DNA of 64,000 bases. It comes from a virus. Position 1 is the stretch's first letter. Every line of letters starts with the position of its first letter. Location of the stretch: the IMG/VR virus record IMGVR_UViG_3300021519_000877, positions 1 through 64,000 of that record; one strand, given 5' to 3'. Positions 1 to 64,000 of the stretch are shown piece after piece. The notes under the pieces are model-generated. The model was not told where the DNA came from, made no database searches, and saw nothing but the letters and a program-made list of their open reading frames with translations. Both the position numbers and the translations under genes were made by a program.

Positions 1-1
1 G

Positions 2-3000
2 CTATTACACAATGCAGTGGTTTCAATCAGGGGTGACAACTACAGTGGATCTAACTGGTGGTATAATGGTGATGTATGGGTATATGCTCAACAAAAAACA
101 ACACCAAATCAAGCCCCACTATTCGGTGTATATGACGATGCCGGCATTAATTTTGCTGACCAATCAGTATACAGTAGTTCATTTGCAGGCACAAAAATAT
201 TTGGATATGCTGTTGGAACAGGAACAGCTGACCCAGTTTTAGGATTTCCATTGCAGTATAAGAATGTGAATAATGTTGGAGATTATCTATTCAACAATTA
301 TTTCATGACCGACTCGTTTAGTAATTTTAAAACAAACGGTGCTGTTGATATTATTAACATTGCTGGAAACTATTTAAAAATAAATTCAACATCGAGCGAA
401 TCATTTGCAGATGTGTGGGTTGAAAAAATTGATCAACAAATTCCTATTATTCAATTCCAAGTTATGGAAGCAGACGGAATTTATGTTCAACTAAGTGCAA
501 TTGATACCCCCGGATACACTAAAGATTTAACAATAGAAGTATTTGTTAATGATATTAAGAAAATAGCCAATGTTGATTATGTATTCACAGTTGACGGGGC
601 AGCCGCATATGTTGTATCTACTACTACTTTTTCAGCTAACGATAGAATCTTAATTAAACTTTACACTAAAAAATTCCCTAATGCTAATGGCTACTACGAA
701 GCACCGATTAATTTAACTAATAATCCGCTCAACGGTTCAATTGATAACTTTACATTTACTGAAATTAGCGACCATGTAAAAACCATTGTCGATAACAACA
801 ATAAGTTTTTTGGAACATTCCCCGGAGCAAGTAATCTTAGAGATCTTGCAGACATTAGTTCATACGGCTCAAGACTAGTAAGCCATAAGAATCCAATAAG
901 TTTTGCTCATTATTTCTTAGGACTTAAAGAACACAATCTTATTGATGCAACACGCAAAGTTTCTATAGACTACAATCAATTTAAGACTAATTTAATCAAG
1001 CACGTTACTGATCTTAAAGGACTTTATACTCCGACCGAAGCATTAGACACTGCATTAACGGTAATGAATTCTTCTAAAGATAGCACGTTTCCATATAGCT
1101 ATTCAGATATGTTGGCCTACGGAAAAGATTATTCAGTAAGAACATACACAGTTGCAAATTCACGCAATGTTCAATACAGTCTTGAAAGCACATTTGATAG
1201 CACAGTATTAAGCGAAAGAGCAATCTTAGTCTACCGCAATACTCAGTTATTAATTAGAGGTATAGATTATCATATTGAACAGTTTATGCCGAGCATTACA
1301 GTTACCGCTGTATTGATTGCTGGCGACACAATTACTATTAAAGATTATTCTAGCACAGTAGGCAGCTATATTCCGCCTACTCCTACTAAACTTGGTTTAT
1401 ATCCAAAGTTTACTCCTGCTATCTATATTGATGATACCTATGCAGGCGATCCACAAACAGTTATCCAAGGACACGACGGTAGTATTACCGTAGCGTTTGG
1501 TGATTATAGAGATGATGTTTTATTAGAATATGAAACAAGAATTTACAACAATTTAAAAATTATCTATAACCCAGATCTTTTAGATATCAATACTGTAATG
1601 CCTGGAGCATTTAGAAATAATGCGTATTCACTAAAAGAAGTTACTCACCTAATATCACCTGATTTTTTAAGATGGGCAGGATTTTTTGGAGTTGATTATC
1701 AAACAAATTCGTCCTTTGATGAGTTAAACTCATTTACATTTAACTATTCATCAAACATTGACAGCCTAGATAAAAATCCGTTGCCTGGATACTGGAGAGG
1801 TGTTTACAAATATTTCTACGACACAGATCGTCCTAACACCCATCCTTGGGAAATGCTTGGCTTTACAGAAATGCCAGCATGGTGGGAGCCAACATACGGC
1901 CCTGCTCCATATACAAGCGGAAATCAAATCCTATGGGACGACCTAGAAGCCGGCCGCAATGCAAATACTGACACAATTGATGCGTTATATGTTCGCCCTG
2001 GACTAAGTGGAATACTTCCGGTTGATTCAAGTGGAAACCTAAAGAGTCCTACAGACACCGGGTTAGCAACTACTCCTATTGTTAACCTAGCAGACCCGCA
2101 TAGATTAGTTGTATTACGTAGCGAACAGATTAGTAGTAACTGGCAGCCAGGCGATTGTGCTCCGGCCGAGACAGCATGGCGCCGCAGTAGCTACTGGCCA
2201 TATGTGTGCCAGTCATTGCTTGCATTAACTAACCCCGCAACATATGCGGCCGCAATGTTTGATACAAGCCGTATGACCCCAAACAAATTTGGTCAATACA
2301 AATATGGCCCTAACGAAGAATTTTTAAATCCGTCTAAGGTTGTATTATATAGAGATACAGTTGATAGCACTCGAGTATTAGCATCAGGATACAGTGTGTT
2401 TATTATTGAAGCTGGAATCAATCGAAATGTAAATTATTTAGAAGGATTAAAAACTGATCTTGCTAATTTAAATTATAATCTAATGGCCAAACTTGGCGGC
2501 TTTGCAAGTAAAGATAAGCTTCGAGTAACAATTGATGCTGTTGATCCAACTAGTCCTTATCCTGGAGTGTTAGTTCCGTCTGAAGATTATCAGATATTCT
2601 TTAATCAAAGCACCCCTGTTGAAAGCATTAATGTTTCAGGATTAATTATTCAGAAAACTACAACAGGATATGCAGTAAGAGGATATGATAAGTTTAAACC
2701 TTATTTTACAGTATTCACTCCATACGCATCCAATGCTGATCAAACCGTAAGAGTTGGCGGCATAAGTGAAAGTTTTGTCAACTGGACAGTTAACACAATC
2801 TATGCTGCCGGACAAGTTGTATTTTATAATGACAGATATTATAGAGTAATACAAAAGCATAACAGCGGTACCACGTTTGATCTAACCTATTACCAGAGCT
2901 TGCCTTACTTGCCTACAGTGGGCGGAGTTGGTGTATATCGTCGCACTGCATTTGATAACGTAGAAACTATTGTATCTTATGGTGTAGAATATACAACTAT

Positions 3001-6000
3001 TCAAGAAGTCTATGACTTAATTGTGGGCTACGGCGAATGGTTAATGTCTAAGGGATTCGTATTTGATGAGTTTAACAACACACTAGAACAAGTGTTAGAT
3101 TGGAACTTTACCGCTAAAGAATTCTTATATTGGACCACACAGAATTGGGCAGTTAATTCTGTAATTACATTAAGTCCGTTTGCTAACAAATTAATATTTA
3201 GATCTAATAGCGGAGTAGTTGATAGCGTTGTTAATAACTTCTACGAATATAGTTTATTAAAAGCAGACGGTGCACCATTTCCTCAACACAAATTTTCAAT
3301 TGTTCGATTAGATGGAGAATTTAGCCTATCAACAGTTAACACTACAGACGGCATATTTTTTGCAAGATTAAATGTTGTGCAAAAAGAACATGCTATTGTA
3401 TTCAACAACTATACATTGTTTAACGATGTAGTATATGACATTGGCTCAGGGTATCGTCAGCGTCGTATAAATCTTAAAGGATTTAGAACACTTGGCTGGA
3501 ACGGTGACTTCTTTAGTCCGGGCTTTGTGTTTGATCAGGCAAATATTACTGATTGGAAAAAATTTGTTGATTATGGTATCGGTGAAGTTGTTCGTTTCTC
3601 AGGAAAATACTACACCGCCCCTAAGAGTATTTCTGGAACCGAAGCGTTTAACATTGACCAGTGGATTCTATTAGGTAGCAAGCCAGTATCACAACTAATG
3701 CCAAACTTTGATTATAAGATTAATCAATTTGAAGATTTCTACAGTTTAGACATTGATAACTTTGATGCTGGCCAGCAAGCAATGGCACAGCACTTAACTG
3801 GCTATACTCCTCGCACATACCTAAATAATATCATTGGTGATCCAATTGCAGAATACAAATTCTATCAAGGATATATTCGTGAGAAAGGTACAAAAAATCC
3901 TTTAACTAAATTAGGTAAGGTCAGTTTAAACAACTTCCAGAGCTCTATTGATTTCAACGAAGAGTGGGCATTCCGTATTGGATACTATGGCGGATATAAT
4001 ACATATCAAGAATTAGAAACTCAATTAGAGTCTACTAAGTTTATTGAAAATCCACAAATTATTGAATTCATTGATACCAAGCCAACCGGGTCAACGACTC
4101 CTGTGTATTACAAAGACTTGGCAGACATAATTGTTGCTCCAGAAGATTTTAATATAGAGCAAGCCTTTCCAACATCGACCACAGGCACATTTGAATTGCC
4201 AGTAGCAGGGTATGTTCGATTCAACGATGTTACTGCAACCGCATACAATAAAAACAGCGTTCTTGATATTGCTAACAATAAATCTATTATTGAAGGTAAC
4301 ACTATCTGGTTAGGCTTTAAAGAAAATGGCGAATGGGATGTTCTACGTGCTACACAAGTTCCTACAGTTATTATAGGAGTAGGCATTAATGTACCAGGGC
4401 AGTCGTTAACCGTTGCCACATATTACCCTCATCAATTAGCAGTGGGTGATTTAATTAGCATAAGCAGAATAGCAGATACTATTGATCAGTGTTATGTTGT
4501 GGCTGAAATTATAAGCCCAAATCAATTTATTGTTGGATCAACACTATCATCTCTGCCAGCAGTTTCTGGAACTATTTCAGGCTTACTATTTGCATTTAAA
4601 TCTTCAAGACTATCTGCATTTGATGACTTAGCAAATGTATCATATCTCGAAAGATGGAACTATGATGAAAAGGTGTGGGTTGATGATGACGGTACTGGCA
4701 AGTGGGCAGTATATAAAAAGACAGATAACTATACATCTTTAAACTATAATAATACACTTGATAAGCCAGGGCAACAGTTTGGTTCAAAAGTTATTGCAGA
4801 CGACAACTATAATCTAGTGGTAGTAGCAGCGCCGCAATATGAAAATATCAACACTGATGAAACAGGCCGCACATTTATCTTATCAAGAAGCTTTCAAAGC
4901 GAGCCACAGCTTGCATTTAGCTATTCATTAAACGATAGTTTGCATGTATACCATACCGGCACAGAAACTTTGTTGGGTGCAAGTTTGGCACTAGATGCCG
5001 CCGATAATTTGTTAATTGTTGGAGCACCTGCAACTGGCTACGTTAAATCTACAACAGGAACTTATGTTGTTTCTACAGGTTCTTCAACACTGTCTTATAA
5101 ACGACAAGGTGTTGTTAAATTATCTACATTAGATTTCAACAATAGTCAAGAAGCATTACAGACTGTAATAACAACTCCTAATCCTGCAAATACTTCTTCC
5201 TTTGGCACAAGTATTTTGTATTCAACTTCTACTAATAGGTTATTAGTAGGAGCACCGGGCGAGAATAAAGTTTATGCATTTACCGTAACATTATCTACTA
5301 CGTCTATTTCTGTAGCAAACAACTTTGCCGCAATTACGGCTCCACTATCTCTTAATACTGGAAGTAGTTTTGGTTATGCAATCGCATCGAGCTCCGCTGA
5401 AAAAGTTGCAGTAGCAGCGCCTGGCTTTATGTCCACTAGTTCAAATGGCGCAGTTTACATTTACGATCTATCCTCAACTTCAACATATATACAACAGATT
5501 ACTGGTGACAATTTAAATATGGCCGGCACTGATATATTTGGCCTAACAGTTACAATGAGTCGTGACGGAAAGTATCTAGTCATAGGAAGCCCGGTTGCAT
5601 ATGATTCAGTCCGTGGAACACAATCAGGTGTTGTAGATATTTTTGCTTGGCAAACCAACAAATATGTTTACAAACAAAGACTGCATGCACCAATCACTTC
5701 AAGTGATATTAGCTTTGGACAAGATCTATCAATTAATGATGCTGGAAACTTGTTGATTATTTCCTCGCTAGGCAATGCTAAGACAACTAATATTTCGTTT
5801 GACAAGTATGCAACTCGCCTTAGCAATGCTATATCGACTTCTACTTATGGTTCAATATATGTTAACGATCCTACAAGTTCAGAGCGCACAAAACAAACTA
5901 CATTTGATAGTGGATCTACACGATATCATTCTAAGATTTCTAATGCCGGCGCAGTGCATTCATATTGCCGTGAAAATGAAAAATGGGTATATGCTCAAGA

Positions 6001-9000
6001 AATATTTGATAAAAACATTTCTTCAAATAGCCAATACGGAAAGAGTGTTTTTGCAACCGATAATTCAGTGTATGTTGGTGCTCCTGGCCTATTGCCGAAT
6101 GGTTCAGATCAAGGTGAAATTTTTGTATTCGATAAAATAGATACAGCAATTAACGGATGGTCATTATATAGAAATCAAGAACCGGCAGTTGACCTGTCCT
6201 TAGTTAACAGAGCAATGACAATTGATGCATCAACAGAACAAGTTCAAGATTATCTTGATATTATTGATCCATTGAAAGGAAAGATTTTAGGCACAGCTAA
6301 ACAAGAATTAAAATATACAACTTCTTATGACCCAGCAATTTATAGTTTAGGTATTACAGGTGTTAACGTTAATTCTAATGCTAACTGGCTCGACGAGCAT
6401 ATTGGTGAACTATGGTGGGATTTATCTACAGTTAAGTATGTATGGTATGAACAAGGCGAGCTTGAATACAGAAAAAATAATTGGAACAGCATTTTCCCAG
6501 GTAGCACAATTGATGTTTACGAGTGGGTTCGTTCACAGTATCTTCCAGCCGAGTGGAGCGAAATAGCCGACACCGCCGACGGATTAACACGTGGGATTAG
6601 TGGCCAACCTAAGTTTACAGACAATTCAGTTATTTCGGTTAAGCAGGTTTACAATAGTGTTTCTAATTCATTCTCTAATGTATACTATTATTGGGTTAAG
6701 AATAAAGTTGTAATTCCAACCAACGTGCCAAGTCGCAGAATAGCTGCATTTGAAGTAGCACAACAAATTGCCGATCCACTCGGGTCAAGTAGCAAGTTCT
6801 TGGCAGTAATTAGTCCTAATGCAGTAATGTTAGGCAATTCAAAATCCGCAGTTGGGTCCGATCAAATTAACTTAAACATCGCATTTGATTATATTAATGA
6901 TGCCGCCAACCGCCATACCGAATGGTTGCTGTTACAAGAAAACGATCCAAATAGTAAACCTAATTGGTTGCTAGAGAAAAAATTAATTGATAGCTTACTT
7001 GGCCACGATGACTTAGGAAATCCAGTACCAGATCCAAGCCTTCCTAGCAAACTAAGCTACGGAGTTGAAATACGTCCACGTCAAGGATTGTTTGTTGATC
7101 GATTTGCTGCTCTTAGAAATATCATTGAGTTTGCTAATACAACACTGACTTCACAACTAATCACAGGACGAATTAGCTTTGACAATCTTGATGCTAAGGA
7201 TGCAATTCCATCCGCTGCAGAATATGATAAGTTAGTTGAAGACATTTATAGTTTGGAATTAATTCCTACAAAATTGTTGACCACTGCAGAATTAACAGCA
7301 GGACCAACACCAGACGGAAAACTAATATCAGTAGCTATTAGCGACCCGGGTTACGGTTATATTACACCTCCTACAATTGAAGTAATCGGCGACGGAACTG
7401 GAGCAGTATTAGAAGCGGTTCTTAATGATGCTACTCAAGTAGTGGGTGTTAATATTATTAATCCAGGGTCAGGCTACTCTGTTCCTCCAACATTAGTAGT
7501 TCGTCCATACACTGTAGTTGTGCAGACAGACTCAACAGTTGGCGGCAAGTGGTCAGTATATATTTGGAACAAGAGTCAATCCTTATGGATTAAGTCAAGA
7601 ACTCAAGACTTTGACACAACACAATATTGGAAATATATTGATTGGTCAAGCACTGACTATGATCCTTTAAAATCAATCGCAACTACAGTGGCATCACCGT
7701 ATGCACTAGCGGTGTTACAACAGTTATCAGTAAACACATATGTTAAGGTAAAGAATGGCGGTGACGGCAGATATCTAATTCTTAACAAAACAGACGGCAC
7801 TGGTGGAACATTTGACAATGACTGGGATTTAGTATATTCAGAAAAAGGCACAATTCAATTCTTAGATATTATTTGGAATCTAACCGATTCATTATATGCT
7901 TGGGATGAAAAAACTGGATTTGATCAAACAGAATACGATCAGAGTCCTGATAAAGAAATTGCTTATATCTTATTAGCTCTTAAAGATGACATATTTGTTA
8001 ATGAGCGTAGAATATATTGGAATCAATTGTTCTTTAAATCAGTTAAGTATGCTTTAACGGAACAAAAATTCCTAGACTGGGCATTTAAAACAACATTTAT
8101 TAGTGTTACTAACAATGCTGGAAGTCTTGACCAACGTCACACTTACAAATTAAGAAGTAGTGCAGATTACGAAAGTTTCTTGAATGAAGTTAAACCATAC
8201 CATACCAAGGTTAGAAGATTTACAGAAACATATACAAGCACAGAGGTAACAAAATCATTTACCACTGACTTTGATTTGCCACCTTACTATAATACTGCAA
8301 CATTAAATTTTAGCAAAGTAGAATTTGGTAATAATATTTTATTACAGTATCCATGGAAATCTTGGTATGACAACTATGCATACAGTATAGAAACAATCGA
8401 TGTGTATGATGGCGGTAGCAATTATTCACAAACACCAACGGTTACTATTGTTCCTGCGGCAGGTGATAAAGGGCACGGAGCAACAGCCGTAGCCTTTATT
8501 TCATTAGGCAAAGTTAGTAGAGTTATTGTTACTAATCCAGGTAGTGGATATACAGCAAATCCTACAATAGTATTCAATGGTGGCGGAAGCACTACATTAA
8601 CCGCTGCTCGTGCAGTGGCACGTCTAGGACACAATAATGTAAGACATAACGGTCTTACAATAAAATTTGACCGCGTTAGTGGCCGTAGAGAAATTGGGAA
8701 TCAAACGTTTACCGACACATTCCACGGCGACGGCGAAGCTCTTACATTCCCACTAACTTGGGTCCCTATAGCTGAAAAATCTTTAATTACATTGGAGGTT
8801 AACGGCGGACTACAGTTAATAGATGCATATACAGTTGAATATAAAGAAGCAAAATATAGCCCACAGCCAAATACTACATATACAAAAAAGTATGCAACTT
8901 TAAGACTTAATTTTATTCCTGCCAAGGGCGATGTTATTACTATTGAGTATCCAAAGGATGTAGATTTATATACAGCCGTTGATCGTATATTTGATTATTA

Positions 9001-11935
9001 CGAACCTACTAGCGGCATGCCAGGTAAATTCCCTGATCAACTTATGTCTGGCTTATCATATTCTGGTCTTCAGGTTGATACATTGCCATTCAACTTTGCC
9101 GGTGGCTGGGATGTTATTCCTTACGGAGCATCACCGTGGGACAACTATTCTACCGAAGTAGGATATTTTTCCTTTATAACAACGTCTACTGCAACACAAG
9201 CATTTACACTCAGCGATACTGTTATTAGCACAGGCACCCAGGTAAATGTATATGTTAAATCGGCAAATGATACAAGTTTAACTGGAACACGGATCGATGG
9301 TACTGGAACTAGTTCCATTCCTACTATTATTGGATTAGGAACAGGCGCAGTTGATTATATCGAAATCCTAAGTTCAGGATTGGGATACACTTCCACTCAG
9401 TTAACTATTACAATATCAGCACCTAATACATTAGGCGGCACACAGGCAATAGTAGGAGATAATTATACACTATCTCCAAGCGGCGATGGAAGTATCACTA
9501 GTATAAATTTAGATCCACAGTACCAAGGCAGCGGATATACATCTGCTCCTATTGTAACTATTACTGGTCCTTCTACAGTGACTGCCTATGCTAAAGCAGT
9601 ATTAAAAGCAGAGTTTATAACAACCGCTTCTACAGTTACGCAAACATCAATTACTATACCTTCAAGTGCGTTTGGGACTCCAAATAATCAGGTTGTGTTT
9701 AGATATTCCGACAGCGACGGCACTGTATTGCCAACAGATGAATACAGTTTGGATTCTGTTATCAGTGGCGGCGACCTTGCTTATACAACTGCATTAGGAA
9801 TTACTCCTAGTGAAATTATTCTAGACGGTGGCTCAACAAGCACTAGACATCTTACAGGAATGATGGATGACGGATTCTTAAATCCAATTAACAGTCCTGC
9901 TCCTGAAGAGTGCATTCCTGGGCAGATTAGAGAATCTATAGGTATTAGTGTATATACACAACCTGTTGATACATCACCTGTAATTACTAACAAGAAATAC
10001 TTTGTTGACGGAACTACAAGCACATTTGTCCTTGGAATTAAACCTACTAATATAGATTCAGTAATTGCTATTTTTAATAATATTAAATTAGACACTGACC
10101 AATATGTAATAGACTATGCATTAAACACATTTACTTTTAGTGCGCCTAATCCTGGAACAGGATGGTTAAGTTTGACATCTATGCAACTTGGAGCGGTACA
10201 GTTATTAGATGCTAGCTATGAAACCATTACAACAACTGGAACTACTTTATTAAGTGCAGTATCATTTGCTGATGTTGGCTCTAATGGTACAAGTGCATAT
10301 GTAACGGTAGATGGTGTACCGGCAGTAATGGGAGTTGACTATGCTTTAAGTAGCTATCGCTCACGTGCAAGATTTACTTTCTATAAAACAGGAAATATTC
10401 AAACTTATTTGTTTAGAGGCGAAGTAAAATCATTCAGCGAAATTACAGAACAGATTATTAATGTTACAACTGGATCAACTACATTTGACCTATTACAACC
10501 GCCTGGTAATTTAGGTCCATATCATAGTCAAGTTATTGTAACTAAAAATCAGTTACGTTTAAATCCGCCAGTAACTACATATTACAAAGTATCGGGTAAT
10601 AATTTAATTTACAATATTAGCGAATCTATTATGTATCCGCCACGTGCGATTGATTTATTAAGCATTGAGGTTTATGTTAACGGAGTTTTATCACCACCAG
10701 TAAGGGGATGGAGATTAAATCAGCAAGACGGACAAATCCATTTTTCTACAAGTGTAATAACTGACGGCGATGTTATCGCTGTTGTAGTGAAGGCCGGTAA
10801 TGAATATCTGATTGAGAATAATCAACTAGTATTAACTACAGCCGCGACAATTGGCGATACACTACATGTAACTACCTTTACAAATCACGATCCTGATTTT
10901 ATTCGTTCAGAACGATATAACGGTAACAGCTCTAATTATTATAAGATGCAAAGAGCAGTTGTTGATTCCTCATATGTATGGGTTACCTATAACGGCGTGC
11001 CATTGATTGCTAACTTAGATTTTAGTGTAGGCACCGACGGATATATCATAAGAGTTCGCAACGGTTTATATCAAGGAACTACAGATAACATAGTAATAAC
11101 CAGTTTTGCAAAAATTGATTCTCAATTAACTGCTTACAGAATTTTCAAAGATATGTTAGGACGCACTCATTATAAGAGATTAAGTTCTGAAAATTCTACA
11201 GTGGTGATTCAAGATTTCCTTATTTCAGATGAAGTAATACTAGTGCAAGATGCTAGTATGCTAACTCCACCAAATATTTTAATTAATACTCCTGGTATTG
11301 TATTGATTAATGGTGAGAGAATTGAATTCTTTACAATTAACGGAAACGAATTAGGTCAGTTACGTAGAGGCACACTAGGTACTATGCCTCCAACTATACA
11401 GCCTGCGGGATCAACAGTGGTCGATCAAGGAAGTTTGCAAACACTGCCTTTTGTTGAGTTTGTTCAAAATTATGTAACAGCTACAACAACTTCTACGCAA
11501 CTTACTTTTGATCTTGCTGGCCATATTACATTTAATACAAGCACATCATACACTGATCAGATTGAAGTTTATTATGGTGGAACACCGCTATTAAAACCCG
11601 GCAAAGCAACCACAGTTCTACATGATTTTGATTCGTCATATGATAGTAGATCTGATGAGGCAGCAATGTCTCCTGGATTTACAATGACAGGAACAACGCT
11701 AGTTATTTCAACAACCAGCAACATTACATTAACTGGTGGTGTAAAACTAGAAGTAATTTCTCGTAACTCAAAAGTATTTGGAGATAACAAATCTCCTGAA
11801 ATGAAATTTTTATTAGATAAGACAGCATCATTACCGGTTGGTACCTTTGACTATGCCAATACTGAAGCACTAGTATACTTAGAATCAGGGTTAATATTAA
11901 CCGACGAAGAAGACGGACCATTAGAAGGATTATAA
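2..11935 (+). CDS. Giant virion structural/adhesion protein, 5' partial
   Basis: The frame is open from the left edge, so the GTG at 17 is not a reliable start and the true N-terminus lies outside; about 3,977 residues are visible. Roughly residues 1585-2045 (DNA 4770-6150) hold six or so repeats with a FG-x(n)-GAP/GSP pattern, as in FG-GAP beta-propellers of the integrin alpha type. Later (DNA about 7340-7500, 8400-8580, 9360-9570) there are paired GSGYT-x2-P motifs followed by TV/TI strands, a repeat common in phage adhesins. No enzyme motif is evident. It heads a tightly packed plus-strand fibre block, and the next ATG lies 1 nt after its stop. A role in the tail, baseplate or fibre is inferred from size, repeats and neighbours; a homologue in T4 itself is not recognised. 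Confidence 0.85.
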   Translation, partial: LLHNAVVSIRGDNYSGSNWWYNGDVWVYAQQKTTPNQAPLFGVYDDAGINFADQSVYSSSFAGTKIFGYAVGTGTADPVLGFPLQYKNVNNVGDYLFNNYFMTDSFSNFKTNGAVDIINIAGNYLKINSTSSESFADVWVEKIDQQIPIIQFQVMEADGIYVQLSAIDTPGYTKDLTIEVFVNDIKKIANVDYVFTVDGAAAYVVSTTTFSANDRILIKLYTKKFPNANGYYEAPINLTNNPLNGSIDNFTFTEISDHVKTIVDNNNKFFGTFPGASNLRDLADISSYGSRLVSHKNPISFAHYFLGLKEHNLIDATRKVSIDYNQFKTNLIKHVTDLKGLYTPTEALDTALTVMNSSKDSTFPYSYSDMLAYGKDYSVRTYTVANSRNVQYSLESTFDSTVLSERAILVYRNTQLLIRGIDYHIEQFMPSITVTAVLIAGDTITIKDYSSTVGSYIPPTPTKLGLYPKFTPAIYIDDTYAGDPQTVIQGHDGSITVAFGDYRDDVLLEYETRIYNNLKIIYNPDLLDINTVMPGAFRNNAYSLKEVTHLISPDFLRWAGFFGVDYQTNSSFDELNSFTFNYSSNIDSLDKNPLPGYWRGVYKYFYDTDRPNTHPWEMLGFTEMPAWWEPTYGPAPYTSGNQILWDDLEAGRNANTDTIDALYVRPGLSGILPVDSSGNLKSPTDTGLATTPIVNLADPHRLVVLRSEQISSNWQPGDCAPAETAWRRSSYWPYVCQSLLALTNPATYAAAMFDTSRMTPNKFGQYKYGPNEEFLNPSKVVLYRDTVDSTRVLASGYSVFIIEAGINRNVNYLEGLKTDLANLNYNLMAKLGGFASKDKLRVTIDAVDPTSPYPGVLVPSEDYQIFFNQSTPVESINVSGLIIQKTTTGYAVRGYDKFKPYFTVFTPYASNADQTVRVGGISESFVNWTVNTIYAAGQVVFYNDRYYRVIQKHNSGTTFDLTYYQSLPYLPTVGGVGVYRRTAFDNVETIVSYGVEYTTIQEVYDLIVGYGEWLMSKGFVFDEFNNTLEQVLDWNFTAKEFLYWTTQNWAVNSVITLSPFANKLIFRSNSGVVDSVVNNFYEYSLLKADGAPFPQHKFSIVRLDGEFSLSTVNTTDGIFFARLNVVQKEHAIVFNNYTLFNDVVYDIGSGYRQRRINLKGFRTLGWNGDFFSPGFVFDQANITDWKKFVDYGIGEVVRFSGKYYTAPKSISGTEAFNIDQWILLGSKPVSQLMPNFDYKINQFEDFYSLDIDNFDAGQQAMAQHLTGYTPRTYLNNIIGDPIAEYKFYQGYIREKGTKNPLTKLGKVSLNNFQSSIDFNEEWAFRIGYYGGYNTYQELETQLESTKFIENPQIIEFIDTKPTGSTTPVYYKDLADIIVAPEDFNIEQAFPTSTTGTFELPVAGYVRFNDVTATAYNKNSVLDIANNKSIIEGNTIWLGFKENGEWDVLRATQVPTVIIGVGINVPGQSLTVATYYPHQLAVGDLISISRIADTIDQCYVVAEIISPNQFIVGSTLSSLPAVSGTISGLLFAFKSSRLSAFDDLANVSYLERWNYDEKVWVDDDGTGKWAVYKKTDNYTSLNYNNTLDKPGQQFGSKVIADDNYNLVVVAAPQYENINTDETGRTFILSRSFQSEPQLAFSYSLNDSLHVYHTGTETLLGASLALDAADNLLIVGAPATGYVKSTTGTYVVSTGSSTLSYKRQGVVKLSTLDFNNSQEALQTVITTPNPANTSSFGTSILYSTSTNRLLVGAPGENKVYAFTVTLSTTSISVANNFAAITAPLSLNTGSSFGYAIASSSAEKVAVAAPGFMSTSSNGAVYIYDLSSTSTYIQQITGDNLNMAGTDIFGLTVTMSRDGKYLVIGSPVAYDSVRGTQSGVVDIFAWQTNKYVYKQRLHAPITSSDISFGQDLSINDAGNLLIISSLGNAKTTNISFDKYATRLSNAISTSTYGSIYVNDPTSSERTKQTTFDSGSTRYHSKISNAGAVHSYCRENEKWVYAQEIFDKNISSNSQYGKSVFATDNSVYVGAPGLLPNGSDQGEIFVFDKIDTAINGWSLYRNQEPAVDLSLVNRAMTIDASTEQVQDYLDIIDPLKGKILGTAKQELKYTTSYDPAIYSLGITGVNVNSNANWLDEHIGELWWDLSTVKYVWYEQGELEYRKNNWNSIFPGSTIDVYEWVRSQYLPAEWSEIADTADGLTRGISGQPKFTDNSVISVKQVYNSVSNSFSNVYYYWVKNKVVIPTNVPSRRIAAFEVAQQIADPLGSSSKFLAVISPNAVMLGNSKSAVGSDQINLNIAFDYINDAANRHTEWLLLQENDPNSKPNWLLEKKLIDSLLGHDDLGNPVPDPSLPSKLSYGVEIRPRQGLFVDRFAALRNIIEFANTTLTSQLITGRISFDNLDAKDAIPSAAEYDKLVEDIYSLELIPTKLLTTAELTAGPTPDGKLISVAISDPGYGYITPPTIEVIGDGTGAVLEAVLNDATQVVGVNIINPGSGYSVPPTLVVRPYTVVVQTDSTVGGKWSVYIWNKSQSLWIKSRTQDFDTTQYWKYIDWSSTDYDPLKSIATTVASPYALAVLQQLSVNTYVKVKNGGDGRYLILNKTDGTGGTFDNDWDLVYSEKGTIQFLDIIWNLTDSLYAWDEKTGFDQTEYDQSPDKEIAYILLALKDDIFVNERRIYWNQLFFKSVKYALTEQKFLDWAFKTTFISVTNNAGSLDQRHTYKLRSSADYESFLNEVKPYHTKVRRFTETYTSTEVTKSFTTDFDLPPYYNTATLNFSKVEFGNNILLQYPWKSWYDNYAYSIETIDVYDGGSNYSQTPTVTIVPAAGDKGHGATAVAFISLGKVSRVIVTNPGSGYTANPTIVFNGGGSTTLTAARAVARLGHNNVRHNGLTIKFDRVSGRREIGNQTFTDTFHGDGEALTFPLTWVPIAEKSLITLEVNGGLQLIDAYTVEYKEAKYSPQPNTTYTKKYATLRLNFIPAKGDVITIEYPKDVDLYTAVDRIFDYYEPTSGMPGKFPDQLMSGLSYSGLQVDTLPFNFAGGWDVIPYGASPWDNYSTEVGYFSFITTSTATQAFTLSDTVISTGTQVNVYVKSANDTSLTGTRIDGTGTSSIPTIIGLGTGAVDYIEILSSGLGYTSTQLTITISAPNTLGGTQAIVGDNYTLSPSGDGSITSINLDPQYQGSGYTSAPIVTITGPSTVTAYAKAVLKAEFITTASTVTQTSITIPSSAFGTPNNQVVFRYSDSDGTVLPTDEYSLDSVISGGDLAYTTALGITPSEIILDGGSTSTRHLTGMMDDGFLNPINSPAPEECIPGQIRESIGISVYTQPVDTSPVITNKKYFVDGTTSTFVLGIKPTNIDSVIAIFNNIKLDTDQYVIDYALNTFTFSAPNPGTGWLSLTSMQLGAVQLLDASYETITTTGTTLLSAVSFADVGSNGTSAYVTVDGVPAVMGVDYALSSYRSRARFTFYKTGNIQTYLFRGEVKSFSEITEQIINVTTGSTTFDLLQPPGNLGPYHSQVIVTKNQLRLNPPVTTYYKVSGNNLIYNISESIMYPPRAIDLLSIEVYVNGVLSPPVRGWRLNQQDGQIHFSTSVITDGDVIAVVVKAGNEYLIENNQLVLTTAATIGDTLHVTTFTNHDPDFIRSERYNGNSSNYYKMQRAVVDSSYVWVTYNGVPLIANLDFSVGTDGYIIRVRNGLYQGTTDNIVITSFAKIDSQLTAYRIFKDMLGRTHYKRLSSENSTVVIQDFLISDEVILVQDASMLTPPNILINTPGIVLINGERIEFFTINGNELGQLRRGTLGTMPPTIQPAGSTVVDQGSLQTLPFVEFVQNYVTATTTSTQLTFDLAGHITFNTSTSYTDQIEVYYGGTPLLKPGKATTVLHDFDSSYDSRSDEAAMSPGFTMTGTTLVISTTSNITLTGGVKLEVISRNSKVFGDNKSPEMKFLLDKTASLPVGTFDYANTEALVYLESGLILTDEEDGPLEGL

Positions 11936-11936
11936 C

Positions 11937-13109
11937 ATGACAAGAATTACACAACTACCACTTGCAACAACAATTTCAGAAACAGGAGTATTTGTTATTG
12001 TAGATGACGGAATAACAAAAAAACTTACCTGGCAAACATTACGATCCGGTGCGCTGAAAGGCGACACAGGCGCTAGCGGTCCGACAGGGTCAACGGGGCC
12101 AGCTGGCCCAACCGGTCCACGAGGCACCACAGGAACAGCGGCATCGGTTGCTGTTGGAACAGTAAGTATTGTCTCTGGCAATCCTACAGTAACCAACGTT
12201 GGCGATATGTATACTGCTGTTTTAAACTTTGGCTTACCACAAGGTCCTAAAGGCGATACAGGAACACAGGGAGTTGTTGGCCCAACAGGTCCACAGGGAA
12301 ATACAGGAACACAGGGAGTAGCTGGTCCTACTGGTGCTCAAGGCGCCCAGGGATCGTCTTCTACTATCCGAGTTGGCACAGTAACTACTGGAAGTCTTGC
12401 AGTTACCAACACTGGTACAATTAATAATCCAGTATTTAATTTTGTTATTCCAGCAGGCCCCACTGGCGCAACAGGAGCTACTGGGTCTACAGGAACACAG
12501 GGAGTAGCTGGCCCACAGGGAAATACAGGAACACAGGGAGCAGCTGGCCCACAGGGAAATACAGGAACACAGGGAGCAGCTGGTCCTACTGGTCCTAAGG
12601 GCGATACAGGAACCTACATATTAGTTACTGCAACTACTACAGTTCTTGGCGGTGTTAAGATCGACGGAACATCCATTACTATTGACGGCAGCGGAGTTAT
12701 TAGTTCTACTGGCGGTGGTGGCAGCGGATTAACAAGTAGAACTACAGCATCGATTACTACAGTTTCATTAACTGTTGGTGCTAGCACAACAACTAATATT
12801 GTTGGATACAAAGGATATGCATTAATGAGTATTCAAACATCTGCCGGCGCTTGGGTTACAGTGTATTCAAGTGCAGCCGCAGCCACAGCAGATGCTGCCC
12901 GTTCTATTGCAACAGATCCTACAGCAGGTAGTGGCGTAATTGCTGAAACTATTACAACAGCTTCAGGAACAACATATTTTAGTCCAGGAGTATTTGGTTA
13001 TAGTAGCGAAGCAATTCCTAGCACTAATATCCCTGTTAAAGTTTACAACAACAACGGAACAACAACACCTATTACTGTTACACTAACATTACTTAAACTA
13101 GAAGCATAA
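11937..13109 (+). CDS. Collagen-like tail fibre protein
   Basis: This 390-residue protein has a short globular N-terminus (about 1-40), then three Gly-X-Y blocks (about residues 43-67, 101-137 and 178-229) rich in GPTG, GPQG and GTQG triplets, separated by short beta-rich spacers. A Gly/Ser-rich hinge near residue 260 leads to a beta-rich C-terminal tip. Collagen-like triplets in phages form trimeric fibre shafts. The start ATG sits 1 nt after the giant protein stop and the stop is 1 nt before the peptidase gene, so the three are probably co-translated. The third block is encoded by near-identical 36-bp DNA repeats, annotated separately, so shaft length may vary. Confidence 0.9.
   Translation: MTRITQLPLATTISETGVFVIVDDGITKKLTWQTLRSGALKGDTGASGPTGSTGPAGPTGPRGTTGTAASVAVGTVSIVSGNPTVTNVGDMYTAVLNFGLPQGPKGDTGTQGVVGPTGPQGNTGTQGVAGPTGAQGAQGSSSTIRVGTVTTGSLAVTNTGTINNPVFNFVIPAGPTGATGATGSTGTQGVAGPQGNTGTQGAAGPQGNTGTQGAAGPTGPKGDTGTYILVTATTTVLGGVKIDGTSITIDGSGVISSTGGGGSGLTSRTTASITTVSLTVGASTTTNIVGYKGYALMSIQTSAGAWVTVYSSAAAATADAARSIATDPTAGSGVIAETITTASGTTYFSPGVFGYSSEAIPSTNIPVKVYNNNGTTTPITVTLTLLKLEA
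12491..12598 (+). repeat. 36-bp tandem repeat inside collagen-like gene
   Basis: Three consecutive 36-bp copies begin at 12491, 12527 and 12563, each starting AGGAACACAGGGAG; the third diverges after about 22 bp. Related, less perfect copies lie at about 12260-12330. Each unit adds 12 residues, exactly four Gly-X-Y triplets, so gain or loss of a unit keeps the frame. Confidence 0.85.
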
Positions 13110-13110
13110 T

Positions 13111-14775
13111 ATGTCTATTACTCCGACTATTTCAACAGAAGAACTTACAATAGGTGTGTATCTCAAACGAGATGCACACGAAAATGGTATGACCTTACAG
13201 GAATATACTAACGGAGTTATAGCCGGGACACAACCAACACTCGAGCATGATGCCTTTGTGTATCAGTTTGGAGCAACAGACGATGCAATTGATTTAGTTA
13301 CAGAATGGGCCGTAACAAATAATTTAACAGTGTTAGAATCGCACCACGGTACAGCCGTAGTAAAATTATCAGGCACCGCAGGGCAGTTCAATAACTTATT
13401 TGGCATTGAATTACAAACAGTTACTGATTCTAATAGGACATACAGTTCTTATACCGGACACTTTATTGTTCCTTCTGAAATTAATGATGTTGTTGAAGCA
13501 ATATTAGGAGTTGATGAGTCAGGCACCCTTATGCATAATGCCACCATGGAGGCAAGTAATGCTGGTCCGTTTGATCCAAATGTTATAGTAGGCCCGACTC
13601 CTGTTGATCATGCTCTTGCATATAAATTTCCAAGAACACCTGGCACTAATCAACAACAAGGATCAGGCGCATGTATAGGAATTATTGAACTTGGCGGCGG
13701 ATGGACTACACAAAATTTAACCAGCTCATTCAGTAGAATTGGTTTATCAAATCCCGTAGTAGTAGATTATTCAGTCGATGGCGGAACAAACAATCCAGGG
13801 GTGTATGATGCATATGGAGCAAGTGCTGAAGTTATGCTCGACATTTATTGTGCAGGCGCAGTTTCTCCCGGTGCAAAACAGGTGATATATTTTGCACCAA
13901 ATACCTACATGGGATTCGTTGATACAATATTAGCGGCAGCAAATGATACTGTAAATAATCCTAGCGTTCTTAGTATTAGTTGGGGAACTACTGATACTAA
14001 CTTTGGAACATTTTATCGAAATCTATATGAATCTGCATTTCAAACAGCAGTTGCAAGAGGGATTACAGTTTTTGCATCCACCGGCGACTATGGAGTAAGA
14101 GCAGTTAGTGGCGGTGGCCTTTATACCCTTGATTATCCAGCATCGAGTCCTTATGTAGTAGGTGCGGGCGGCACAGTTATATCAATCAATAACGATTACA
14201 CTATTGCTAGTGAAGTGGCATGGGGAACAGCAGGCGGCTCTACTGCCGGCGGCGGTGGAGTTAGCACACTATTCAGTGTACCGAGCTGGCAAACAGGGCT
14301 TGTTTCCACTACCTACCCGGGTAGCACTGCAACAACAATCACTGGTAGGTCGATTCCTGATGTATCTACAATGGCCGCGGGTTATTCTTTTTATTGGTAT
14401 AATTATACAAATTCAAGTAGCGCAGTTACTAACTCTTTTGGTACGTTTTTAGGCACTAGTGCCGTAGCACCGCTATTAGCAGGAATGATGGCCAGATTAA
14501 ATCAAGCATCGGGAAAAAGAATTGGGTTTGTTAATGCAGACTGGTATGCTAATAGCACCACTTGCTTTAACGACATAACATCGGGCGATAATCACGGTGG
14601 TAATACTGTTGGTTATAGGGCCAGCTCTGGTTGGGATGCAGCAACTGGGTTGGGGTCTCCTAAGGGAAATATGCTTTACAAGTTATATAATACTGGTTCA
14701 ACATTTCCTAAACTTAACTACGGATTTAGGCCAACCACTGGTAGCACATATCCTAGAAGACCAAGTATACGATAA
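13111..14775 (+). CDS. S53 peptidase (sedolisin/kumamolisin-type), pro-form
   Basis: This 554-residue serine-carboxyl peptidase looks complete. Residues 1 to about 150 resemble the pro-kumamolisin activation domain (a segment near 85-135 on HHGTAVVKLSGT and a FIVPSEI strand). The catalytic domain follows. Glu240 and Asp244 lie in AEVMLDI, spaced four residues as in the family; Asp326 lies in STGDYG, 86 residues after the Glu, the same distance as in kumamolisin; the nucleophile Ser450 lies in GTSAVAP. The C-terminal calcium-site elements FNDITSGD and GWDAATGLGSPKG are present. The family cleaves proteins, usually at acid pH, after autocatalytic removal of the prodomain. No signal peptide is visible. 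It lies between fibre genes 1 nt after the collagen-like gene, suggesting a virion-associated or fibre-processing protease (inference). Confidence 0.93.
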   Translation: MSITPTISTEELTIGVYLKRDAHENGMTLQEYTNGVIAGTQPTLEHDAFVYQFGATDDAIDLVTEWAVTNNLTVLESHHGTAVVKLSGTAGQFNNLFGIELQTVTDSNRTYSSYTGHFIVPSEINDVVEAILGVDESGTLMHNATMEASNAGPFDPNVIVGPTPVDHALAYKFPRTPGTNQQQGSGACIGIIELGGGWTTQNLTSSFSRIGLSNPVVVDYSVDGGTNNPGVYDAYGASAEVMLDIYCAGAVSPGAKQVIYFAPNTYMGFVDTILAAANDTVNNPSVLSISWGTTDTNFGTFYRNLYESAFQTAVARGITVFASTGDYGVRAVSGGGLYTLDYPASSPYVVGAGGTVISINNDYTIASEVAWGTAGGSTAGGGGVSTLFSVPSWQTGLVSTTYPGSTATTITGRSIPDVSTMAAGYSFYWYNYTNSSSAVTNSFGTFLGTSAVAPLLAGMMARLNQASGKRIGFVNADWYANSTTCFNDITSGDNHGGNTVGYRASSGWDAATGLGSPKGNMLYKLYNTGSTFPKLNYGFRPTTGSTYPRRPSIR

Positions 14776-14795
14776 TATGCTTACTTTTATTAGCG

Positions 14796-14803
14796 AATAA
14801 ATA
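14796..14803 (+). promoter_or_regulatory. Candidate late promoter AATAAATA
   Basis: AATAAATA differs by one base from the T4 late consensus TATAAATA. It ends 5 nt before the ATG at 14809, so a transcript from it would have almost no leader. It may instead serve read-through expression or be chance in AT-rich DNA. Confidence 0.4.
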
Positions 14804-14808
14804 ACATT

Positions 14809-15471
14809 ATGGAAGATTCAAAAGAAAACAAAATGACTGAAAACCAACAACAAATTCCTCAACAATCAAAGCCAAATGAGCAGGCAGGTCTGCACATCCA
14901 AGGGCATATCAAGATTTTTGACCCAGAAACTAAAGAAGTATTCATTGATAAGCGTAACGCTATTCACTATGAAAACTTTAGTATTGGTCTAGCACAGGCT
15001 ATGAGCAATCAAGGCCAGGGATTTATCTCTGAAATGTGCTTTGGCAACGGCGGAAGTCGTATTGACCCTACTGGGATCATTACATATTTGACTCCAAATA
15101 GTGTTGGATTAAATGCTGATCTATATAATAAAACATATACTAAGAATATCGATTCTAACAGCACACTAAATTTAGATCCATCTAGAAATTTTATGGAAGT
15201 GCGCCATATTACAGGCACTGCATATACTGATATTTTAGTAAGCTGTTTGTTAGACTTCGGCGAGCCAAGTGGTCAACAAGCATTTGACCAAAGTACCGGT
15301 AAGACAGATTATATATTTGATGAATTAGGGTTACGAGCTTATAGCCCAGAGGGAGCAGGCGCAGGTATGTTACTAACTCACGTTATTTTTCACCCTGTTC
15401 AAAAGTCATTGAATAGATTGCTACAAATAGATTACACAGTTAGAATTCAAAGTCTAACTAACGGGGCATAA
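14809..15471 (+). CDS. Conserved phage structural protein, unknown role
   Basis: This 220-residue protein has a Gln/Glu/Lys-rich, probably flexible N-terminus (about 1-30) and then a compact beta-rich domain. The start could be Met1 or Met9 (14833); neither has a strong Shine-Dalgarno. No catalytic motif was found. It lies between the S53 peptidase and the four fibre paralogues and its stop is 2 nt from the next ATG, so a role in fibre or baseplate attachment is plausible by position only. I recognise it only as a type of protein found in fibre regions of aquatic T4-like phages. Confidence 0.75.
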   Translation: MEDSKENKMTENQQQIPQQSKPNEQAGLHIQGHIKIFDPETKEVFIDKRNAIHYENFSIGLAQAMSNQGQGFISEMCFGNGGSRIDPTGIITYLTPNSVGLNADLYNKTYTKNIDSNSTLNLDPSRNFMEVRHITGTAYTDILVSCLLDFGEPSGQQAFDQSTGKTDYIFDELGLRAYSPEGAGAGMLLTHVIFHPVQKSLNRLLQIDYTVRIQSLTNGA

Positions 15472-15473
15472 TA

Positions 15474-17315
15474 ATGGGCGAATACAGAATACTCTACTCT
15501 GATCCGGCAAAAAATAGTAGTCCTATTATAGTTGCTGATAATTCGCTGAATAAAAATTCTACAAGTTTAACACTTGTTGGCCGTAACTATCCGGGATACG
15601 GAGAAACAGTTGAAACTGATCTAGTTCATCTGTTAGAAAATTTTGCGGCATCTAGTCCTCCTAGTAATCCTATTGAAGGACAGTTATGGTTTGATACTAG
15701 CGACCCTAGCTCTAAAGTATTAAAAATTAATGATGGCGGCATCAGCGGATCAAGATGGTCTCCTATTAATGGAGTATTTCAACAGCCTAATACACCTACT
15801 AATGTTAAGACTGGCGACATCTGGGTTGATACTGCTAATCAACAATTAAAGTTTTTTAATGGTACCGACTTTACCTTAGTTGGGCCAGACTTTTCGGGCG
15901 GATCAAGGACTGGAAGTTACCCTGCATCATTAATTGATACAGTTGGACAAACACATAACGTAATTATAAACTATGTCAATGATGAAGCTATTGAAATCAT
16001 TGCTGCCTCAAACTTTACACCAAATCCTGTTATTAACGGGTTTGGATCTTTAAAGCCAGGCCTTAATATTTCATCTTCAAATGTAGGAACAATATCAACT
16101 CCTATATATCCACGAATTAATGGTATTGCAGAATCATCGTATAACTTACAGATTTCTATTCCATCAAGTCAAAAAATTACAGCTGATGCATTTTTAAGAA
16201 ATGATATTGATCAGCGTATGTCAGGATCATTAAACATTGCTACTGACAACAACTCATTAAAGATTGGTGTAGATCCTACATTCTTGCTTTATAGATCTAC
16301 TATTGGTAATAAGGCTGTCTTCTCAAACATTCAAAACAACGGCCAGTTTAATTTTATTATTAACGATTCTAATGGAACTCCAAATAATGTTTTAACAATG
16401 CTTGGCGAGAAAAAGTATGTCGGTATTAATAATTCCGGACCACAGTTTGAATTAGATGTTGTTGGATCTATTAAAGCTACATCAAGTGCTACAGTTGATA
16501 CACTATATGTAACAAATACTACAGGCACTATTAATACAGTTGCAGGCAATGCTGTTCAAGTTGCAGGCGGAGTAGGTATAAGCGGCACGTTGGTAGTTAC
16601 TGGGGAACACATTCTTCAAGGACCATTAACAGTTGGGCAAACTGTGCTTCCGGCAATTGTTCCGGATGATGTTCAATATTCGATAGTATTGCCTACAAGA
16701 GATGCTATCTATAATATGGGTGATAGCAAGTTAAGATGGAAAGCAGTATATGCTAATACATTCTTAGCAACTAACTCCGGAACTCAAGCACAGTTTGTTG
16801 GTAATGCAACTTCTGCAACAAAACTATCAACACCAAAGAATTTTTATTTAACGGGAGATATTACTGCTCCGACAGTTAGTTTTGATGGTTCGTCATATAC
16901 TAATATTTTTACTGCTACTGCGCAGACAACATTGATTACAGGAAAAGCAAATACATCAACAACATTTGCTTCGGATTCAATATTAGTTTATAGCACAAGT
17001 ACTACAAAGTTATATCAACACACTAAAAAAGATTTCCTTAAAGATATAAATTATTACGACATTGCTCCAGGAAATACTCCGTATAGCACTCCTTCTGGAA
17101 GTTTAGTTCCGGTCGGAACAATTCTACCCTACGTAGGGGTAACTGCTCCAGTAGGTTGGTTATTGTGTAATGGGCAGACTATTTTAATTTCAAATTATCA
17201 ATATCTATGTACTAACACATTAGCTGGATATCCGTTTGGCGGCACCGGCGCATCATACAACTTGCCGAACATTCCTGACTTAGCATCGGGCATTAAATAT
17301 ATTATAAAATACTAA
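15474..17315 (+). CDS. Tail fibre paralogue 1, with tail-collar tip
   Basis: This 613-residue protein opens with the module shared by the next three genes: a TSLTLVGRNYPGYGE segment, LLENFA, a GQLWFDT strand and a GDIWVDT-QLKFFNGT-LVGP strand set (about residues 30-140). The middle is a beta-rich shaft with repeated VxGSIKATSSATV-like segments. The C-terminus (about 550-613), starting at VPVGTILPYVG and including APVGWLLCNGQ, matches the phage tail-collar domain found at fibre tips. It is the first of four head-to-tail paralogues and probably a receptor-binding fibre or its adaptor. Confidence 0.88.
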   Translation: MGEYRILYSDPAKNSSPIIVADNSLNKNSTSLTLVGRNYPGYGETVETDLVHLLENFAASSPPSNPIEGQLWFDTSDPSSKVLKINDGGISGSRWSPINGVFQQPNTPTNVKTGDIWVDTANQQLKFFNGTDFTLVGPDFSGGSRTGSYPASLIDTVGQTHNVIINYVNDEAIEIIAASNFTPNPVINGFGSLKPGLNISSSNVGTISTPIYPRINGIAESSYNLQISIPSSQKITADAFLRNDIDQRMSGSLNIATDNNSLKIGVDPTFLLYRSTIGNKAVFSNIQNNGQFNFIINDSNGTPNNVLTMLGEKKYVGINNSGPQFELDVVGSIKATSSATVDTLYVTNTTGTINTVAGNAVQVAGGVGISGTLVVTGEHILQGPLTVGQTVLPAIVPDDVQYSIVLPTRDAIYNMGDSKLRWKAVYANTFLATNSGTQAQFVGNATSATKLSTPKNFYLTGDITAPTVSFDGSSYTNIFTATAQTTLITGKANTSTTFASDSILVYSTSTTKLYQHTKKDFLKDINYYDIAPGNTPYSTPSGSLVPVGTILPYVGVTAPVGWLLCNGQTILISNYQYLCTNTLAGYPFGGTGASYNLPNIPDLASGIKYIIKY

Positions 17316-17319
17316 AATT

Positions 17320-19200
17320 ATGAGTTATACATTAAAACTAACCAACGGTAAAATATTATTAACGTTACCTGATCAACAATCAGATGCTATTTCAACGAGT
17401 CTAACTTTAATAGGTAAGAACGTTAATGCCTACGGTACTGATCTTAATGATAACTTTGTAAGATTGCTAGAAAACTTTGCAAATACTTCTGAACCAACAA
17501 GTCCGTTAATCGGGCAAATATGGTTTAATACTGTAGAGCAACGTATGTATGTTTACAATGCAGCAGATGAATTTAAGCCAGTTGGTGGTCCAATCGTTTC
17601 TGCAATACAGCCTGCTGGAATAAGCAGAGGCGACTTATGGATTGATACCACATCTCGACAATTAAAATTTCATGACGGTGTTAATATAGTTGCAGCCGGT
17701 CCTGATTATGATTACTCTAAAGGTAAATCAGGTTGGGTAGTTGAAACAGTTACAGATAATGTTAACGGTGATCATATAATTGTTGGTTTATACACTAACG
17801 GAACACTACAAGGTATTTTAAGTGATGTAGCATTTATTCTTAGGTCAGATTTCCAAACAAGCACCGGAATGACCTCAGTTGGAGTTGGCTTTACTGCCAA
17901 GGCTCCGATGAAGTTTATTGGTACAGCAACAAATGCTGAAGCCATTAATGGTGTTAGTGGTGTTAATATTTTAGATCTATCTTCTACATTGCCACAGAAT
18001 ATGAATGCTCCGTTATGGATCTATAATGACGAAGGACTAACAGTAGGCACCAACGGAGATATCCAGTTATTTGTAACAGGAACTAACCGCGTAACTACAA
18101 TGGCATTAGCCGGTGTGCAGGACTTTGATTTTATCGCTGCTACAAGTACCGGCACATTAAATCATATATTTTATTATAATGCAACTAATCAATGTTTAGG
18201 GGTTTACAATACTGATCCACAATTTGGAGTTGATGTAGTAGGTGATGTTCGTATTCAAGGAAATTTAGAAGTTTACGGTTCGTCAACATATATAACATCC
18301 GCTGACTTGCGAGTTGAGAACAAGGTTATCGAGCTTGGGTATTCAGATACTCTTACAACTGATCTAATGGCCAACGGCGGTGGATTAGAATTGCATGGCT
18401 CAACAACTAAAACATTTAAATGGTATAGTAGTGCTGATGCATGGACTTCAGGTGAAAATCTTGATTTAGCCTCTGGTAAAGTTTACAAAATTGGCGGTGT
18501 TGAAGTATTGAATGGTAATTCCTTGGGAGTTGCGGTAACTGCGGCCCCTGGATTAGAAACTGTTGGAATTTTAAATTCGCTAACAGTTGGTGTAATTCAT
18601 ATGGAAAATTATTCCATTGGAACCACATCAGGTGCGCCACTATTGCTTGGTGTTGCTCCAACTTCTAGTTTAGATGTGCAAGGATTAAAAATATTCAACG
18701 TTGGCAATATAAACTACTTAGATCCAGGTGATGTTGCAACTAACAAATCTTATGTTGACTCAGCAGTAGGTGTTGCTCGTGCAGGTCAGTTTGCTCCAAC
18801 TATCGATGTTACAGGACATGCTACTACACCAGAAGATCCTAACTTAAACGTATTTGTTCTTGGTATGTTACAAATTATGTTACCACCAACAGACCCTAGT
18901 CCGTATGGTGTTCCAGAAAACGGTCGTGCTCGAGTATTAGTAACACGATATGCATCTGGTGCAGTTTCTGCAGTTAGTGACAACATCGGATTCAATAGTG
19001 AAAGTGTTTATAGAGCAGGAACTAGCACACCGGTAAACGTTGTGCAATATCAAACAACTTATGTTGCATCAATAACTGTACCAGCAAGAAATTTAGCAAT
19101 CAACAGAGCAGTAAAACAATATATTGTTTCAGGCGGTGTATGGATTCAGTTACCATACGTTGGATCCTCAAACACTGTTTGGTCAGATGGTACATGGTAA
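17320..19200 (+). CDS. Tail fibre paralogue 2
   Basis: This 626-residue protein has the shared N-terminal fibre module (STSLTLIGKNVNAYG, LLENFA, GQIWFNT, GDLWIDT-QLKFHDG). The shaft contains segments such as VYGSSTYITSADLRVENKVIELGYSD, found in many phage fibre proteins that carry a trimerisation region. The C-terminal 150 residues form a distinct tip unlike the collar tip of paralogue 1. It follows paralogue 1 by 4 nt. Confidence 0.85.
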   Translation: MSYTLKLTNGKILLTLPDQQSDAISTSLTLIGKNVNAYGTDLNDNFVRLLENFANTSEPTSPLIGQIWFNTVEQRMYVYNAADEFKPVGGPIVSAIQPAGISRGDLWIDTTSRQLKFHDGVNIVAAGPDYDYSKGKSGWVVETVTDNVNGDHIIVGLYTNGTLQGILSDVAFILRSDFQTSTGMTSVGVGFTAKAPMKFIGTATNAEAINGVSGVNILDLSSTLPQNMNAPLWIYNDEGLTVGTNGDIQLFVTGTNRVTTMALAGVQDFDFIAATSTGTLNHIFYYNATNQCLGVYNTDPQFGVDVVGDVRIQGNLEVYGSSTYITSADLRVENKVIELGYSDTLTTDLMANGGGLELHGSTTKTFKWYSSADAWTSGENLDLASGKVYKIGGVEVLNGNSLGVAVTAAPGLETVGILNSLTVGVIHMENYSIGTTSGAPLLLGVAPTSSLDVQGLKIFNVGNINYLDPGDVATNKSYVDSAVGVARAGQFAPTIDVTGHATTPEDPNLNVFVLGMLQIMLPPTDPSPYGVPENGRARVLVTRYASGAVSAVSDNIGFNSESVYRAGTSTPVNVVQYQTTYVASITVPARNLAINRAVKQYIVSGGVWIQLPYVGSSNTVWSDGTW

Positions 19201-19213
19201 GGAAAAGGATTAA

Positions 19214-21187
19214 ATGGCATACACTATAAGTAAATCAAACGGCGGAACACTAATACTATTAAACGATGGTTTAGCAGATAATCAGGTAACCTCGTTAACC
19301 CTTGTTGGTAAGAATGTTAGTAATTTTGGCGATGCTCAAAATGAAAACTTTGTTCACATATTAGAAAACTTTGCTTCTGCGTTTGAGCCTCGCTCACCGA
19401 TGCAAGGGCAGATATGGTTTGACTCTAGTTCTAATGTATTCCGTCCAGCAGTATTCGACGGAACTAACTGGAGACCGATTGCTACTTTACTTTACAGTAA
19501 TACAACTACTGATACATTAGTTAATGCAGGATTTAATAATTTTGCAGCATCAAATCCTGGTGATTTCTGGTTTAATAGTTCTAGCAAACAACTACATGTA
19601 ATTACAAGCCTTGCAAACGATATGACCTTAATTGGTCCCGAAGCAGTGTATGGCTTTGGTGTTACAAAAATGTCATCGGTTAGTATAAAAGATATAAGCA
19701 ACGTTGCACATCCTGTTATTAAAATGATAGTAGATGGCACAGTTATTGGAGTTGTAAGCACACTTACATTTGCCACTAACGAAGTTGACCCGTATAATAT
19801 CTATAAAGGTATTACTCTTTCATCTAACTCTGCTCTAGCTGCAGGCACTATTTGGGCAACTACTCTTAACGGCAATTTGGTAGCTGGTCAGATTACCGCC
19901 GACAACGCTGATATTACTGCATTACTTGGAGTAACGGCTGCGATCGAAACCGTTAACGTTGATACACTTAATGGAACTACTGGTAATTTTACTACTGTTT
20001 CTGGAGATGTTGTTAATGGATCTACAGTAAATGCTTCTACAGTTAATGCTACAAATTTAACAGCGTCCGGCACAGGACTTATTACAGGTACTTGGAAGTT
20101 AAACACAAACAGTTATCTTACACCAAATACTGACGGCTCAAATGATTTAGGAACTAGTTCACTTAGATTTAACAATGTTTATTCTAAAGCACTGAGCACA
20201 GGTAACTCTGCAAGTGCTGGAGATATTATAGGATACTGGAAATTAACTTCTGGGTCATCATTTACTCCTACAACGGACTTAGGTAACGACCTTGGAGCAT
20301 CAAGCAAACGATTCGGTACAGTATATACTTCAGGAATATCAGCAAGTAATGGTGGCAATGTAATCTCAGTAACAGGTTCCCCAAATATATCAGGCAATGT
20401 TACTCCCGCAATCGATAATCTGTATAGTTTAGGATCTGGCGCTCAAATGTGGGCAGAGGTTTTTGCAGACAACATTCAAACAAATGCAGTAGATACTACT
20501 CAAATAAATTCTGTCAATGGTACAATTAACACTTTATCTGTAATAAATGCAACAATTACCACGTTAACTGATGCATATTCTCATACTATTAGCCAGTTTG
20601 ATACAGATGGATCTCTTGCCACAAACTCAGATGCACGACTTGCAACACAGCGAGCAATTAAGACATATGTTGATTATGTTGCTCAAGGGTTAACTAATTT
20701 AATCAATGCAATTCCAACACCCGATACTGATGGGACATTAGCTGCTAACTCTAATTCAAGATTAGCAACACAGCGGGCTACAAAGACTTACGTTGACAAT
20801 ACTCGTTCGATATTGCAAACTGAAATAGATAACATTCCTCGTGGTGGTTTTGGAACGGACCAAACGTATGAGAATGTAACAGTTGCTAGAAACTTTGGTA
20901 CCTCATATGTTAATACTACAGGCAAGACCATGTGGGTTAATGCAACAGTTTCAACAGCTGATACTGACGGTGATGACCCATTCCAGTGGACCATTGCATT
21001 TGTAAATGGTATGGAAATTACTCGACAAGTGTGGTTAAACAATTATACAGGTGCCCCGTGCCAGATGACATTACAGTTTTTTGTTCCACCAGGAGCTTCC
21101 TACTATGTTAATATCTATACTACAGATGAACCACCAAATCAACTATCGTTTGGCCAGTCGATATTAAACTGGATCGAATTTAGATAA
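19214..21187 (+). CDS. Tail fibre paralogue 3
   Basis: This 657-residue protein has the shared N-terminal fibre module (TSLTLVGKNVSNFGD, HILENFA, GQIWFDS). The shaft contains two near-identical segments around SRLATQRATKTYVDN and DARLATQRAIKTYVDY (about residues 470-535), a common fibre coiled motif. The C-terminal 110 residues look like a beta-sandwich tip ending in WIEFR. A Shine-Dalgarno (GGAAAAGGAT) precedes the ATG. The tip differs from those of the other three paralogues. Confidence 0.85.
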   Translation: MAYTISKSNGGTLILLNDGLADNQVTSLTLVGKNVSNFGDAQNENFVHILENFASAFEPRSPMQGQIWFDSSSNVFRPAVFDGTNWRPIATLLYSNTTTDTLVNAGFNNFAASNPGDFWFNSSSKQLHVITSLANDMTLIGPEAVYGFGVTKMSSVSIKDISNVAHPVIKMIVDGTVIGVVSTLTFATNEVDPYNIYKGITLSSNSALAAGTIWATTLNGNLVAGQITADNADITALLGVTAAIETVNVDTLNGTTGNFTTVSGDVVNGSTVNASTVNATNLTASGTGLITGTWKLNTNSYLTPNTDGSNDLGTSSLRFNNVYSKALSTGNSASAGDIIGYWKLTSGSSFTPTTDLGNDLGASSKRFGTVYTSGISASNGGNVISVTGSPNISGNVTPAIDNLYSLGSGAQMWAEVFADNIQTNAVDTTQINSVNGTINTLSVINATITTLTDAYSHTISQFDTDGSLATNSDARLATQRAIKTYVDYVAQGLTNLINAIPTPDTDGTLAANSNSRLATQRATKTYVDNTRSILQTEIDNIPRGGFGTDQTYENVTVARNFGTSYVNTTGKTMWVNATVSTADTDGDDPFQWTIAFVNGMEITRQVWLNNYTGAPCQMTLQFFVPPGASYYVNIYTTDEPPNQLSFGQSILNWIEFR

Positions 21188-21202
21188 TACTACGGATAAA
21201 TT

Positions 21203-22762
21203 ATGCCATACACAATTAACAGAACTAACGGATTAAAAGTAACAGTTGTTCAAGACGGAACAATAGATACAACCTCGCTTGATATTATCTTAGTTGGTAA
21301 GAACTATTCGGGTTACGGTGAGTCTTTTAATGAAAACTTTGTAAAATTATTAGAAAATTTTAGCAATACTACAGAACCTAAGAAACCTCTTAGTGGGCAA
21401 TTATGGTTTGATGCAAAGAATAAAAAAATAAAAGTGTATGATGGTACAAAATTTAAATCGCTAGGAGTAGTTGATACTAGTGTGGTTAGACCAACAAGTA
21501 TGAATCAAGGTGATTTGTGGTACAATCCAACAGATCTAAAACTTTATGCATATAACGGTAATTCGTGGATACTAATCGGCCCATCTGCAGCGAGCGGATC
21601 TAACGGAGTAAGCACAACCTCTGTTATTGATAATAATGGAAACAGTCATCCAATAAGCCAAACAGTGCTTGGCAATTCTTCCCCATCAGTAGTGGCTCCT
21701 CCAGGCCCAGATTGGCGCATTAGTGTAACACCGACTGACGGCTTATACAATACCTATCCAACATTGGTGCCTGGTATTAACTTGCCCGGCACACTCGGCA
21801 ACGGAGTCAGTGCCTATAATACAAGTACCGGTTATATGTTTTGGGGAACTGCTGCTACAGCGTTAGGCTTAGTAGAAGGCACAACGGGCATGGTCCCTGT
21901 GTCAGAATTATTAAAAAGAAGCGAACTAACTACTGGTGCAGATTTTCCAATAGTCACAAATTATGATGTTACTGTTGGTCTTGCACGAGTTGTAAGAATC
22001 CATGTAACTGATTCAACTGTAGGCAATATAAGTAATATCCGCGATACTCGCTTACAGTTTAATGTCAGTACACCATATAGCGGAACATATACTAATATCC
22101 TTAACTTAGATGGTGCCGGCAGTCGTCAAGTGCTTCCAACAGCAGACGGTCCTGTAAATTTAGGAGCAACCAATAATCAGTTTAGCAACTTATATGTTAA
22201 TAACATCAATCCTGGCGCAAGTACTGTAGGTGCGATAACTGGTAGTTGGACCGCGGATACATTAGCGGCAACAAATTTCTCGGCATCTACTGCTACAATA
22301 TCAACATTATCTGCTGCTGTTGGCGGCGGAGTAGTAACAGGAATATGGACATTAGCAGATGGCGCAATGTTTGAATCAACGTATGCTGACTTAGCAGAAC
22401 GCTATGCAGCCGACGCCGAATATGCTCCAGGCACTGTATTAGTAATCGGAGGCGATGCCGAAGTTACTACAACGGATCGTAGAGGAAATACAGCGGTAGC
22501 AGGTATAGTATCCACAGATCCTGCTTATACATTAAATGCTGACGCAGGAAATGATAGCACTCATCCATACATTGCACTTAAGGGTCGTGTGCCATGTAAA
22601 GTAGTCGGCCCTATCAGCAAGGGAGACTTATTAGTTACTTCAAGTACAGCTGGTCACGCTGAACGAGCTCATGCAAATGATAATCCAAATGCTGTTCTCG
22701 GTCGTGCATTGCAGGACTTTGAAGATTCAACTGCCGGCCTTATAGAGGTAATGGTTGCCTAA
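21203..22762 (+). CDS. Tail fibre paralogue 4 with YADLAERY-type C-terminal domain
   Basis: This 519-residue protein has the shared N-terminal module (SLDIILVGKNYSGYG, LLENFS, GQLWFDA, GDLWYNP-LKLYAYNG). The last 130 residues, from TYADLAERYAADAEYAPGT, form a glycine-rich beta domain seen at the C-termini of other phage fibres and resembling intramolecular-chaperone or autoproteolytic fibre tails; the cleavage activity is not proven here. It is the last gene of the plus-strand block and a strong terminator follows 14 nt after its stop. Confidence 0.85.
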   Translation: MPYTINRTNGLKVTVVQDGTIDTTSLDIILVGKNYSGYGESFNENFVKLLENFSNTTEPKKPLSGQLWFDAKNKKIKVYDGTKFKSLGVVDTSVVRPTSMNQGDLWYNPTDLKLYAYNGNSWILIGPSAASGSNGVSTTSVIDNNGNSHPISQTVLGNSSPSVVAPPGPDWRISVTPTDGLYNTYPTLVPGINLPGTLGNGVSAYNTSTGYMFWGTAATALGLVEGTTGMVPVSELLKRSELTTGADFPIVTNYDVTVGLARVVRIHVTDSTVGNISNIRDTRLQFNVSTPYSGTYTNILNLDGAGSRQVLPTADGPVNLGATNNQFSNLYVNNINPGASTVGAITGSWTADTLAATNFSASTATISTLSAAVGGGVVTGIWTLADGAMFESTYADLAERYAADAEYAPGTVLVIGGDAEVTTTDRRGNTAVAGIVSTDPAYTLNADAGNDSTHPYIALKGRVPCKVVGPISKGDLLVTSSTAGHAERAHANDNPNAVLGRALQDFEDSTAGLIEVMVA

Positions 22763-22775
22763 ATACGGGGGCAAC

Positions 22776-22801
22776 AAAAAAGGCACCCTAGGGTGCCTTT
22801 T
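22776..22801. terminator. Bidirectional rho-independent terminator
   Basis: An uninterrupted palindrome AGGCACCCTAGGGTGCCT (22781-22798) is flanked by A-tracts and T-tracts, giving a hairpin with a U-run on both strands. It separates the converging fibre operon and the minus-strand gene ending at 22819. Confidence 0.92.
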
Positions 22802-22818
22802 ATTTTGGAGATAAAATC

Positions 22819-23403
22819 TTAAACAGTTTCTTTAGTAGCCTTCTTGCTTTTTGGAGGATCAATCTCATCTGCCTCCTTGCGCAGTTTGGCAGCTTCTTTA
22901 TACAAAGCATCTGCCTTAGAACGCATTTCAGCTGGACTTAATTCAACACTAGTTTCTTCAACCACATCAGTAGTAACAACTTCTGCTGCCTTTTCGTTAA
23001 TAGTTGGGATTGTTGCATTAGATCCATCTTTGATTGCCAATTGTTCTAATGTTACACCTTTTTGTTGAGCAATAATAGTATTCAACTCGTCGAGTGGAAT
23101 ATTAGTCTTATTGTCTGGTGTAACTAATACTAAACTAGTAGGAACCTTCTTTAGATATCCGTTGGCATGAACATACTGAAGCATATTCGATCCATCGGGG
23201 AATCGACGAACAGCCATTACATCTGCTAGTTCTTCAGCTTGTTGTCCAGTATCGGATTCAACTAAACTCATCAATCCATCGTGATATGAATCTTGAAGTA
23301 CCTGTGTGCCTACGACTAATGCAGAGAGAGGATCTCCTGGAATAGTGCGATAAGCAATAACAATTTTTGCTCCGTTGTTCTTCATTTTACCAACGTGTTT
23401 CAT
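22819..23403 (-). CDS. Conserved hypothetical phage protein with coiled C-terminus
   Basis: This 194-residue protein has an alpha/beta N-terminal part (about 1-110) and a charged, Ala/Glu/Lys-rich C-terminal coil (about 140-194) ending in a lysine-rich tail. No known motif is recognised. It is the last gene of a three-gene minus-strand set (with 23416-23670 and 23680-23961) downstream of an exact TATAAATA late promoter, so it is probably expressed late. Function unknown. Confidence 0.75.
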   Translation of the reverse strand: MKHVGKMKNNGAKIVIAYRTIPGDPLSALVVGTQVLQDSYHDGLMSLVESDTGQQAEELADVMAVRRFPDGSNMLQYVHANGYLKKVPTSLVLVTPDNKTNIPLDELNTIIAQQKGVTLEQLAIKDGSNATIPTINEKAAEVVTTDVVEETSVELSPAEMRSKADALYKEAAKLRKEADEIDPPKSKKATKETV

Positions 23404-23415
23404 TTTAATCTCCTA

Positions 23416-23670
23416 TTAAGCTGCTGGGGTTTCAGCTGGCTGTTGTGGTGCTACTGCATTTAAGAATTCATTTAACTTGTTAAATGATGTTCCGACTGCT
23501 GCCATTTCGGCTGCACGGAATGCACCACGTTGACTTGCAACATCAATAATTGCTCGTAAGTTACCTAAATCTTGAATTGTTAATTCTGGTGTTGCTGGTG
23601 CTTGTGGTGGAACTGCTCCGCCAACAGCGTCAGTAGTTTCTACTGTACCTTGATCTAATTGTTCTGACAT
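23416..23670 (-). CDS. Small conserved hypothetical protein
   Basis: This 84-residue protein has a low-complexity Pro/Ala/Thr N-terminus and C-terminus around a helical core (about 28-70). The Shine-Dalgarno AGGAGA precedes the ATG. It lies 9 nt from the upstream gene and 12 nt from the downstream one, in the putative late three-gene unit. Function unknown. Confidence 0.7.
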   Translation of the reverse strand: MSEQLDQGTVETTDAVGGAVPPQAPATPELTIQDLGNLRAIIDVASQRGAFRAAEMAAVGTSFNKLNEFLNAVAPQQPAETPAA

Positions 23671-23679
23671 GTATATCTC

Positions 23680-23961
23680 CTATGTATTCTTGTCTAAGTA
23701 CGGACATGATAGACTCAATATAGTTAGTTCTTTAGCATCCTCGACACCAAGTTCTTGGATTTCAACCATCTTATTAGTTGCATCTACTTTTAACCGTTTA
23801 GTGATAGCATACCTACTATCTAAGTTTTGGTAAATCCAACAATCTATACTATCTGCACTAAGGACATTGAGTGTCATTTTAGCAAAATGTTTTGGTATAT
23901 AAGACAACTTTCGTGCGCCCAAAACATTAAGGGCATTTACTGATCCTTTTGCTAATGACAT
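23680..23961 (-). CDS. Small conserved hypothetical protein, first of a late unit
   Basis: This 93-residue protein is basic in its N-terminal third and mixed alpha/beta; no motif recognised. It starts 13 nt downstream of an exact T4 late promoter element and has AGG at a suitable distance. Function unknown. Confidence 0.72.
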   Translation of the reverse strand: MSLAKGSVNALNVLGARKLSYIPKHFAKMTLNVLSADSIDCWIYQNLDSRYAITKRLKVDATNKMVEIQELGVEDAKELTILSLSCPYLDKNT

Positions 23962-23973
23962 AATGTACCTACT

Positions 23974-25227
23974 TTATTTATAATAAGCAGTCTGGCCATA
24001 TGGTGCAATTATGGATTCGTTACCGTGGATAATAAACAGCGTTTCACAGTATTCTTCTGGACCCCAGCTACCACAAGGATAACCGTCTGTAAACATGATA
24101 AAGCGTTTTGGTTCAATATCGTTTTCTTTCATAAACTCAAAATTAGCATCAAAGTCTGTGCCGCCACCACCCTTAACTTCATAAGTTAAAATGTCGCTAG
24201 CAGTATCTGATGTAAATTCAGCAAAGTTATAAACCGCTGTATCAAAACACCAAAGTTTAAGTTTAAAATCTACGTATTCGTCCATAATGCCTTTAACTTC
24301 ACTAATAAAGTCTTTGGCCTGTTTGTCCGAAATACTACCACTCATATCAATTGCACAGCATACATCAACTGTTTCATCATTAATCATGCCTGGCAAAATT
24401 GCGCCCGACATTTGTGATTTACGATTTGGACGAGTAAAGCTAAAGTTACTTTTTAGAATGCTTTGGATATTCATGCGTAACAATTCACGCCAATCCATTT
24501 TAGGTTCAGTAAAGTCTGAAATCATTCTAGCAACACCTGCTGGAATTTTACCAGCGCCAGCAGCCTGTGCGGCACTTACCATTGCTTCTTTGATTTCATC
24601 GCGGATTTTTTTCTTATCTTCTGCAGATAAACGTGGACGACCTTTGCCGGTACCTTCTGGCCCATCGCCTTCTCCATCACCCTCTGGACCTTCTTCACCA
24701 TCTAAGTGTTCATCAAGCAATTCGCCTAACGAGCCGATATCGATCTTTTCTGCTTTTTCATACAGATCGTCATAAACTTCTTCGTAGCTCTTACCGCGAT
24801 ATTTATTATCCTGAAAAATCTTAATCCAATCAGGAACTTCGCCAATACGTTCATCTTTAAGGATTTGATTAACACAATAGTCAGCGGCAATATTACTTAA
24901 TTGAGGATCACGACTTTGACGACGACCCATATGGTCAAATACATTGTGTAGGACTTCGTGTGCAAATCCAAACTCTGCTTGTTTTGGAGTAAGACGATCT
25001 ACAAAGCCTACATTGTAATAAAATGTGCGACCATCTGTAGCAAGTGTTGGGCACCAGTCTGATGCGTCAACTAATTTTAAACGGGTAGCTAAGTTACCAA
25101 AAAACGGATGACGCAACAAAAGACCAACACGAGCAGTAGTAAGTTTTTCAATAACCTTGTTCTTTTCTTCGCGAGTAAATTCACGAACTTTTTCTACTTT
25201 CTTACGCTCTTGTTTCATTACAGTCAT
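23974..25227 (-). CDS. VWA-domain protein with HExxH metallopeptidase-like N-domain
   Basis: This 417-residue protein has two recognisable parts. The N-terminal domain carries HEVLH at residues 90-94, the arrangement of metallopeptidase-like domains that precede VWA domains in this family (DUF2201 type). A Glu/Asp/Gly-rich linker spans about 168-200. The C-terminal VWA-like domain has a MIDAS-type DMSGS at 294-298 and a GGGGTDF at about 350. The family works with MoxR-type AAA+ ATPases, and one is encoded just upstream (25491-26573). The start has an AGGA Shine-Dalgarno and its own consensus sigma70 promoter. The substrate in the phage cycle is unknown. Confidence 0.88.
   Translation of the reverse strand: MTVMKQERKKVEKVREFTREEKNKVIEKLTTARVGLLLRHPFFGNLATRLKLVDASDWCPTLATDGRTFYYNVGFVDRLTPKQAEFGFAHEVLHNVFDHMGRRQSRDPQLSNIAADYCVNQILKDERIGEVPDWIKIFQDNKYRGKSYEEVYDDLYEKAEKIDIGSLGELLDEHLDGEEGPEGDGEGDGPEGTGKGRPRLSAEDKKKIRDEIKEAMVSAAQAAGAGKIPAGVARMISDFTEPKMDWRELLRMNIQSILKSNFSFTRPNRKSQMSGAILPGMINDETVDVCCAIDMSGSISDKQAKDFISEVKGIMDEYVDFKLKLWCFDTAVYNFAEFTSDTASDILTYEVKGGGGTDFDANFEFMKENDIEPKRFIMFTDGYPCGSWGPEEYCETLFIIHGNESIIAPYGQTAYYK
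23975..23982 (-). promoter_or_regulatory. T4-type late promoter TATAAATA
   Basis: The minus strand reads exactly TATAAATA, the T4 late promoter consensus recognised by gp55-type sigma factors. It lies at the 3' end of the VWA-protein gene and 13 nt before the ATG at 23961. Confidence 0.7.
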
Positions 25228-25259
25228 TTTGGGTTCCTATTGTTTCAGTGTATGTATAT

Positions 25260-25288
25260 ATTATACAGCTATTCTTTGGTTTTGTCAA
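25260..25288 (-). promoter_or_regulatory. Consensus sigma70 promoter TTGACA-N17-TATAAT
   Basis: The -35 TTGACA is at 25288-25283 and the -10 TATAAT at 25265-25260, spacer 17 nt, both perfect. It overlaps the end of the 63-residue gene and should start transcription about 25 nt before the VWA-protein ATG. Confidence 0.88.
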
Positions 25289-25460
25289 GTCCAAAATGTT
25301 CTTTAATTACTGTTGCTACAGCAGGAGCAAGCCCGGACTCTGCAATACTAGCACATTCTGCCGCAATAGATTGGGCAAATTGGGTTAGTTGTTCGTCAGT
25401 ATAAGCGTAATCGGAAAGGTAACCTGCTTGTTCTGCTAGTTTAAGTAATTGTTCGTTCAT
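25269..25460 (-). CDS. Small conserved hypothetical protein (63 aa)
   Basis: This acidic, helical 63-residue protein starts MNEQLLKLAEQAG. Similar small ORFs occur in many tailed phages, but no function is known to me. It lies between the moxR-type gene and the VWA gene; a hairpin separates it from the former and the VWA promoter overlaps its last codons. Confidence 0.65.
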   Translation of the reverse strand: MNEQLLKLAEQAGYLSDYAYTDEQLTQFAQSIAAECASIAESGLAPAVATVIKEHFGLDKTKE

Positions 25461-25470
25461 TTTGTTCTAA

Positions 25471-25488
25471 AGAGCCCCGAAGGGCTCT
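25471..25488 (-). terminator. Hairpin terminator with UUCG tetraloop
   Basis: On the minus strand, AGAGCCC-TTCG-GGGCTCT forms a 7-bp stem closed by a stable cUUCGg loop, immediately after the stop of the MoxR gene. The following T-run is only three bases (a longer one exists on the plus strand), so termination may be partial. Confidence 0.7.
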
Positions 25489-25490
25489 TT

Positions 25491-26573
25491 TTAGTTCTCC
25501 ATTGCTGAAATAATATATTTGCCATATTTCTCATGAAACTCATCAAAGCTCTTGAGCTTGCTAGCATCGAATGGCAATGCATATTGTGTTAATGCAACCT
25601 TAGCACCCATAACTACTAACTCGGTTGGAAAGTTATCCATCATAAAGCGGAAGAAACAATCCGCCATGTCATTCCAGTTCTTAACTTTCTTTTCATGTGC
25701 TGTTTGTAATTCATAGCACATAGAAATTGTCAAAGAATACATCGCTGAAATTTCTTTAATTTCTAATTTCTTAACTTCGCCATTTAAGATTGCTTCTGGC
25801 TTAGGCAACTGTTTGGCAATCTTACGATGTGCCATAAATTTAACAGCCAGACCGTCCCCGATGGCACCTGCTACAAGATCAGTGAGAGTGTTCTCTGACA
25901 AGTCATCATCACCGAGGAGGTCTGAAACGAATGACCAAGAGCGTGGCGTAGCAAATGCACGGCTTGAGCTCTTTGGATCAAAATCATAAAGGTCTTGTTT
26001 TGCGAAACCACAGTAGCCTACAACTTGCTCGTGGATCTTATTCTTAACAGCCCATTCTTGCCAATCATCAAAGTTAGTTTTAAGTTCTAAATGTAGGAAA
26101 CGATTGGCCAACGGAGCAGGCATACGATAAGTAACACCTTTATCTGATTCTCTGTTACCAGCGGCAACAATACTAACACCTTTTGGCAAATGATATGTGC
26201 CAACACGACGATTTAAAATTAACTGATAAGCCGCTGCCTGTGTAGCAGGAGCCGCTGAGTTAAGTTCGTCCAAAAACAACACAGCGGTTGAGTCTGGATC
26301 GCTAGGCAATTCTGCTGGCGCCGCCCATTGCATGGTGTGTGATTCTGGATTGAAGAATGGAATACCTTTAATGTCTGTAGGTTCCCAAAGTGATAAACGA
26401 ACGTCTACTACTTCGCGATCGGTTTCTTCTGCGATTTGTTTAACGATATCGGATTTACCAATACCTGGAGCACCCCAAAGGAATACTGGACGACTTACTT
26501 TAAAGCATTTACGGATAGCCGCTTTAGCTTCATTTGGAGTTTGTGTGCGGTTTGAACTGATTGACTCTGCCAT
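25491..26573 (-). CDS. MoxR-type AAA+ ATPase
   Basis: This 360-residue AAA+ protein has Walker A GAPGIGKS at residues 34-41, Walker B VLFLDE at about 98-103 and a sensor-type GNRES segment further on. MoxR ATPases act as chaperone-like remodelling enzymes with VWA partners to insert metals or activate complexes; the VWA partner gene is the next large gene downstream. A Shine-Dalgarno GAGG precedes the ATG, and a near-consensus sigma70 promoter lies 50 nt upstream, suggesting early expression. Its phage target is unknown. Confidence 0.9.
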   Translation of the reverse strand: MAESISSNRTQTPNEAKAAIRKCFKVSRPVFLWGAPGIGKSDIVKQIAEETDREVVDVRLSLWEPTDIKGIPFFNPESHTMQWAAPAELPSDPDSTAVLFLDELNSAAPATQAAAYQLILNRRVGTYHLPKGVSIVAAGNRESDKGVTYRMPAPLANRFLHLELKTNFDDWQEWAVKNKIHEQVVGYCGFAKQDLYDFDPKSSSRAFATPRSWSFVSDLLGDDDLSENTLTDLVAGAIGDGLAVKFMAHRKIAKQLPKPEAILNGEVKKLEIKEISAMYSLTISMCYELQTAHEKKVKNWNDMADCFFRFMMDNFPTELVVMGAKVALTQYALPFDASKLKSFDEFHEKYGKYIISAMEN

Positions 26574-26622
26574 TTTAGCCTCTATATAAAAAATTAATAT
26601 GAACTACTCTCACTGTTTATAT

Positions 26623-26651
26623 AGTATAACGCTAAATCGTTATTTTGTCAA
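26623..26651 (-). promoter_or_regulatory. Sigma70 promoter TTGACA-N17-TATACT
   Basis: The -35 TTGACA is at 26651-26646 and the -10 TATACT at 26628-26623, with a 17-nt spacer. It precedes the MoxR gene and overlaps the end of the 133-residue gene. Confidence 0.82.
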
Positions 26652-27049
26652 GTTGGGGTTTCTTCGGTGTTGTTTTTAAGCGACATTGCTTTGGCCATAC
26701 CAAACTTTTCAACATCCCCACTAAAAAGGACTAATTGGACAGCAGTCTTTTCTTTGAATACAATTATGGACTTTTTGGTTATGTAATATGGACCATCAAT
26801 AAACCGATCTAGCCAAATTGTAGTTTGATTAGTAAGGGTAAACTCTTTTGGAAACTCTATATTGTAGCTTTTCATATCCATTTGTTCAGTGAATACTGTA
26901 AAGCCTTCTTCAGTAAGGCGCATACCGCCTACTGCTTTTTTACGTGAGTTTTGCCAAATAATTGAATGATTTTTAGCCAGGCTTTTTGCATCATCTGGCC
27001 AACCTAACTGCTTACTTACAACTGTAGTTAAATGACTTTTTATGTCCAT
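26648..27049 (-). CDS. Conserved hypothetical phage protein
   Basis: This 133-residue protein has no recognised motif. The central segment (about 70-115) with a DGPYYITKKSIIVFKE pattern looks like a compact beta domain found in T4-like aquatic phages. Its start overlaps the stop of the preceding gene by 1 nt, indicating co-translation. Confidence 0.7.
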   Translation of the reverse strand: MDIKSHLTTVVSKQLGWPDDAKSLAKNHSIIWQNSRKKAVGGMRLTEEGFTVFTEQMDMKSYNIEFPKEFTLTNQTTIWLDRFIDGPYYITKKSIIVFKEKTAVQLVLFSGDVEKFGMAKAMSLKNNTEETPT

Positions 27050-27333
27050 TACTTGAGTAGTTCACCAGTGGTTAATTTATATACAGCAAACTCAGTGCAG
27101 TTAAACAGTTTATTCAACTTTTCTGCTAGATTGATAGCGTGACCGCTATTTGAAAAACTTACTTTTTTGTATTTTGGACCTAAATGATTTGCAATCATAC
27201 TTGTGGTCTTTAAATTAACAGGTTTCCCTTTATAAAACACAGCCCAAATGGCTTCGGCTTCGAGAACTTGTTCTGTCTTGTAAGTTTTTTTACTGGTTAT
27301 TTCTAATAGCACCTTTGGCTTCGGTCTCGACAT
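27049..27333 (-). CDS. Small basic conserved hypothetical protein
   Basis: I place the start at Met6 of the longest frame (27333), giving 94 residues beginning MSRPKPKVLLEI. The upstream ATG at 27348 has no ribosome site and sits in a hairpin, whereas 27333 has GGGG about 9 nt upstream. The protein is lysine-rich and mixed alpha/beta, without a known motif. Its stop overlaps the next start. Confidence 0.65.
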   Translation of the reverse strand: MSRPKPKVLLEITSKKTYKTEQVLEAEAIWAVFYKGKPVNLKTTSMIANHLGPKYKKVSFSNSGHAINLAEKLNKLFNCTEFAVYKLTTGELLK

Positions 27334-27334
27334 C

Positions 27335-27360
27335 CTGCGTATCCCCATATATATACGCAG
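27335..27360 (-). other. Inverted repeat at gene start
   Basis: CTGCGTAT and ATACGCAG form an 8-bp stem with a 10-nt loop immediately upstream of the ATG at 27333, with the alternative ATG at 27348 in the loop. It may modulate translation. A GATAAATA late-promoter-like element lies just upstream at 27362-27369. Confidence 0.4.
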
Positions 27361-27375
27361 TTATTTATCCGGTTT

Positions 27376-27600
27376 TTACAAACTTCCGCCGTCCATTTTA
27401 ATGGTAACATCGCCCGATGATTGAACATTTAATGCAATTGCATCTAAATCACCAGCTAAACGAGTCATTACCACTGATAGGCTTTCTTCAAGTAATATTG
27501 CTTCATCTATAGGCAAATTTACGGTTTTTTGACCGCTTTTTCGTGCAATACGAGCCTTTTCTAGGAACATTTCGATGGGTAAGGTGTTTAATGCTTTCAT
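27376..27600 (-). CDS. Small helical conserved hypothetical protein
   Basis: This 74-residue, mostly helical protein has no known motif. The initiation codon overlaps the stop of the upstream gene (27597-27600), consistent with coupled translation. Function unknown. Confidence 0.68.
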   Translation of the reverse strand: MKALNTLPIEMFLEKARIARKSGQKTVNLPIDEAILLEESLSVVMTRLAGDLDAIALNVQSSGDVTIKMDGGSL

Positions 27601-28079
27601 GATTGATCCTTGCTAACTGTATTTAAAATAGTGCGCATTTCTAATTCTGTCTTAAATGGACCTTTATATGGGTAACGTTCTAGTGTAATTAGCTTAGGGC
27701 AGAAGCTTTTTACCCAACCCTTACGGAATTTAATCACGTAGTATCCAGCACAATACAAGCTCTTACTCTTTGAGCTTTTAGCATAGATAGGCAGTCGCTT
27801 TTGAACATTCCAAAGAGGCTCAAATGCACGTCCATTCACTGGATAATCGTAAATGCTATTGTCAAGTTTCTTAGCCTGTTTTTCTTTTTTGATGGCTTCT
27901 TCAGTAATATTAATACCGAATCGTTCTTTAATTTCTTTAAGATCATTTACTTCAATCTTTTGTCCTTTGCAAAGTAAACTATAGCCTGTTTTATCTTTAC
28001 TAAGTGTGGCAAATTTCTCACCATCGTTTTCTAGGATCCAAAATTTATTTGGAACCAATACTTTAGCTACTGTAGTCAT
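27597..28079 (-). CDS. Conserved hypothetical phage protein
   Basis: The start is placed at 28079 (160 residues), because GGAG lies 6 nt before that ATG while the longest frame would begin without a ribosome site. The N-terminal 45 residues form strands around VPNKFWILENDGEK; the middle is a charged helix and the C-terminus is basic (FRKGWVKSFCPK). No family function is recognised. It lies downstream of the 5'-nuclease gene. Confidence 0.7.
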   Translation of the reverse strand: MTTVAKVLVPNKFWILENDGEKFATLSKDKTGYSLLCKGQKIEVNDLKEIKERFGINITEEAIKKEKQAKKLDNSIYDYPVNGRAFEPLWNVQKRLPIYAKSSKSKSLYCAGYYVIKFRKGWVKSFCPKLITLERYPYKGPFKTELEMRTILNTVSKDQS

Positions 28080-28135
28080 ATGCATCTCCTCGCATGTGTG
28101 TATCTTGTGGTTGCAGGTATCGATATATTGACATT

Positions 28136-28468
28136 TCATTTATGATACCTTGCATTTAATGGGTCTGAATAGCTTTGTGCTTGTTCACTAACTTTAACTA
28201 AGTCATAAGTGGCACAAAATTTCATAAGTCTAATACCTACCTGTGCAACATTCTTCTTCTTATCAATTTCCGCTTGAATAGTATCAGCAATCATTAGTTG
28301 GATCTCTGCAGGGTGCGCAGTTAAATCGCATAATGTAACATTGCGAGCATAGTCATCCAATACCCTATGTTCAACACCTTCATGATCTACCCAACGCTGT
28401 AACATTAAGTTGTTCCACGCCCACCCTTTTGAGTTGCGGTCTTCGAAGGCTTCTTGTAAACCAACTTT
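28136..28468 (-). pseudogene. C-terminal part of 5' nuclease, in another frame
   Basis: This frame continues the nuclease after residue 218 of the N-terminal part: KVGLQEAFEDRN followed by about 100 residues through to DPLNARYHK, completing the H3TH region and C-terminal helical domain. It is joined to the N-terminal part only by a +1 shift at the A-run near 28467-28473. The open frame continues upstream to 28651, but that part merely overlaps the nuclease coding sequence. Joined, the two parts give about 328 residues, close to T4 RNase H (305). Confidence 0.72.
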
Positions 28469-29123
28469 ATTTTGTTCCTTTTGTTCGGACACCCGGGTAT
28501 GCTGAGAAGACATTATCACTGGTATCGCCACGCATGCATTTTTCAAAGAGGAGCCATTCAGGATTCGGTGCTGGCTTTTCTTCATTAGTTTTTTTGTCTT
28601 TAACTCGCTTGCCTTTTTCATCAAAATATCCTTCATATGTAGTTGTAACACCGCTTACACCGTTGTATTGTTTTACATTGGGTGCAATTAGTTGTGCAAA
28701 GTCGCCGTCTGTTGAAATGATAACATGATGATCATCTGGATGACTAGCTACCCAACCTGCAATTAAATCATCTGCTTCTAGATTAGGATGTTGTAGGACT
28801 GTGCAGTTTGTTTTTTCGTGAATGTATTCTTTAAAATCGTCAAATGTTTCCCAAAAGATTTTATCTTCTTCTGCGTCAGTTGAACTCATTGCTTCGCGAA
28901 CTTCTTGACGATTACGTTTATATGGAGCATAGATATCTTTGCGCCAGCTACGACCTTCTAAACAAAATATAACGTGAGTGCCGTTAAAATCTTTCCAGGC
29001 TTTACGCACAGAATTTAAAATGACATGTAAACTCATCCCTACTTTCTCAGAGATATCACCTCGCACAACATGTCGAGCTCTAAAAAAAGTATTCGCAGTA
29101 TCTACTAAAATATATGTTGTCAT
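28467..29123 (-). CDS. rnh: RNase H/FEN-type 5' nuclease, N-terminal part (frameshifted)
   Basis: This 218-residue frame has the active-site features of T4 RNase H/FEN 5' nucleases: Asp8 in LVDTANTFFRA, the YAPYKRNR helix at 65-72, the acidic cluster LEADD (115-119), STDGD (137-141) and RGDTSDN near residue 200. These enzymes remove RNA primers and flaps during lagging-strand synthesis. It stops at TAA right after VRTKGTK, and the expected continuation lies in the +1 frame directly downstream. This is either a real frameshift, a programmed slip on AAAA or a sequence error. Confidence 0.85.
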   Translation of the reverse strand: MTTYILVDTANTFFRARHVVRGDISEKVGMSLHVILNSVRKAWKDFNGTHVIFCLEGRSWRKDIYAPYKRNRQEVREAMSSTDAEEDKIFWETFDDFKEYIHEKTNCTVLQHPNLEADDLIAGWVASHPDDHHVIISTDGDFAQLIAPNVKQYNGVSGVTTTYEGYFDEKGKRVKDKKTNEEKPAPNPEWLLFEKCMRGDTSDNVFSAYPGVRTKGTK

Positions 29124-29500
29124 TAACTGATCTCTGATCTTCCGTTGGGTAATTTGTTAACATTAATGTAACCTGCACCTCTACGATCCATACCAGGTAC
29201 ATTCTCGTCACTGCCGATTTCTTTACATAGATCACCAAACCACTGATCCATTATTTCTTCATCTGTAGTACCGGTATATCCGTTTTCTCTTAACATTGTA
29301 ATAAAATATTCATTCCAGTCAAGTTCAAAAAATCCATTCTTTGGATTTGATGGATTAACATGCGTATCCAATACAGCTACCCACGGCTCTTTTAGATTAG
29401 TAGCAATAGTCTTTGGATCTACTGGTTCGCTAGGAACAACATACTTTTCTGCTTCTTTTGTTTTTTTTGATTTAAACAAATTTTTAATTTTTTCTAACAT
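29123..29500 (-). CDS. Conserved hypothetical phage protein
   Basis: This 125-residue protein has a Lys-rich N-terminal helix (about 1-20) followed by a conserved segment around NPKNGFFELDWNEYF and an acidic C-terminal half with DQWFGDLCKEIG. The same architecture is familiar in aquatic T4-like phages without an assigned function. Its stop overlaps the nuclease start by 1 nt. Confidence 0.72.
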   Translation of the reverse strand: MLEKIKNLFKSKKTKEAEKYVVPSEPVDPKTIATNLKEPWVAVLDTHVNPSNPKNGFFELDWNEYFITMLRENGYTGTTDEEIMDQWFGDLCKEIGSDENVPGMDRRGAGYINVNKLPNGRSEIS

Positions 29501-29766
29501 ATTTTACCTTTTAATATACCTACCAAAAATTCTTCTTTGGTTACCCAGCGATATAAGAATACCGGATCACCAGGCCCTGTAATCATTCGTGTACCTTTAT
29601 AACCTAACTTCATCCAAATCCATTCATCTGAATAGTAACATTTACGTGGCCGCAGAAAGAATTTTAATTCCCAAGTAGCCCTTCCGTGAAATACATCGTA
29701 TTCTTCATCCATTCCGGGTATCGGCATAGGGGTTACTCTAGCGTATCCAAACTTTATCTTCCCCAT
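29494..29766 (-). CDS. Conserved hypothetical phage protein
   Basis: This 90-residue, aromatic-rich basic protein (WELKFFLRPRKCYYSDEW segment) has no recognised motif. It overlaps both neighbours by a few nucleotides, implying coupled translation. Function unknown. Confidence 0.68.
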   Translation of the reverse strand: MGKIKFGYARVTPMPIPGMDEEYDVFHGRATWELKFFLRPRKCYYSDEWIWMKLGYKGTRMITGPGDPVFLYRWVTKEEFLVGILKGKIC

Positions 29767-29939
29767 TTAATCTTTAACCAAATACGTTCATGTATATAAT
29801 GTACCGCAGTTAAAATAATGTGAATAATAACAGCGTTTCCTAATCCCGTCCACAAAGCCGTAATTAGCAATGCAATAATACGATATGTTAATGCACGAAC
29901 TATGGTTCTTTTGTGGAGTTCAGTCATTAAGTTCCCCAC
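29754..29939 (-). CDS. DUF2061-like small membrane protein
   Basis: This 61-residue protein has the pattern of DUF2061 proteins: a basic N-terminal KRTIVRALTYRI, a hydrophobic hairpin (about 16-45) and a HYIHERIWLKIKWG C-terminus. It is predicted to sit in the inner membrane. Function unknown. The ATG chosen overlaps the queE stop by 13 nt; Met5 at 29927 is an equally good start and would abut it. Confidence 0.75.
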   Translation of the reverse strand: MGNLMTELHKRTIVRALTYRIIALLITALWTGLGNAVIIHIILTAVHYIHERIWLKIKWGR

Positions 29940-30781
29940 TCGTTCTTAAACAAAGGTACTTGTAAGCGGTCACTATATCGTAAACCGTTTTTCATTGCTA
30001 ACAATGCCACGGCCTTATTATTCATAGCGTATACACTTTCAACGCCTCCGACCGGCATTAAGTAGACAGGACCTGTAAATCCAGCGGCACGATAAATGTC
30101 CACTGCTTCTAATGCTTCTTCAGCATCTTCTTCGGTTGCAACAACAAACTTCAAATATGTATAACCCGCTTCTTCGTATTCACAAACAACTTCTGGCTTA
30201 ATAGCCTCATCTGGATGCTCGCCTGAACAACTTAGTTTGGCACTAACTGAGAATGTAACTTCTCTAGCTAACTGATGATTAGTATTGCGCCATTTGATTA
30301 AAAACTCTTTAAATTCTGGAGTTAGCTTTTGAGTACCATTTGTTTCAAATGTGATCTCTTTTAACTCTTGCATCTTAGGATGATCCAACAAGTCGGGATA
30401 AGCACGTTGCCAACCTAATAACGGCTCGCCACCTGTAATAACAAGATGTGCGTCCTGCCATTTATTCTCAGGAAGAATTTCCATAGTGCGTTCTACAATG
30501 GCATCACTAGTAAGCATTGGCGACAAGTCCTTAAAACTAGGATGCCACGAAGCATAGCTGTCACAGCCTGTTGATACTAGAGGTAAGTCTTCATACTTTG
30601 TAAACATATGAGCAACTTCGGAAATCTCTTCTGCCTCTGCACTTAGTTCACCTTTTGACATACCAAAGCCTGCACATTTAAAATTGCATCCAAATGTGCG
30701 TAAGAACACAGAAGGCACGCCCATATAACGTCCTTCACCTTGTATACTGTAAAATAATTCTGCTATTTTAAGTTTGCTCAT
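29927..30781 (-). CDS. queE: QueE-like radical SAM 7-carboxy-7-deazaguanine synthase
   Basis: This 284-residue protein begins like QueE (IAELFYSIQGEGRYMGVPSVF) and carries the substrate-strand motif VITGGEPLL near 115. QueE converts 6-carboxy-tetrahydropterin to 7-carboxy-7-deazaguanine using S-adenosylmethionine and a 4Fe-4S cluster. The usual CX3CX2C motif is altered: Cys32 and Cys36 are present but position 39 is Phe. A Cys73 in STGCDS may supply the third ligand (inference). FolE, QueD-like and DpdA-like genes lie 3-8 kb upstream in the same transcriptional direction, supporting a DNA 7-deazaguanine pathway. Confidence 0.85.
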   Translation of the reverse strand: MSKLKIAELFYSIQGEGRYMGVPSVFLRTFGCNFKCAGFGMSKGELSAEAEEISEVAHMFTKYEDLPLVSTGCDSYASWHPSFKDLSPMLTSDAIVERTMEILPENKWQDAHLVITGGEPLLGWQRAYPDLLDHPKMQELKEITFETNGTQKLTPEFKEFLIKWRNTNHQLAREVTFSVSAKLSCSGEHPDEAIKPEVVCEYEEAGYTYLKFVVATEEDAEEALEAVDIYRAAGFTGPVYLMPVGGVESVYAMNNKAVALLAMKNGLRYSDRLQVPLFKNEWGT

Positions 30782-30978
30782 TTATTTGCTCGGTTACTTG
30801 TGCAACTATCATTCCATGTTTCTGCAGCCTGCTTTTGGTATTGCTCTAAATCCCATTTATCTTTTGCCGCAATATATTGATCTTCAGTAAGTCCATGCCA
30901 GCCGCAACAATCACCTGTTGGACTACGACCACACCCACATGTACCAATCTTACCAGATTCATTAGCTCTTACTTGCAT
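30778..30978 (-). CDS. CDGSH-like iron-sulfur mini-protein
   Basis: This 66-residue protein contains CGCGRSPTGDCCGWH (residues 14-28), matching the spacing of the CDGSH iron-sulfur signature C-x-C-x2-S-x4-C-x-G-x-H, but with Cys in place of the Asp after the third Cys. CDGSH proteins bind a 2Fe-2S cluster through three Cys and one His, all of which are present. The C-terminal half is a charged helix. It overlaps queE by 4 nt, so the cluster may serve redox or iron-sulfur supply to the radical SAM enzyme (inference). Confidence 0.75.
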   Translation of the reverse strand: MQVRANESGKIGTCGCGRSPTGDCCGWHGLTEDQYIAAKDKWDLEQYQKQAAETWNDSCTSNRANK

Positions 30979-31493
30979 TATTCAGTTCCTTTCAAACTAT
31001 CCATAATTACTGTGCGTTCTTTATTATACACTCGTTTTTGGAGAAACGCAATAAACTCCTTGTGCTCCATTGTCTCTGCTTTATTTAGAATATTTTGGCA
31101 AGCCCGCAAATAATATCTACGACGAGCAGCCTTGGTAACACCTTTCATATCTTCAACTTTAAATTGAAAAGTGCGGACTAACGCATCTGCCGCCTCGCTT
31201 GGTTTACCGTGCCATTCTACATCACCATCATTGGTGATAACTAATACGGCCTTATCTTCTTTGTTATTAAATGAAATCATATGGTTAGTTGGCATTAAAT
31301 TTCCAATTGTTAGTCCTGTTCCTGCCGAATATCCTGTGTTCCAATTTCCAACAGCAATATTATTATTTGCAATTGACGACCAGGTGTAATTGCTAACATT
31401 GCCAGTTAAAGTAAATTGGATAGGCTCAATCGTTTCTATATTCCGGCGACTTATAATTGCCTTTGCCCGGGATTGTGTTGCGAACACCGCCAA
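30978..31493 (-). CDS. Conserved hypothetical protein, start uncertain
   Basis: The frame is open to 31655, but the first part overlaps the HIT gene in another frame. TTG at 31493 has GAGG 6 nt upstream and is taken here (172 residues). An alternative is an AUU codon at 31430 that overlaps the HIT stop as ATTGA, giving a protein beginning (M)EPIQFTLTG. The first 100 residues after that are beta-rich with a NDGDVEWHGKPSEAAD turn; the C-terminal 70 are helical and basic. Function unknown. Confidence 0.6.
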   Translation of the reverse strand: MAVFATQSRAKAIISRRNIETIEPIQFTLTGNVSNYTWSSIANNNIAVGNWNTGYSAGTGLTIGNLMPTNHMISFNNKEDKAVLVITNDGDVEWHGKPSEAADALVRTFQFKVEDMKGVTKAARRRYYLRACQNILNKAETMEHKEFIAFLQKRVYNKERTVIMDSLKGTE

Positions 31494-31839
31494 TTGGATC
31501 CTCAACGTCGCCCTGGCGACGAGGGATAAGATGAACGTGAGGCCACATGACAGTTTGTCCTGCACTTTCGCCATAATTAAATCCAATATTGAAACCGTCC
31601 CATTCTCCGGCTTCCACTTTTGTTTTACCCCAATCCACAGCTTCTTCAAATGCATCTTTTAACACTCCTAACGAATTATATTTAGGCACAAATAATAAGT
31701 GCCCAGGGGTACACGGATATTTGTCGAGAAATATTGCAACATGAAAATCTTCACTGATACAATTATCCCAAGGTGCCCCGCTTTCTTCTAATGTTTCTGG
31801 ACCATCAAAAATAGTATACTTGATCATTTTGTCCACCAA
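31426..31839 (-). CDS. HIT-family nucleotide hydrolase/transferase
   Basis: This 137-residue protein matches the HIT fold: FLDKYPCTPGHLLFVPK in the middle and GQTVMWPHVHLIPRRQGD at about 104-121. HIT proteins hydrolyse or transfer nucleotidyl groups with a His triad HxHxH; here the first His position is Trp, while the catalytic and third His (PHVH) remain, so activity may be altered. It overlaps the phosphoribosyltransferase gene upstream and may act in nucleotide salvage; the substrate is unknown. Confidence 0.85.
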   Translation of the reverse strand: MVDKMIKYTIFDGPETLEESGAPWDNCISEDFHVAIFLDKYPCTPGHLLFVPKYNSLGVLKDAFEEAVDWGKTKVEAGEWDGFNIGFNYGESAGQTVMWPHVHLIPRRQGDVEDPIGGVRNTIPGKGNYKSPEYRND

Positions 31840-32366
31840 TCTTCGTATGGAAAATCAATCCACACATCATTTTCTGCTTTGTTGATTTCTACCCCGCAGT
31901 AGTCCATTTTAACTTTACATTTGCTAGCAAGATTATCTACAACTACAGCAAAGCGCACATTGTTATTCCACACATTATTCCAGCGATCATCTTTTGGTAA
32001 ACAACCGCTTTGCCAATCCTCCATAATCCAGTTTAGGGTAGCACCACTATCATTAATGTCATCTACAATAAGAATATTCTTTTTACCATCGCCAGAACAC
32101 ATTGGATCGTGGATGGCATATCCAAATGCGTCATCGGCCATCCAAAGATTACTTTCTGGGCCAATAAAATCATTATGGTCTCTAAGACTAACACCTAATG
32201 TAAACATGGGCACATTAAAGTAATGACTAATCATAACAGCAGGCAATAATCCACCGCGGGTTAGTCCTACAATATAATCAGGTTTCCAATTGCTAAGACT
32301 AATATCTCGGCATATTTTTCCCATATTAAATTGAAACTCTTCCCACTTAATTTGCTTTTTGTTCAC
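31824..32366 (-). CDS. Purine-type phosphoribosyltransferase
   Basis: This 180-residue type I phosphoribosyltransferase has the strand YIVGLTRGGLLPA (about 31-43) and the PRPP-binding motif ILIVDDINDSGATL (about 97-110). Such enzymes join purine bases to PRPP or bind nucleotides. Xanthine/guanine-type is likely from the RGGL pattern, but the base specificity cannot be read reliably. It overlaps the HIT and cupin-like genes. Confidence 0.88.
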   Translation of the reverse strand: MNKKQIKWEEFQFNMGKICRDISLSNWKPDYIVGLTRGGLLPAVMISHYFNVPMFTLGVSLRDHNDFIGPESNLWMADDAFGYAIHDPMCSGDGKKNILIVDDINDSGATLNWIMEDWQSGCLPKDDRWNNVWNNNVRFAVVVDNLASKCKVKMDYCGVEINKAENDVWIDFPYEDWWTK

Positions 32367-32823
32367 GTCTATCCTTTAAGTATTGTTCGTTATGAATCCA
32401 TTTATTATTAACTAAAAATCCCCACTCACGCACTTTCTTCATTGGCATGAATAATGTCCAAGCAGTTACCCCAGGGTGAAGCTCAATGCGATGATAGCTG
32501 CTAGGGCGGCAGATGCGAAAATGACCGGGGCCACGCCATTTGCGTATTTCGCACGTTTTAATGCCGTCTTTGTTGAAACCAGGGATCCACTCATAGTATC
32601 CACCTTTTAAAATTAGTGTAGCATATGACCACGGATGATCATGAACATCATCTGGGTCACCCTTTAGAAACTTGTGTAGGAATAAATTGAAAGGAAAGTT
32701 GTCACGATCCTTTAAAAATAAGTAGTAACGTTCTAAATATGGCTCATCGCATAGTCGATCTAAAATAACACGTTTGCGGCCGAGACTGTCTAACCAATTA
32801 AGAAACTTGTTTATCAGTGTCAT
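32347..32823 (-). CDS. Cupin-like phage protein
   Basis: This 158-residue protein has cupin-type motifs: a DVHDHPW metal-binding segment (about 60-66), a glycine-rich GGYYE turn and a second element, YHRIEL, further on. Cupins bind a divalent metal and carry out diverse reactions; no substrate can be assigned. It overlaps the genes on both sides. Confidence 0.75.
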   Translation of the reverse strand: MTLINKFLNWLDSLGRKRVILDRLCDEPYLERYYLFLKDRDNFPFNLFLHKFLKGDPDDVHDHPWSYATLILKGGYYEWIPGFNKDGIKTCEIRKWRGPGHFRICRPSSYHRIELHPGVTAWTLFMPMKKVREWGFLVNNKWIHNEQYLKDRREQKAN

Positions 32824-33010
32824 CTTGACTCCTTGCTATATCATACATTAGTTTGAATTGTTCCCAACTGTATTGTAAGGCTGGATATTTTTCACACATA
32901 CGTCCTAATTTAATAGGATCAATTTTATATTCAGTTAGCCAGGTAGTTTGTTGATCTAAATGCCCGTCCTCTTCATACATTTCATACAGAACATCTTTAA
33001 TATGTTTCAC
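32798..33010 (-). CDS. Small acidic conserved hypothetical protein
   Basis: This 70-residue helical, acidic protein has no known motif. It overlaps the cupin-like gene by 26 nt and its start overlaps the preceding stop by 4 nt, placing it in the folE-linked operon. Function unknown. Confidence 0.65.
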   Translation of the reverse strand: MKHIKDVLYEMYEEDGHLDQQTTWLTEYKIDPIKLGRMCEKYPALQYSWEQFKLMYDIARSQDDTDKQVS

Positions 33011-33333
33011 AGCTTTAAAGTTTCCATGGTAATAATCTTGCCAAGTGCTTTGCCGATATCTTCACCGTCGATAATAACATGTAGACTATTAATCTCACGA
33101 TCTTTCTGGCGATCATAAAAGCTAGTCTCTACAATAGTACCACCGGCTGCTTTGAATACTTTGAACTGAATACCACGGTCGTTATGAAACGATACTCCTG
33201 CTGTTTGGCCAAGTGAGACTTCATAAAGTTCACTGTCCACTTCACCGCTATCGTTTAACCAATCACGTAACCATTGTTTAAAAGTTCTGCGTTTACTTCG
33301 CCGATTAATTGAGATGCCGTATTTCTGTCTCAT
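33007..33333 (-). CDS. Conserved hypothetical phage protein
   Basis: This 108-residue protein has a very basic N-terminus (RRSKRRTFKQWLRDWL, about 11-26), which could bind nucleic acid, and then a beta-rich domain. It starts within an ATGA-type overlap at the folE stop. Function unknown. Confidence 0.7.
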   Translation of the reverse strand: MRQKYGISINRRSKRRTFKQWLRDWLNDSGEVDSELYEVSLGQTAGVSFHNDRGIQFKVFKAAGGTIVETSFYDRQKDREINSLHVIIDGEDIGKALGKIITMETLKL

Positions 33334-34145
33334 TTGCCTACGTAGCTCTGTTGTAGTTTAATATTGTCAAAGAACTCTTTCTTAGTATTCATGTCATCTT
33401 TAAATGCACCTGTTAATACTGTAGTTTGAGTTAAACTGCTACCTGCCATAATACCTCGATTTTCACAGCAACCGTGAATGGCTTGTATGTAAACTGCAAT
33501 GTTCTTTGAACCAGTAGCATTAGATATCTCACGTGCTATATCATTGCAGAGCTCTTCTTGCAAAGTACCACGGCGAGCACACCACTGAGCAATTCGAGTA
33601 TACTTAGACAAACCAATAAGCCTGTCGGCAGCAATAATTCCAATGTAGGCAACACCAGAAACAGGCTGATGGTGGTGACTACACATACTACGCAATTCAC
33701 TCCGCACAACCAACATACCTTTGTAGCCATCATCCACCTCATTAGGAAAACTTGTTGCATCTGGCGCTTCTTCGTAGCGACCTGACATAATTTCATTAAA
33801 ATACATTTTAGCAAGACGCTTTGCAGTACCTTGACTGTTAGGGTCATTCTCACGATCAATAAGCAATGTATCTAACACACTCTCAAATGCCTTAGTGGCT
33901 TCTTTGATTAAGATAGCTTTATCTTTTTCAGTGATGTATTCACTAATATTATCCCCAGCCCAAAAGCGTTTCTTATCACGCTTCATCTTAAAGCGAATAG
34001 CATCGGCTAAATTTGCTTCTTTGTAACCTTTGTCGCTCATATTCATTGCGGCATCTTCGTATCCAGGATGATACGGTGCTTCCTTAACTAAGTCAGGATT
34101 ATTATTCATTACTGCTTTTAAATCGTCTGATGTAAATGTTGTCAA
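33330..34145 (-). CDS. folE: GTP cyclohydrolase I
   Basis: This 271-residue protein has the GCH1 signatures: the zinc-site MCSHHHQPVSG (about 154-164), GLSKYTRIAQWCARR and the second zinc-site segment HGCCENRGI near 225. It forms dihydroneopterin triphosphate from GTP, the first step to both folate and 7-deazaguanine. An extra N-terminal stretch of about 60 residues precedes the core. The start is TTG at 34145, supported by GGAG 8 nt upstream. It belongs with the QueD-like, QueE and DpdA-like genes nearby. Confidence 0.93.
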   Translation of the reverse strand: MTTFTSDDLKAVMNNNPDLVKEAPYHPGYEDAAMNMSDKGYKEANLADAIRFKMKRDKKRFWAGDNISEYITEKDKAILIKEATKAFESVLDTLLIDRENDPNSQGTAKRLAKMYFNEIMSGRYEEAPDATSFPNEVDDGYKGMLVVRSELRSMCSHHHQPVSGVAYIGIIAADRLIGLSKYTRIAQWCARRGTLQEELCNDIAREISNATGSKNIAVYIQAIHGCCENRGIMAGSSLTQTTVLTGAFKDDMNTKKEFFDNIKLQQSYVGK

Positions 34146-34187
34146 TTCTATTTCTCCGAGTTTATGCCGTGGATGGCTTGTATACTA

Positions 34188-35291
34188 CTATTTTATATTC
34201 TTTAGCAGATTATTACAACTAAAAAAATGTTCAGTTAAATCTAATGCTTGTTTATTTAGGCTAGGTAAAAGTTTATTGTAATTTTCCATTTGCTGAATAA
34301 TCTTAGCACATAGTTCTTTACGATGTATTATATATTTTTCAAATGATTCTGTCCACTCGCTTGGATATTTAAATCCTTCATAATACATTTCTGAATATGA
34401 TAAACGATCTGGAACCATCGGAATAGCATCTACAAGTGCGCCTTCATAGCAACTAATACCTAGCGTTTCTTGTAGGTTGGCTGAAAATACTAGTTTAGCT
34501 TCACCTAACAAATTGTGATATTCGTTTTTACTAAGTTGTTGATCCTGGCAAACAACAAACTCATATTGTGGCAAGTGTTCTTTTAAGTCACGGAATATTT
34601 CAACTTGTTTCTCTGGTGCAATTCGATGTGGAAATAAAATTAAATCACGTTTGGGCATATGTTTGTATGGAGTCAACAGCCCTTCCATATATTCCATAGG
34701 CCAACCAGTTTTAACTATCTTATCTGTAAGTGTACCTGCACGAAGTTCTGCAAGATCTTCATCAAACCAAGGATTTTCAGTTACTGGTCCATTTTGTAAT
34801 AGATTAGTAAAAAACATTTCAATATGGAACTGTGTGGCAAAATAGTTGTAATCAAATGCGTGATAAAAACTCTTTTCAGCATTTCTAACCCACGGCTTAT
34901 CTCCAACAAGACGTCCTAAAAAGTCTTGAGGATCGTAACTGCCAGCATGCCACAAGCCGTGTATTGTTACAGGAATCTGTAACAATTCACTCATATACTT
35001 TAAGTTGATGACACCAGGGTGCCAAGCATCAGTAAAAATAAAGTGATCGCCAGGACTAACTGATCCGGCGCAAAATAAGCGGCCAATTTTTTCAACTTGA
35101 CTAGACTTATATATATTGGTGCCACCAAAATTAAGGAAAGCGCCAGGAGTAGTGGCTTGAGGAATATCCTCAGGGCCTGAGATAATTTGAACATTGTGTC
35201 CTTTCTTTCGTAATATAGCAGGTACATGAGTTTTCCACTCGCCGGTATAGCGAGTGGGTACACTTTCTAAATCGACTAAAAATATAGTCAT
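34188..35291 (-). CDS. GT-B-type glycosyltransferase
   Basis: This 367-residue protein has the C-terminal half of a GT4-like glycosyltransferase: LILFPHRIAPEKQVEIF (about 216-232), a nucleotide-binding strand EFVVCQD and the acceptor-loop ETLGISCYEGALVDAIP near 280-296 carrying the Glu pair typical of EX7E enzymes. The donor and acceptor are not readable. It lies between folE and the QueD-like gene, so the acceptor could be a modified DNA base (inference). Confidence 0.82.
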   Translation of the reverse strand: MTIFLVDLESVPTRYTGEWKTHVPAILRKKGHNVQIISGPEDIPQATTPGAFLNFGGTNIYKSSQVEKIGRLFCAGSVSPGDHFIFTDAWHPGVINLKYMSELLQIPVTIHGLWHAGSYDPQDFLGRLVGDKPWVRNAEKSFYHAFDYNYFATQFHIEMFFTNLLQNGPVTENPWFDEDLAELRAGTLTDKIVKTGWPMEYMEGLLTPYKHMPKRDLILFPHRIAPEKQVEIFRDLKEHLPQYEFVVCQDQQLSKNEYHNLLGEAKLVFSANLQETLGISCYEGALVDAIPMVPDRLSYSEMYYEGFKYPSEWTESFEKYIIHRKELCAKIIQQMENYNKLLPSLNKQALDLTEHFFSCNNLLKNIK

Positions 35292-35512
35292 TAAGCTTCT
35301 CTACGTTCCTTAGCTTCACGACGTGCTTTGCGCTGGAGATACTCTTGAGTGCGCTGCCAATCTTTATAAGCCTTAGATCTGTATAGATCAGCTTCGTTAA
35401 AATCGATCAATTCCAAACGGCAATGATCGTGCCATGTTTCTAGATCACTAAAGATCTTTGCTACTTCGGGCTTCATAGTTAGATACTTCGCTAACCACTT
35501 TGGCTGTGCCAT
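35291..35512 (-). CDS. Small basic conserved hypothetical protein
   Basis: This 73-residue protein is helical and charged, with an Arg/Glu-rich C-terminus (RKARREAKERREA). It is a type seen beside base-modification genes in aquatic T4-like phages; no function is known to me. A Shine-Dalgarno AAGGA lies about 9 nt upstream of the ATG. It overlaps the glycosyltransferase start by 1 nt. Confidence 0.7.
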   Translation of the reverse strand: MAQPKWLAKYLTMKPEVAKIFSDLETWHDHCRLELIDFNEADLYRSKAYKDWQRTQEYLQRKARREAKERREA

Positions 35513-35523
35513 GTTGTGTTTCC

Positions 35524-35949
35524 TTAAATTACTATTGAGTTTGTTGGGCGAGTAAGATTATAAGAAATGACGCATCCGTTCTCGCCGTCTTCGGATACAT
35601 CAATTACTACAGCTCGGTTTGGATACCTTGCCGCAATTTGGTCATACAAATCATCTGCGATCATTTCGCACGATTTGAAATCTAATTGAATAATGTCTGT
35701 GTTGTATAAACTTTCTAACCAGCGTTTAAATTGAATAAATTCAATATCGCGATCATTATGGAATACGTCAATTGCCACACGGAAGTGAAAGATATGACGA
35801 TGTGCGTTTGCTAGGAAACTTACATCATATTCACCTGCGGTACATAATGCTGGATCTGTGCCAGCGGCTGGATAACGATGGATACCTTCTTTGCGGAACG
35901 ATACCCAAATTTGTCTACCTGCGGCTTGTTTAATTGTTTCAATGCTCAT
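35524..35949 (-). CDS. queD: QueD/PTPS-like 6-carboxy-tetrahydropterin synthase
   Basis: This 141-residue protein has a PTPS/QueD pattern: a candidate zinc His24 in EGIHRYPAAG, a catalytic Cys36, the HxH pair His50/His52 in NAHRHIFHF (replacing the usual HGHxF), a KSCE element for the catalytic Glu near 96 and a VSEDGENGC strand near the end. QueD makes 6-carboxy-tetrahydropterin, the QueE substrate, from the FolE product. The spacing matches the family though sequence divergence is high. It overlaps the upstream gene by 4 nt. Confidence 0.82.
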   Translation of the reverse strand: MSIETIKQAAGRQIWVSFRKEGIHRYPAAGTDPALCTAGEYDVSFLANAHRHIFHFRVAIDVFHNDRDIEFIQFKRWLESLYNTDIIQLDFKSCEMIADDLYDQIAARYPNRAVVIDVSEDGENGCVISYNLTRPTNSIVI

Positions 35950-36491
35950 TTTATGATCTCGTCTTTACCATATTCGTCCCAGCTTGTAAACTGTTCACGT
36001 CCTGTTAAACTGTGTAATGTATGACACCAAACACCTGGATTACTTGCCTTGAAGTCTTTGTCGTCTAGTTTAATTGTAGCATTATATCCTAACTGTGTCA
36101 AGTATGGAATCTTCACAGATAGTTGAGGAATAAACTGGCGATGCTCAACTAGCCCACTTTCTAACAACCCTTCAACTTGTGCAACATCCAAATCCAAGGT
36201 GCACCAAAAATCAGAATCCAACCATTCTTCAATCATAGTTTCCCAAGGTTTCCAGCCTTCACCATCATTAACATCTAGTTTTGGAAAACTTTGATTAGCA
36301 CCAAAATAGATATGAGTAATAGGATATCCGCCTAGCATATAGTGTGTTTCGAGAGCCTCTGCGATGGCCTCTCGTGATTGAACCCCAACAACAAATAAGG
36401 TAAGATGACCGAACGCTGGAGTTTTTTCAATTTCCTTGCCAACGAAGAATGTTACTGCTTCGCTGGTACCGGTTTCATAATCACGCTTCAT
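35946..36491 (-). CDS. Conserved hypothetical protein of the deazaguanine locus
   Basis: This 181-residue alpha/beta protein opens with MKRDYETGTSEAVTFFVG and has a LTLFVVGVQSREAI segment (about 30-43). I know of no characterised homologue. It overlaps the queD-like start and lies two small genes from dpdA, so an accessory role in base modification is possible by position only. Confidence 0.72.
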   Translation of the reverse strand: MKRDYETGTSEAVTFFVGKEIEKTPAFGHLTLFVVGVQSREAIAEALETHYMLGGYPITHIYFGANQSFPKLDVNDGEGWKPWETMIEEWLDSDFWCTLDLDVAQVEGLLESGLVEHRQFIPQLSVKIPYLTQLGYNATIKLDDKDFKASNPGVWCHTLHSLTGREQFTSWDEYGKDEIIK

Positions 36492-36623
36492 TTAGGTAGA
36501 TGCCCACCAGAGAACACCAATGACAATTACCAATCCTACTAGGAAGATTCGTCCATGCCGTTTCTGTGTTGCAAATTCTTCTTCCTCGGACCCATACTCA
36601 AATCCAATTTTATCTTTTTTCAT
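36492..36623 (-). CDS. 43-residue single-pass membrane protein
   Basis: A short frame from ATG 36623 to TAA 36492 encodes MKKDKIGFEYGSEEEEF, then a basic QKRHGR and one hydrophobic segment of about 17 residues (FLVGLVIVIGVLWWA). It fills the only gap in the operon exactly: the stop abuts the ATG at 36491 and its start overlaps the previous gene by 14 nt. A membrane-anchored micro-protein is inferred. Confidence 0.68.
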   Translation of the reverse strand: MKKDKIGFEYGSEEEEFATQKRHGRIFLVGLVIVIGVLWWAST

Positions 36624-36825
36624 TTATTTTCTTTCTAAGTTCAGTATTTTCATCTACTAACTGTTTGGTTAGTTTTTTATAGTATAATAAATCTTCTTCT
36701 TGATGTGACCGCTCTATGGTACATTTTTCTAAATCTTTAGGAATATCATTGACCCGTTTATTTAGGCCTGCGAGGTAGCCAAAAAATATTCCTACTAACA
36801 ACCAAATAATATCAGTGGTCATCAA
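36610..36825 (-). CDS. Small membrane-anchored coiled-coil protein
   Basis: This 71-residue protein has an N-terminal transmembrane helix (about 5-22, IIWLLVGIFFGYLAGL) followed by a charged coiled coil to the end. The layout resembles i-spanins, but a better spanin pair exists at 54327-55033, so the role here is uncertain. The start overlaps the dpdA stop by 4 nt. Confidence 0.7.
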   Translation of the reverse strand: MMTTDIIWLLVGIFFGYLAGLNKRVNDIPKDLEKCTIERSHQEEDLLYYKKLTKQLVDENTELRKKINEKR

Positions 36826-38480
36826 CCAACCTCACCTATAAGTTCAGTTTCTAACGCTCTTAAATCGTCATCGTCTGGGTTTTCTAAATCAACTTCTTCA
36901 GCTTTGGTTACAGTTTCTAATTCAAACAAGTTACCAAATGTATTTTGGGCGGGGCCACCCTGTAATCGAGCACCTTCCAAACTAGTTAAGAACGCTTTGG
37001 CTTTTGGCTCTTCTAACATAGCAAGTGCTTCTGCTAAATCTTTAGTTTCGAATAGTTCTGTAACAAAACGATCAAAGTATAAAATGTTGCGTGGAACCCA
37101 ATCTGAGTATTGATCACTAGTGCTGTCTTTGGCATTCAACTTGTTCCAATGACGCCAATCTGGTTTGGCTTTAGCAATTTCAATATCCATAAGTTGATTA
37201 GCACGTTGAACAGCCTTGATATGACATTCAACATTATGGCCCATCATTAATGCGTAGGCAAAACTATCCCAACTTGTTTTATTAGGAATCTTACCTAACT
37301 TATTAAGACGAGGTACTTCGTGATAATGATCTGAATTTAGGTGATCAAATTTAACAGGCTCGCCCTTTTTATCTACTCCTAATTCTGCATCTGTTTTACG
37401 AGTACCAATATTATAGTAAGCAATGTCTCCCATTACTAATCTACGACCAATTTCACTTTCAAAAGGAAACGGAATATCTGAACCCGCTAGTGATTTGTTG
37501 TCTGGGGCTTTGTCCATAATAACACTCCAACGCTTTGGCGTGTGTTGTGCATTTGTGTAGACAAGTCCGTGCGCTGTTGCAATAAACGGTGAGGCGCAAT
37601 CAAAAGAGATGGTAAATTCTTCATTAATATGTTTCCTAATTTGTCGTTGAATTGAAGTCAAATAGCAAGACCAGTCTAATTGGGCAGTGCCCAAGAAGTG
37701 CATCCAGTTCTTACCTTTTAACAAATTATCTTCACGTAGAATCATTAAGCGACGTAATGTGATATCCATCTTACACATATTGGCGCCACCCATCGCCCAA
37801 CCTTCTGCTTCACGTCCGGCATACTTGCCTGCAGGATCTGAAAACTCTTTTACACCTTGATACCACTTTTCTGCGGTATCCCAATCACCACCTTGTAATA
37901 CGTTAAGCCATTTAGTTTGCCCCAAACGATTCATCAAGAAGTAATCATTATTGAAACGTGTCTTTTCTAAACAGTCATCAAATGTTTTCAATCCAGTCTT
38001 TGGACTATGAATATGATCGCAAGCCCAAGTCGGCACGTCCAACATCATTGACCAATCTGCTGTGAGCTCAAGCCACTCTAAAATACTTTGGCGTGTCTTA
38101 TTAGCCGCAGGACCATCGAAGTTCAACCAATCAAATTTAAGAACACCCTTACCGATCTGGTATCCACCAGAGTCACCTAAGATCATTGTATTGTTACGAT
38201 CTCGTTGCTGGATCATCGATTCTTGTGTCACTGACTTGACTAAGTCCAACTGTGCGTGACCTGCTGAATACAAACCATACTTGTAGGTAAAGTAACCTTC
38301 TTCTGGATTTAAAAAGTTCATGCCTTCGATGCCGCGATCAAACCCCGCAGGCATACGATCATCTGCGATAAACTTTTCTAATCTCTGTTTAGCAATATAT
38401 GTTGAATAGAAGCTACTAATAGCTGGCAAATAGACAGCATAGTCTTTTTGTAAAGGAGTTAAATTGACTGGTGGGTTCAT
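36822..38480 (-). CDS. dpdA: DpdA-like DNA 7-deazaguanine transglycosylase
   Basis: This 552-residue protein belongs to the tRNA-guanine transglycosylase superfamily: GDSGGYQIG at about 102-110 with Asp103 as the conserved first Asp, LDVPTWACDH near 142-151, VLQGGDWDTAEKW and GWAMGGANM further on. DpdA-type members swap guanine in DNA for a 7-deazaguanine base and are found with folE and que genes, as here. The acidic C-terminal tail (about 520-552) is unlike tRNA enzymes. It is first in the deazaguanine operon, 3 nt downstream of the sliding-clamp gene. The in vivo base cannot be told from sequence. Confidence 0.87.
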   Translation of the reverse strand: MNPPVNLTPLQKDYAVYLPAISSFYSTYIAKQRLEKFIADDRMPAGFDRGIEGMNFLNPEEGYFTYKYGLYSAGHAQLDLVKSVTQESMIQQRDRNNTMILGDSGGYQIGKGVLKFDWLNFDGPAANKTRQSILEWLELTADWSMMLDVPTWACDHIHSPKTGLKTFDDCLEKTRFNNDYFLMNRLGQTKWLNVLQGGDWDTAEKWYQGVKEFSDPAGKYAGREAEGWAMGGANMCKMDITLRRLMILREDNLLKGKNWMHFLGTAQLDWSCYLTSIQRQIRKHINEEFTISFDCASPFIATAHGLVYTNAQHTPKRWSVIMDKAPDNKSLAGSDIPFPFESEIGRRLVMGDIAYYNIGTRKTDAELGVDKKGEPVKFDHLNSDHYHEVPRLNKLGKIPNKTSWDSFAYALMMGHNVECHIKAVQRANQLMDIEIAKAKPDWRHWNKLNAKDSTSDQYSDWVPRNILYFDRFVTELFETKDLAEALAMLEEPKAKAFLTSLEGARLQGGPAQNTFGNLFELETVTKAEEVDLENPDDDDLRALETELIGEVG

Positions 38481-38483
38481 TAA

Positions 38484-39221
38484 TTAAGCCTGTGCTGGAA
38501 TGATATATTTGTAAGTAGCAATGCCACTGTCTAATTCAATCTGCATAGCACCTTGATCATTTGAGATACTAAGTTTTGTATTGTTAGCATCGGCGATCTT
38601 CAAAATGCTTAATACTTGGCTAACAGGCCATGTCCAAGATTTTGTTAAGTTACCTGTAACATTGGCTGCAAATACAAACTCACCACCATGCGTTGATTGG
38701 TCACCAAAGATAAATTTAAGATTACCATTCTCAGTTTTAGTTAGGAATGTTGTATGCTCGCTATTAGCGGCAGCTTGAAAGTTAAAACGTTGAATAGCAG
38801 TTACGCTTGGCTCAACTTCTAAGTCCCATTTTGCGCCGCGGAACTTAACAGTTTTAAGTTTCTCGTTAATAACTTCAGTGTTCATAAAACGATAATCGTT
38901 CTTGAAATCACCTTCTTTATTTTCAAAGTGAATGCTAACTGGCAATTCTTCACCATTACGTTCTGCATTTACAATTTCAATTTTTGCATCTTCTTTGTAA
39001 ACAGGGCAATCCAAATGAATTTTTAACTTGTTAAGTTGCGGCATACCAAACACACCCTTCATTTCCGGAACCGCTTTGTTTACTTCACCATACATAATAA
39101 CACTACGGTCTTCAGCCATAGAGTCAAGTTTAGTATCGGCGTCGCTACCTGTGATTTTTACAATATCTAAAAATCCCAAGCTATGTGTATGTCCTACGAT
39201 GTCTTTCAATAGATCCAGCAT
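38484..39221 (-). CDS. 45: T4 gp45-like sliding clamp
   Basis: This 245-residue protein has the length and pattern of T4-like gp45, the trimeric clamp that tethers DNA polymerase and activates late transcription. Recognisable features are the N-terminal LKDIVGHTHSLGF, the MYGEVNKAVPEM region and the C-terminal SNDQGAMQIELDSGI strands. A Shine-Dalgarno AAGGAG and a strong sigma70 promoter immediately upstream suggest high early expression. It is followed by dpdA and preceded by gp43. Confidence 0.93.
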   Translation of the reverse strand: MLDLLKDIVGHTHSLGFLDIVKITGSDADTKLDSMAEDRSVIMYGEVNKAVPEMKGVFGMPQLNKLKIHLDCPVYKEDAKIEIVNAERNGEELPVSIHFENKEGDFKNDYRFMNTEVINEKLKTVKFRGAKWDLEVEPSVTAIQRFNFQAAANSEHTTFLTKTENGNLKFIFGDQSTHGGEFVFAANVTGNLTKSWTWPVSQVLSILKIADANNTKLSISNDQGAMQIELDSGIATYKYIIPAQA

Positions 39222-39239
39222 ATAAATCTCCTTTGTTAT

Positions 39240-39268
39240 ATTATATTTAGGTTTTTGGTTAAAGTCAA
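39240..39268 (-). promoter_or_regulatory. Sigma70 promoter TTGACT-N17-TATAAT
   Basis: The -35 TTGACT is at 39268-39263 and the -10 TATAAT at 39245-39240, spacer 17 nt. It lies between gp43 and gp45 and predicts a leader of about 12 nt containing AAGGAG. Confidence 0.85.
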
Positions 39269-39275
39269 TAACATT

Positions 39276-41945
39276 TTATTCAAAATCAAATAAACTACCA
39301 AAATTGTTATCTTGTGTTGTGCTACTTAAATCCCATTCAAGAACTCCAATAAGATTATCTAACTTATTGTTAATAATAGCAGTTTCCATTTCTGAATGAT
39401 TAAACGGTAAATCCTTAAACCATTGTGGCAAGCGCATTTCATCTACTGGATACGCAATACTGGTATATCCTAACGGATTATCTTTCATCTTACAAACAAT
39501 AACTTTCATACCGTCTACAATCTGTTGACTATACTTGTCACCATTCATTGTTTTTAAAGTATTCCAATTAATACTTGCTCGCACATGACCAGGCATGTTT
39601 GTTTTACCAGCTTTCTTTTCTTTGGCTTGGTAGTCAGTAATATTGTTAGCACGTTTTGGACTACCTTTCTCCCAACCAGGTCTAGCCTTAAACTCAGTGC
39701 GGAATTCACTAATACGATCCAGGATTTCAGTTTCTTGAGCACCATCTAAAACTTTATTTAGAAGTTCGCTTAAAAAGTTCTGCATAAATTCTGGAGTATC
39801 TGAACGCTTCAAGTCTAAGCCCATAGCCTTCATCTTGCCAACACCGTTATCGTCATCTTGTCTCTTGCCATCTTTGTCATAATAACGAACAGCGTACCGC
39901 TTTTTAGTAATAAACAATCCACGGTCTGCTACAAGTTCACGACCTGCTTTAATAACCTCACCGCGATTTTTTGGACAGTGAAAGTCATCTAACATGAACT
40001 GTGGGAATGTTGCATTTACTTCTTCTGCGATTTGATCGTAGAGTTGCACCACTGTATCTTTGTTCCAAGGAATAATACCTTTATTAATGTCGTTCTTTAA
40101 AATGGGCCAAGCACTAAAATACACAGAGTCGGTATCGCCGTAGATAATGCTCTTGCCAATATAATTGTATTCACCGGCTACAAACTCATTTACTTTAGCA
40201 GCCATGTGACGGGCAATTCTACGCCCAGTGAGCGTTGTTGATTGACCAATGCGCTTATCGAAGAAACGGCAACCAGGATTAAGAATAGCCCCATAGAGAC
40301 TGTTAAGCAAAATCTTTTTAACCAGTTGACGCTTGTCCCAATATTCTTCTTCAATTTCATTTTCTGCCTTTATTGCATCTCTAAGTTTTGCCTGCATGTC
40401 TTTACGTTCAGCATACCAGCGTTTTAATAATCCAGGAATAATTCCTTCTTTTGCATAGGTAAAGATTGTGCCGTTAGCACTTAAGATCCAGGGTTGGTTA
40501 TTTTCATAAACCATATCATAGATTTGAGCACCACTTAACACATCGGTTGACCCATCTTCCCAGTCGAGGATAATATCATTGGCCTTGTCTTTGTTCATAA
40601 CAAATTCAAATTCATTTGAGCCAAACTTGCCTTCCCATGCTGCCGCAAAACTACTACCCTTGGCCATCTTAGCTTCAATTTCTTCTTTGGTATAATCCTG
40701 ACGCAACTGCCCAACAATAGTTTCTGGGCCCATGTTAAGTGCTCTAATTGCACTAGGATATAGTGAGTTAATATCCATTGAACCGATCCACTCATGCAAT
40801 CCTTTCTTTGGATACGCTACATACGCACCAGCCGCTTGATTATCACCGCGGTCATCTTGTCTTGGACGACTTGGCACAATAAGACCTTTTGCGTGTGCTT
40901 CAATAATAATAGCCTGTTCTGTTACAGCTACAGCACCCATGGTTGTTGCCAATAGAACTGTGTTTTCGTGTGCAATGGTATTGGCAAGATCAATAAACTT
41001 CAGCTTCTTATCTAGTTTATCTAACAACGCAGTATCTTGTCTGTTGTATATGATAAAAGTTCTAAAGTCATTATTATATAATTGATCTAATGTTCCTTCG
41101 TAAACGGTTTTGGATTCTCCAACTTCCATTTCTCCAATAGCATCAAGTCTGTAAGTATGTCTTTCTTCGTATGTATACTTTCTATATAGTTCGAGTGAGT
41201 CAAGGTGAACCCTGCCCACGAGGTCATAAGTGACCGCAGTTTTTCCGTATTTTTCATATTCTCTTTTCTTTGGAAATTGATCCCATAAGCATAATCTACG
41301 AGTATCTTCTTTTGAGAGAACTTTGATAATACGATTAACAGTATAAGGCATATCAAAGCCCTCACTGTTCCAACCACTTAAAATATCTGCATCTTCGATT
41401 AAGTTTAGGAATGTATCTAACATTTCGTGTTCTGTTTCAAACAAGATAGTGTTAGGAATGTCTTTAATTTGCTCTTGCGCCTGCGCCATTGTTAGAGTCT
41501 TTGGCGGTACTGCTAAACATACTAGGGTATCTAACCACTGTAGGTGAACTGAAATTGCAGTAATTGGCATAAATGCGTCATCTGGTGCCGCATAGCCACG
41601 CTCTGGATCGAAGTCCACTTCGATATCCCAAAATGCTACATTTAGTTTTGGTGCGTCGATGTTTAGATAGTTTTCTTCTAATACACGAAACACTGGATTA
41701 ATGTCTGACTCAAATAGTCTGTGACTACTGTGAATCTTTTGTTCTTTAATGTGTTCTTTCCAGCTCTTGCTAGTAACTTTGCTTAGTGCGTCCCCATACA
41801 AACTTGTGTGTTTGCCCTTTTGATCAGGATAGTAAAAAACGTATCTTGCGGGGAACTGCTGAAATATACGGCCTTTCTTTGGATCTCTTTCGACAACAGA
41901 TACGATATCTGTGTCACGATCCCATCGTGCATCTACATACGACAT
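39276..41945 (-). CDS. 43: T4 gp43-like family B DNA polymerase
   Basis: This 889-residue replicative polymerase has exonuclease motif Exo I (FWDIEVDF, about 104-111), Exo II with NSEGFDMPY near 208 and Exo III YNRQDTALLD near 300. Polymerase motifs follow: DINSLYPSAIR in the palm, the KKILLNSLYGAI fingers helix and YGDTDSVY with both catalytic Asp. A KKRYAVRYYDK segment follows. Length is close to T4 gp43 (898). The mRNA leader carries two tandem hairpins abutting the ribosome site, annotated separately. Confidence 0.97.
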   Translation of the reverse strand: MSYVDARWDRDTDIVSVVERDPKKGRIFQQFPARYVFYYPDQKGKHTSLYGDALSKVTSKSWKEHIKEQKIHSSHRLFESDINPVFRVLEENYLNIDAPKLNVAFWDIEVDFDPERGYAAPDDAFMPITAISVHLQWLDTLVCLAVPPKTLTMAQAQEQIKDIPNTILFETEHEMLDTFLNLIEDADILSGWNSEGFDMPYTVNRIIKVLSKEDTRRLCLWDQFPKKREYEKYGKTAVTYDLVGRVHLDSLELYRKYTYEERHTYRLDAIGEMEVGESKTVYEGTLDQLYNNDFRTFIIYNRQDTALLDKLDKKLKFIDLANTIAHENTVLLATTMGAVAVTEQAIIIEAHAKGLIVPSRPRQDDRGDNQAAGAYVAYPKKGLHEWIGSMDINSLYPSAIRALNMGPETIVGQLRQDYTKEEIEAKMAKGSSFAAAWEGKFGSNEFEFVMNKDKANDIILDWEDGSTDVLSGAQIYDMVYENNQPWILSANGTIFTYAKEGIIPGLLKRWYAERKDMQAKLRDAIKAENEIEEEYWDKRQLVKKILLNSLYGAILNPGCRFFDKRIGQSTTLTGRRIARHMAAKVNEFVAGEYNYIGKSIIYGDTDSVYFSAWPILKNDINKGIIPWNKDTVVQLYDQIAEEVNATFPQFMLDDFHCPKNRGEVIKAGRELVADRGLFITKKRYAVRYYDKDGKRQDDDNGVGKMKAMGLDLKRSDTPEFMQNFLSELLNKVLDGAQETEILDRISEFRTEFKARPGWEKGSPKRANNITDYQAKEKKAGKTNMPGHVRASINWNTLKTMNGDKYSQQIVDGMKVIVCKMKDNPLGYTSIAYPVDEMRLPQWFKDLPFNHSEMETAIINNKLDNLIGVLEWDLSSTTQDNNFGSLFDFE

Positions 41946-41951
41946 ATTCTT

Positions 41952-42000
41952 CTCCTACCGCTTATGGCCGGCAACCTTCACTTAGCGATTTATGGCTCGC
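41952..42000 (-). promoter_or_regulatory. Tandem 8-nt-loop hairpins at the gp43 ribosome site
   Basis: On the minus strand hairpin A pairs GCGA/TCGC (42000-41997 with 41988-41985) around loop GCCATAAA. Hairpin B pairs TGCCG/CGGTA (41973-41969 with 41960-41956) around loop GCCATAAG. Hairpin B is followed directly by the Shine-Dalgarno GGAG (41955-41952) and the ATG at 41945. T4 gp43 represses its own translation by binding a hairpin with an 8-nt loop at the same place, so these are candidate autogenous operators. Confidence 0.7.
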
Positions 42001-42016
42001 AGGACCTTTCTCATTA

Positions 42017-42316
42017 TTATTTAGTTAGCATATTAATTAGACCGATAAAATCGATGCTAACAAGCAACAGATAATTAGCCACCATACCAAAACTACCCCT
42101 AGTCCAAGCAGCCCAACCATACATAGCACAGCCAGCGATCCAAATAGGATAAAGCATGAGCAGAGGAGGAGTAGGGACTGTAAGGGCCATAGTAATACTA
42201 CAACCAATAGAGATAGCCCAAGCAAGTATTTCAATATAGAATCTTAACGGCCATTCTTGATAATCTCGTTTGGCCCATTTGAATATATCTACAAATCCGT
42301 TTGTAATTTGGTCCAT
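42017..42316 (-). CDS. Multi-pass membrane protein, conserved hypothetical
   Basis: This 99-residue protein has a charged N-terminus (about 1-22) and then three hydrophobic segments at about 26-46, 50-70 and 78-96. It lies between gp43 and the DsbA-like gene, overlapping the latter's stop by 1 nt. A holin is possible from size, but a clearer holin occurs at 54025. Function unknown. Confidence 0.72.
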   Translation of the reverse strand: MDQITNGFVDIFKWAKRDYQEWPLRFYIEILAWAISIGCSITMALTVPTPPLLMLYPIWIAGCAMYGWAAWTRGSFGMVANYLLLVSIDFIGLINMLTK

Positions 42317-42612
42317 TAGTCGTCATCACGATTGGGATTTACATTATCGCTTTCGCGGGTAGCATGTCCACTAATATCAACAATAGTTTCTAAATCATCG
42401 AACTCGTTGAATACACGATCCCAATCACCTTTTTGTGCAATCTTAATTGCTTTTTTAATAGTGCTTGGCTTTACTTCTAATTCTTCTGCTACCGCTTTAA
42501 TTGTGTCATTAAGTCCTTCGTTCAAGTCTTGAACTTCTTGTAGAACTGTAACACCTTCAGAAATTAACTGACGGATTTTTGCTTTTTCTGGATCGCCGAA
42601 TACTTTGCTCAT
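42316..42612 (-). CDS. dsbA: DsbA-like dsDNA-binding protein
   Basis: This 98-residue acidic, helical protein resembles the DsbA-like proteins encoded beside gp43 in T4-like cyanophages (core EGVTVLQEVQDLNEGLNDT followed by KPSTIKKAI, a helix-turn-helix-like segment). T4 DsbA binds double-stranded DNA and stimulates late transcription. The assignment rests on position and pattern. A perfect sigma70 promoter and an AGGAG Shine-Dalgarno lie immediately upstream. Confidence 0.72.
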   Translation of the reverse strand: MSKVFGDPEKAKIRQLISEGVTVLQEVQDLNEGLNDTIKAVAEELEVKPSTIKKAIKIAQKGDWDRVFNEFDDLETIVDISGHATRESDNVNPNRDDD

Positions 42613-42631
42613 AATGTTCTCCTATCTGTTT

Positions 42632-42660
42632 ATTATATAGTAATAGTGGGTTATTGTCAA
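42632..42660 (-). promoter_or_regulatory. Consensus sigma70 promoter TTGACA-N17-TATAAT
   Basis: The -35 TTGACA is at 42660-42655 and the -10 TATAAT at 42637-42632, spacer 17 nt, both perfect. It drives the DsbA-like gene and probably the membrane protein, gp43 and beyond. Confidence 0.88.
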
Positions 42661-42794
42661 GCAGTGAGACATAATAATTATGAATGTACGGTTGTTAAAT
42701 TGGCATCACAGAGATCGAGAACCAAAGGATTTTCCAATTTTCCCCTTTGGGCATCACCGAATTGGCAGTCGAGCCCGCAACCTGTGGCCGTATT
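42661..42794 (-). other. Structured non-coding gap with repeated elements
   Basis: This gap between the enzyme operon and the DsbA-like promoter is GC-richer than its surroundings. On the minus strand it holds GGGC...GCCC and CCCAAAGG...CCTTTGG inverted repeats and two copies of a CTCGA-x(n)-GTGATGCC element about 50 nt apart. No tRNA cloverleaf could be built. It may be an RNA terminator or a small RNA. Confidence 0.4.
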
Positions 42795-43949
42795 TTATTT
42801 CTTTAGTTGTCTAGCAAGTTTGCCAGCTAGTTGTTCTTCGTAAGTGCGTTCGTGTTCAAACAGCTCATCAGCTAGACTATCGTGTGTCCATCCTTCGCCT
42901 TTTACCTGCTTCTCTAAACGATCAATAGCAGATTTCATACCTGATCCTGCCGGAGCCGCTTTACGCTTGGCTTCAATGTCGCTGTGTTTCTTTTCGCGCT
43001 CTGCAGAACCTTTACGGAATTTAGCAAGAGCTGTGTCTTCTTTCATTCCGCCTACGCTAGCAAGTTTTAATAGTGCGGCTCTGATAAATTCTGTAAGTTC
43101 TTTGGCAGCACCGTCACCCCACTCTACACTTTTAACGATAGCATGTGCGCCTTCTGAATCAATTTGATCAGCAATATGTTTTGCTAATTCTGGAGTTAAA
43201 TGCTCTAACCCTTCTGTATCGCCTTCGCCTTCAGTTGGCCGTGTATCCATCATTCCTGGACCAGTAATGCCGTTCATTGCTTCCGGTGTCTTGCTAATTC
43301 TACGTGGTTGAACAGCACTACGGCTACTACCGTAATCTTTACGCATATCTTGGTTGCTATGGGTATCTCTATAACCTTGAATATATTCGTCCCATTCTGG
43401 ACTACCTTTTTGGAATCCGTATTCTGCTGTTATATCATGTTGGCGACCATAGTAAGCATCTGCACCGCCTAGGTCAAACGGAGATTTTTGATTCACTCCG
43501 CCTCTATTAATAAACTGGTCGTATTCCGGAGTACCATCTGCAGGTATCTCTCCTTCACCTTCCGCCACACTTTTCTCTTTACGATTGATCTTTTTTTGTG
43601 CTGTATTCATATTAATCCCACGGACTGCCTGATCGATCCAGTCCTTATCACCAGTGCGTGGATTAGGTGTTGCAGCCTTTGCGGCATCTTGTTGTACCTG
43701 GCGCTTTGCTTTATAGCTTTTTAAGGAATCAATACTCAATTCGTTAAGCTGTCGTGTAAGACGATCTTCGTAGCTTTCAGCAACTTCTTTTTTCTTATGC
43801 TTTACTTCGCCTTTCTTTTCGGCTTTCTTTTTGTCCTTCATTGGACCAGCAGCCCCTCCGCCGATTGCTTTGTTAGCATTCTTGGCTACAGGATTCTTTG
43901 CTTTGATTGTGCGAATAGGATCGCGACGGTCTTTTTTGCCTTCGTTCAT
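42795..43949 (-). CDS. Charged, low-complexity phage protein, last of enzyme operon
   Basis: This 384-residue protein has a highly basic N-terminus (about 1-55, Lys-rich with a glycine run), a disordered centre and an alternating-charge helical C-terminus. Repeated WDEYIQGYRD/YDQFINRG-type segments (about 135-200) are present. No enzyme motif is seen. The start overlaps the stop of the HAD-domain gene as ATGA. It could be a virion-internal DNA-binding protein (inference). Confidence 0.7.
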   Translation of the reverse strand: MNEGKKDRRDPIRTIKAKNPVAKNANKAIGGGAAGPMKDKKKAEKKGEVKHKKKEVAESYEDRLTRQLNELSIDSLKSYKAKRQVQQDAAKAATPNPRTGDKDWIDQAVRGINMNTAQKKINRKEKSVAEGEGEIPADGTPEYDQFINRGGVNQKSPFDLGGADAYYGRQHDITAEYGFQKGSPEWDEYIQGYRDTHSNQDMRKDYGSSRSAVQPRRISKTPEAMNGITGPGMMDTRPTEGEGDTEGLEHLTPELAKHIADQIDSEGAHAIVKSVEWGDGAAKELTEFIRAALLKLASVGGMKEDTALAKFRKGSAEREKKHSDIEAKRKAAPAGSGMKSAIDRLEKQVKGEGWTHDSLADELFEHERTYEEQLAGKLARQLKK

Positions 43950-45031
43950 AATGTTCTCTTTATAACTTTAGATTTTTTCTTTTTGGCACCCTTTGGCGCT
44001 CCTACAGTACCACCGAATAACCACCCGCCACCTGCGGCAGGAGCACTAGCAATACTTCCAGATCCTGTCGCACCAGCACTAGCTGATTCGCCAATTTCAA
44101 TGCCACCTTCTTCATCTGGTTCTGCAATTTTGTTTAAGAAGTCGCCTACGAACCAAAACCAATTTTTAAAGTGGCCAGGATTAGTATCGTATTCTTGATG
44201 AGCATAGCCTTGAGCACTACTAATTAAACTGTTGAATGTGGATGACTCTTGATTCTTTGCGGCTACTTTTTCCATCTCATTATATAACTGATCGGCCCCG
44301 GCTTCGTCTTGGTATTTTTCAATGCTGGGGGCTAAAGAGTTATACACTGATAGTATACGTCTTGCCACTGTAGGTTGCATATCTCCCCATCTAGCGGCTT
44401 CGGTTACGTCCGTAGACGAATTAGGATGCTCGTCGCTGTCGCCACTCTTGGCAATAAGGTTACCAGAGCTACGATCTAAGCTCTTTAACTCTTGAGGTTT
44501 ATGTTCTTCTTCACCTTTAAGAATCTTGCGAGCACGACTAAATCCGTCCACAAGCACACTTAAACTATCTTCGTCTGCTTGATACTTAATACCGATACCA
44601 CCAGCAGCTTCCCAAGCAGAGATATTACTACCTCGGTCATCAACTAATATGTTAGGAGTGCCGTCTTTTTGTTTTGCGTATTTGGCTTTGTTGGGTGTAA
44701 TAATAAGATCGTCGGGCTGCGGATTTAAATTATTTTTAATCCATACACGTTTCCATTTTTCACTATTTTCAAAGTCGTTGCGTAACGGGCTTGAACAAAT
44801 ATGATAGTGTCCGTATAGCTTTACAACCATAGCAACAATTTGATCAGCGGGTTGAGTTTTAGGTAGGCGATTAAAAAAATCTGTGCCTATCATTTTTTGT
44901 AATGTTGGATCTGTTTTTGCAGGCGGTATATCTCTATAGTTGCCGCTTTCAATACCGGCAAGTTTAGCATACTCTGTAAAAAAGTCTGCTAATACTCCAT
45001 CGAGGTCTAGATATACTTCTGGCTTGTTCAT
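43946..45031 (-). CDS. HAD-family nucleotidase-like domain fused to unknown C-domain
   Basis: The start at 45031 overlaps the upstream stop as ATGA (361 residues; a frame 4 codons longer exists). Residues 5-180 form a 5'(3')-deoxyribonucleotidase-like HAD domain with DLDGVLADF (Asp9 and Asp11), a CSSPLRND segment (motif II) and LVDDRGSN (motif IV). The C-terminal 180 residues hold a helical segment (about 215-305) and a Gly/Ala/Ser-rich, Lys-ended tail. HAD nucleotidases dephosphorylate deoxynucleotides; the fusion partner is unknown. Confidence 0.78.
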   Translation of the reverse strand: MNKPEVYLDLDGVLADFFTEYAKLAGIESGNYRDIPPAKTDPTLQKMIGTDFFNRLPKTQPADQIVAMVVKLYGHYHICSSPLRNDFENSEKWKRVWIKNNLNPQPDDLIITPNKAKYAKQKDGTPNILVDDRGSNISAWEAAGGIGIKYQADEDSLSVLVDGFSRARKILKGEEEHKPQELKSLDRSSGNLIAKSGDSDEHPNSSTDVTEAARWGDMQPTVARRILSVYNSLAPSIEKYQDEAGADQLYNEMEKVAAKNQESSTFNSLISSAQGYAHQEYDTNPGHFKNWFWFVGDFLNKIAEPDEEGGIEIGESASAGATGSGSIASAPAAGGGWLFGGTVGAPKGAKKKKSKVIKRTL

Positions 45032-45375
45032 TTCTTCATCCAATTTGCTACAGGACTTACGGTGCCTGTTTTATCTGTTTCTTTACTACCTTTAGTAGTT
45101 AATTTCTTTGCGGTAATGCCAACACGCTTTCGTGCAACATTCATCATCTCTTCTTCAGCAGGGGTATAGTGAACGGACACCATTAGTCCTGCTGACGGTC
45201 CATTTGCATCAAATTCGTGCTCGCAGTCTGGAGCTCCGGCGGCTGCAATAGCTAATCGATATTTTGTATATGGTACGGTTTCAGCTGATGGATAGGTGTA
45301 GGATCCAACAGAGGCAGCCTTGTAATTTTTATTTACAGGTTCTGTTTTTGCTTCTAGTAGATCTCTTATTCTCAT
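45028..45375 (-). CDS. Small conserved protein with capsid-signal-like N-terminus
   Basis: This 115-residue protein begins MRIRDLLEAKTEP. The first eight residues end in LLE before Ala, matching the L/I-x-E cleavage rule of T4 gp21-type prohead proteases and resembling the capsid-targeting signals of T4 internal proteins. The rest is a small mixed domain with a basic C-terminus. It overlaps genes on both sides. A packaged internal protein is an inference. Confidence 0.65.
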   Translation of the reverse strand: MRIRDLLEAKTEPVNKNYKAASVGSYTYPSAETVPYTKYRLAIAAAGAPDCEHEFDANGPSAGLMVSVHYTPAEEEMMNVARKRVGITAKKLTTKGSKETDKTGTVSPVANWMKK

Positions 45376-45683
45376 TTCTTATCCACAGGCTTTTCGCCGG
45401 TTAGATATGGTTTACTAAACCATAACTTTATATATTCAGCACTTCCGGGTTTAATATTATTATCTTTCATCAACTTGACTTTTTCAGCGGCTGTTGTTGA
45501 AATATTACTACCCTTATTTATTTCTGCATTATGCGCACGATATTCTTGTAATCGTGCTTCGCTACCCAATCCAGCTAGATACTGTATAACTTTTAACTCG
45601 TTTAGGGGATCGTTAGGCGCTATATAAGCGTCTTCATCGCTGTCCTGCGGAATATTATCGGTAGTTATATAATATTGTTTCAT
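45372..45683 (-). CDS. Small conserved hypothetical protein
   Basis: This 103-residue protein is acidic in its N-terminal third and helical afterwards, with no recognised motif. It overlaps both neighbours by 4 nt, so it is translated as part of the enzyme operon. Function unknown. Confidence 0.65.
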   Translation of the reverse strand: MKQYYITTDNIPQDSDEDAYIAPNDPLNELKVIQYLAGLGSEARLQEYRAHNAEINKGSNISTTAAEKVKLMKDNNIKPGSAEYIKLWFSKPYLTGEKPVDKK

Positions 45684-47473
45684 TTCTTTTCTAAAAGTTT
45701 AATTAGGTTGGCAATACGAATTTCGTATTCCTCTCCTATTTTAACACAATTATTGACTCGTGTCTTGCCTTTCATCTTGGTTCCGGACTTTTTATATCCT
45801 TTCCGACATTTTGGATCCAGCCTTTGGTCTTCTTTGCTCATAGTTGCACCAGTGCCAATTTGATCAAAGTTTTCACCAACTAGATCACCTGCACGAGCCG
45901 GGCGTTTTGTTTTGCCCTTTAGTTGTCCTGCTGTGCCTAATTTATTTTTAGCTGCGCCAGCAAATGCGCTTGTTGGTAACATTGTTTCTACCGGCGCCAT
46001 CTTCTTAACTTTTTTAACAGGAGTTAACCCAGTTTGTACCGCTAACATTAATGCTTGTGCATCTTTGTCATTTAACGTTTTTGGTAACCCTTGACGGAAT
46101 GCTTCAAAATTACTTTCAATTGCGGCAGCTCGCATCTTTGTTGCACTCATTCCTGAAGCGTTGTCTGAGTCTGGATCTCGATCACCTGCTGATGCTACAC
46201 TGATAGTATTGTAGTTGTATTCTTGCCCGTTGTATTGTTGTAATAGTTTATCGAAACTTGCCGCACGGTCTGATCCGGCAACCATAACAAGGTCTGAGTA
46301 TTTGCTGTTAAGATGCTTTGCAGCTTCAATTGGGGTGCGGACTTGTTCATTGCATGCTACAAAGTTAGTTCCAGGAAACATTAATTTTAAATAATGCATC
46401 TTTTGTTCTATACTTAATGGATTGGCTTTATGATCCTGTGTCTTTGAAACATAGATTACATAATCTGCGTGTTGTTGAGCAGCCGCATTTTTTACAGCAT
46501 TAATTAAAACTTCGTGTCCGATAGTAGGTGGATTAAAACGACCAAATGCAAATACTATCTTGCGTAGTGCGGGTTTAACTAATTCGTTAAGTAATCGACT
46601 TCTACTTTCACCAAATGTTTGTGCAACTTTAGCACGAGCGGCTTCTTTGCCTGCCCCTTTAGCTGTGCCAACTTCTCCGCTCTTAACGCTGATCATACTG
46701 CTGAATACTCCTTGCATACGATTATTGCTACGTGGATTTTTAATTGTTTGTTTGCTTTGTGCAAGTAGAGTATCAAAATCATTGGTCAAGTCATATTGAT
46801 ATAACAATGTTTGTAGGTCACTCCACTTTTGACTATGCCAAAGTATTTCTCTATCTGTTTGTTTAAATGTGCCTGGTTCGTAAGTAACCTTACGCAACTG
46901 TAGCTCAGTGCTTGATAGGTTAAACTCGAATTCTTGATTTGGTTGAACATTGTTTGGAACATGAACATTTAATTTTTTAAACAGTAATTTTGGATCAGTT
47001 TCGATTGCGGCAATTTTAACAAGTCCTAATACAAGACCTTGCTTCTCAGCGGGCATGTCTAGAAACTCTTGTTTAAATCCTGCTTCGATATGATCCAATG
47101 CAATGATGTTATCGATCTGTGCCGAATACCCTAGGGCATGATCATGATAGCGAACAGTTACAATCTCACCAGAGTTATAACTACGACGGCCAGCATGCTT
47201 CTCAGAAGTAAATGCTGTGATAACAGTGTCTGGCATTTTTTCAAAGAAATGCACAAGATCTTGTTTAACTTCTTTTTTATTCTTGCTAGACTTGATATGC
47301 GTAATAAGATCGATGTCACCAAAATCATTCTTTTCTAAATTTGAATTGTAGCTGCCAGATGGCTGTATGCTAACAAAGCCTGGAAACTTTGAAATGATAT
47401 TTTTATAAGATGCTAGGAAACTTTGATAGTCCTGGCGACTCTTTACTCGATCAGCACCTGCTACTCCGCTCAT
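45680..47473 (-). CDS. Fusion: pol-beta-type nucleotidyltransferase + HIGH-type nucleotidylyltransferase
   Basis: This 597-residue protein has two transferase domains. Residues 1 to about 230 resemble pol-beta-type nucleotidyltransferases: Gly40-Ser41 and Asp53-x-Asp55 in FGDIDL. Residues about 303-470 form a HIGH-superfamily nucleotidylyltransferase (NMN adenylyltransferase-like): GRFNPPTIGH at 311-320 and the late-loop SATKMR at 443-448. The C-terminus has a basic module with paired Cys (DPKCRKGYKK... and NNCV) and an amphipathic helix found on several phage proteins. The domains could modify RNA, protein or nicotinamide nucleotides; the substrates are unknown. Confidence 0.82.
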   Translation of the reverse strand: MSGVAGADRVKSRQDYQSFLASYKNIISKFPGFVSIQPSGSYNSNLEKNDFGDIDLITHIKSSKNKKEVKQDLVHFFEKMPDTVITAFTSEKHAGRRSYNSGEIVTVRYHDHALGYSAQIDNIIALDHIEAGFKQEFLDMPAEKQGLVLGLVKIAAIETDPKLLFKKLNVHVPNNVQPNQEFEFNLSSTELQLRKVTYEPGTFKQTDREILWHSQKWSDLQTLLYQYDLTNDFDTLLAQSKQTIKNPRSNNRMQGVFSSMISVKSGEVGTAKGAGKEAARAKVAQTFGESRSRLLNELVKPALRKIVFAFGRFNPPTIGHEVLINAVKNAAAQQHADYVIYVSKTQDHKANPLSIEQKMHYLKLMFPGTNFVACNEQVRTPIEAAKHLNSKYSDLVMVAGSDRAASFDKLLQQYNGQEYNYNTISVASAGDRDPDSDNASGMSATKMRAAAIESNFEAFRQGLPKTLNDKDAQALMLAVQTGLTPVKKVKKMAPVETMLPTSAFAGAAKNKLGTAGQLKGKTKRPARAGDLVGENFDQIGTGATMSKEDQRLDPKCRKGYKKSGTKMKGKTRVNNCVKIGEEYEIRIANLIKLLEKK

Positions 47474-48807
47474 TCTCTTGTCCTTAGTGCCGAAGTATCT
47501 GGTAGGAACTTACCTGTAAGCCCCAAACTGTCCTTACGTTTGCGCCACTCGTCTTGCATGTCATCTGGAATGTCTGCACGAGTTGAGTCTAATATTTTAA
47601 AGTAAATGTTTAGCAGAGTAATATAATCTGCTGGCTGCATTTTTGCTTTTAGTAATGCGTGTAGTTTGTAATAATCTTCAGCATCGGATGGTTTAATATT
47701 AAAACCCAAACGCTTGCTTAAAACTGCTAATGCTTGCGCAGGATCGCGGGCAATAACTTCGCCAGAGTCTTTATCTTTAACACCACCGATATGACTAAAC
47801 GATAAGCCAGCTACTTGGAATGCTGATAGCATTAGCTGTGTGCGATGCAGACCTTTAACATTTGAATGTTCTGGGTAAGCGGCTGAGTGATAGCTAAACT
47901 TTAACCAGTTTAGATCTCCAACCATCCAATCAATTTGCACACCACTACCTACTGGATTGCCTTGCTCGTCTAACTGTGAAAACAATCCAAAGATGTTACC
48001 ATCTGTTACTTTCTTTTCATCACAGAATAGTGTAGGTGCATGTGCGTTGATATAACGTGTAAGCAATTTTAAAAATGCTTTCATGCGTAGTTGTTCTGGA
48101 CTGCTTGTTCTTGCTCTTGCTTTAAGTGCTTCAAACTCTTGTGCCACTGCGGCAGGATCTAATCCCCAGGCGGCAATACTTTGGTCACTCATTTCTTTAT
48201 CTAATAAGTCAGTAGCACTAACTCCTAAGTCGATGTCGCCGCTTACTGCTTTCTTACCTACTGAACCTAATGGTACAAAATTCTTTTCACTGAAGATTGC
48301 CGCCTTCTTAGGAAATACACTTTTCAATTCTGAAAAGTATGCGGCTAGGGTTGGTTGAATGTGTTCTCTTTTAATAGAGGTCGTTTTACCTGCAAATACG
48401 TTTCCGCCTTCACTCACTGGTTTTGCCTTTAAAAATTCTGGATACAGTTTATTAAATTCACGCATGATAATACCTGCGTGGACGTTTGCTTCATTTTCTT
48501 CTGGGCTACCTGTTGCACTATCAATATCAACATGGTTGCGATCTTGTTTGGCATGAACTAGCTCGTGTGCTAGGGTGCGTAATGTATCAACTGGTTGACG
48601 ATTAGCAATAGCAAGTTCTAATGAATATGTTTCATTATTGAAACGTCCCATGGTAGGCTGATCGCCATGCGATAGAGTTTTCTTTAAAATAATAGTTGGC
48701 ATTTTATCCAACTTAAGAATCTTTTTAGCAACCGGCAAGAATACTTTTAGGATTTCTTTAAAATCAGGCTCTGCTTCTTGAGGTTTAAAAAGTTCTGACA
48801 ATAACAT
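47470..48807 (-). CDS. Fusion: HExxH metallopeptidase + nucleotidyltransferase-like
   Basis: This 445-residue protein has a zinc metallopeptidase-type motif LAHELVHAKQ (HELVH at 81-85) with a possible third ligand in EENEANVHAG (about 103-112). A pol-beta-type nucleotidyltransferase motif, GS at 181-182 with DIDLG (Asp191, Asp193), follows in the second half, which also contains a conserved VQIDWMVGD strand near 310 that could hold the third Asp. The N-terminus MLLSELFKP resembles that of capsid-directed T4 proteins. The combination is unusual. The ATG overlaps the next gene start region by 4 nt. Confidence 0.8.
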   Translation of the reverse strand: MLLSELFKPQEAEPDFKEILKVFLPVAKKILKLDKMPTIILKKTLSHGDQPTMGRFNNETYSLELAIANRQPVDTLRTLAHELVHAKQDRNHVDIDSATGSPEENEANVHAGIIMREFNKLYPEFLKAKPVSEGGNVFAGKTTSIKREHIQPTLAAYFSELKSVFPKKAAIFSEKNFVPLGSVGKKAVSGDIDLGVSATDLLDKEMSDQSIAAWGLDPAAVAQEFEALKARARTSSPEQLRMKAFLKLLTRYINAHAPTLFCDEKKVTDGNIFGLFSQLDEQGNPVGSGVQIDWMVGDLNWLKFSYHSAAYPEHSNVKGLHRTQLMLSAFQVAGLSFSHIGGVKDKDSGEVIARDPAQALAVLSKRLGFNIKPSDAEDYYKLHALLKAKMQPADYITLLNIYFKILDSTRADIPDDMQDEWRKRKDSLGLTGKFLPDTSALRTRE

Positions 48808-48808
48808 C

Positions 48809-49204
48809 TTAGTGTCCTAACTTGTATTCGTCTTTGATAATGTCTTTATGATGATGATCTGCTAATCGTTTGCATAGGTCGATGCGGAATTCTTTGTGGA
48901 ATGTATCTGCAGGATGTCTGTCAACTTCGTGTTCTTTGAAAAACTCCATACAGCCTTCTTTAACCATAGGCATCCACATTTTCCAGTCATGTGTATCTTC
49001 ATCACTATTTTCTTTATGGGATTTTTTGATCTCTTTGGCTAACGGCATAAAGTATTTTTTATGTAGATCGTTATGATCTAAAATATACCAAAATACTTGA
49101 TCTGCAAGTTCTTGTTCTTGTTCTTTTCCAAGAGATTCTGGATCTCTTTCATTAGCCTCGTTAGGGTTATGATTAATGTTGCCAAAAAATTCGTATAGTT
49201 TCAT
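48809..49204 (-). CDS. Conserved hypothetical protein, first of enzyme operon
   Basis: This 131-residue, highly charged, His-rich helical protein begins MKLYEFFGNI, similar to T4 internal-protein targeting signals (M-K-x-Y-x-x-F), although no L/I-x-E cleavage site follows closely. It lies 1 nt upstream of the metallopeptidase gene. A late-like CTAAATA sits about 30 nt upstream of the ATG. Function unknown. Confidence 0.68.
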   Translation of the reverse strand: MKLYEFFGNINHNPNEANERDPESLGKEQEQELADQVFWYILDHNDLHKKYFMPLAKEIKKSHKENSDEDTHDWKMWMPMVKEGCMEFFKEHEVDRHPADTFHKEFRIDLCKRLADHHHKDIIKDEYKLGH

Positions 49205-49265
49205 GAGTCTACTTGTCCAAAGTAATATTACCCTATATTTAGTGTATTTTGATATAGGCTAATGA

Positions 49266-49733
49266 TTAAAAATTATACTTAATTGCTTGTAAAGTGCCTC
49301 TGCAGATGTCTAAACGCACCCGAACCCACGCATAATCACCAGTAAACTCTTTTAAATCTGTTTGTATTGGTTTACTAACAGAACCACTAAACCCACCGCT
49401 AATGCCCGCTCCGCCAGTTGTTTCCAACCCAGTGTATGTTTGTTTAGTAAGTTGAAGATCCATCCAGTCGCCTTCTCCAGGATTTGGAGTTTGACTCACT
49501 TGCACCGTGCATGTACCTATAAAAGACCCCTCAATAGTGTATGCTACAGCGTGTGTTCTGTATCCTAACCCGTAATACCCAGCACCTTCTACTCGATTAC
49601 TGACTAATGTAAGAGATGGGTCTGGCTTCCGCCCGTTCACCATTTGCGGCATTGTAATGCTGGGTTGGGTAGTATGCGTATTCGCAGTGCTCCACGGATT
49701 GTAAAATTCAAAGGTCTTACTTAAGAATGGCAT
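49266..49733 (-). CDS. Small beta-rich virion protein, probable
   Basis: This 155-residue protein is almost all beta strand with a Gly/Ser-rich loop (about 105-120) and a C-terminal AWVRVRLDICRGTLQAIKYN strand, a type found in small virion structural proteins of T4-like phages. No enzymatic motif. A TTAAATA element and a hairpin lie just upstream. A decoration, head or tail location cannot be decided. Confidence 0.68.
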   Translation of the reverse strand: MPFLSKTFEFYNPWSTANTHTTQPSITMPQMVNGRKPDPSLTLVSNRVEGAGYYGLGYRTHAVAYTIEGSFIGTCTVQVSQTPNPGEGDWMDLQLTKQTYTGLETTGGAGISGGFSGSVSKPIQTDLKEFTGDYAWVRVRLDICRGTLQAIKYNF

Positions 49734-49744
49734 AATTTGTTCCT

Positions 49745-49765
49745 AGATGCTGTATTTAAGCATCT
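49745..49765 (-). other. Hairpin between structural gene and upstream gene
   Basis: AGATGCT and AGCATCT form a 7-bp stem whose loop holds the stop codon of the upstream gene; the stem is followed by AGGAAC, the Shine-Dalgarno of the gene at 49733. It could be a weak terminator or a translation-control hairpin. Confidence 0.35.
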
Positions 49766-50412
49766 TGCAGGACAAATTCTTGTACCTTTTTTAGATTATT
49801 ACCTAAAAACATACCCACCATAGTTAATTGCTTTGGATTATCAACATAAACAAATGGATCTTGTAGGTAAGAGTAATCTCCACGCATCCACTTAATTGTA
49901 CCTTTAGATGGTTTAATTGTATCTTTGTAATTTTTTAACCAATCCATAAACTTTAATCGTTGATGTGCTGGCATATTATATCGCAAAAATACCTTATGTG
50001 TGTATCGGTTATACGGCAATTGTTTACACAAGTGCTGTGCCGGTTTAGAACTTAGTTTAACCAAATCTTCAGCGGTAGCTGGCTCTGTTACACTATGAAT
50101 CCATTTTTTAAACTGCTTTTTTACGACCTTATATGTTTCTAAATCAGCACAATACAAATTCATTGTTCCCCATTCTGCTCTAGTTTTAACTCCTAATGCC
50201 TTACATTCTTTAAGAACTTCGGCAAATTTGTATAGATTTATTTTTTCAGTATCGGTAAATTTTTCCCAATGATTAATAATAAGCTCGTTGCGACACCAGG
50301 CCATAGTTTTATCGACGCCCCAGAAGTTCATTCTAGAGGCGCCGCTAATTATAGTTTCTACACGGTAGGGATACTTACCGTAAAACAGTTTATTAGTCTG
50401 ATGAACTTTCAT
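49756..50412 (-). CDS. Conserved hypothetical phage protein
   Basis: I choose Met31 of the longest frame (50412), giving 218 residues beginning [19 protein letters not shown], because the longer form would run 110 nt into clpA without a ribosome site. The protein is basic and mixed alpha/beta, with a KWIHSVTEPATAEDLVKL segment in the middle. No family function is recognised. It overlaps the clpA stop by 20 nt. Confidence 0.7.
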   Translation of the reverse strand: MKVHQTNKLFYGKYPYRVETIISGASRMNFWGVDKTMAWCRNELIINHWEKFTDTEKINLYKFAEVLKECKALGVKTRAEWGTMNLYCADLETYKVVKKQFKKWIHSVTEPATAEDLVKLSSKPAQHLCKQLPYNRYTHKVFLRYNMPAHQRLKFMDWLKNYKDTIKPSKGTIKWMRGDYSYLQDPFVYVDNPKQLTMVGMFLGNNLKKVQEFVLQDA

Positions 50413-52675
50413 CGTTTTCGATTTCTTCGACCTTTGCTTTGCTTGTGGATAATACTTCAATAAAGTTAAAGGTGAAAGTATCGTTTTCTGCGTCAATCTC
50501 AACTATGCCTCCGTTGACTAATTTTCCAAATAGGATTTCACGGCTTAATGGTTTCTTGATATGTTCATCAATAGCACGACTTAATGGACGAGCTCCCATC
50601 TTCTTATTAAACCCTTTCTTAATTAACAACTCAACTGCTTCTGCTGTAGGTTTAACATGAACATTCTTTTCTTTGATCTGTGCATTAAGTTCGTCAATAA
50701 ACTTCTTAACAATCTTGATCATAGTAGTTTGTTCTAACTTACCAAACTGGATAATGCCATCTAATCGATTGCGGAACTCTGGGTTGAAGTATGTGTTGAT
50801 AGCACCTGTTGCATCTCCATCACGCTCTAAACTACCAAAGCCCACACCGTTCTTTTCATTATCGGCCGCACCTAAGTTACTGGTCATGATCAATATACAG
50901 TTGCGACCGTCTGCTTTCTTACCATTGCTTCCGGTAACAACACCGTTATCCATTAAGCCTAGCAATACATTGCTTACGCTTGGATGGGCTTTTTCAATCT
51001 CATCTAACAATAAGATGCAGTTTGGATGTTCTTGTAGTTTAGTAACAAGTTGTCCAGCATTATCTTCAAAGCCTACATATCCCGGAGGCGCACCAATAAA
51101 CTTAGCTACAGAATGTGCTTCTTGAAACTCACTCATATCAAAACGCACTAGTTGAACACCCATAGACTCAGCTAAGACCTTTGCGGTCTCTGTCTTACCA
51201 CATCCGGTCGGTCCAGTAAACAAGAAGTTACCTACAGGCTTGTTTAATGATTTCAATCCGGCCTGCGAGATATAAATCTTATCTAATAGAATATCGATTG
51301 CTTTATCTTGTCCAAATACCTTACCATGCATATTCTTGTCAAGATTCTTAAGATTACTATTTTCTTTGGCCGCAACTTGTTCTACTGGCAAGTTTGCTTG
51401 TTTAGCAACTTCAAACATAATCTCGTCGTGATCTACAGTGCCACCTACTTCGTCACGAACTTTAAATCTAGCACATGCACAGTCGATAATATCAATTGCT
51501 TTATCTGGCAAGTGCTTGTCAGTAAGATACTTAACTGAGTATTTGACAGAATCAATAATGGCTTGATTAGTAATCTTAACACCGTGGTGTTTTTCGTAAT
51601 ACTTCTTCAAACCTTTAATGATCTTAACCGCCATTGCTTCTGTTGGTTCGTCAATAACCACACGTTGGAAACGGCGCATTAACGCACGATCCTTTTCAAA
51701 GTGCTTACGATATTCTTCCCAAGTAGTTGAAGCAATAACTTTCAACGTACCTTTGGTAAGAGCAGGTTTAAGCATATTGCTCATATCGTTTGAACTGCCA
51801 CCTACAGCACCAGCACCACTCATCATGTGTGCTTCGTCAATAAAGATAATGCTGTTCTTTTTCTTCTCTAAAGCGTTTAACACCATCTTTAAACGTTCTT
51901 CAAAATCTCCACGATACTTGCTTCCTGCAATCATAGCAGAGATATCTAAGTTATAAATTGTGTGATCTTTAAGATACTTAGGAACATTACCTTCTACAAT
52001 CTTACGGGCAAGGCCTTCTGCAATCGCAGTCTTACCTACACCTGGTTCGCCTACCATCATTACATTAGACTTTGTGCGACGAGCCAAAACTAATAGAATA
52101 TCATCAATCTCTTTTTCACGACCGATAACTGGGTCAATTTTCTTTTGTTTAACTTTATTGTTTAGATTGGTACAGAACTGCACAATTACTTTTTCAAGCT
52201 GTGCAGAACCCGCATCTTCAGTAACATTCTCTGCATCAACAATCGAATGTTGATTTGCAAAGTCTAAGAATGCATCTTTGTCAATTTTAGCTTGACGCAT
52301 AAAATGTGCGGCATGACTTTTCTTTTCTGAAAACAAACTAATAAAACAATCCCTAGGTTCAATAGTTGATCGCCCAGCAAACAATACTTGTGTAAACGCA
52401 CGGTTAAGCATACGTTCCATGCTTTGTGTTTTACGTGGACGAGCATCTAACTCATCAACCACAATGTCTTGTAAATCGTCTGCAATAAACTGCTCAAGAT
52501 TTTCTTTAAGTGATTTTAAATCGGCACCGAAATCTCCTAGCACCTGTTCAAATTTTGTATCAATGATCAGACTATATAAAAAATGCTCGAGTGTAATATA
52601 CTCGTGCTTATTTTTAATAGCAAGTTTGACCGCTCTTTCAAATATTGCTTCTAGATCTGAATTTGGTTCTAACAT
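50393..52675 (-). CDS. clpA: ClpA-type AAA+ unfoldase
   Basis: Start at 52675 (760 residues) because AAGGA precedes it; the longest frame runs into def. The N-domain (about 1-140) resembles the Clp N-terminal repeat. Two AAA+ modules follow, with Walker A GEPGVGKT (209-216) and GPTGCGKT (488-495) and Walker B IIFIDE and ILLLDE. ClpA unfolds proteins and feeds them to ClpP. The ClpP-docking loop is present as VGF at 611-613 (family consensus I/V/L-G-F/L), so it could dock on host ClpP. Length matches host ClpA. It is downstream of def and dnaJ. Confidence 0.95.
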
Positions 52676-52676
52676 C

Positions 52677-53165
52677 TTATTTCCTTTTAGATTTTTTAAC
52701 ACCCATAGCCCATTTTATTGAGCTAACTCTGTCTTGAAAAACAACTCCTTCCAAATGATCCAATTCATGCAAAAAACACTTGCACTCATAACCACGGAAT
52801 TCGCCCTCCATTGCTTCACCTTTTGAATTCTGCCAACGAGCTTTAATTGCTGTTGGACGCTTTATATTAACATAAATTCCGGGAAAACTCAAGCACCCTT
52901 CTTCTAAGTCTTCAATAACATCTGTATTAGATACTACTTCTGGATTAAAAAATGCCATTCCGTGTTCTGGACGATCTCTGTGTCCCATAGTAAACACACG
53001 AGCTTGAATACCGACCTGATTGGCGGCTAGCCCAATACCGTCATAACGATACATAGTTTCTAGCATGTCTTTTTCTAATTGGACAGGATCTATACTTGGA
53101 TTCTGGAAATCAAATTCTGGAATCTTTTCACGGAGGATTGTGTTGGGAAATTTTATAATGTTCAT
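52677..53165 (-). CDS. def: Peptide deformylase
   Basis: This 162-residue enzyme has the three deformylase motifs: GIGLAANQVG (about 44-53), EGCLSFPG (about 89-96) with the metal Cys, and HELDH (about 133-137) with two metal His and the catalytic Glu. It removes the formyl group from nascent proteins, and phage versions are common in aquatic T4-like phages. It lies between dnaJ and clpA, with overlaps of a few nucleotides. Confidence 0.96.
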   Translation of the reverse strand: MNIIKFPNTILREKIPEFDFQNPSIDPVQLEKDMLETMYRYDGIGLAANQVGIQARVFTMGHRDRPEHGMAFFNPEVVSNTDVIEDLEEGCLSFPGIYVNIKRPTAIKARWQNSKGEAMEGEFRGYECKCFLHELDHLEGVVFQDRVSSIKWAMGVKKSKRK

Positions 53166-53983
53166 GTTATATTTAATTTACGTAAATTATCTTTCTGCTC
53201 ATCTGAGAGCGTAGGAGTTACTATTTTAACTTTAACAATTAATCGCCCTCTGCGACTAGGGTCATTAAAATTAGGCATGCCATACCCACTAAGGCCGATC
53301 ATAGATTCGTTTTGAATGCCGCCTGGAATATTAGTTTCCAATTGTTTGTCGTCAATACTAGTAAGTGTAACTGTGGTGCCTAACATTGCATCAATGCTAC
53401 TAATAGTAACTTCTTGAAATAAGTCATCACCTTGACGCACAAATTTAGGATGATCCATAATATGTACATTTAACAGTATATCCCCTCGAGGTAATTCTTT
53501 AACGGAATCATCACCCATTCCGGATAAACGTAGTGTTGTTCCTTCGTGTATTCCACGAGGAATTTTAATGTTAACAGTCTGTTCTTTACCGCTGGGTAAA
53601 TTTATATTAGCAATAAGCTCTTTGCCCCAAAACGCATCTTCTAAACTTACACTAGTTTGTAGTTGAACATTGCGATTGGTTGCTTGTCTGCGTTGTTGAC
53701 GGAATCCAAATATATCACCAAATGGATGACCTTGCCCGAACATTTGTTCAAAGCCGCCAGGCCCATTAAAATCAAAATGGAAGCCTTGTGGCTGTGGGTT
53801 ATCGTATTGGGCACGTTTTTCTGGATCGCTTAGAATAGCGTAGGCTGCCTGAAGCTCTTGAAACTTATTTTTATCGCCACCCTTGTCTGGATGATGTTGG
53901 CTGGCCAGTTTGCGATATGCTCGTTTGATATCGTCATCTGTTGCAGATTTTGGGACACCTAAGGTATTGTAATAGTCGCTCAT
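53162..53983 (-). CDS. dnaJ: DnaJ/CbpA-like co-chaperone without zinc finger
   Basis: This 273-residue protein has a J-domain (about 3-62) with HPD in QHHPDKGG, a Gly/Phe-rich linker (about 66-95) and the C-terminal substrate-binding domains (about 105-265); the cysteine-rich zinc module is absent, as in CbpA. It stimulates a Hsp70 partner. A perfect sigma70 promoter 12 nt before the ATG predicts a leader of only about 6 nt and there is no Shine-Dalgarno. Confidence 0.94.
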   Translation of the reverse strand: MSDYYNTLGVPKSATDDDIKRAYRKLASQHHPDKGGDKNKFQELQAAYAILSDPEKRAQYDNPQPQGFHFDFNGPGGFEQMFGQGHPFGDIFGFRQQRRQATNRNVQLQTSVSLEDAFWGKELIANINLPSGKEQTVNIKIPRGIHEGTTLRLSGMGDDSVKELPRGDILLNVHIMDHPKFVRQGDDLFQEVTISSIDAMLGTTVTLTSIDDKQLETNIPGGIQNESMIGLSGYGMPNFNDPSRRGRLIVKVKIVTPTLSDEQKDNLRKLNIT

Positions 53984-53995
53984 AGTAATATATTA

Positions 53996-54024
53996 ATTAT
54001 ACTACCTTTGTTAAATTATGTCAA
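53996..54024 (-). promoter_or_regulatory. Consensus sigma70 promoter TTGACA-N17-TATAAT
   Basis: The -35 TTGACA is at 54024-54019 and the -10 TATAAT at 54001-53996, spacer 17 nt, both perfect. It lies between the holin gene and dnaJ. Confidence 0.88.
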
Positions 54025-54327
54025 CTATTTGGGAGAGTCGATGCCTTGATTCATAGCAGTGATCTTTTCTTGTCCACGGCTCCAAGCCGCAACACCTAAT
54101 ACTGCGCCCATAGCCGCATGGAACAGTCCACCACCTTTAAGAGTTAGTGGTTCCCACTCTACACCGATAACTCCTTGGTGATCGTATGCTTGAATAGCGG
54201 TCCATAGGATCGGAAAAATAATAAAATCAAAAATACATACAGCCATATACATCCACCCCATCATTGGGCGCCACCTTGCTGACAACCAGTCGTTACTTGG
54301 TGCTGATGTCGAAGATTCTATTGCCAT
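54025..54327 (-). CDS. Putative holin
   Basis: This 100-residue protein has a charged N-terminus, hydrophobic segments at about 24-46 and 68-84 and a basic C-terminus. Size, topology and position immediately after the spanin pair suggest a 3TM-type holin that permeabilises the inner membrane. It overlaps the o-spanin stop by 1 nt. Confidence 0.75.
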   Translation of the reverse strand: MAIESSTSAPSNDWLSARWRPMMGWMYMAVCIFDFIIFPILWTAIQAYDHQGVIGVEWEPLTLKGGGLFHAAMGAVLGVAAWSRGQEKITAMNQGIDSPK

Positions 54328-54590
54328 TATTTCGCTCCGTCAAATATTTTCTTTTGGTCTACATACCATTGTTGCCAACCTTTTAACTGCGTAGCAACTT
54401 CATTGTATGTTCCATAATTTTCTACTACTGTGTCGAATATTACACTTGCGCTAGCACCTGCGGGAATTTCTTTAAGTGCAGGCGGTGGTGTTTGTAGTGT
54501 GTCGCTAGCCTTTGGAAAGTTTTGGGTAACTGGAACAGTCATACATCCAACTAGCCCAAATACGCAAAGAGCAATTAATAAACGTTTCAT
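54327..54590 (-). CDS. o-spanin-like lipoprotein
   Basis: This 87-residue protein has a type II signal peptide with lipobox LVGC at residues 13-16 (basic MKRLL start, Cys at 16) and a Pro-rich mature start (TPPPALKEIPAG). Outer-membrane lipoproteins of this size next to a membrane-anchored coiled-coil protein are o-spanins (Rz1 type), which disrupt the outer membrane at lysis. It overlaps the i-spanin gene by 4 nt. Confidence 0.82.
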   Translation of the reverse strand: MKRLLIALCVFGLVGCMTVPVTQNFPKASDTLQTPPPALKEIPAGASASVIFDTVVENYGTYNEVATQLKGWQQWYVDQKKIFDGAK

Positions 54591-55033
54591 TTTTTAATTT
54601 CCTTACGATTCTTGGCAGCATCATTTAATATATCAATAACTCCTTGATTAACAGTGCATTGTTTGTCTAGTTGACCAGCAAGTTCTTGTAGTCGCTTTTT
54701 ATTAGTTTCGGTAATATCTTTAATGCGAGCTTGTTCTTTAAGAATCTGCTCTGCTAATTTTGTATTAGCTTCTGCTGCCGCTGTTTCTGAACGGCTAATC
54801 TTTAACTGCATTTCAGCAATGCGAACCTTGTATTCAGCATCTTTAGCAATGCCGCCTTCATACCATACAGCAACAACAGTTAGAATAATACCAGCAACTT
54901 GGATAGGAAGTTTATATTGTGAAACAAATGGAATAAATGATAATACAAAACTAGCGCCAATCGCAATAACACCCACCAATAACATTAGATGGAAAACGAA
55001 ATCAGGAAGCCAATTTAATAACCACATTACCAA
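54587..55033 (-). CDS. i-spanin-like membrane/coiled-coil protein
   Basis: This 148-residue protein has hydrophobic segments at about 11-35 and 43-60, then a long periplasmic-type coiled coil (about 66-125) ending in a Lys-rich tail. The pairing and order with the lipoprotein at 54327-54590 fit i-spanin (Rz type), although two membrane segments are unusual for Rz, which has one. The ATG overlaps the upstream stop by 7 nt. Confidence 0.75.
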   Translation of the reverse strand: MVMWLLNWLPDFVFHLMLLVGVIAIGASFVLSFIPFVSQYKLPIQVAGIILTVVAVWYEGGIAKDAEYKVRIAEMQLKISRSETAAAEANTKLAEQILKEQARIKDITETNKKRLQELAGQLDKQCTVNQGVIDILNDAAKNRKEIKK

Positions 55034-55803
55034 ATACTCTTTTGTAGAATAACAGCCTTGTCACCATTACGGATTAAGAAATGACCTTCTATTTTATTAA
55101 TATCGTAATTGCCCAAATACTTGTTTAAAAATAATACCTGGCCTCTGCTAGATTCGTCAAGCTGAAGTGCGCCTCTGAGTGCGTTCTTTAATGTATTGTA
55201 TTCGCCTATGGCGATGAATTTTGCAGTTAGTGGGCCAGCATAAGATTTAGTAAAAGTAATATTTTTACTTTCGTCCATTTCCACTGAATCGATAGCACCT
55301 TGATCAAAGAAGTCTGTAACTTCACCTGCGTCGGCCCCTTCAATACTATTGCGATATTCTTCTGGACTTAGCGGAACACATTCTTCAATATTTTCTGTAG
55401 TGAAGTCATATCCTTTGATATCTTTGTACCAACGGAATCTCCAATCAGTTCGATCACATAATTGGCTAAGTCCGTTTAATAAATCTTTAATTTGTTCCGG
55501 TGCCTTGGTAGTTCTTTCAAGTTCGACAAATATACTATATTGTCCATCTCTTTCTTCACCTGAGCTAACATCAGCATCTAGAACATAGTTGTAACCACGC
55601 TCAATAAATTCCATCAAATCAATTGCTGGTTCTTTGTCTACCGCACGGAATCGTAGAGTAATAATATCTTCATCATTGCCCATTTTACTTTGGAACTGAT
55701 CAATGGTGAACAGATTGTCAATACAATCTTTTAAGTCTGCATGATGCAGACCTTCCGTTAGATTATTGTCCTTGGATGGGTGCTTGGTCTGGAACTGGTT
55801 CAT
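55027..55803 (-). CDS. Conserved hypothetical phage protein
   Basis: The start at 55803 has AGGAGG 9 nt upstream (258 residues). The protein is acidic and alpha/beta with a central RTDWRFRWYKDIKGYD segment and a C-terminal IEGHFLIRNGDKAVIL strand pair. It is a protein type conserved near structural genes of aquatic T4-like phages. No catalytic motif was recognised. It overlaps the upstream gene by 41 nt. Confidence 0.72.
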   Translation of the reverse strand: MNQFQTKHPSKDNNLTEGLHHADLKDCIDNLFTIDQFQSKMGNDEDIITLRFRAVDKEPAIDLMEFIERGYNYVLDADVSSGEERDGQYSIFVELERTTKAPEQIKDLLNGLSQLCDRTDWRFRWYKDIKGYDFTTENIEECVPLSPEEYRNSIEGADAGEVTDFFDQGAIDSVEMDESKNITFTKSYAGPLTAKFIAIGEYNTLKNALRGALQLDESSRGQVLFLNKYLGNYDINKIEGHFLIRNGDKAVILQKSIW

Positions 55804-56308
55804 TAGGCATTGCCTCCTGGGCTGCGGCATCAGGCGTCATGGCCTGGTTAGGGTTCATTTCAATATGATCACGGACATACTCGCTCTGTTGGCGTTTCTG
55901 ACCTTGATAGATATCTTGCATTAATTTTTTAGGCATAGTGATTGATACAACCCAAATAGGATGTGCATCTACTTTACCTTTCTTTGTGCCAGGACGGAAG
56001 TCACTTGGCTTATAAACTTTACGAGGAACCATTAGGTCTTCTTTCTGATAGGTTACTTTACAACCGTAATCTAACAAACGACTTGCCCCAACTGGGTCAG
56101 GCATGTCTTCAAATGGCCACATGAACTTGCAAGTAACTGCATGTCTATGCACTTCCGGTCCATCAACTAACTCGCCGTCTTGCCAATTCTTAAACACATA
56201 CAAATCTAGGTCGTCAATTACACGCTCAAAATCCTTAAGGATTTTAAACGCACTATCGTTAGTTGTTAGCGTTTCTATGGTTTTGATTACGTCTACAATA
56301 TCATGCAT
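55763..56308 (-). CDS. Conserved phage protein of the structural set
   Basis: The start is placed at Met13 of the longest frame (56308, 181 residues; the first codon of that frame is TTG and lies upstream of the late promoter). The sequence has a conserved VTCKFMWPFEDMPDP segment (about 58-72), DFRPGTKKGK, and a disordered Pro/Ala/Gln tail. The same arrangement is familiar from aquatic T4-like phages without a proven role. A CATAAATA late promoter lies about 20 nt upstream. Confidence 0.75.
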   Translation of the reverse strand: MHDIVDVIKTIETLTTNDSAFKILKDFERVIDDLDLYVFKNWQDGELVDGPEVHRHAVTCKFMWPFEDMPDPVGASRLLDYGCKVTYQKEDLMVPRKVYKPSDFRPGTKKGKVDAHPIWVVSITMPKKLMQDIYQGQKRQQSEYVRDHIEMNPNQAMTPDAAAQEAMPNEPVPDQAPIQGQ

Positions 56309-56328
56309 AAAGGTTCTCTTTGATACAA

Positions 56329-56336
56329 TATTTATG
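56329..56336 (-). promoter_or_regulatory. T4-type late promoter CATAAATA
   Basis: The minus strand reads CATAAATA, one base from the late consensus, about 20 nt before the ATG at 56308. Expected transcripts run through the two conserved proteins toward the spanin and holin genes. Confidence 0.6.
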
Positions 56337-56411
56337 CGATTCAAAATAACGGCATTTGAAATGGTTTTTTGAAATACCTGATAACTATATTATGCAGGTC
56401 TCCCAACTAAT

Positions 56412-56425
56412 GGAGGTTCGATTTG
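56412..56425 (+). promoter_or_regulatory. Ribosome site deciding the TTG start of phoH
   Basis: GGAGG at 56412-56416 lies 6 nt before TTG at 56423. No ATG occurs in frame until well inside the nucleotide-binding fold, so TTG is the supported start. Confidence 0.8.
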
Positions 56426-57172
56426 TCAAGAAATAGCACAAAAAGACGTAGTCCGCCGCAAGGATCGCGTCAAAACGACAATCAAAACTTAATTGAAATA
56501 AACACTTATTTCAAGAAACAATCGCAAGTCCACATAGTTCCACGCAATACATCGCAGGAACGCTACCTAGAACTACTAAAAAACCCTAAAAAGTTCATCG
56601 TTTTCGCCATCGGCCCAGCCGGAACAGGCAAGACTATGCTTGGAGTTCAAATGGCCATCAAACAGTTAAAAGAGGGGGTGGTTGATAAGATCGTAGTAAC
56701 CCGGCCAGCAGTAAGCGTGGATGAAGAGCATGGCTTTTTGCCAGGTACATTGAATCAAAAAATGGAACCCTGGACTAAGCCAATTATGGATGTATTCCAA
56801 GAATACTACCATACGAAACAAATAGCAGAAATGCTAGAAGAAGGTATTATTGAGATTTCCCCGCTGGCATATATGCGCGGTCGTACGTTCAAGAACGCTT
56901 TTATCGTTGCTGATGAAATGCAGAACGCAACACCTAGCCAGATGAAGATGCTGCTCACACGCTTAGGCGAAGGTAGCAGAATGGTAGTTACTGGGGATTT
57001 AAATCAAGCAGATCGTCCGAAAGAAAACGGATTGCTAGAATTTTGCAGTTTATACGGCCAAGGAGGTGACTATCGTATGATTGCTATGGCGAGGTTTGAA
57101 ACAAAGGACATCGAGCGACATCCAGTGGTAAAAGAAGTTCTATCCATCTACAAGGAAACCGATAGCGAATAA
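56423..57172 (+). CDS. phoH: PhoH-like ATPase
   Basis: This 249-residue protein has Walker A GPAGTGKT (about 64-71), the PhoH-type VTRPAV element and the Walker B-type VADEMQNA near 168. PhoH-like proteins are ATPases with putative RNA helicase activity that are widespread in aquatic phages. The N-terminal 25 residues are basic and disordered. It is the only plus-strand gene between 22762 and the right edge, with a TTG start, and its own terminator follows. Confidence 0.95.
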   Translation: MSRNSTKRRSPPQGSRQNDNQNLIEINTYFKKQSQVHIVPRNTSQERYLELLKNPKKFIVFAIGPAGTGKTMLGVQMAIKQLKEGVVDKIVVTRPAVSVDEEHGFLPGTLNQKMEPWTKPIMDVFQEYYHTKQIAEMLEEGIIEISPLAYMRGRTFKNAFIVADEMQNATPSQMKMLLTRLGEGSRMVVTGDLNQADRPKENGLLEFCSLYGQGGDYRMIAMARFETKDIERHPVVKEVLSIYKETDSE

Positions 57173-57193
57173 AACACTAACAAAATTCAACAG

Positions 57194-57234
57194 AAACCGC
57201 ATACATACGACCTGCAAAATCGTGTATGCGGTTT
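57194..57234. terminator. Bidirectional terminator after phoH
   Basis: AAACCGCATAC pairs with GTATGCGGTTT (11 bp), extended by an ACGA/TCGT inner stem, followed by a T-run on the plus strand and preceded by A-rich sequence giving a U-run on the minus strand. It separates convergent phoH and the clamp-loader gene. Confidence 0.9.
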
Positions 57235-57238
57235 TTTA

Positions 57239-58159
57239 TTACTGAAGTCTAGAAAGCTTCACAAGAACAGCCGCTAGGTTAATTTCACCGTCAGCAATCA
57301 ATCCATGATCCACAAGACCCTGTTTAATAATCAATAACGCTGAATCCATAGTTTCGTCATCTTTACCAAACAAATTTAAGTTGTCATACATCCAACGATA
57401 GATATCACCCATCTCTTCAGGGCGAGCAGCGCCGCACAATAACTTGCGAGCTTGCTGAATCTTGCCTTGCTTGAATAGTTCGACCATTTGGATCTTATAA
57501 TCAGCTACTCCGGCATCACTTTCGTTAGCACCTAGCAACTGACCATCTTGTGTGTTTTGTTGAACAAAGTTAATACATTTTCGTAAATCTGGATAAGTCA
57601 CTTTAACATAGGTATCTAATGTATCTAAGTCAAACTCAATATTTTCTGTAACAAGAATAGTTGCAACACGAGCAGTAAACTCAGTTTGATCAATACTGCT
57701 AAAATGCATCTGTTGACAACGACTATGAATAGCATCCATAATTCGTTGCGGTTGATTGCAAGTTAGAATGAATCGAGCAGTCTTGCTGTATTCTTCCATA
57801 ACACCACGAAGTGCTGCCTGGGCATTTGGACTTAGATAGTCTGCCTCATCAAGTAGCACACACTTAAAAGGACCAAATGGCATCATCTGCACAAAGTTGG
57901 TAATCTTATCGCGAACATCGTCTACTGAGTTAGTGCGTGATGCATTGATCTCTAGGATGTCATATTCTTCTACGCCAATTTCGTGTAGCAACAATTTAGC
58001 AAGAGTAGTTTTGCCAATACCTGGACTGCCGCTTAACATTAGATGCGGAATGCTTTTATCTTTGATCCAAGTTATAATTTGTTTCTTTTGATTTGCATCA
58101 CGAAATACATATCCATCTACTGTATTAGGACGATATTGTTCTACCCATAATTCGTTCAT
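57239..58159 (-). CDS. 44: T4 gp44-like clamp loader ATPase
   Basis: This 306-residue AAA+ protein has the clamp-loader order: WVEQYRPNT start, Walker A GSPGIGKT (about 44-51), Walker B VLLDEAD near 105, the SRC motif (HSRCQQ, about 147-152) and a C-terminal helical collar. It loads the gp45 clamp together with gp62, which is not obvious nearby. It overlaps the 77-residue gene upstream by 4 nt and is followed by a terminator, so it ends the operon. Confidence 0.94.
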   Translation of the reverse strand: MNELWVEQYRPNTVDGYVFRDANQKKQIITWIKDKSIPHLMLSGSPGIGKTTLAKLLLHEIGVEEYDILEINASRTNSVDDVRDKITNFVQMMPFGPFKCVLLDEADYLSPNAQAALRGVMEEYSKTARFILTCNQPQRIMDAIHSRCQQMHFSSIDQTEFTARVATILVTENIEFDLDTLDTYVKVTYPDLRKCINFVQQNTQDGQLLGANESDAGVADYKIQMVELFKQGKIQQARKLLCGAARPEEMGDIYRWMYDNLNLFGKDDETMDSALLIIKQGLVDHGLIADGEINLAAVLVKLSRLQ

Positions 58160-58389
58160 TTGTTATCTTCTTTTTTAGGTTCGGTTGCTTGTAATGTTTC
58201 ATCTGCTACCAGCTTTGAAATTTCATTGATTGCTTTTTCTTCATTATATGCATCTAATGCTTCCTCACCGGTACCTATCATTTTCCGCATGTATAGTGGA
58301 ACATATTTTCCAAAGATAGCTTCATAATTAGCATCCACTACTTCTTTTGGAACTTTGGTCGGACGTCGACGATCACCTTTACCTGCCAT
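58156..58389 (-). CDS. Small conserved phage protein
   Basis: This 77-residue protein begins MAGKGDRRRPTKVP, a start shared by small proteins of T4-like phages, and has a helical, acidic C-terminus with lysine-rich ends. It is much too short to be gp62. It overlaps gp44 upstream in translation by 4 nt. Function unknown. Confidence 0.7.
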   Translation of the reverse strand: MAGKGDRRRPTKVPKEVVDANYEAIFGKYVPLYMRKMIGTGEEALDAYNEEKAINEISKLVADETLQATEPKKEDNK

Positions 58390-58571
58390 TATACTAATTC
58401 CTCTGCAATGCCTAAAATTTCCGCGGCAATTAATAATCCGCCTGCAATAGCAATAGCACTCGGTGCACTATGGATAATTAATGCAACACCTGCGGCAATT
58501 CGTAATAAACTTTTGACAAAGCTAATGTTACGATGTAATAATGGATCTGGAATTTTTGATAAGTCTTTCAT
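58389..58571 (-). CDS. Small membrane protein
   Basis: This 60-residue protein has a basic N-terminus and two hydrophobic segments (about 21-36 and 38-56) with an acidic C-terminus, consistent with a membrane hairpin. Its stop overlaps the next start by 1 nt. Function unknown. Confidence 0.62.
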   Translation of the reverse strand: MKDLSKIPDPLLHRNISFVKSLLRIAAGVALIIHSAPSAIAIAGGLLIAAEILGIAEELV

Positions 58572-58573
58572 TG

Positions 58574-59047
58574 TTATTCACCTTTTAATATTTTATTTTG
58601 TTCTGCTTGAACTACACGCTTGCGTAAACTGCTTGAGCTAAACGAATGATCTCTACCGTTGAATATTAGTTCAATATTTCTAGCATAACATTCATGCCGT
58701 CCTGTAAACTCTTTATCTTCATACTCTACACCTAATATCCTAACATCAATTGGAAGGATTAGCAATAGGTCAACTAGGTCCTGCTCAGTGTTGTAAACTA
58801 CAATCTCGTCAACATACCGTGTAGCGGCTAATTGAATTTGTCGTTCTACAATACTTTGAATAGGTTCATTCTTTTCAGGACGATCCCATTGAGCATTATT
58901 CTGTAGGCCAGCAATTAAGTAATCGCAATGATTCTTTGCTTCGGACAACATAGCAATATGCCCTGCGTGAAGCATATCGAATTGACTGAATGTAATGCCG
59001 ATCTTAAGACCTTTAGCTTTGAGTTCTTTAATGTGATTGAATATCAT
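58574..59047 (-). CDS. Glycerol-3-phosphate cytidylyltransferase-like enzyme
   Basis: The start is placed at 59047 (157 residues) because the longest frame's TTG is the -35 box itself. The HIGH-superfamily motifs are present: FDMLHAGHIAML (about 22-33) and SSSSLRKRV near the end, with QNNAQWDRPEK and VERQIQL between them. It would join CMP to a phosphorylated alcohol. The promoter -10 ends 6 nt before this ATG, predicting a leaderless mRNA. Confidence 0.85.
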   Translation of the reverse strand: MIFNHIKELKAKGLKIGITFSQFDMLHAGHIAMLSEAKNHCDYLIAGLQNNAQWDRPEKNEPIQSIVERQIQLAATRYVDEIVVYNTEQDLVDLLLILPIDVRILGVEYEDKEFTGRHECYARNIELIFNGRDHSFSSSSLRKRVVQAEQNKILKGE

Positions 59048-59053
59048 ACACTG

Positions 59054-59083
59054 ATTATACAGGGAAGGACAGGGCCGTGTCAA
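59054..59083 (-). promoter_or_regulatory. Sigma70 promoter TTGACA-N18-TATAAT, leaderless arrangement
   Basis: The -35 TTGACA is at 59083-59078 and the -10 TATAAT at 59059-59054, spacer 18 nt. The 6-nt discriminator CAGTGT is followed directly by ATG (59047), so the expected transcription start is the A of ATG. The -35 lies in the loop of a hairpin at 59069-59090. Confidence 0.78.
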
Positions 59084-59090
59084 GCCCTGT
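59069..59090. other. Inverted repeat enclosing the -35 box
   Basis: ACAGGGC and GCCCTGT form a 7-bp stem with an 8-nt loop that contains TTGACA. It may act as an operator or as a terminator for the gene ending at 59098, whose transcript would precede it. Confidence 0.4.
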
Positions 59091-59097
59091 TTTTAAA

Positions 59098-59460
59098 TTA
59101 TTGAATAAACGGCTTTAAATCTGGAGCAGTCCAACCTGTTGGTTTTAAAACTTTACCATCTTCACGCTTACGAACTTTACCTGTGTCTTTATCAATCTTG
59201 GCAAAGTTGGTACGCATAACTTCTTTCCACGCACCTTCTGCATCAAACCCGCCACTATGAATAGCACCGATAGTAACAACCAGAATATCAACAAGTGCAT
59301 CCAACTGTTCTACACGATCTTCTTCACGTAACGCTGCTGATAATTCTTTGCTTTCTTCATCAATAAGGCCAATATACATTGCATATTGATCTCTGTTACG
59401 ATCGCCTGTTGTTTGATCACAAGCCTTCATAAATGTTTCTTGGTCACGAAATGGGTTCAT
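59098..59460 (-). CDS. MazG-like nucleotide pyrophosphohydrolase
   Basis: The start at 59460 (120 residues) avoids a frame extension that would overlap the GroES-like gene by 80 nt. It has the all-helical NTP pyrophosphohydrolase metal site: EESKELSAAL (Glu/Glu/Glu, about 34-43) and EQLDALVDILV (about 48-59) with the Asp pair. Such enzymes hydrolyse (d)NTPs to monophosphates or related substrates. It overlaps the GroES-like stop by a few nucleotides in the coupled arrangement. Confidence 0.83.
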   Translation of the reverse strand: MNPFRDQETFMKACDQTTGDRNRDQYAMYIGLIDEESKELSAALREEDRVEQLDALVDILVVTIGAIHSGGFDAEGAWKEVMRTNFAKIDKDTGKVRKREDGKVLKPTGWTAPDLKPFIQ

Positions 59461-59461
59461 A

Positions 59462-59842
59462 TTATCCTGGAATGTTAAAATTGAAATTACTACCACCAGT
59501 TGCGGCAACTCCACGCTGAATAGAATTTTTAGGTTTTTCATCAGCTAACAATAACATAGCGTTAAGATCAGCCATATAGATTTTGGCAATAGTGCCATCA
59601 TCGTTTTCATATTCCATTTCGCGTGTCCAACGAGCATGTTCCATTAGGATCCACTCGCCAATTTTAACATCTTGTTGGTTTGGCCCAATTGCCCAAACAC
59701 GACCCCAGCGAGGTTTAATACCTTCACCTCTACCGTTGTCGCTTTTTAGGATAAGCCCTGCGGCAGTTACTTCATCGCCGAATTCTATGTCTGTGACAAA
59801 AACTTTATCACGCAACGGTTCTAACTTGCCTTTAATTATCAT
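59462..59842 (-). CDS. GroES-like co-chaperonin (gp31-like)
   Basis: This 126-residue protein has the Cpn10 layout: LEPLRDKVFV at the start, an aliphatic mobile-loop region (about 22-45), PRWGRVWAIGPN and a second strand pair with IGEWILMEHARW. T4 gp31 replaces GroES to fold the capsid protein; a similar role is inferred. It lies 1 nt from MazG-like and 3 nt from a small conserved gene. Confidence 0.87.
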   Translation of the reverse strand: MIIKGKLEPLRDKVFVTDIEFGDEVTAAGLILKSDNGRGEGIKPRWGRVWAIGPNQQDVKIGEWILMEHARWTREMEYENDDGTIAKIYMADLNAMLLLADEKPKNSIQRGVAATGGSNFNFNIPG

Positions 59843-59844
59843 TC

Positions 59845-60051
59845 TTAATCTTTCTTAGGATTTTGTTGATTGTAATGATCGTTTACAATATCTTCACGTT
59901 TACGAACTACTACACCACCTGGGCCTAGTTCGTCGCCACGGGCGTTCATACGAACATTACCAACTGCTGGCATTGTTTCATTACGTGCGGCAAGTGATTC
60001 CATATCAACTGCTTTACCTTGCATACTGCGATATATTTTTCTTTCGGACAT
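59845..60051 (-). CDS. Small conserved T4-like phage protein
   Basis: This 68-residue basic protein has the sequence pattern SERKIYRSMQGKAVDMESL and ARGDELGPGG, conserved among T4-like aquatic phages. GGAG lies 6 nt upstream of the ATG. Function unknown. Confidence 0.75.
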   Translation of the reverse strand: MSERKIYRSMQGKAVDMESLAARNETMPAVGNVRMNARGDELGPGGVVVRKREDIVNDHYNQQNPKKD

Positions 60052-60061
60052 TTATGTCTCC

Positions 60062-60583
60062 TTATTTTAAAAACTCATGTATGTCTAAATCATACTTTAT
60101 GCTATCTACTTTATGGATTCCAATTAAGTACAATACATAACTTGCTACACTTGAACCACGTCCTACACCCCATACAATGTTATTTTCACGCATGGTGTCT
60201 ACTAAGTATTTAATGTACTTCAGCAGTGGGATCATGTTATGTTGGGCAAATAACTTTAATTCTTCAGTTACTCGCTCTTTTTCTGTTACTGTACGGCATT
60301 CACAGTATAACCAATCTACAATATCATATAACCTATACTTTTCAGGCATAAACCACTGTGCTTGATTAGCTTTATCAAACTCTTGTTTGCTGGCTACGGG
60401 CTCTGCACAAATTTGTACAAAACCAGTGTTATCGTAATTTTTCTTTACACTTTCATTGAAAATCGTACAAATTGCTGGATTGTCTAAGAAAATTGTTCCA
60501 AGGTCTGTGATTTTACCAGAATACAGAGCATCAAATACTTCTTGAGCATTTAATATAACTTGTCCGTATTCCGTGATTTTCAT
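60062..60583 (-). CDS. Stand-alone DnaE-like palm fragment
   Basis: This 173-residue protein ends in WGVGRGSSVASYVLYLIG followed by KVDSIKYDLDIHEFLK (139-173), matching the palm GRGS-type motif of bacterial Pol III alpha (APGRGS, DPLxxDLLFERFLN). It stops exactly where DnaE would continue into the PDxDxDF catalytic strand, so it lacks the active-site Asp pair. The N-terminal 100 residues are unlike PHP domains at a glance. It may be a degenerate relative or an inhibitor or mimic of host Pol III. The promoter predicts a leaderless mRNA. Confidence 0.75.
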   Translation of the reverse strand: MKITEYGQVILNAQEVFDALYSGKITDLGTIFLDNPAICTIFNESVKKNYDNTGFVQICAEPVASKQEFDKANQAQWFMPEKYRLYDIVDWLYCECRTVTEKERVTEELKLFAQHNMIPLLKYIKYLVDTMRENNIVWGVGRGSSVASYVLYLIGIHKVDSIKYDLDIHEFLK

Positions 60584-60589
60584 ACCCTT

Positions 60590-60618
60590 ATTATAACAGG
60601 TATTGTGAGTAAGATCAA
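60590..60618 (-). promoter_or_regulatory. Sigma70 promoter TTGATC-N17-TATAAT, leaderless arrangement
   Basis: The -35 TTGATC is at 60618-60613 and the -10 TATAAT at 60595-60590, spacer 17 nt. The 6-nt discriminator AAGGGT is followed directly by ATG (60583), so the expected transcription start is the A of ATG. Confidence 0.75.
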
Positions 60619-60857
60619 CCTACGTTGATGAGTCCGTCTAGACCTTTGTCTTGGCGTTGCATTAGCTTTTTGGTTGCTTCAGACTGTCTGCGTAGAACTT
60701 CTTCTCTTAATGAATTCAGAATCATCACAATTTGATTAGCTAATGCGCCATTGCCTGATCTAAGAGCAATACTATATTTTTTATTAAGGTCACCAATTTT
60801 TGCATCTAACTCAGTATCCTTTAGATGAGAAAAATCGTCTAGTAGTGGATTAAACAT
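60615..60857 (-). CDS. Small helical phage protein near tail genes
   Basis: This 80-residue protein begins MFNPLLDDFSHLKDTEL and is a coiled, charged helix throughout, a type conserved in aquatic T4-like phages, position often next to tail genes. No motif beyond helical pattern. It follows the 110-residue fibre-like gene by 1 nt. Confidence 0.72.
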   Translation of the reverse strand: MFNPLLDDFSHLKDTELDAKIGDLNKKYSIALRSGNGALANQIVMILNSLREEVLRRQSEATKKLMQRQDKGLDGLINVG

Positions 60858-60858
60858 T

Positions 60859-61191
60859 TTACCAGCTTCCGCTTACTGTAGCAACTTTTGCCCAAATATT
60901 TGTAGTGGTGTTTACATAATTTGCATAACAAACATATACAGTTGAACTCGTGGCATAAATCTGCCCATCTAAGTCACCTTCTTTACCAACAGAGCTGGCT
61001 GGCTCCGATAGCGCATGGGTAACTAATGCTGTTTGGATAACTTGCACATCAGAGATCTCAGCAGCCGCAGTTTCTAAGCTATTTTTAATAGCAATAAAGT
61101 TATCGCGGAATCCTTGTGTATCGTTATCCTGTCCAGGAACTGGAAAAGTTGTATCAATATTTGTGCTGTAGTTTGTTAAAGTTGAGGCCAT
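60859..61191 (-). CDS. Short fibre-related virion protein
   Basis: This 110-residue protein shares the N-terminal pattern DTTFPVPGQDNDTQGFRDNF with the next fibre gene (DATFPKQGQDNPSAGFREN), indicating a common attachment module. The C-terminus contains YATSSTVYVCY strands and an IWAKVAT-GSW ending. It is a short relative of the fibre at 61231-62139. CATAAATA late promoter upstream. Confidence 0.75.
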   Translation of the reverse strand: MASTLTNYSTNIDTTFPVPGQDNDTQGFRDNFIAIKNSLETAAAEISDVQVIQTALVTHALSEPASSVGKEGDLDGQIYATSSTVYVCYANYVNTTTNIWAKVATVSGSW

Positions 61192-61214
61192 ATGTGTTTA
61201 CCGTTGTAGTTGTA

Positions 61215-61222
61215 TATTTATG
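61215..61222 (-). promoter_or_regulatory. T4-type late promoter CATAAATA
   Basis: The minus strand reads CATAAATA, 23 nt before the ATG at 61191. Confidence 0.6.
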
Positions 61223-61230
61223 TGCTAATA

Positions 61231-62139
61231 TTATAGGGCTGCAATAGCTGATTGGAAAGCACCCCAACTGCCGGCCGCAGCAACTATGGATTTTAATGTT
61301 GTTAACGATATTACATCAAGATCAAGCACAACACCACCTAACGTTGATGTAGTAGCTGGTAGTAAATCCCACCAAATTGATGGAGGTGTTATTCCATCAT
61401 TGGGCCAACTTTCTGCATATTGTGTTCCAGTACCATTTAAGAAGTTAATGTTGGTACTAATAGTTCCATCTGCTTGAACAGCAATAGAGCCGCCTGCATA
61501 AACTTTAACTCCGCCCTTAACTAAAGTGCTTGCTGTAGGTAGAGTATATGCTTGAACAGATATAGTTCCAGTAGCTGATACTAAAATACCACTACCAATT
61601 CTAACAATACCGTTGGTTGTTGTAGATGCTACCGGCAATGATGAAGCAGTAGTTACATTAAGTGTTCCGTCGATGGCAACAAATACTCCCTGTCCTACTT
61701 TAATTCCGCCCAAAGTTGATGTAGTTGCTGGAACTAATACAGTTGCGGTGCTTCCGCTAATAACTCCGTTTATGTCAACGCTTAATCCTGTCCCGATAAT
61801 AATTCCACCGAGTGTTGTAGTAGTTGCAGGTTCTAACAGGGCAATGCTTATTGTTCCAGATTGATCAACTAATATACCTTCGCCAATAATAACACCGCCT
61901 ATTGTTGCGGATGTTGCCGGCACTAGAGTAGTTGCTCCGGTAGTTGTGTTTATGGCCAACCCATCGCCTAATGTTATTAGCGATTGGCTCGGATCAGTCT
62001 GTAACGCAGTAATTTCAGTTTTTGCATTATCGAGCGCAACTTTAATAGCACTAAAATTTTCTCTAAATCCAGCACTAGGGTTATCTTGCCCTTGTTTGGG
62101 GAATGTTGCATCTATATTAACTGTATCAATTTGGCTCAT
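61231..62139 (-). CDS. Tail fibre protein with LGGI repeats
   Basis: This 302-residue protein has the shared FPKQGQDN-GFREN attachment module (about 14-30) and then about seven copies of a roughly 30-residue repeat with the core PATTTTLGGIIIGTGLSVD, a beta repeat typical of phage fibre shafts. The last 50 residues form a tip with WPNDGITPPSIWWDLL. An AATAAATA late promoter lies 26 nt upstream. Confidence 0.85.
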   Translation of the reverse strand: MSQIDTVNIDATFPKQGQDNPSAGFRENFSAIKVALDNAKTEITALQTDPSQSLITLGDGLAINTTTGATTLVPATSATIGGVIIGEGILVDQSGTISIALLEPATTTTLGGIIIGTGLSVDINGVISGSTATVLVPATTSTLGGIKVGQGVFVAIDGTLNVTTASSLPVASTTTNGIVRIGSGILVSATGTISVQAYTLPTASTLVKGGVKVYAGGSIAVQADGTISTNINFLNGTGTQYAESWPNDGITPPSIWWDLLPATTSTLGGVVLDLDVISLTTLKSIVAAAGSWGAFQSAIAAL

Positions 62140-62165
62140 AATTTGTATCTACCTTTGGATTTACA

Positions 62166-62173
62166 TATTTATT
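62166..62173 (-). promoter_or_regulatory. T4-type late promoter AATAAATA
   Basis: The minus strand reads AATAAATA, 26 nt before the ATG at 62139, just before the end of the next upstream gene. Confidence 0.58.
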
Positions 62174-62174
62174 G

Positions 62175-64000
62175 TTAGGGTGTTGGGTAATATAACCAAC
62201 CATTTTGATCTGATTCTTTTGGTGTTTCGACAATAATTCTATCTGTATCAAAATCGAACTGTTTAAAATCAAATCCACTATCTCTAATTCTAGATAATAC
62301 TTTGGCTGTATTACCGGGTAACACATAACAAATAGGAACTGCTTTAATAAATCCTAGTGGCACTCCTGTATCTGATTGTAATGTGGTCATATATCTTGGT
62401 TGCAATCTATCATCAACTGCTATTGTTGCAGAATCGATCTGTATAGCTTCTAACTGAGTCTGCATATTAGCCAATGAAACTGCATTTGCTGGACTGTAAC
62501 TATTGGACATTTGATTATCAATGATGTCTACATAAATTAATTCATAAACAATATTTCCATTAGAATCTTCTGCCGCTACACTCTTTATATCTCCAAAGTA
62601 GAATCGTTTTCTATGGAAATATTGTTGCATTGCACCTACGTAAGAATTAATGTCAATCTTTTCAAGGCCTGTTTCAATAACCATTTTGATTTGTGGCTGA
62701 ACTCCGAACTCTGGATCGTTTGGTCTGTATAGTAATGTAGAATCGAATGTTACTGAGTTACTCATAAAATCTCGATATGCAACTCTGCTTGCTGGAGCCA
62801 AAAATGGTTTAACATATACTCGTGTATATTCAGTAAGTGATGTTTCTTTGATAGTAATGTAGCATTCTTGATCAACTGCACTTAATTTGTAAACATCGCT
62901 TGCACGAACAGTAAAGTACCAATTCTCATCGATAGTAGTTGACCCGCCGTCAATAGTAAATGCATGAAATACATTTGTGGCAGTAAAGTCAAAATAAGTT
63001 TGACTCCTATAATCGACTCTGCCTTCAATCGTTCCGTCAGTGTTGAGTGTTAATCCTTTTGGTAAGACACCGCCTACAAGTTCATACTGTATATTATAAT
63101 CAGCATATACATTCTGTGCCAATACTGATAGCTCACTAAACTGTCCTGGAATTACAGTTCCTAACGAACCGGTAGTTATAAACTGAATGTAACTATCAAT
63201 ATCACCTTTAATTGTTAGAATAAAAATTTGAGGAGATACAACGGTACTTTGACTTTGCTGATCTGTTTTAATTATATTGATTGTAAATCTATAACTTTTA
63301 CTATATGCAGGTTGATATGAAAGGCGTCCGCATAGCTGTCCAGTTTCACTGTCTAGGCTCATGCCGGGTGGGTGCTGGCTAGCAGTACCAAGATAAACAA
63401 CTTGTGAATCTGGCAACTCTTGAACTAATGGGCGATCTAAATTAAGAATGCCACTAGTTGTACCTGTTGGAATAACTCCGAGGATTGTATATGTTGTTGA
63501 ATCAAAATCTGGAATGTATTCGTCTAACCGTAGCTTCATACCTGCTACTGGAAATACTTTAGCATTTTTAAAATAAATTACAGAATCGCCTGCTAAATTT
63601 TTTGTTGGAAAACTGGCGGCATCGTATTGGCTATCAATAGCAATGCTTATTTCTGGATTGACTGTGGTTGACCAATCCCAAGTTAATGGACCTACAAATG
63701 GATACGGATCGTATTCATATAAAGAAATAATCTGATCGCGTCCGGATCTAATTGTTCCAAGATTGGCTGTTCGGGCCAGTAGTTGACCAAAATTGTTTTG
63801 CCATAACGGAGCAACAAGATAGCTTGCACTATCGTCGAGTAAGGTAGTATCTACGTGAACAGTAATATTGTCAGTTCGCAAACTATTAGGATCAACAATT
63901 GTCATGTTAAACAATTGGCGTGAGCTTGAGATACCGTCAGTGACTGTTATGTAAAATTGATAAGTTTTATTAATTGACTCTGGCTTAACCAGTTCAACAA
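62175..64000 (-). CDS. Large virion structural/adhesion protein, 5' partial
   Basis: The frame is open to the right edge with no stop, so the start is outside; about 608 residues are visible. Putative-Ig/cadherin-like motifs occur: PPGMSLDSETGQLCGRLSYQP near the middle and LPKGLTLNTDGTIEGRVDY further on, each like the LPxGLxL-TGxIxG signature of bacterial surface Ig-like domains, and a YQFYITVTDGISS segment lies at the edge. The C-terminus is alpha/beta and unrecognised. It lies downstream of unseen genes and upstream of the late fibre genes, so a baseplate or fibre role is inferred. Confidence 0.82.
   Translation of the reverse strand, partial: VELVKPESINKTYQFYITVTDGISSSRQLFNMTIVDPNSLRTDNITVHVDTTLLDDSASYLVAPLWQNNFGQLLARTANLGTIRSGRDQIISLYEYDPYPFVGPLTWDWSTTVNPEISIAIDSQYDAASFPTKNLAGDSVIYFKNAKVFPVAGMKLRLDEYIPDFDSTTYTILGVIPTGTTSGILNLDRPLVQELPDSQVVYLGTASQHPPGMSLDSETGQLCGRLSYQPAYSKSYRFTINIIKTDQQSQSTVVSPQIFILTIKGDIDSYIQFITTGSLGTVIPGQFSELSVLAQNVYADYNIQYELVGGVLPKGLTLNTDGTIEGRVDYRSQTYFDFTATNVFHAFTIDGGSTTIDENWYFTVRASDVYKLSAVDQECYITIKETSLTEYTRVYVKPFLAPASRVAYRDFMSNSVTFDSTLLYRPNDPEFGVQPQIKMVIETGLEKIDINSYVGAMQQYFHRKRFYFGDIKSVAAEDSNGNIVYELIYVDIIDNQMSNSYSPANAVSLANMQTQLEAIQIDSATIAVDDRLQPRYMTTLQSDTGVPLGFIKAVPICYVLPGNTAKVLSRIRDSGFDFKQFDFDTDRIIVETPKESDQNGWLYYPTP

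Follow-up and report, generated by a model that had tools for sequence, protein, structure and literature searches.

The window analysed here, a stretch of 64,000 nucleotides from the virus record IMGVR_UViG_3300021519_000877, contains behind a collagen-like tail-fibre gene a gene whose product, judged from its sequence, is an intact pro-peptidase of family S53 (kumamolisin type), in which all four catalytic positions are filled (Table 1). The reading that we favour, with a probability of roughly 0.6, is that this enzyme is a self-processing component of the tail fibre, which is held there by a C-terminal tag, cleaves a protein of the host surface, and replaces a subtilase. In many other phages this fibre end has as its partner a protease of one of two families, both with the same short tag at the end, which suggests that such viruses mount interchangeable proteases on their tail fibres. 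The source record is a virus contig of 74,425 bases. Among named phages, two jumbo phages have the DNA polymerases nearest to that of the contig, namely Sinorhizobium phage Phosso (49%) and Agrobacterium phage Atu_ph07 (46%), and the contig's polymerase is 80% identical to one on a 354,680-base contig, which also carries the S53 gene.

Table 1. Features of the S53 locus and its surroundings in the window.
Feature	Position	Strand	Basis
Collagen-like tail-fibre gene upstream of S53	11937..13109	+	Pfam Collagen E 1.5e-17; PHROG tail-fibre families
Putative dock at the fibre C-terminus (conserved, all-beta)	12720..13106	+	Alignment; ends fibre genes at loci found with the tag
TAA-T-ATG junction, 1 nt from fibre stop to S53 start	13107..13113	+	Spacing shared by 48/57 tagged genes
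S53 pro-peptidase gene	13111..14775	+	554 aa, ATG start; Pfam and phmmer
Pro-domain region	13111..13515	+	PF09286 at residues 9-135, E 1.6e-12
Catalytic Glu240 codon	13828..13830	+	Kumamolisin alignment; kept in 31/31
Catalytic Asp244 codon	13840..13842	+	Kumamolisin alignment; kept in covered relatives
Oxyanion Asp326 codon	14086..14088	+	Kumamolisin alignment; kept in covered relatives
Nucleophile Ser450 codon	14458..14460	+	Kumamolisin alignment; kept in covered relatives
Basic tag at the C-terminus (residues 526-554; two units, imperfect)	14686..14772	+	Conserved
Conserved jumbo-phage protein phrog_11259	14809..15471	+	E 2.7e-69; relatives in jumbo phages, one annotated structural
Four further fibre-like genes with a common N-terminal domain	15474..22762	+	phrog_14394/15511 matches
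Structural-protein homologue (fused to S53 or S8 elsewhere)	62175..63998	-	Open frame, gene start lower

The open reading frame of the S53 gene has no internal stop codons. The earlier note, made from the letters alone, had described the product as a sedolisin/kumamolisin-type peptidase with a pro-domain-like N-terminus and a C-terminal calcium-site motif, and the database searches agreed with this description. Pfam detected the pro-kumamolisin domain as well as a subtilase-fold domain (PF00082, E 1.7e-8), while in phmmer residues 10-523 aligned with pro-kumamolisin (1t1e) with an E-value of 6.8e-87, and sedolisin and human TPP1 were matched as well. The E-values of these matches exclude chance as the source of the S53 assignment. 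In the phmmer alignments the four residues proposed as catalytic in the note fell on the catalytic site of kumamolisin: Glu240 and Asp244 lie on EVELDI, Asp326 on AAAGDSG, and Ser450 on GTSA, where 1t1e has GTA, that is, alanine at the serine position. The spacing from the glutamate to the oxyanion aspartate, 86 residues, equals that between E78 and D164 of kumamolisin, and the calcium-site residues D488 and D509 also align with kumamolisin-type enzymes. The AlphaFold model of the protein was poor (mean pLDDT 52.8, with only 8 sequences as input), and the assignment is based on sequence alignment and not on this model, for which the best Foldseek match was again 1t1e. With its pro-domain, catalytic domain, Glu/Asp/Asp/Ser set and calcium-site residues, the window enzyme resembles kumamolisin and kumamolisin-As (PDB 1t1e, 1sio), while it differs from them in its position behind a phage fibre gene and in its final approximately 29 residues, which lie past the S53 domain and form a separate conserved tag. 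The protease is apparently active. No signal peptide is evident in its sequence. An acidic pI was considered as a sign of acid activation and dropped, because the tagged S8 proteins are about equally acidic, so that this property does not discriminate.

Relatives of the enzyme were abundant in IMG/VR, while a search of 50,697 phage records with the window protein returned no S53. A query from a second phage group, described below, likewise drew no S53 from the records of isolated phages, and PHROGs contained no family for the window enzyme. The fibre-linked S53 set consisted of 31 genes, of which 21 are distinct at 95% identity. Replacement of the catalytic residues in phage homologues, which would have spoken against the earlier assignment, was seen at none of the covered positions: the glutamate and aspartate are present in 31/31, the oxyanion aspartate in 29/29 and the serine in 27/27. 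Three members, L068, L088 and L229, start near the catalytic domain and have lost the pro-domain, with their covered catalytic residues kept, which indicates that zymogen activation is not universal in the set. One fibre-linked S53 gene (L327:2222-4300) contains an in-frame stop, which could mean that the gene is broken or that the sequence is in error. Bacterial genomes gave no match when scanned with peptides from phages only, and 542 relatives when scanned with a mixed alignment. The window enzyme is about 35-39% identical to cellular enzymes, the nearest one in the tree set being about 39% identical. In that tree eight phage S53 proteins were split from 85 cellular ones by a branch (97%), a grouping that is tentative, since a long branch carries two of these eight. 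A second group of phage S53 genes (L334-L365, for example L345:4929-5951 and L338:4830-5942) encodes proteins of mostly 340-460 aa, 30-38% identical to the window enzyme, with all catalytic residues kept and with no pro-domain in the members checked by Pfam; in L345 the genes after S53 resemble a tail fibre and an endolysin. This group was left out of the fibre-protease module, as neither tag nor dock was found in it.

The immediate surroundings of the S53 gene were as previously described. The stop codon of the fibre gene has its last base at 13109 and the ATG of the S53 gene begins at 13111, consistent with the noted distance of 1 nt from a collagen-like fibre gene, and the structural gene and fibre paralogues noted downstream correspond to phrog_11259 and to the four fibre-like genes behind it. 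The fibre ends in a domain of 129 aa, referred to here as the dock, which was predicted by AlphaFold with a pLDDT of 95.9. It had no confident match in the PDB (best E 7e-3), while among predicted viral structures its best matches were fibre proteins of Synechococcus phages. A search with the window dock alone, from which the Synechococcus dock set was obtained, also found the domain at the C-terminus of fibre-like proteins of these phages. In the cultured phages S-H9-1, S-CREM1, ACG-2014h, S-RSM4 and S-CAM1 an S8 subtilase gene follows the dock gene after 1 nt. When the 78 dock genes with downstream sequence were counted, the next gene encoded a peptidase in 72/78 cases (S8 in 66, S53 in 6), and something else in the remaining 6.

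The tag provided a second way into the same loci. Its consensus in the S53 proteins is ..FPKxNYxFRPTTGxxYPR.., and the C-terminal tail is common to the window S53 (FPKLNYGFRPTTGSTYPRRPSIR) and to the S8 subtilase of S-CREM1 (SPKVTYRQRPTTGHIFPRIRNRR). Scanning IMG/VR with a DNA pattern for RPTTGxxYPR alone gave 111 in-frame matches, of which 101 lie at most 15 residues from a stop codon. Among the long tagged genes (300 aa or longer, start complete, 400 nt of sequence upstream) a dock gene was located directly upstream in 57/57, with a spacing of exactly 1 nt in 48 of them. These genes split into two groups, S53 and S8, and all 31 S8 representatives scanned had a Pfam S8 match. The counts from the dock scan and the tag scan are not fully independent, since some of the dock query sequences derived from the tag search; over all loci, with near-copies removed, the dock partners were 74 S8, 20 S53 and 9 other. 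The tag is basic, with two imperfect units in 30/39 cases, and it is absent from the 85 cellular S53 proteins. As a genome pattern, it gave one match in 9/11 records, while the reversed control gave none. The gene arrangement described in the earlier note as an S53 gene inside a tail-fibre operon was correct as to the fibre linkage and understated as to its extent, the window being a single instance of a fibre-protease module that recurs in phages.

The tag is not a uniform property of the slot. It is missing from 22/66 complete peptidase partners of dock genes. In some marine cyanophages the dock partner is no recognised peptidase and the tag is found on a small second protein of 77-100 aa (L012:3272-3505, L013:6680-6913, L017:6726-7013 and L059:3368-3670), whose gene follows those of the dock fibre and of a large protein that matched no peptidase. 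In L088 and L072, 122-126 residues extend beyond the tag, so the tag need not be at the very end. Some S8 partners, such as those of L012 and L015, and also the protein of L072 after its tag, end in a further domain, which in L012 resembles phrog_677 (baseplate wedge-fibre connector) and in L015 weakly resembles a copper-binding domain; this further domain may be an alternative attachment. A protease-dock fusion, which was sought as direct proof of contact, was not found.

The S8 subtilases of T4-like cyanophages (S-H9-1, S-CREM1, S-RSM4, ACG-2014h and S-CAM1) thus share with the window enzyme the upstream dock, the 1-nt junction, an extension N-terminal to the enzyme, and, in S-CREM1, the same tag (a related one in S-CAM1), while they belong to another peptidase family. 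In a tree of the docks, a short domain with modest support, the S53-linked docks were nested within the S8-linked ones, with 7 label changes versus 27 in shuffles. This placement fits a takeover by S53 of an older S8 slot at the fibre dock.

A physical link between proteases and phage structural proteins is also encoded in single genes. In L332:4953-9461 and L333:3398-7891 a pro-S53 enzyme, cadherin-like and Ig domains, and a phage structural protein form one chain of 1,500 aa, the structural part of which is homologous, over nearly its whole length, to a protein whose gene in L001 lies three genes ahead of the S53 gene (E 1e-57). In the named relatives of the window phage, Atu_ph07 (gp329, AUZ95088.1) and Phosso (XYS97278.1), an S8 protease is fused to the C-terminal part of the same structural protein; here the link is by fusion instead of tag and dock, and the enzyme is S8 instead of S53. 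The Atu_ph07 fusion was identified as gp329 by counting genes onwards from gp292 and gp293, with gp327 as a check, and it is the last gene of the cluster CDS 284-329. The cluster that ends at gp329 has been described as rich in virion proteins (PMC6102473).

These data suggest the following course of events for the window enzyme. Translation of the S53 protein would be coupled to that of the fibre, as we infer from the 1-nt junction, and the basic C-terminal tag would hold the enzyme on the fibre, probably at the dock domain. Coupled translation, the tag and the conserved fibre-end dock together suggest a fibre-mounted protease, and carriage in the virion is likewise supported by the gene context, the tag-dock pairing and the fusions. 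In the cell the N-terminal pro-domain would keep the enzyme inactive; the enzyme would then remove its own pro-domain, with the mature form staying attached through the C-terminal tag. At adsorption it would cut a host surface protein, which could be an S-layer, pilus, adhesin or matrix protein. S53 appears to have displaced a subtilase at an older dock of the fibre. The earlier note had proposed a virion-borne protease that either processes fibres or degrades host surface proteins; its identification of the enzyme and of the tail-fibre linkage proved strong, while the two functions could not be separated.

An alternative is that the enzyme is a morphogenetic protease, which during assembly cleaves either the fibre that carries it or some other tail protein, any occurrence in the virion being incidental. 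The invariant spacing of 1 nt behind a single conserved fibre domain agrees with such a role, the fusions to the structural protein are compatible with it as well, and many phage proteases are maturation enzymes (PMC7824862). On the other hand, if the target were one set site in a phage protein, a single enzyme should have been kept, while S53 and S8, each with its own type of pro-domain, replace each other behind the same dock, and some docks are without a peptidase partner. We consider a morphogenetic role unlikely, although it deserves serious attention. That two peptidase families, unlike in their pro-domains, are exchanged at one site suggests a target that varies from host to host. Such variation favours a protein of the host surface over an unchanging phage protein, and the S53/S8 exchange leans towards an outward-facing substrate.

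The gene directly behind a fibre gene can also have a different kind of product. In T4, the gene directly behind the fibre gene gp37, gp38, supplies an exchangeable function at the fibre tip, and tailspike depolymerases are enzymes borne on tail appendages. These systems involve adhesins or polysaccharide-degrading enzymes, while the partner in the window is a protease, and the likeness is in the gene arrangement only. The position of the T4-like gp38 adhesin gene, together with the non-protease partners found in the same slot after other docks, could nevertheless point to an S53 fold that serves as an adhesin or fibre chaperone with protease activity no longer relevant. This is highly improbable, given that the catalytic residues are retained in all covered phage S53 proteins, including very divergent ones, and that the S8 partners retain the conserved His and Ser columns. 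A cargo or metabolic gene for a free protease, acting inside or outside the cell and placed in the tail region by chance, would be in line with the wide distribution of S53 among bacteria and with the second phage group lacking tag and dock, but is made highly improbable by the recurrence of the fibre linkage in some 20 separate lineages, which share the junction and, for the most part, the tag, by the separation of phage S53 from the 85 cellular S53 proteins in the tree, and by the lack of an evident signal peptide in the window enzyme.

The components of this arrangement have been known separately, as S53 enzymes, as S8 genes in cyanophages (PMC3037559), and as tail-borne enzymes. In P-HM1 and P-HM2 an S8 peptidase has been named (PMC3037559). 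In the literature covered, which included few subscription journals, the cyanophage S8 proteins appear as gene annotations and not as a fibre module, and we found there no relevant report of S53, sedolisin or kumamolisin in phages, nothing on tail-associated proteases, and no description of the tag or of its pairing with dock and protease.

A broader interpretation, which is tentative and in our estimate falls a little short of an even chance, is that many tailed phages possess a general fibre-end docking system, consisting of the beta domain and the basic tag, which displays exchangeable S8 and S53 enzymes that digest the protein coat of the host, with S53 as the newer occupant. If this is true, the tagged fibre proteases would be the protein counterpart of the polysaccharide-degrading tailspikes. 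The pairing of the fibre end with tagged proteases makes direct tests possible. Most of what is known about phage-tail enzymes concerns the cleavage of sugars and cell walls; an exchangeable protease slot that is widespread, if real, would explain how phages pass through protein surface layers, pili or matrix, and would give a function to many genes of cyanophages and jumbo phages that are now called "hypothetical" or "tail fibre".
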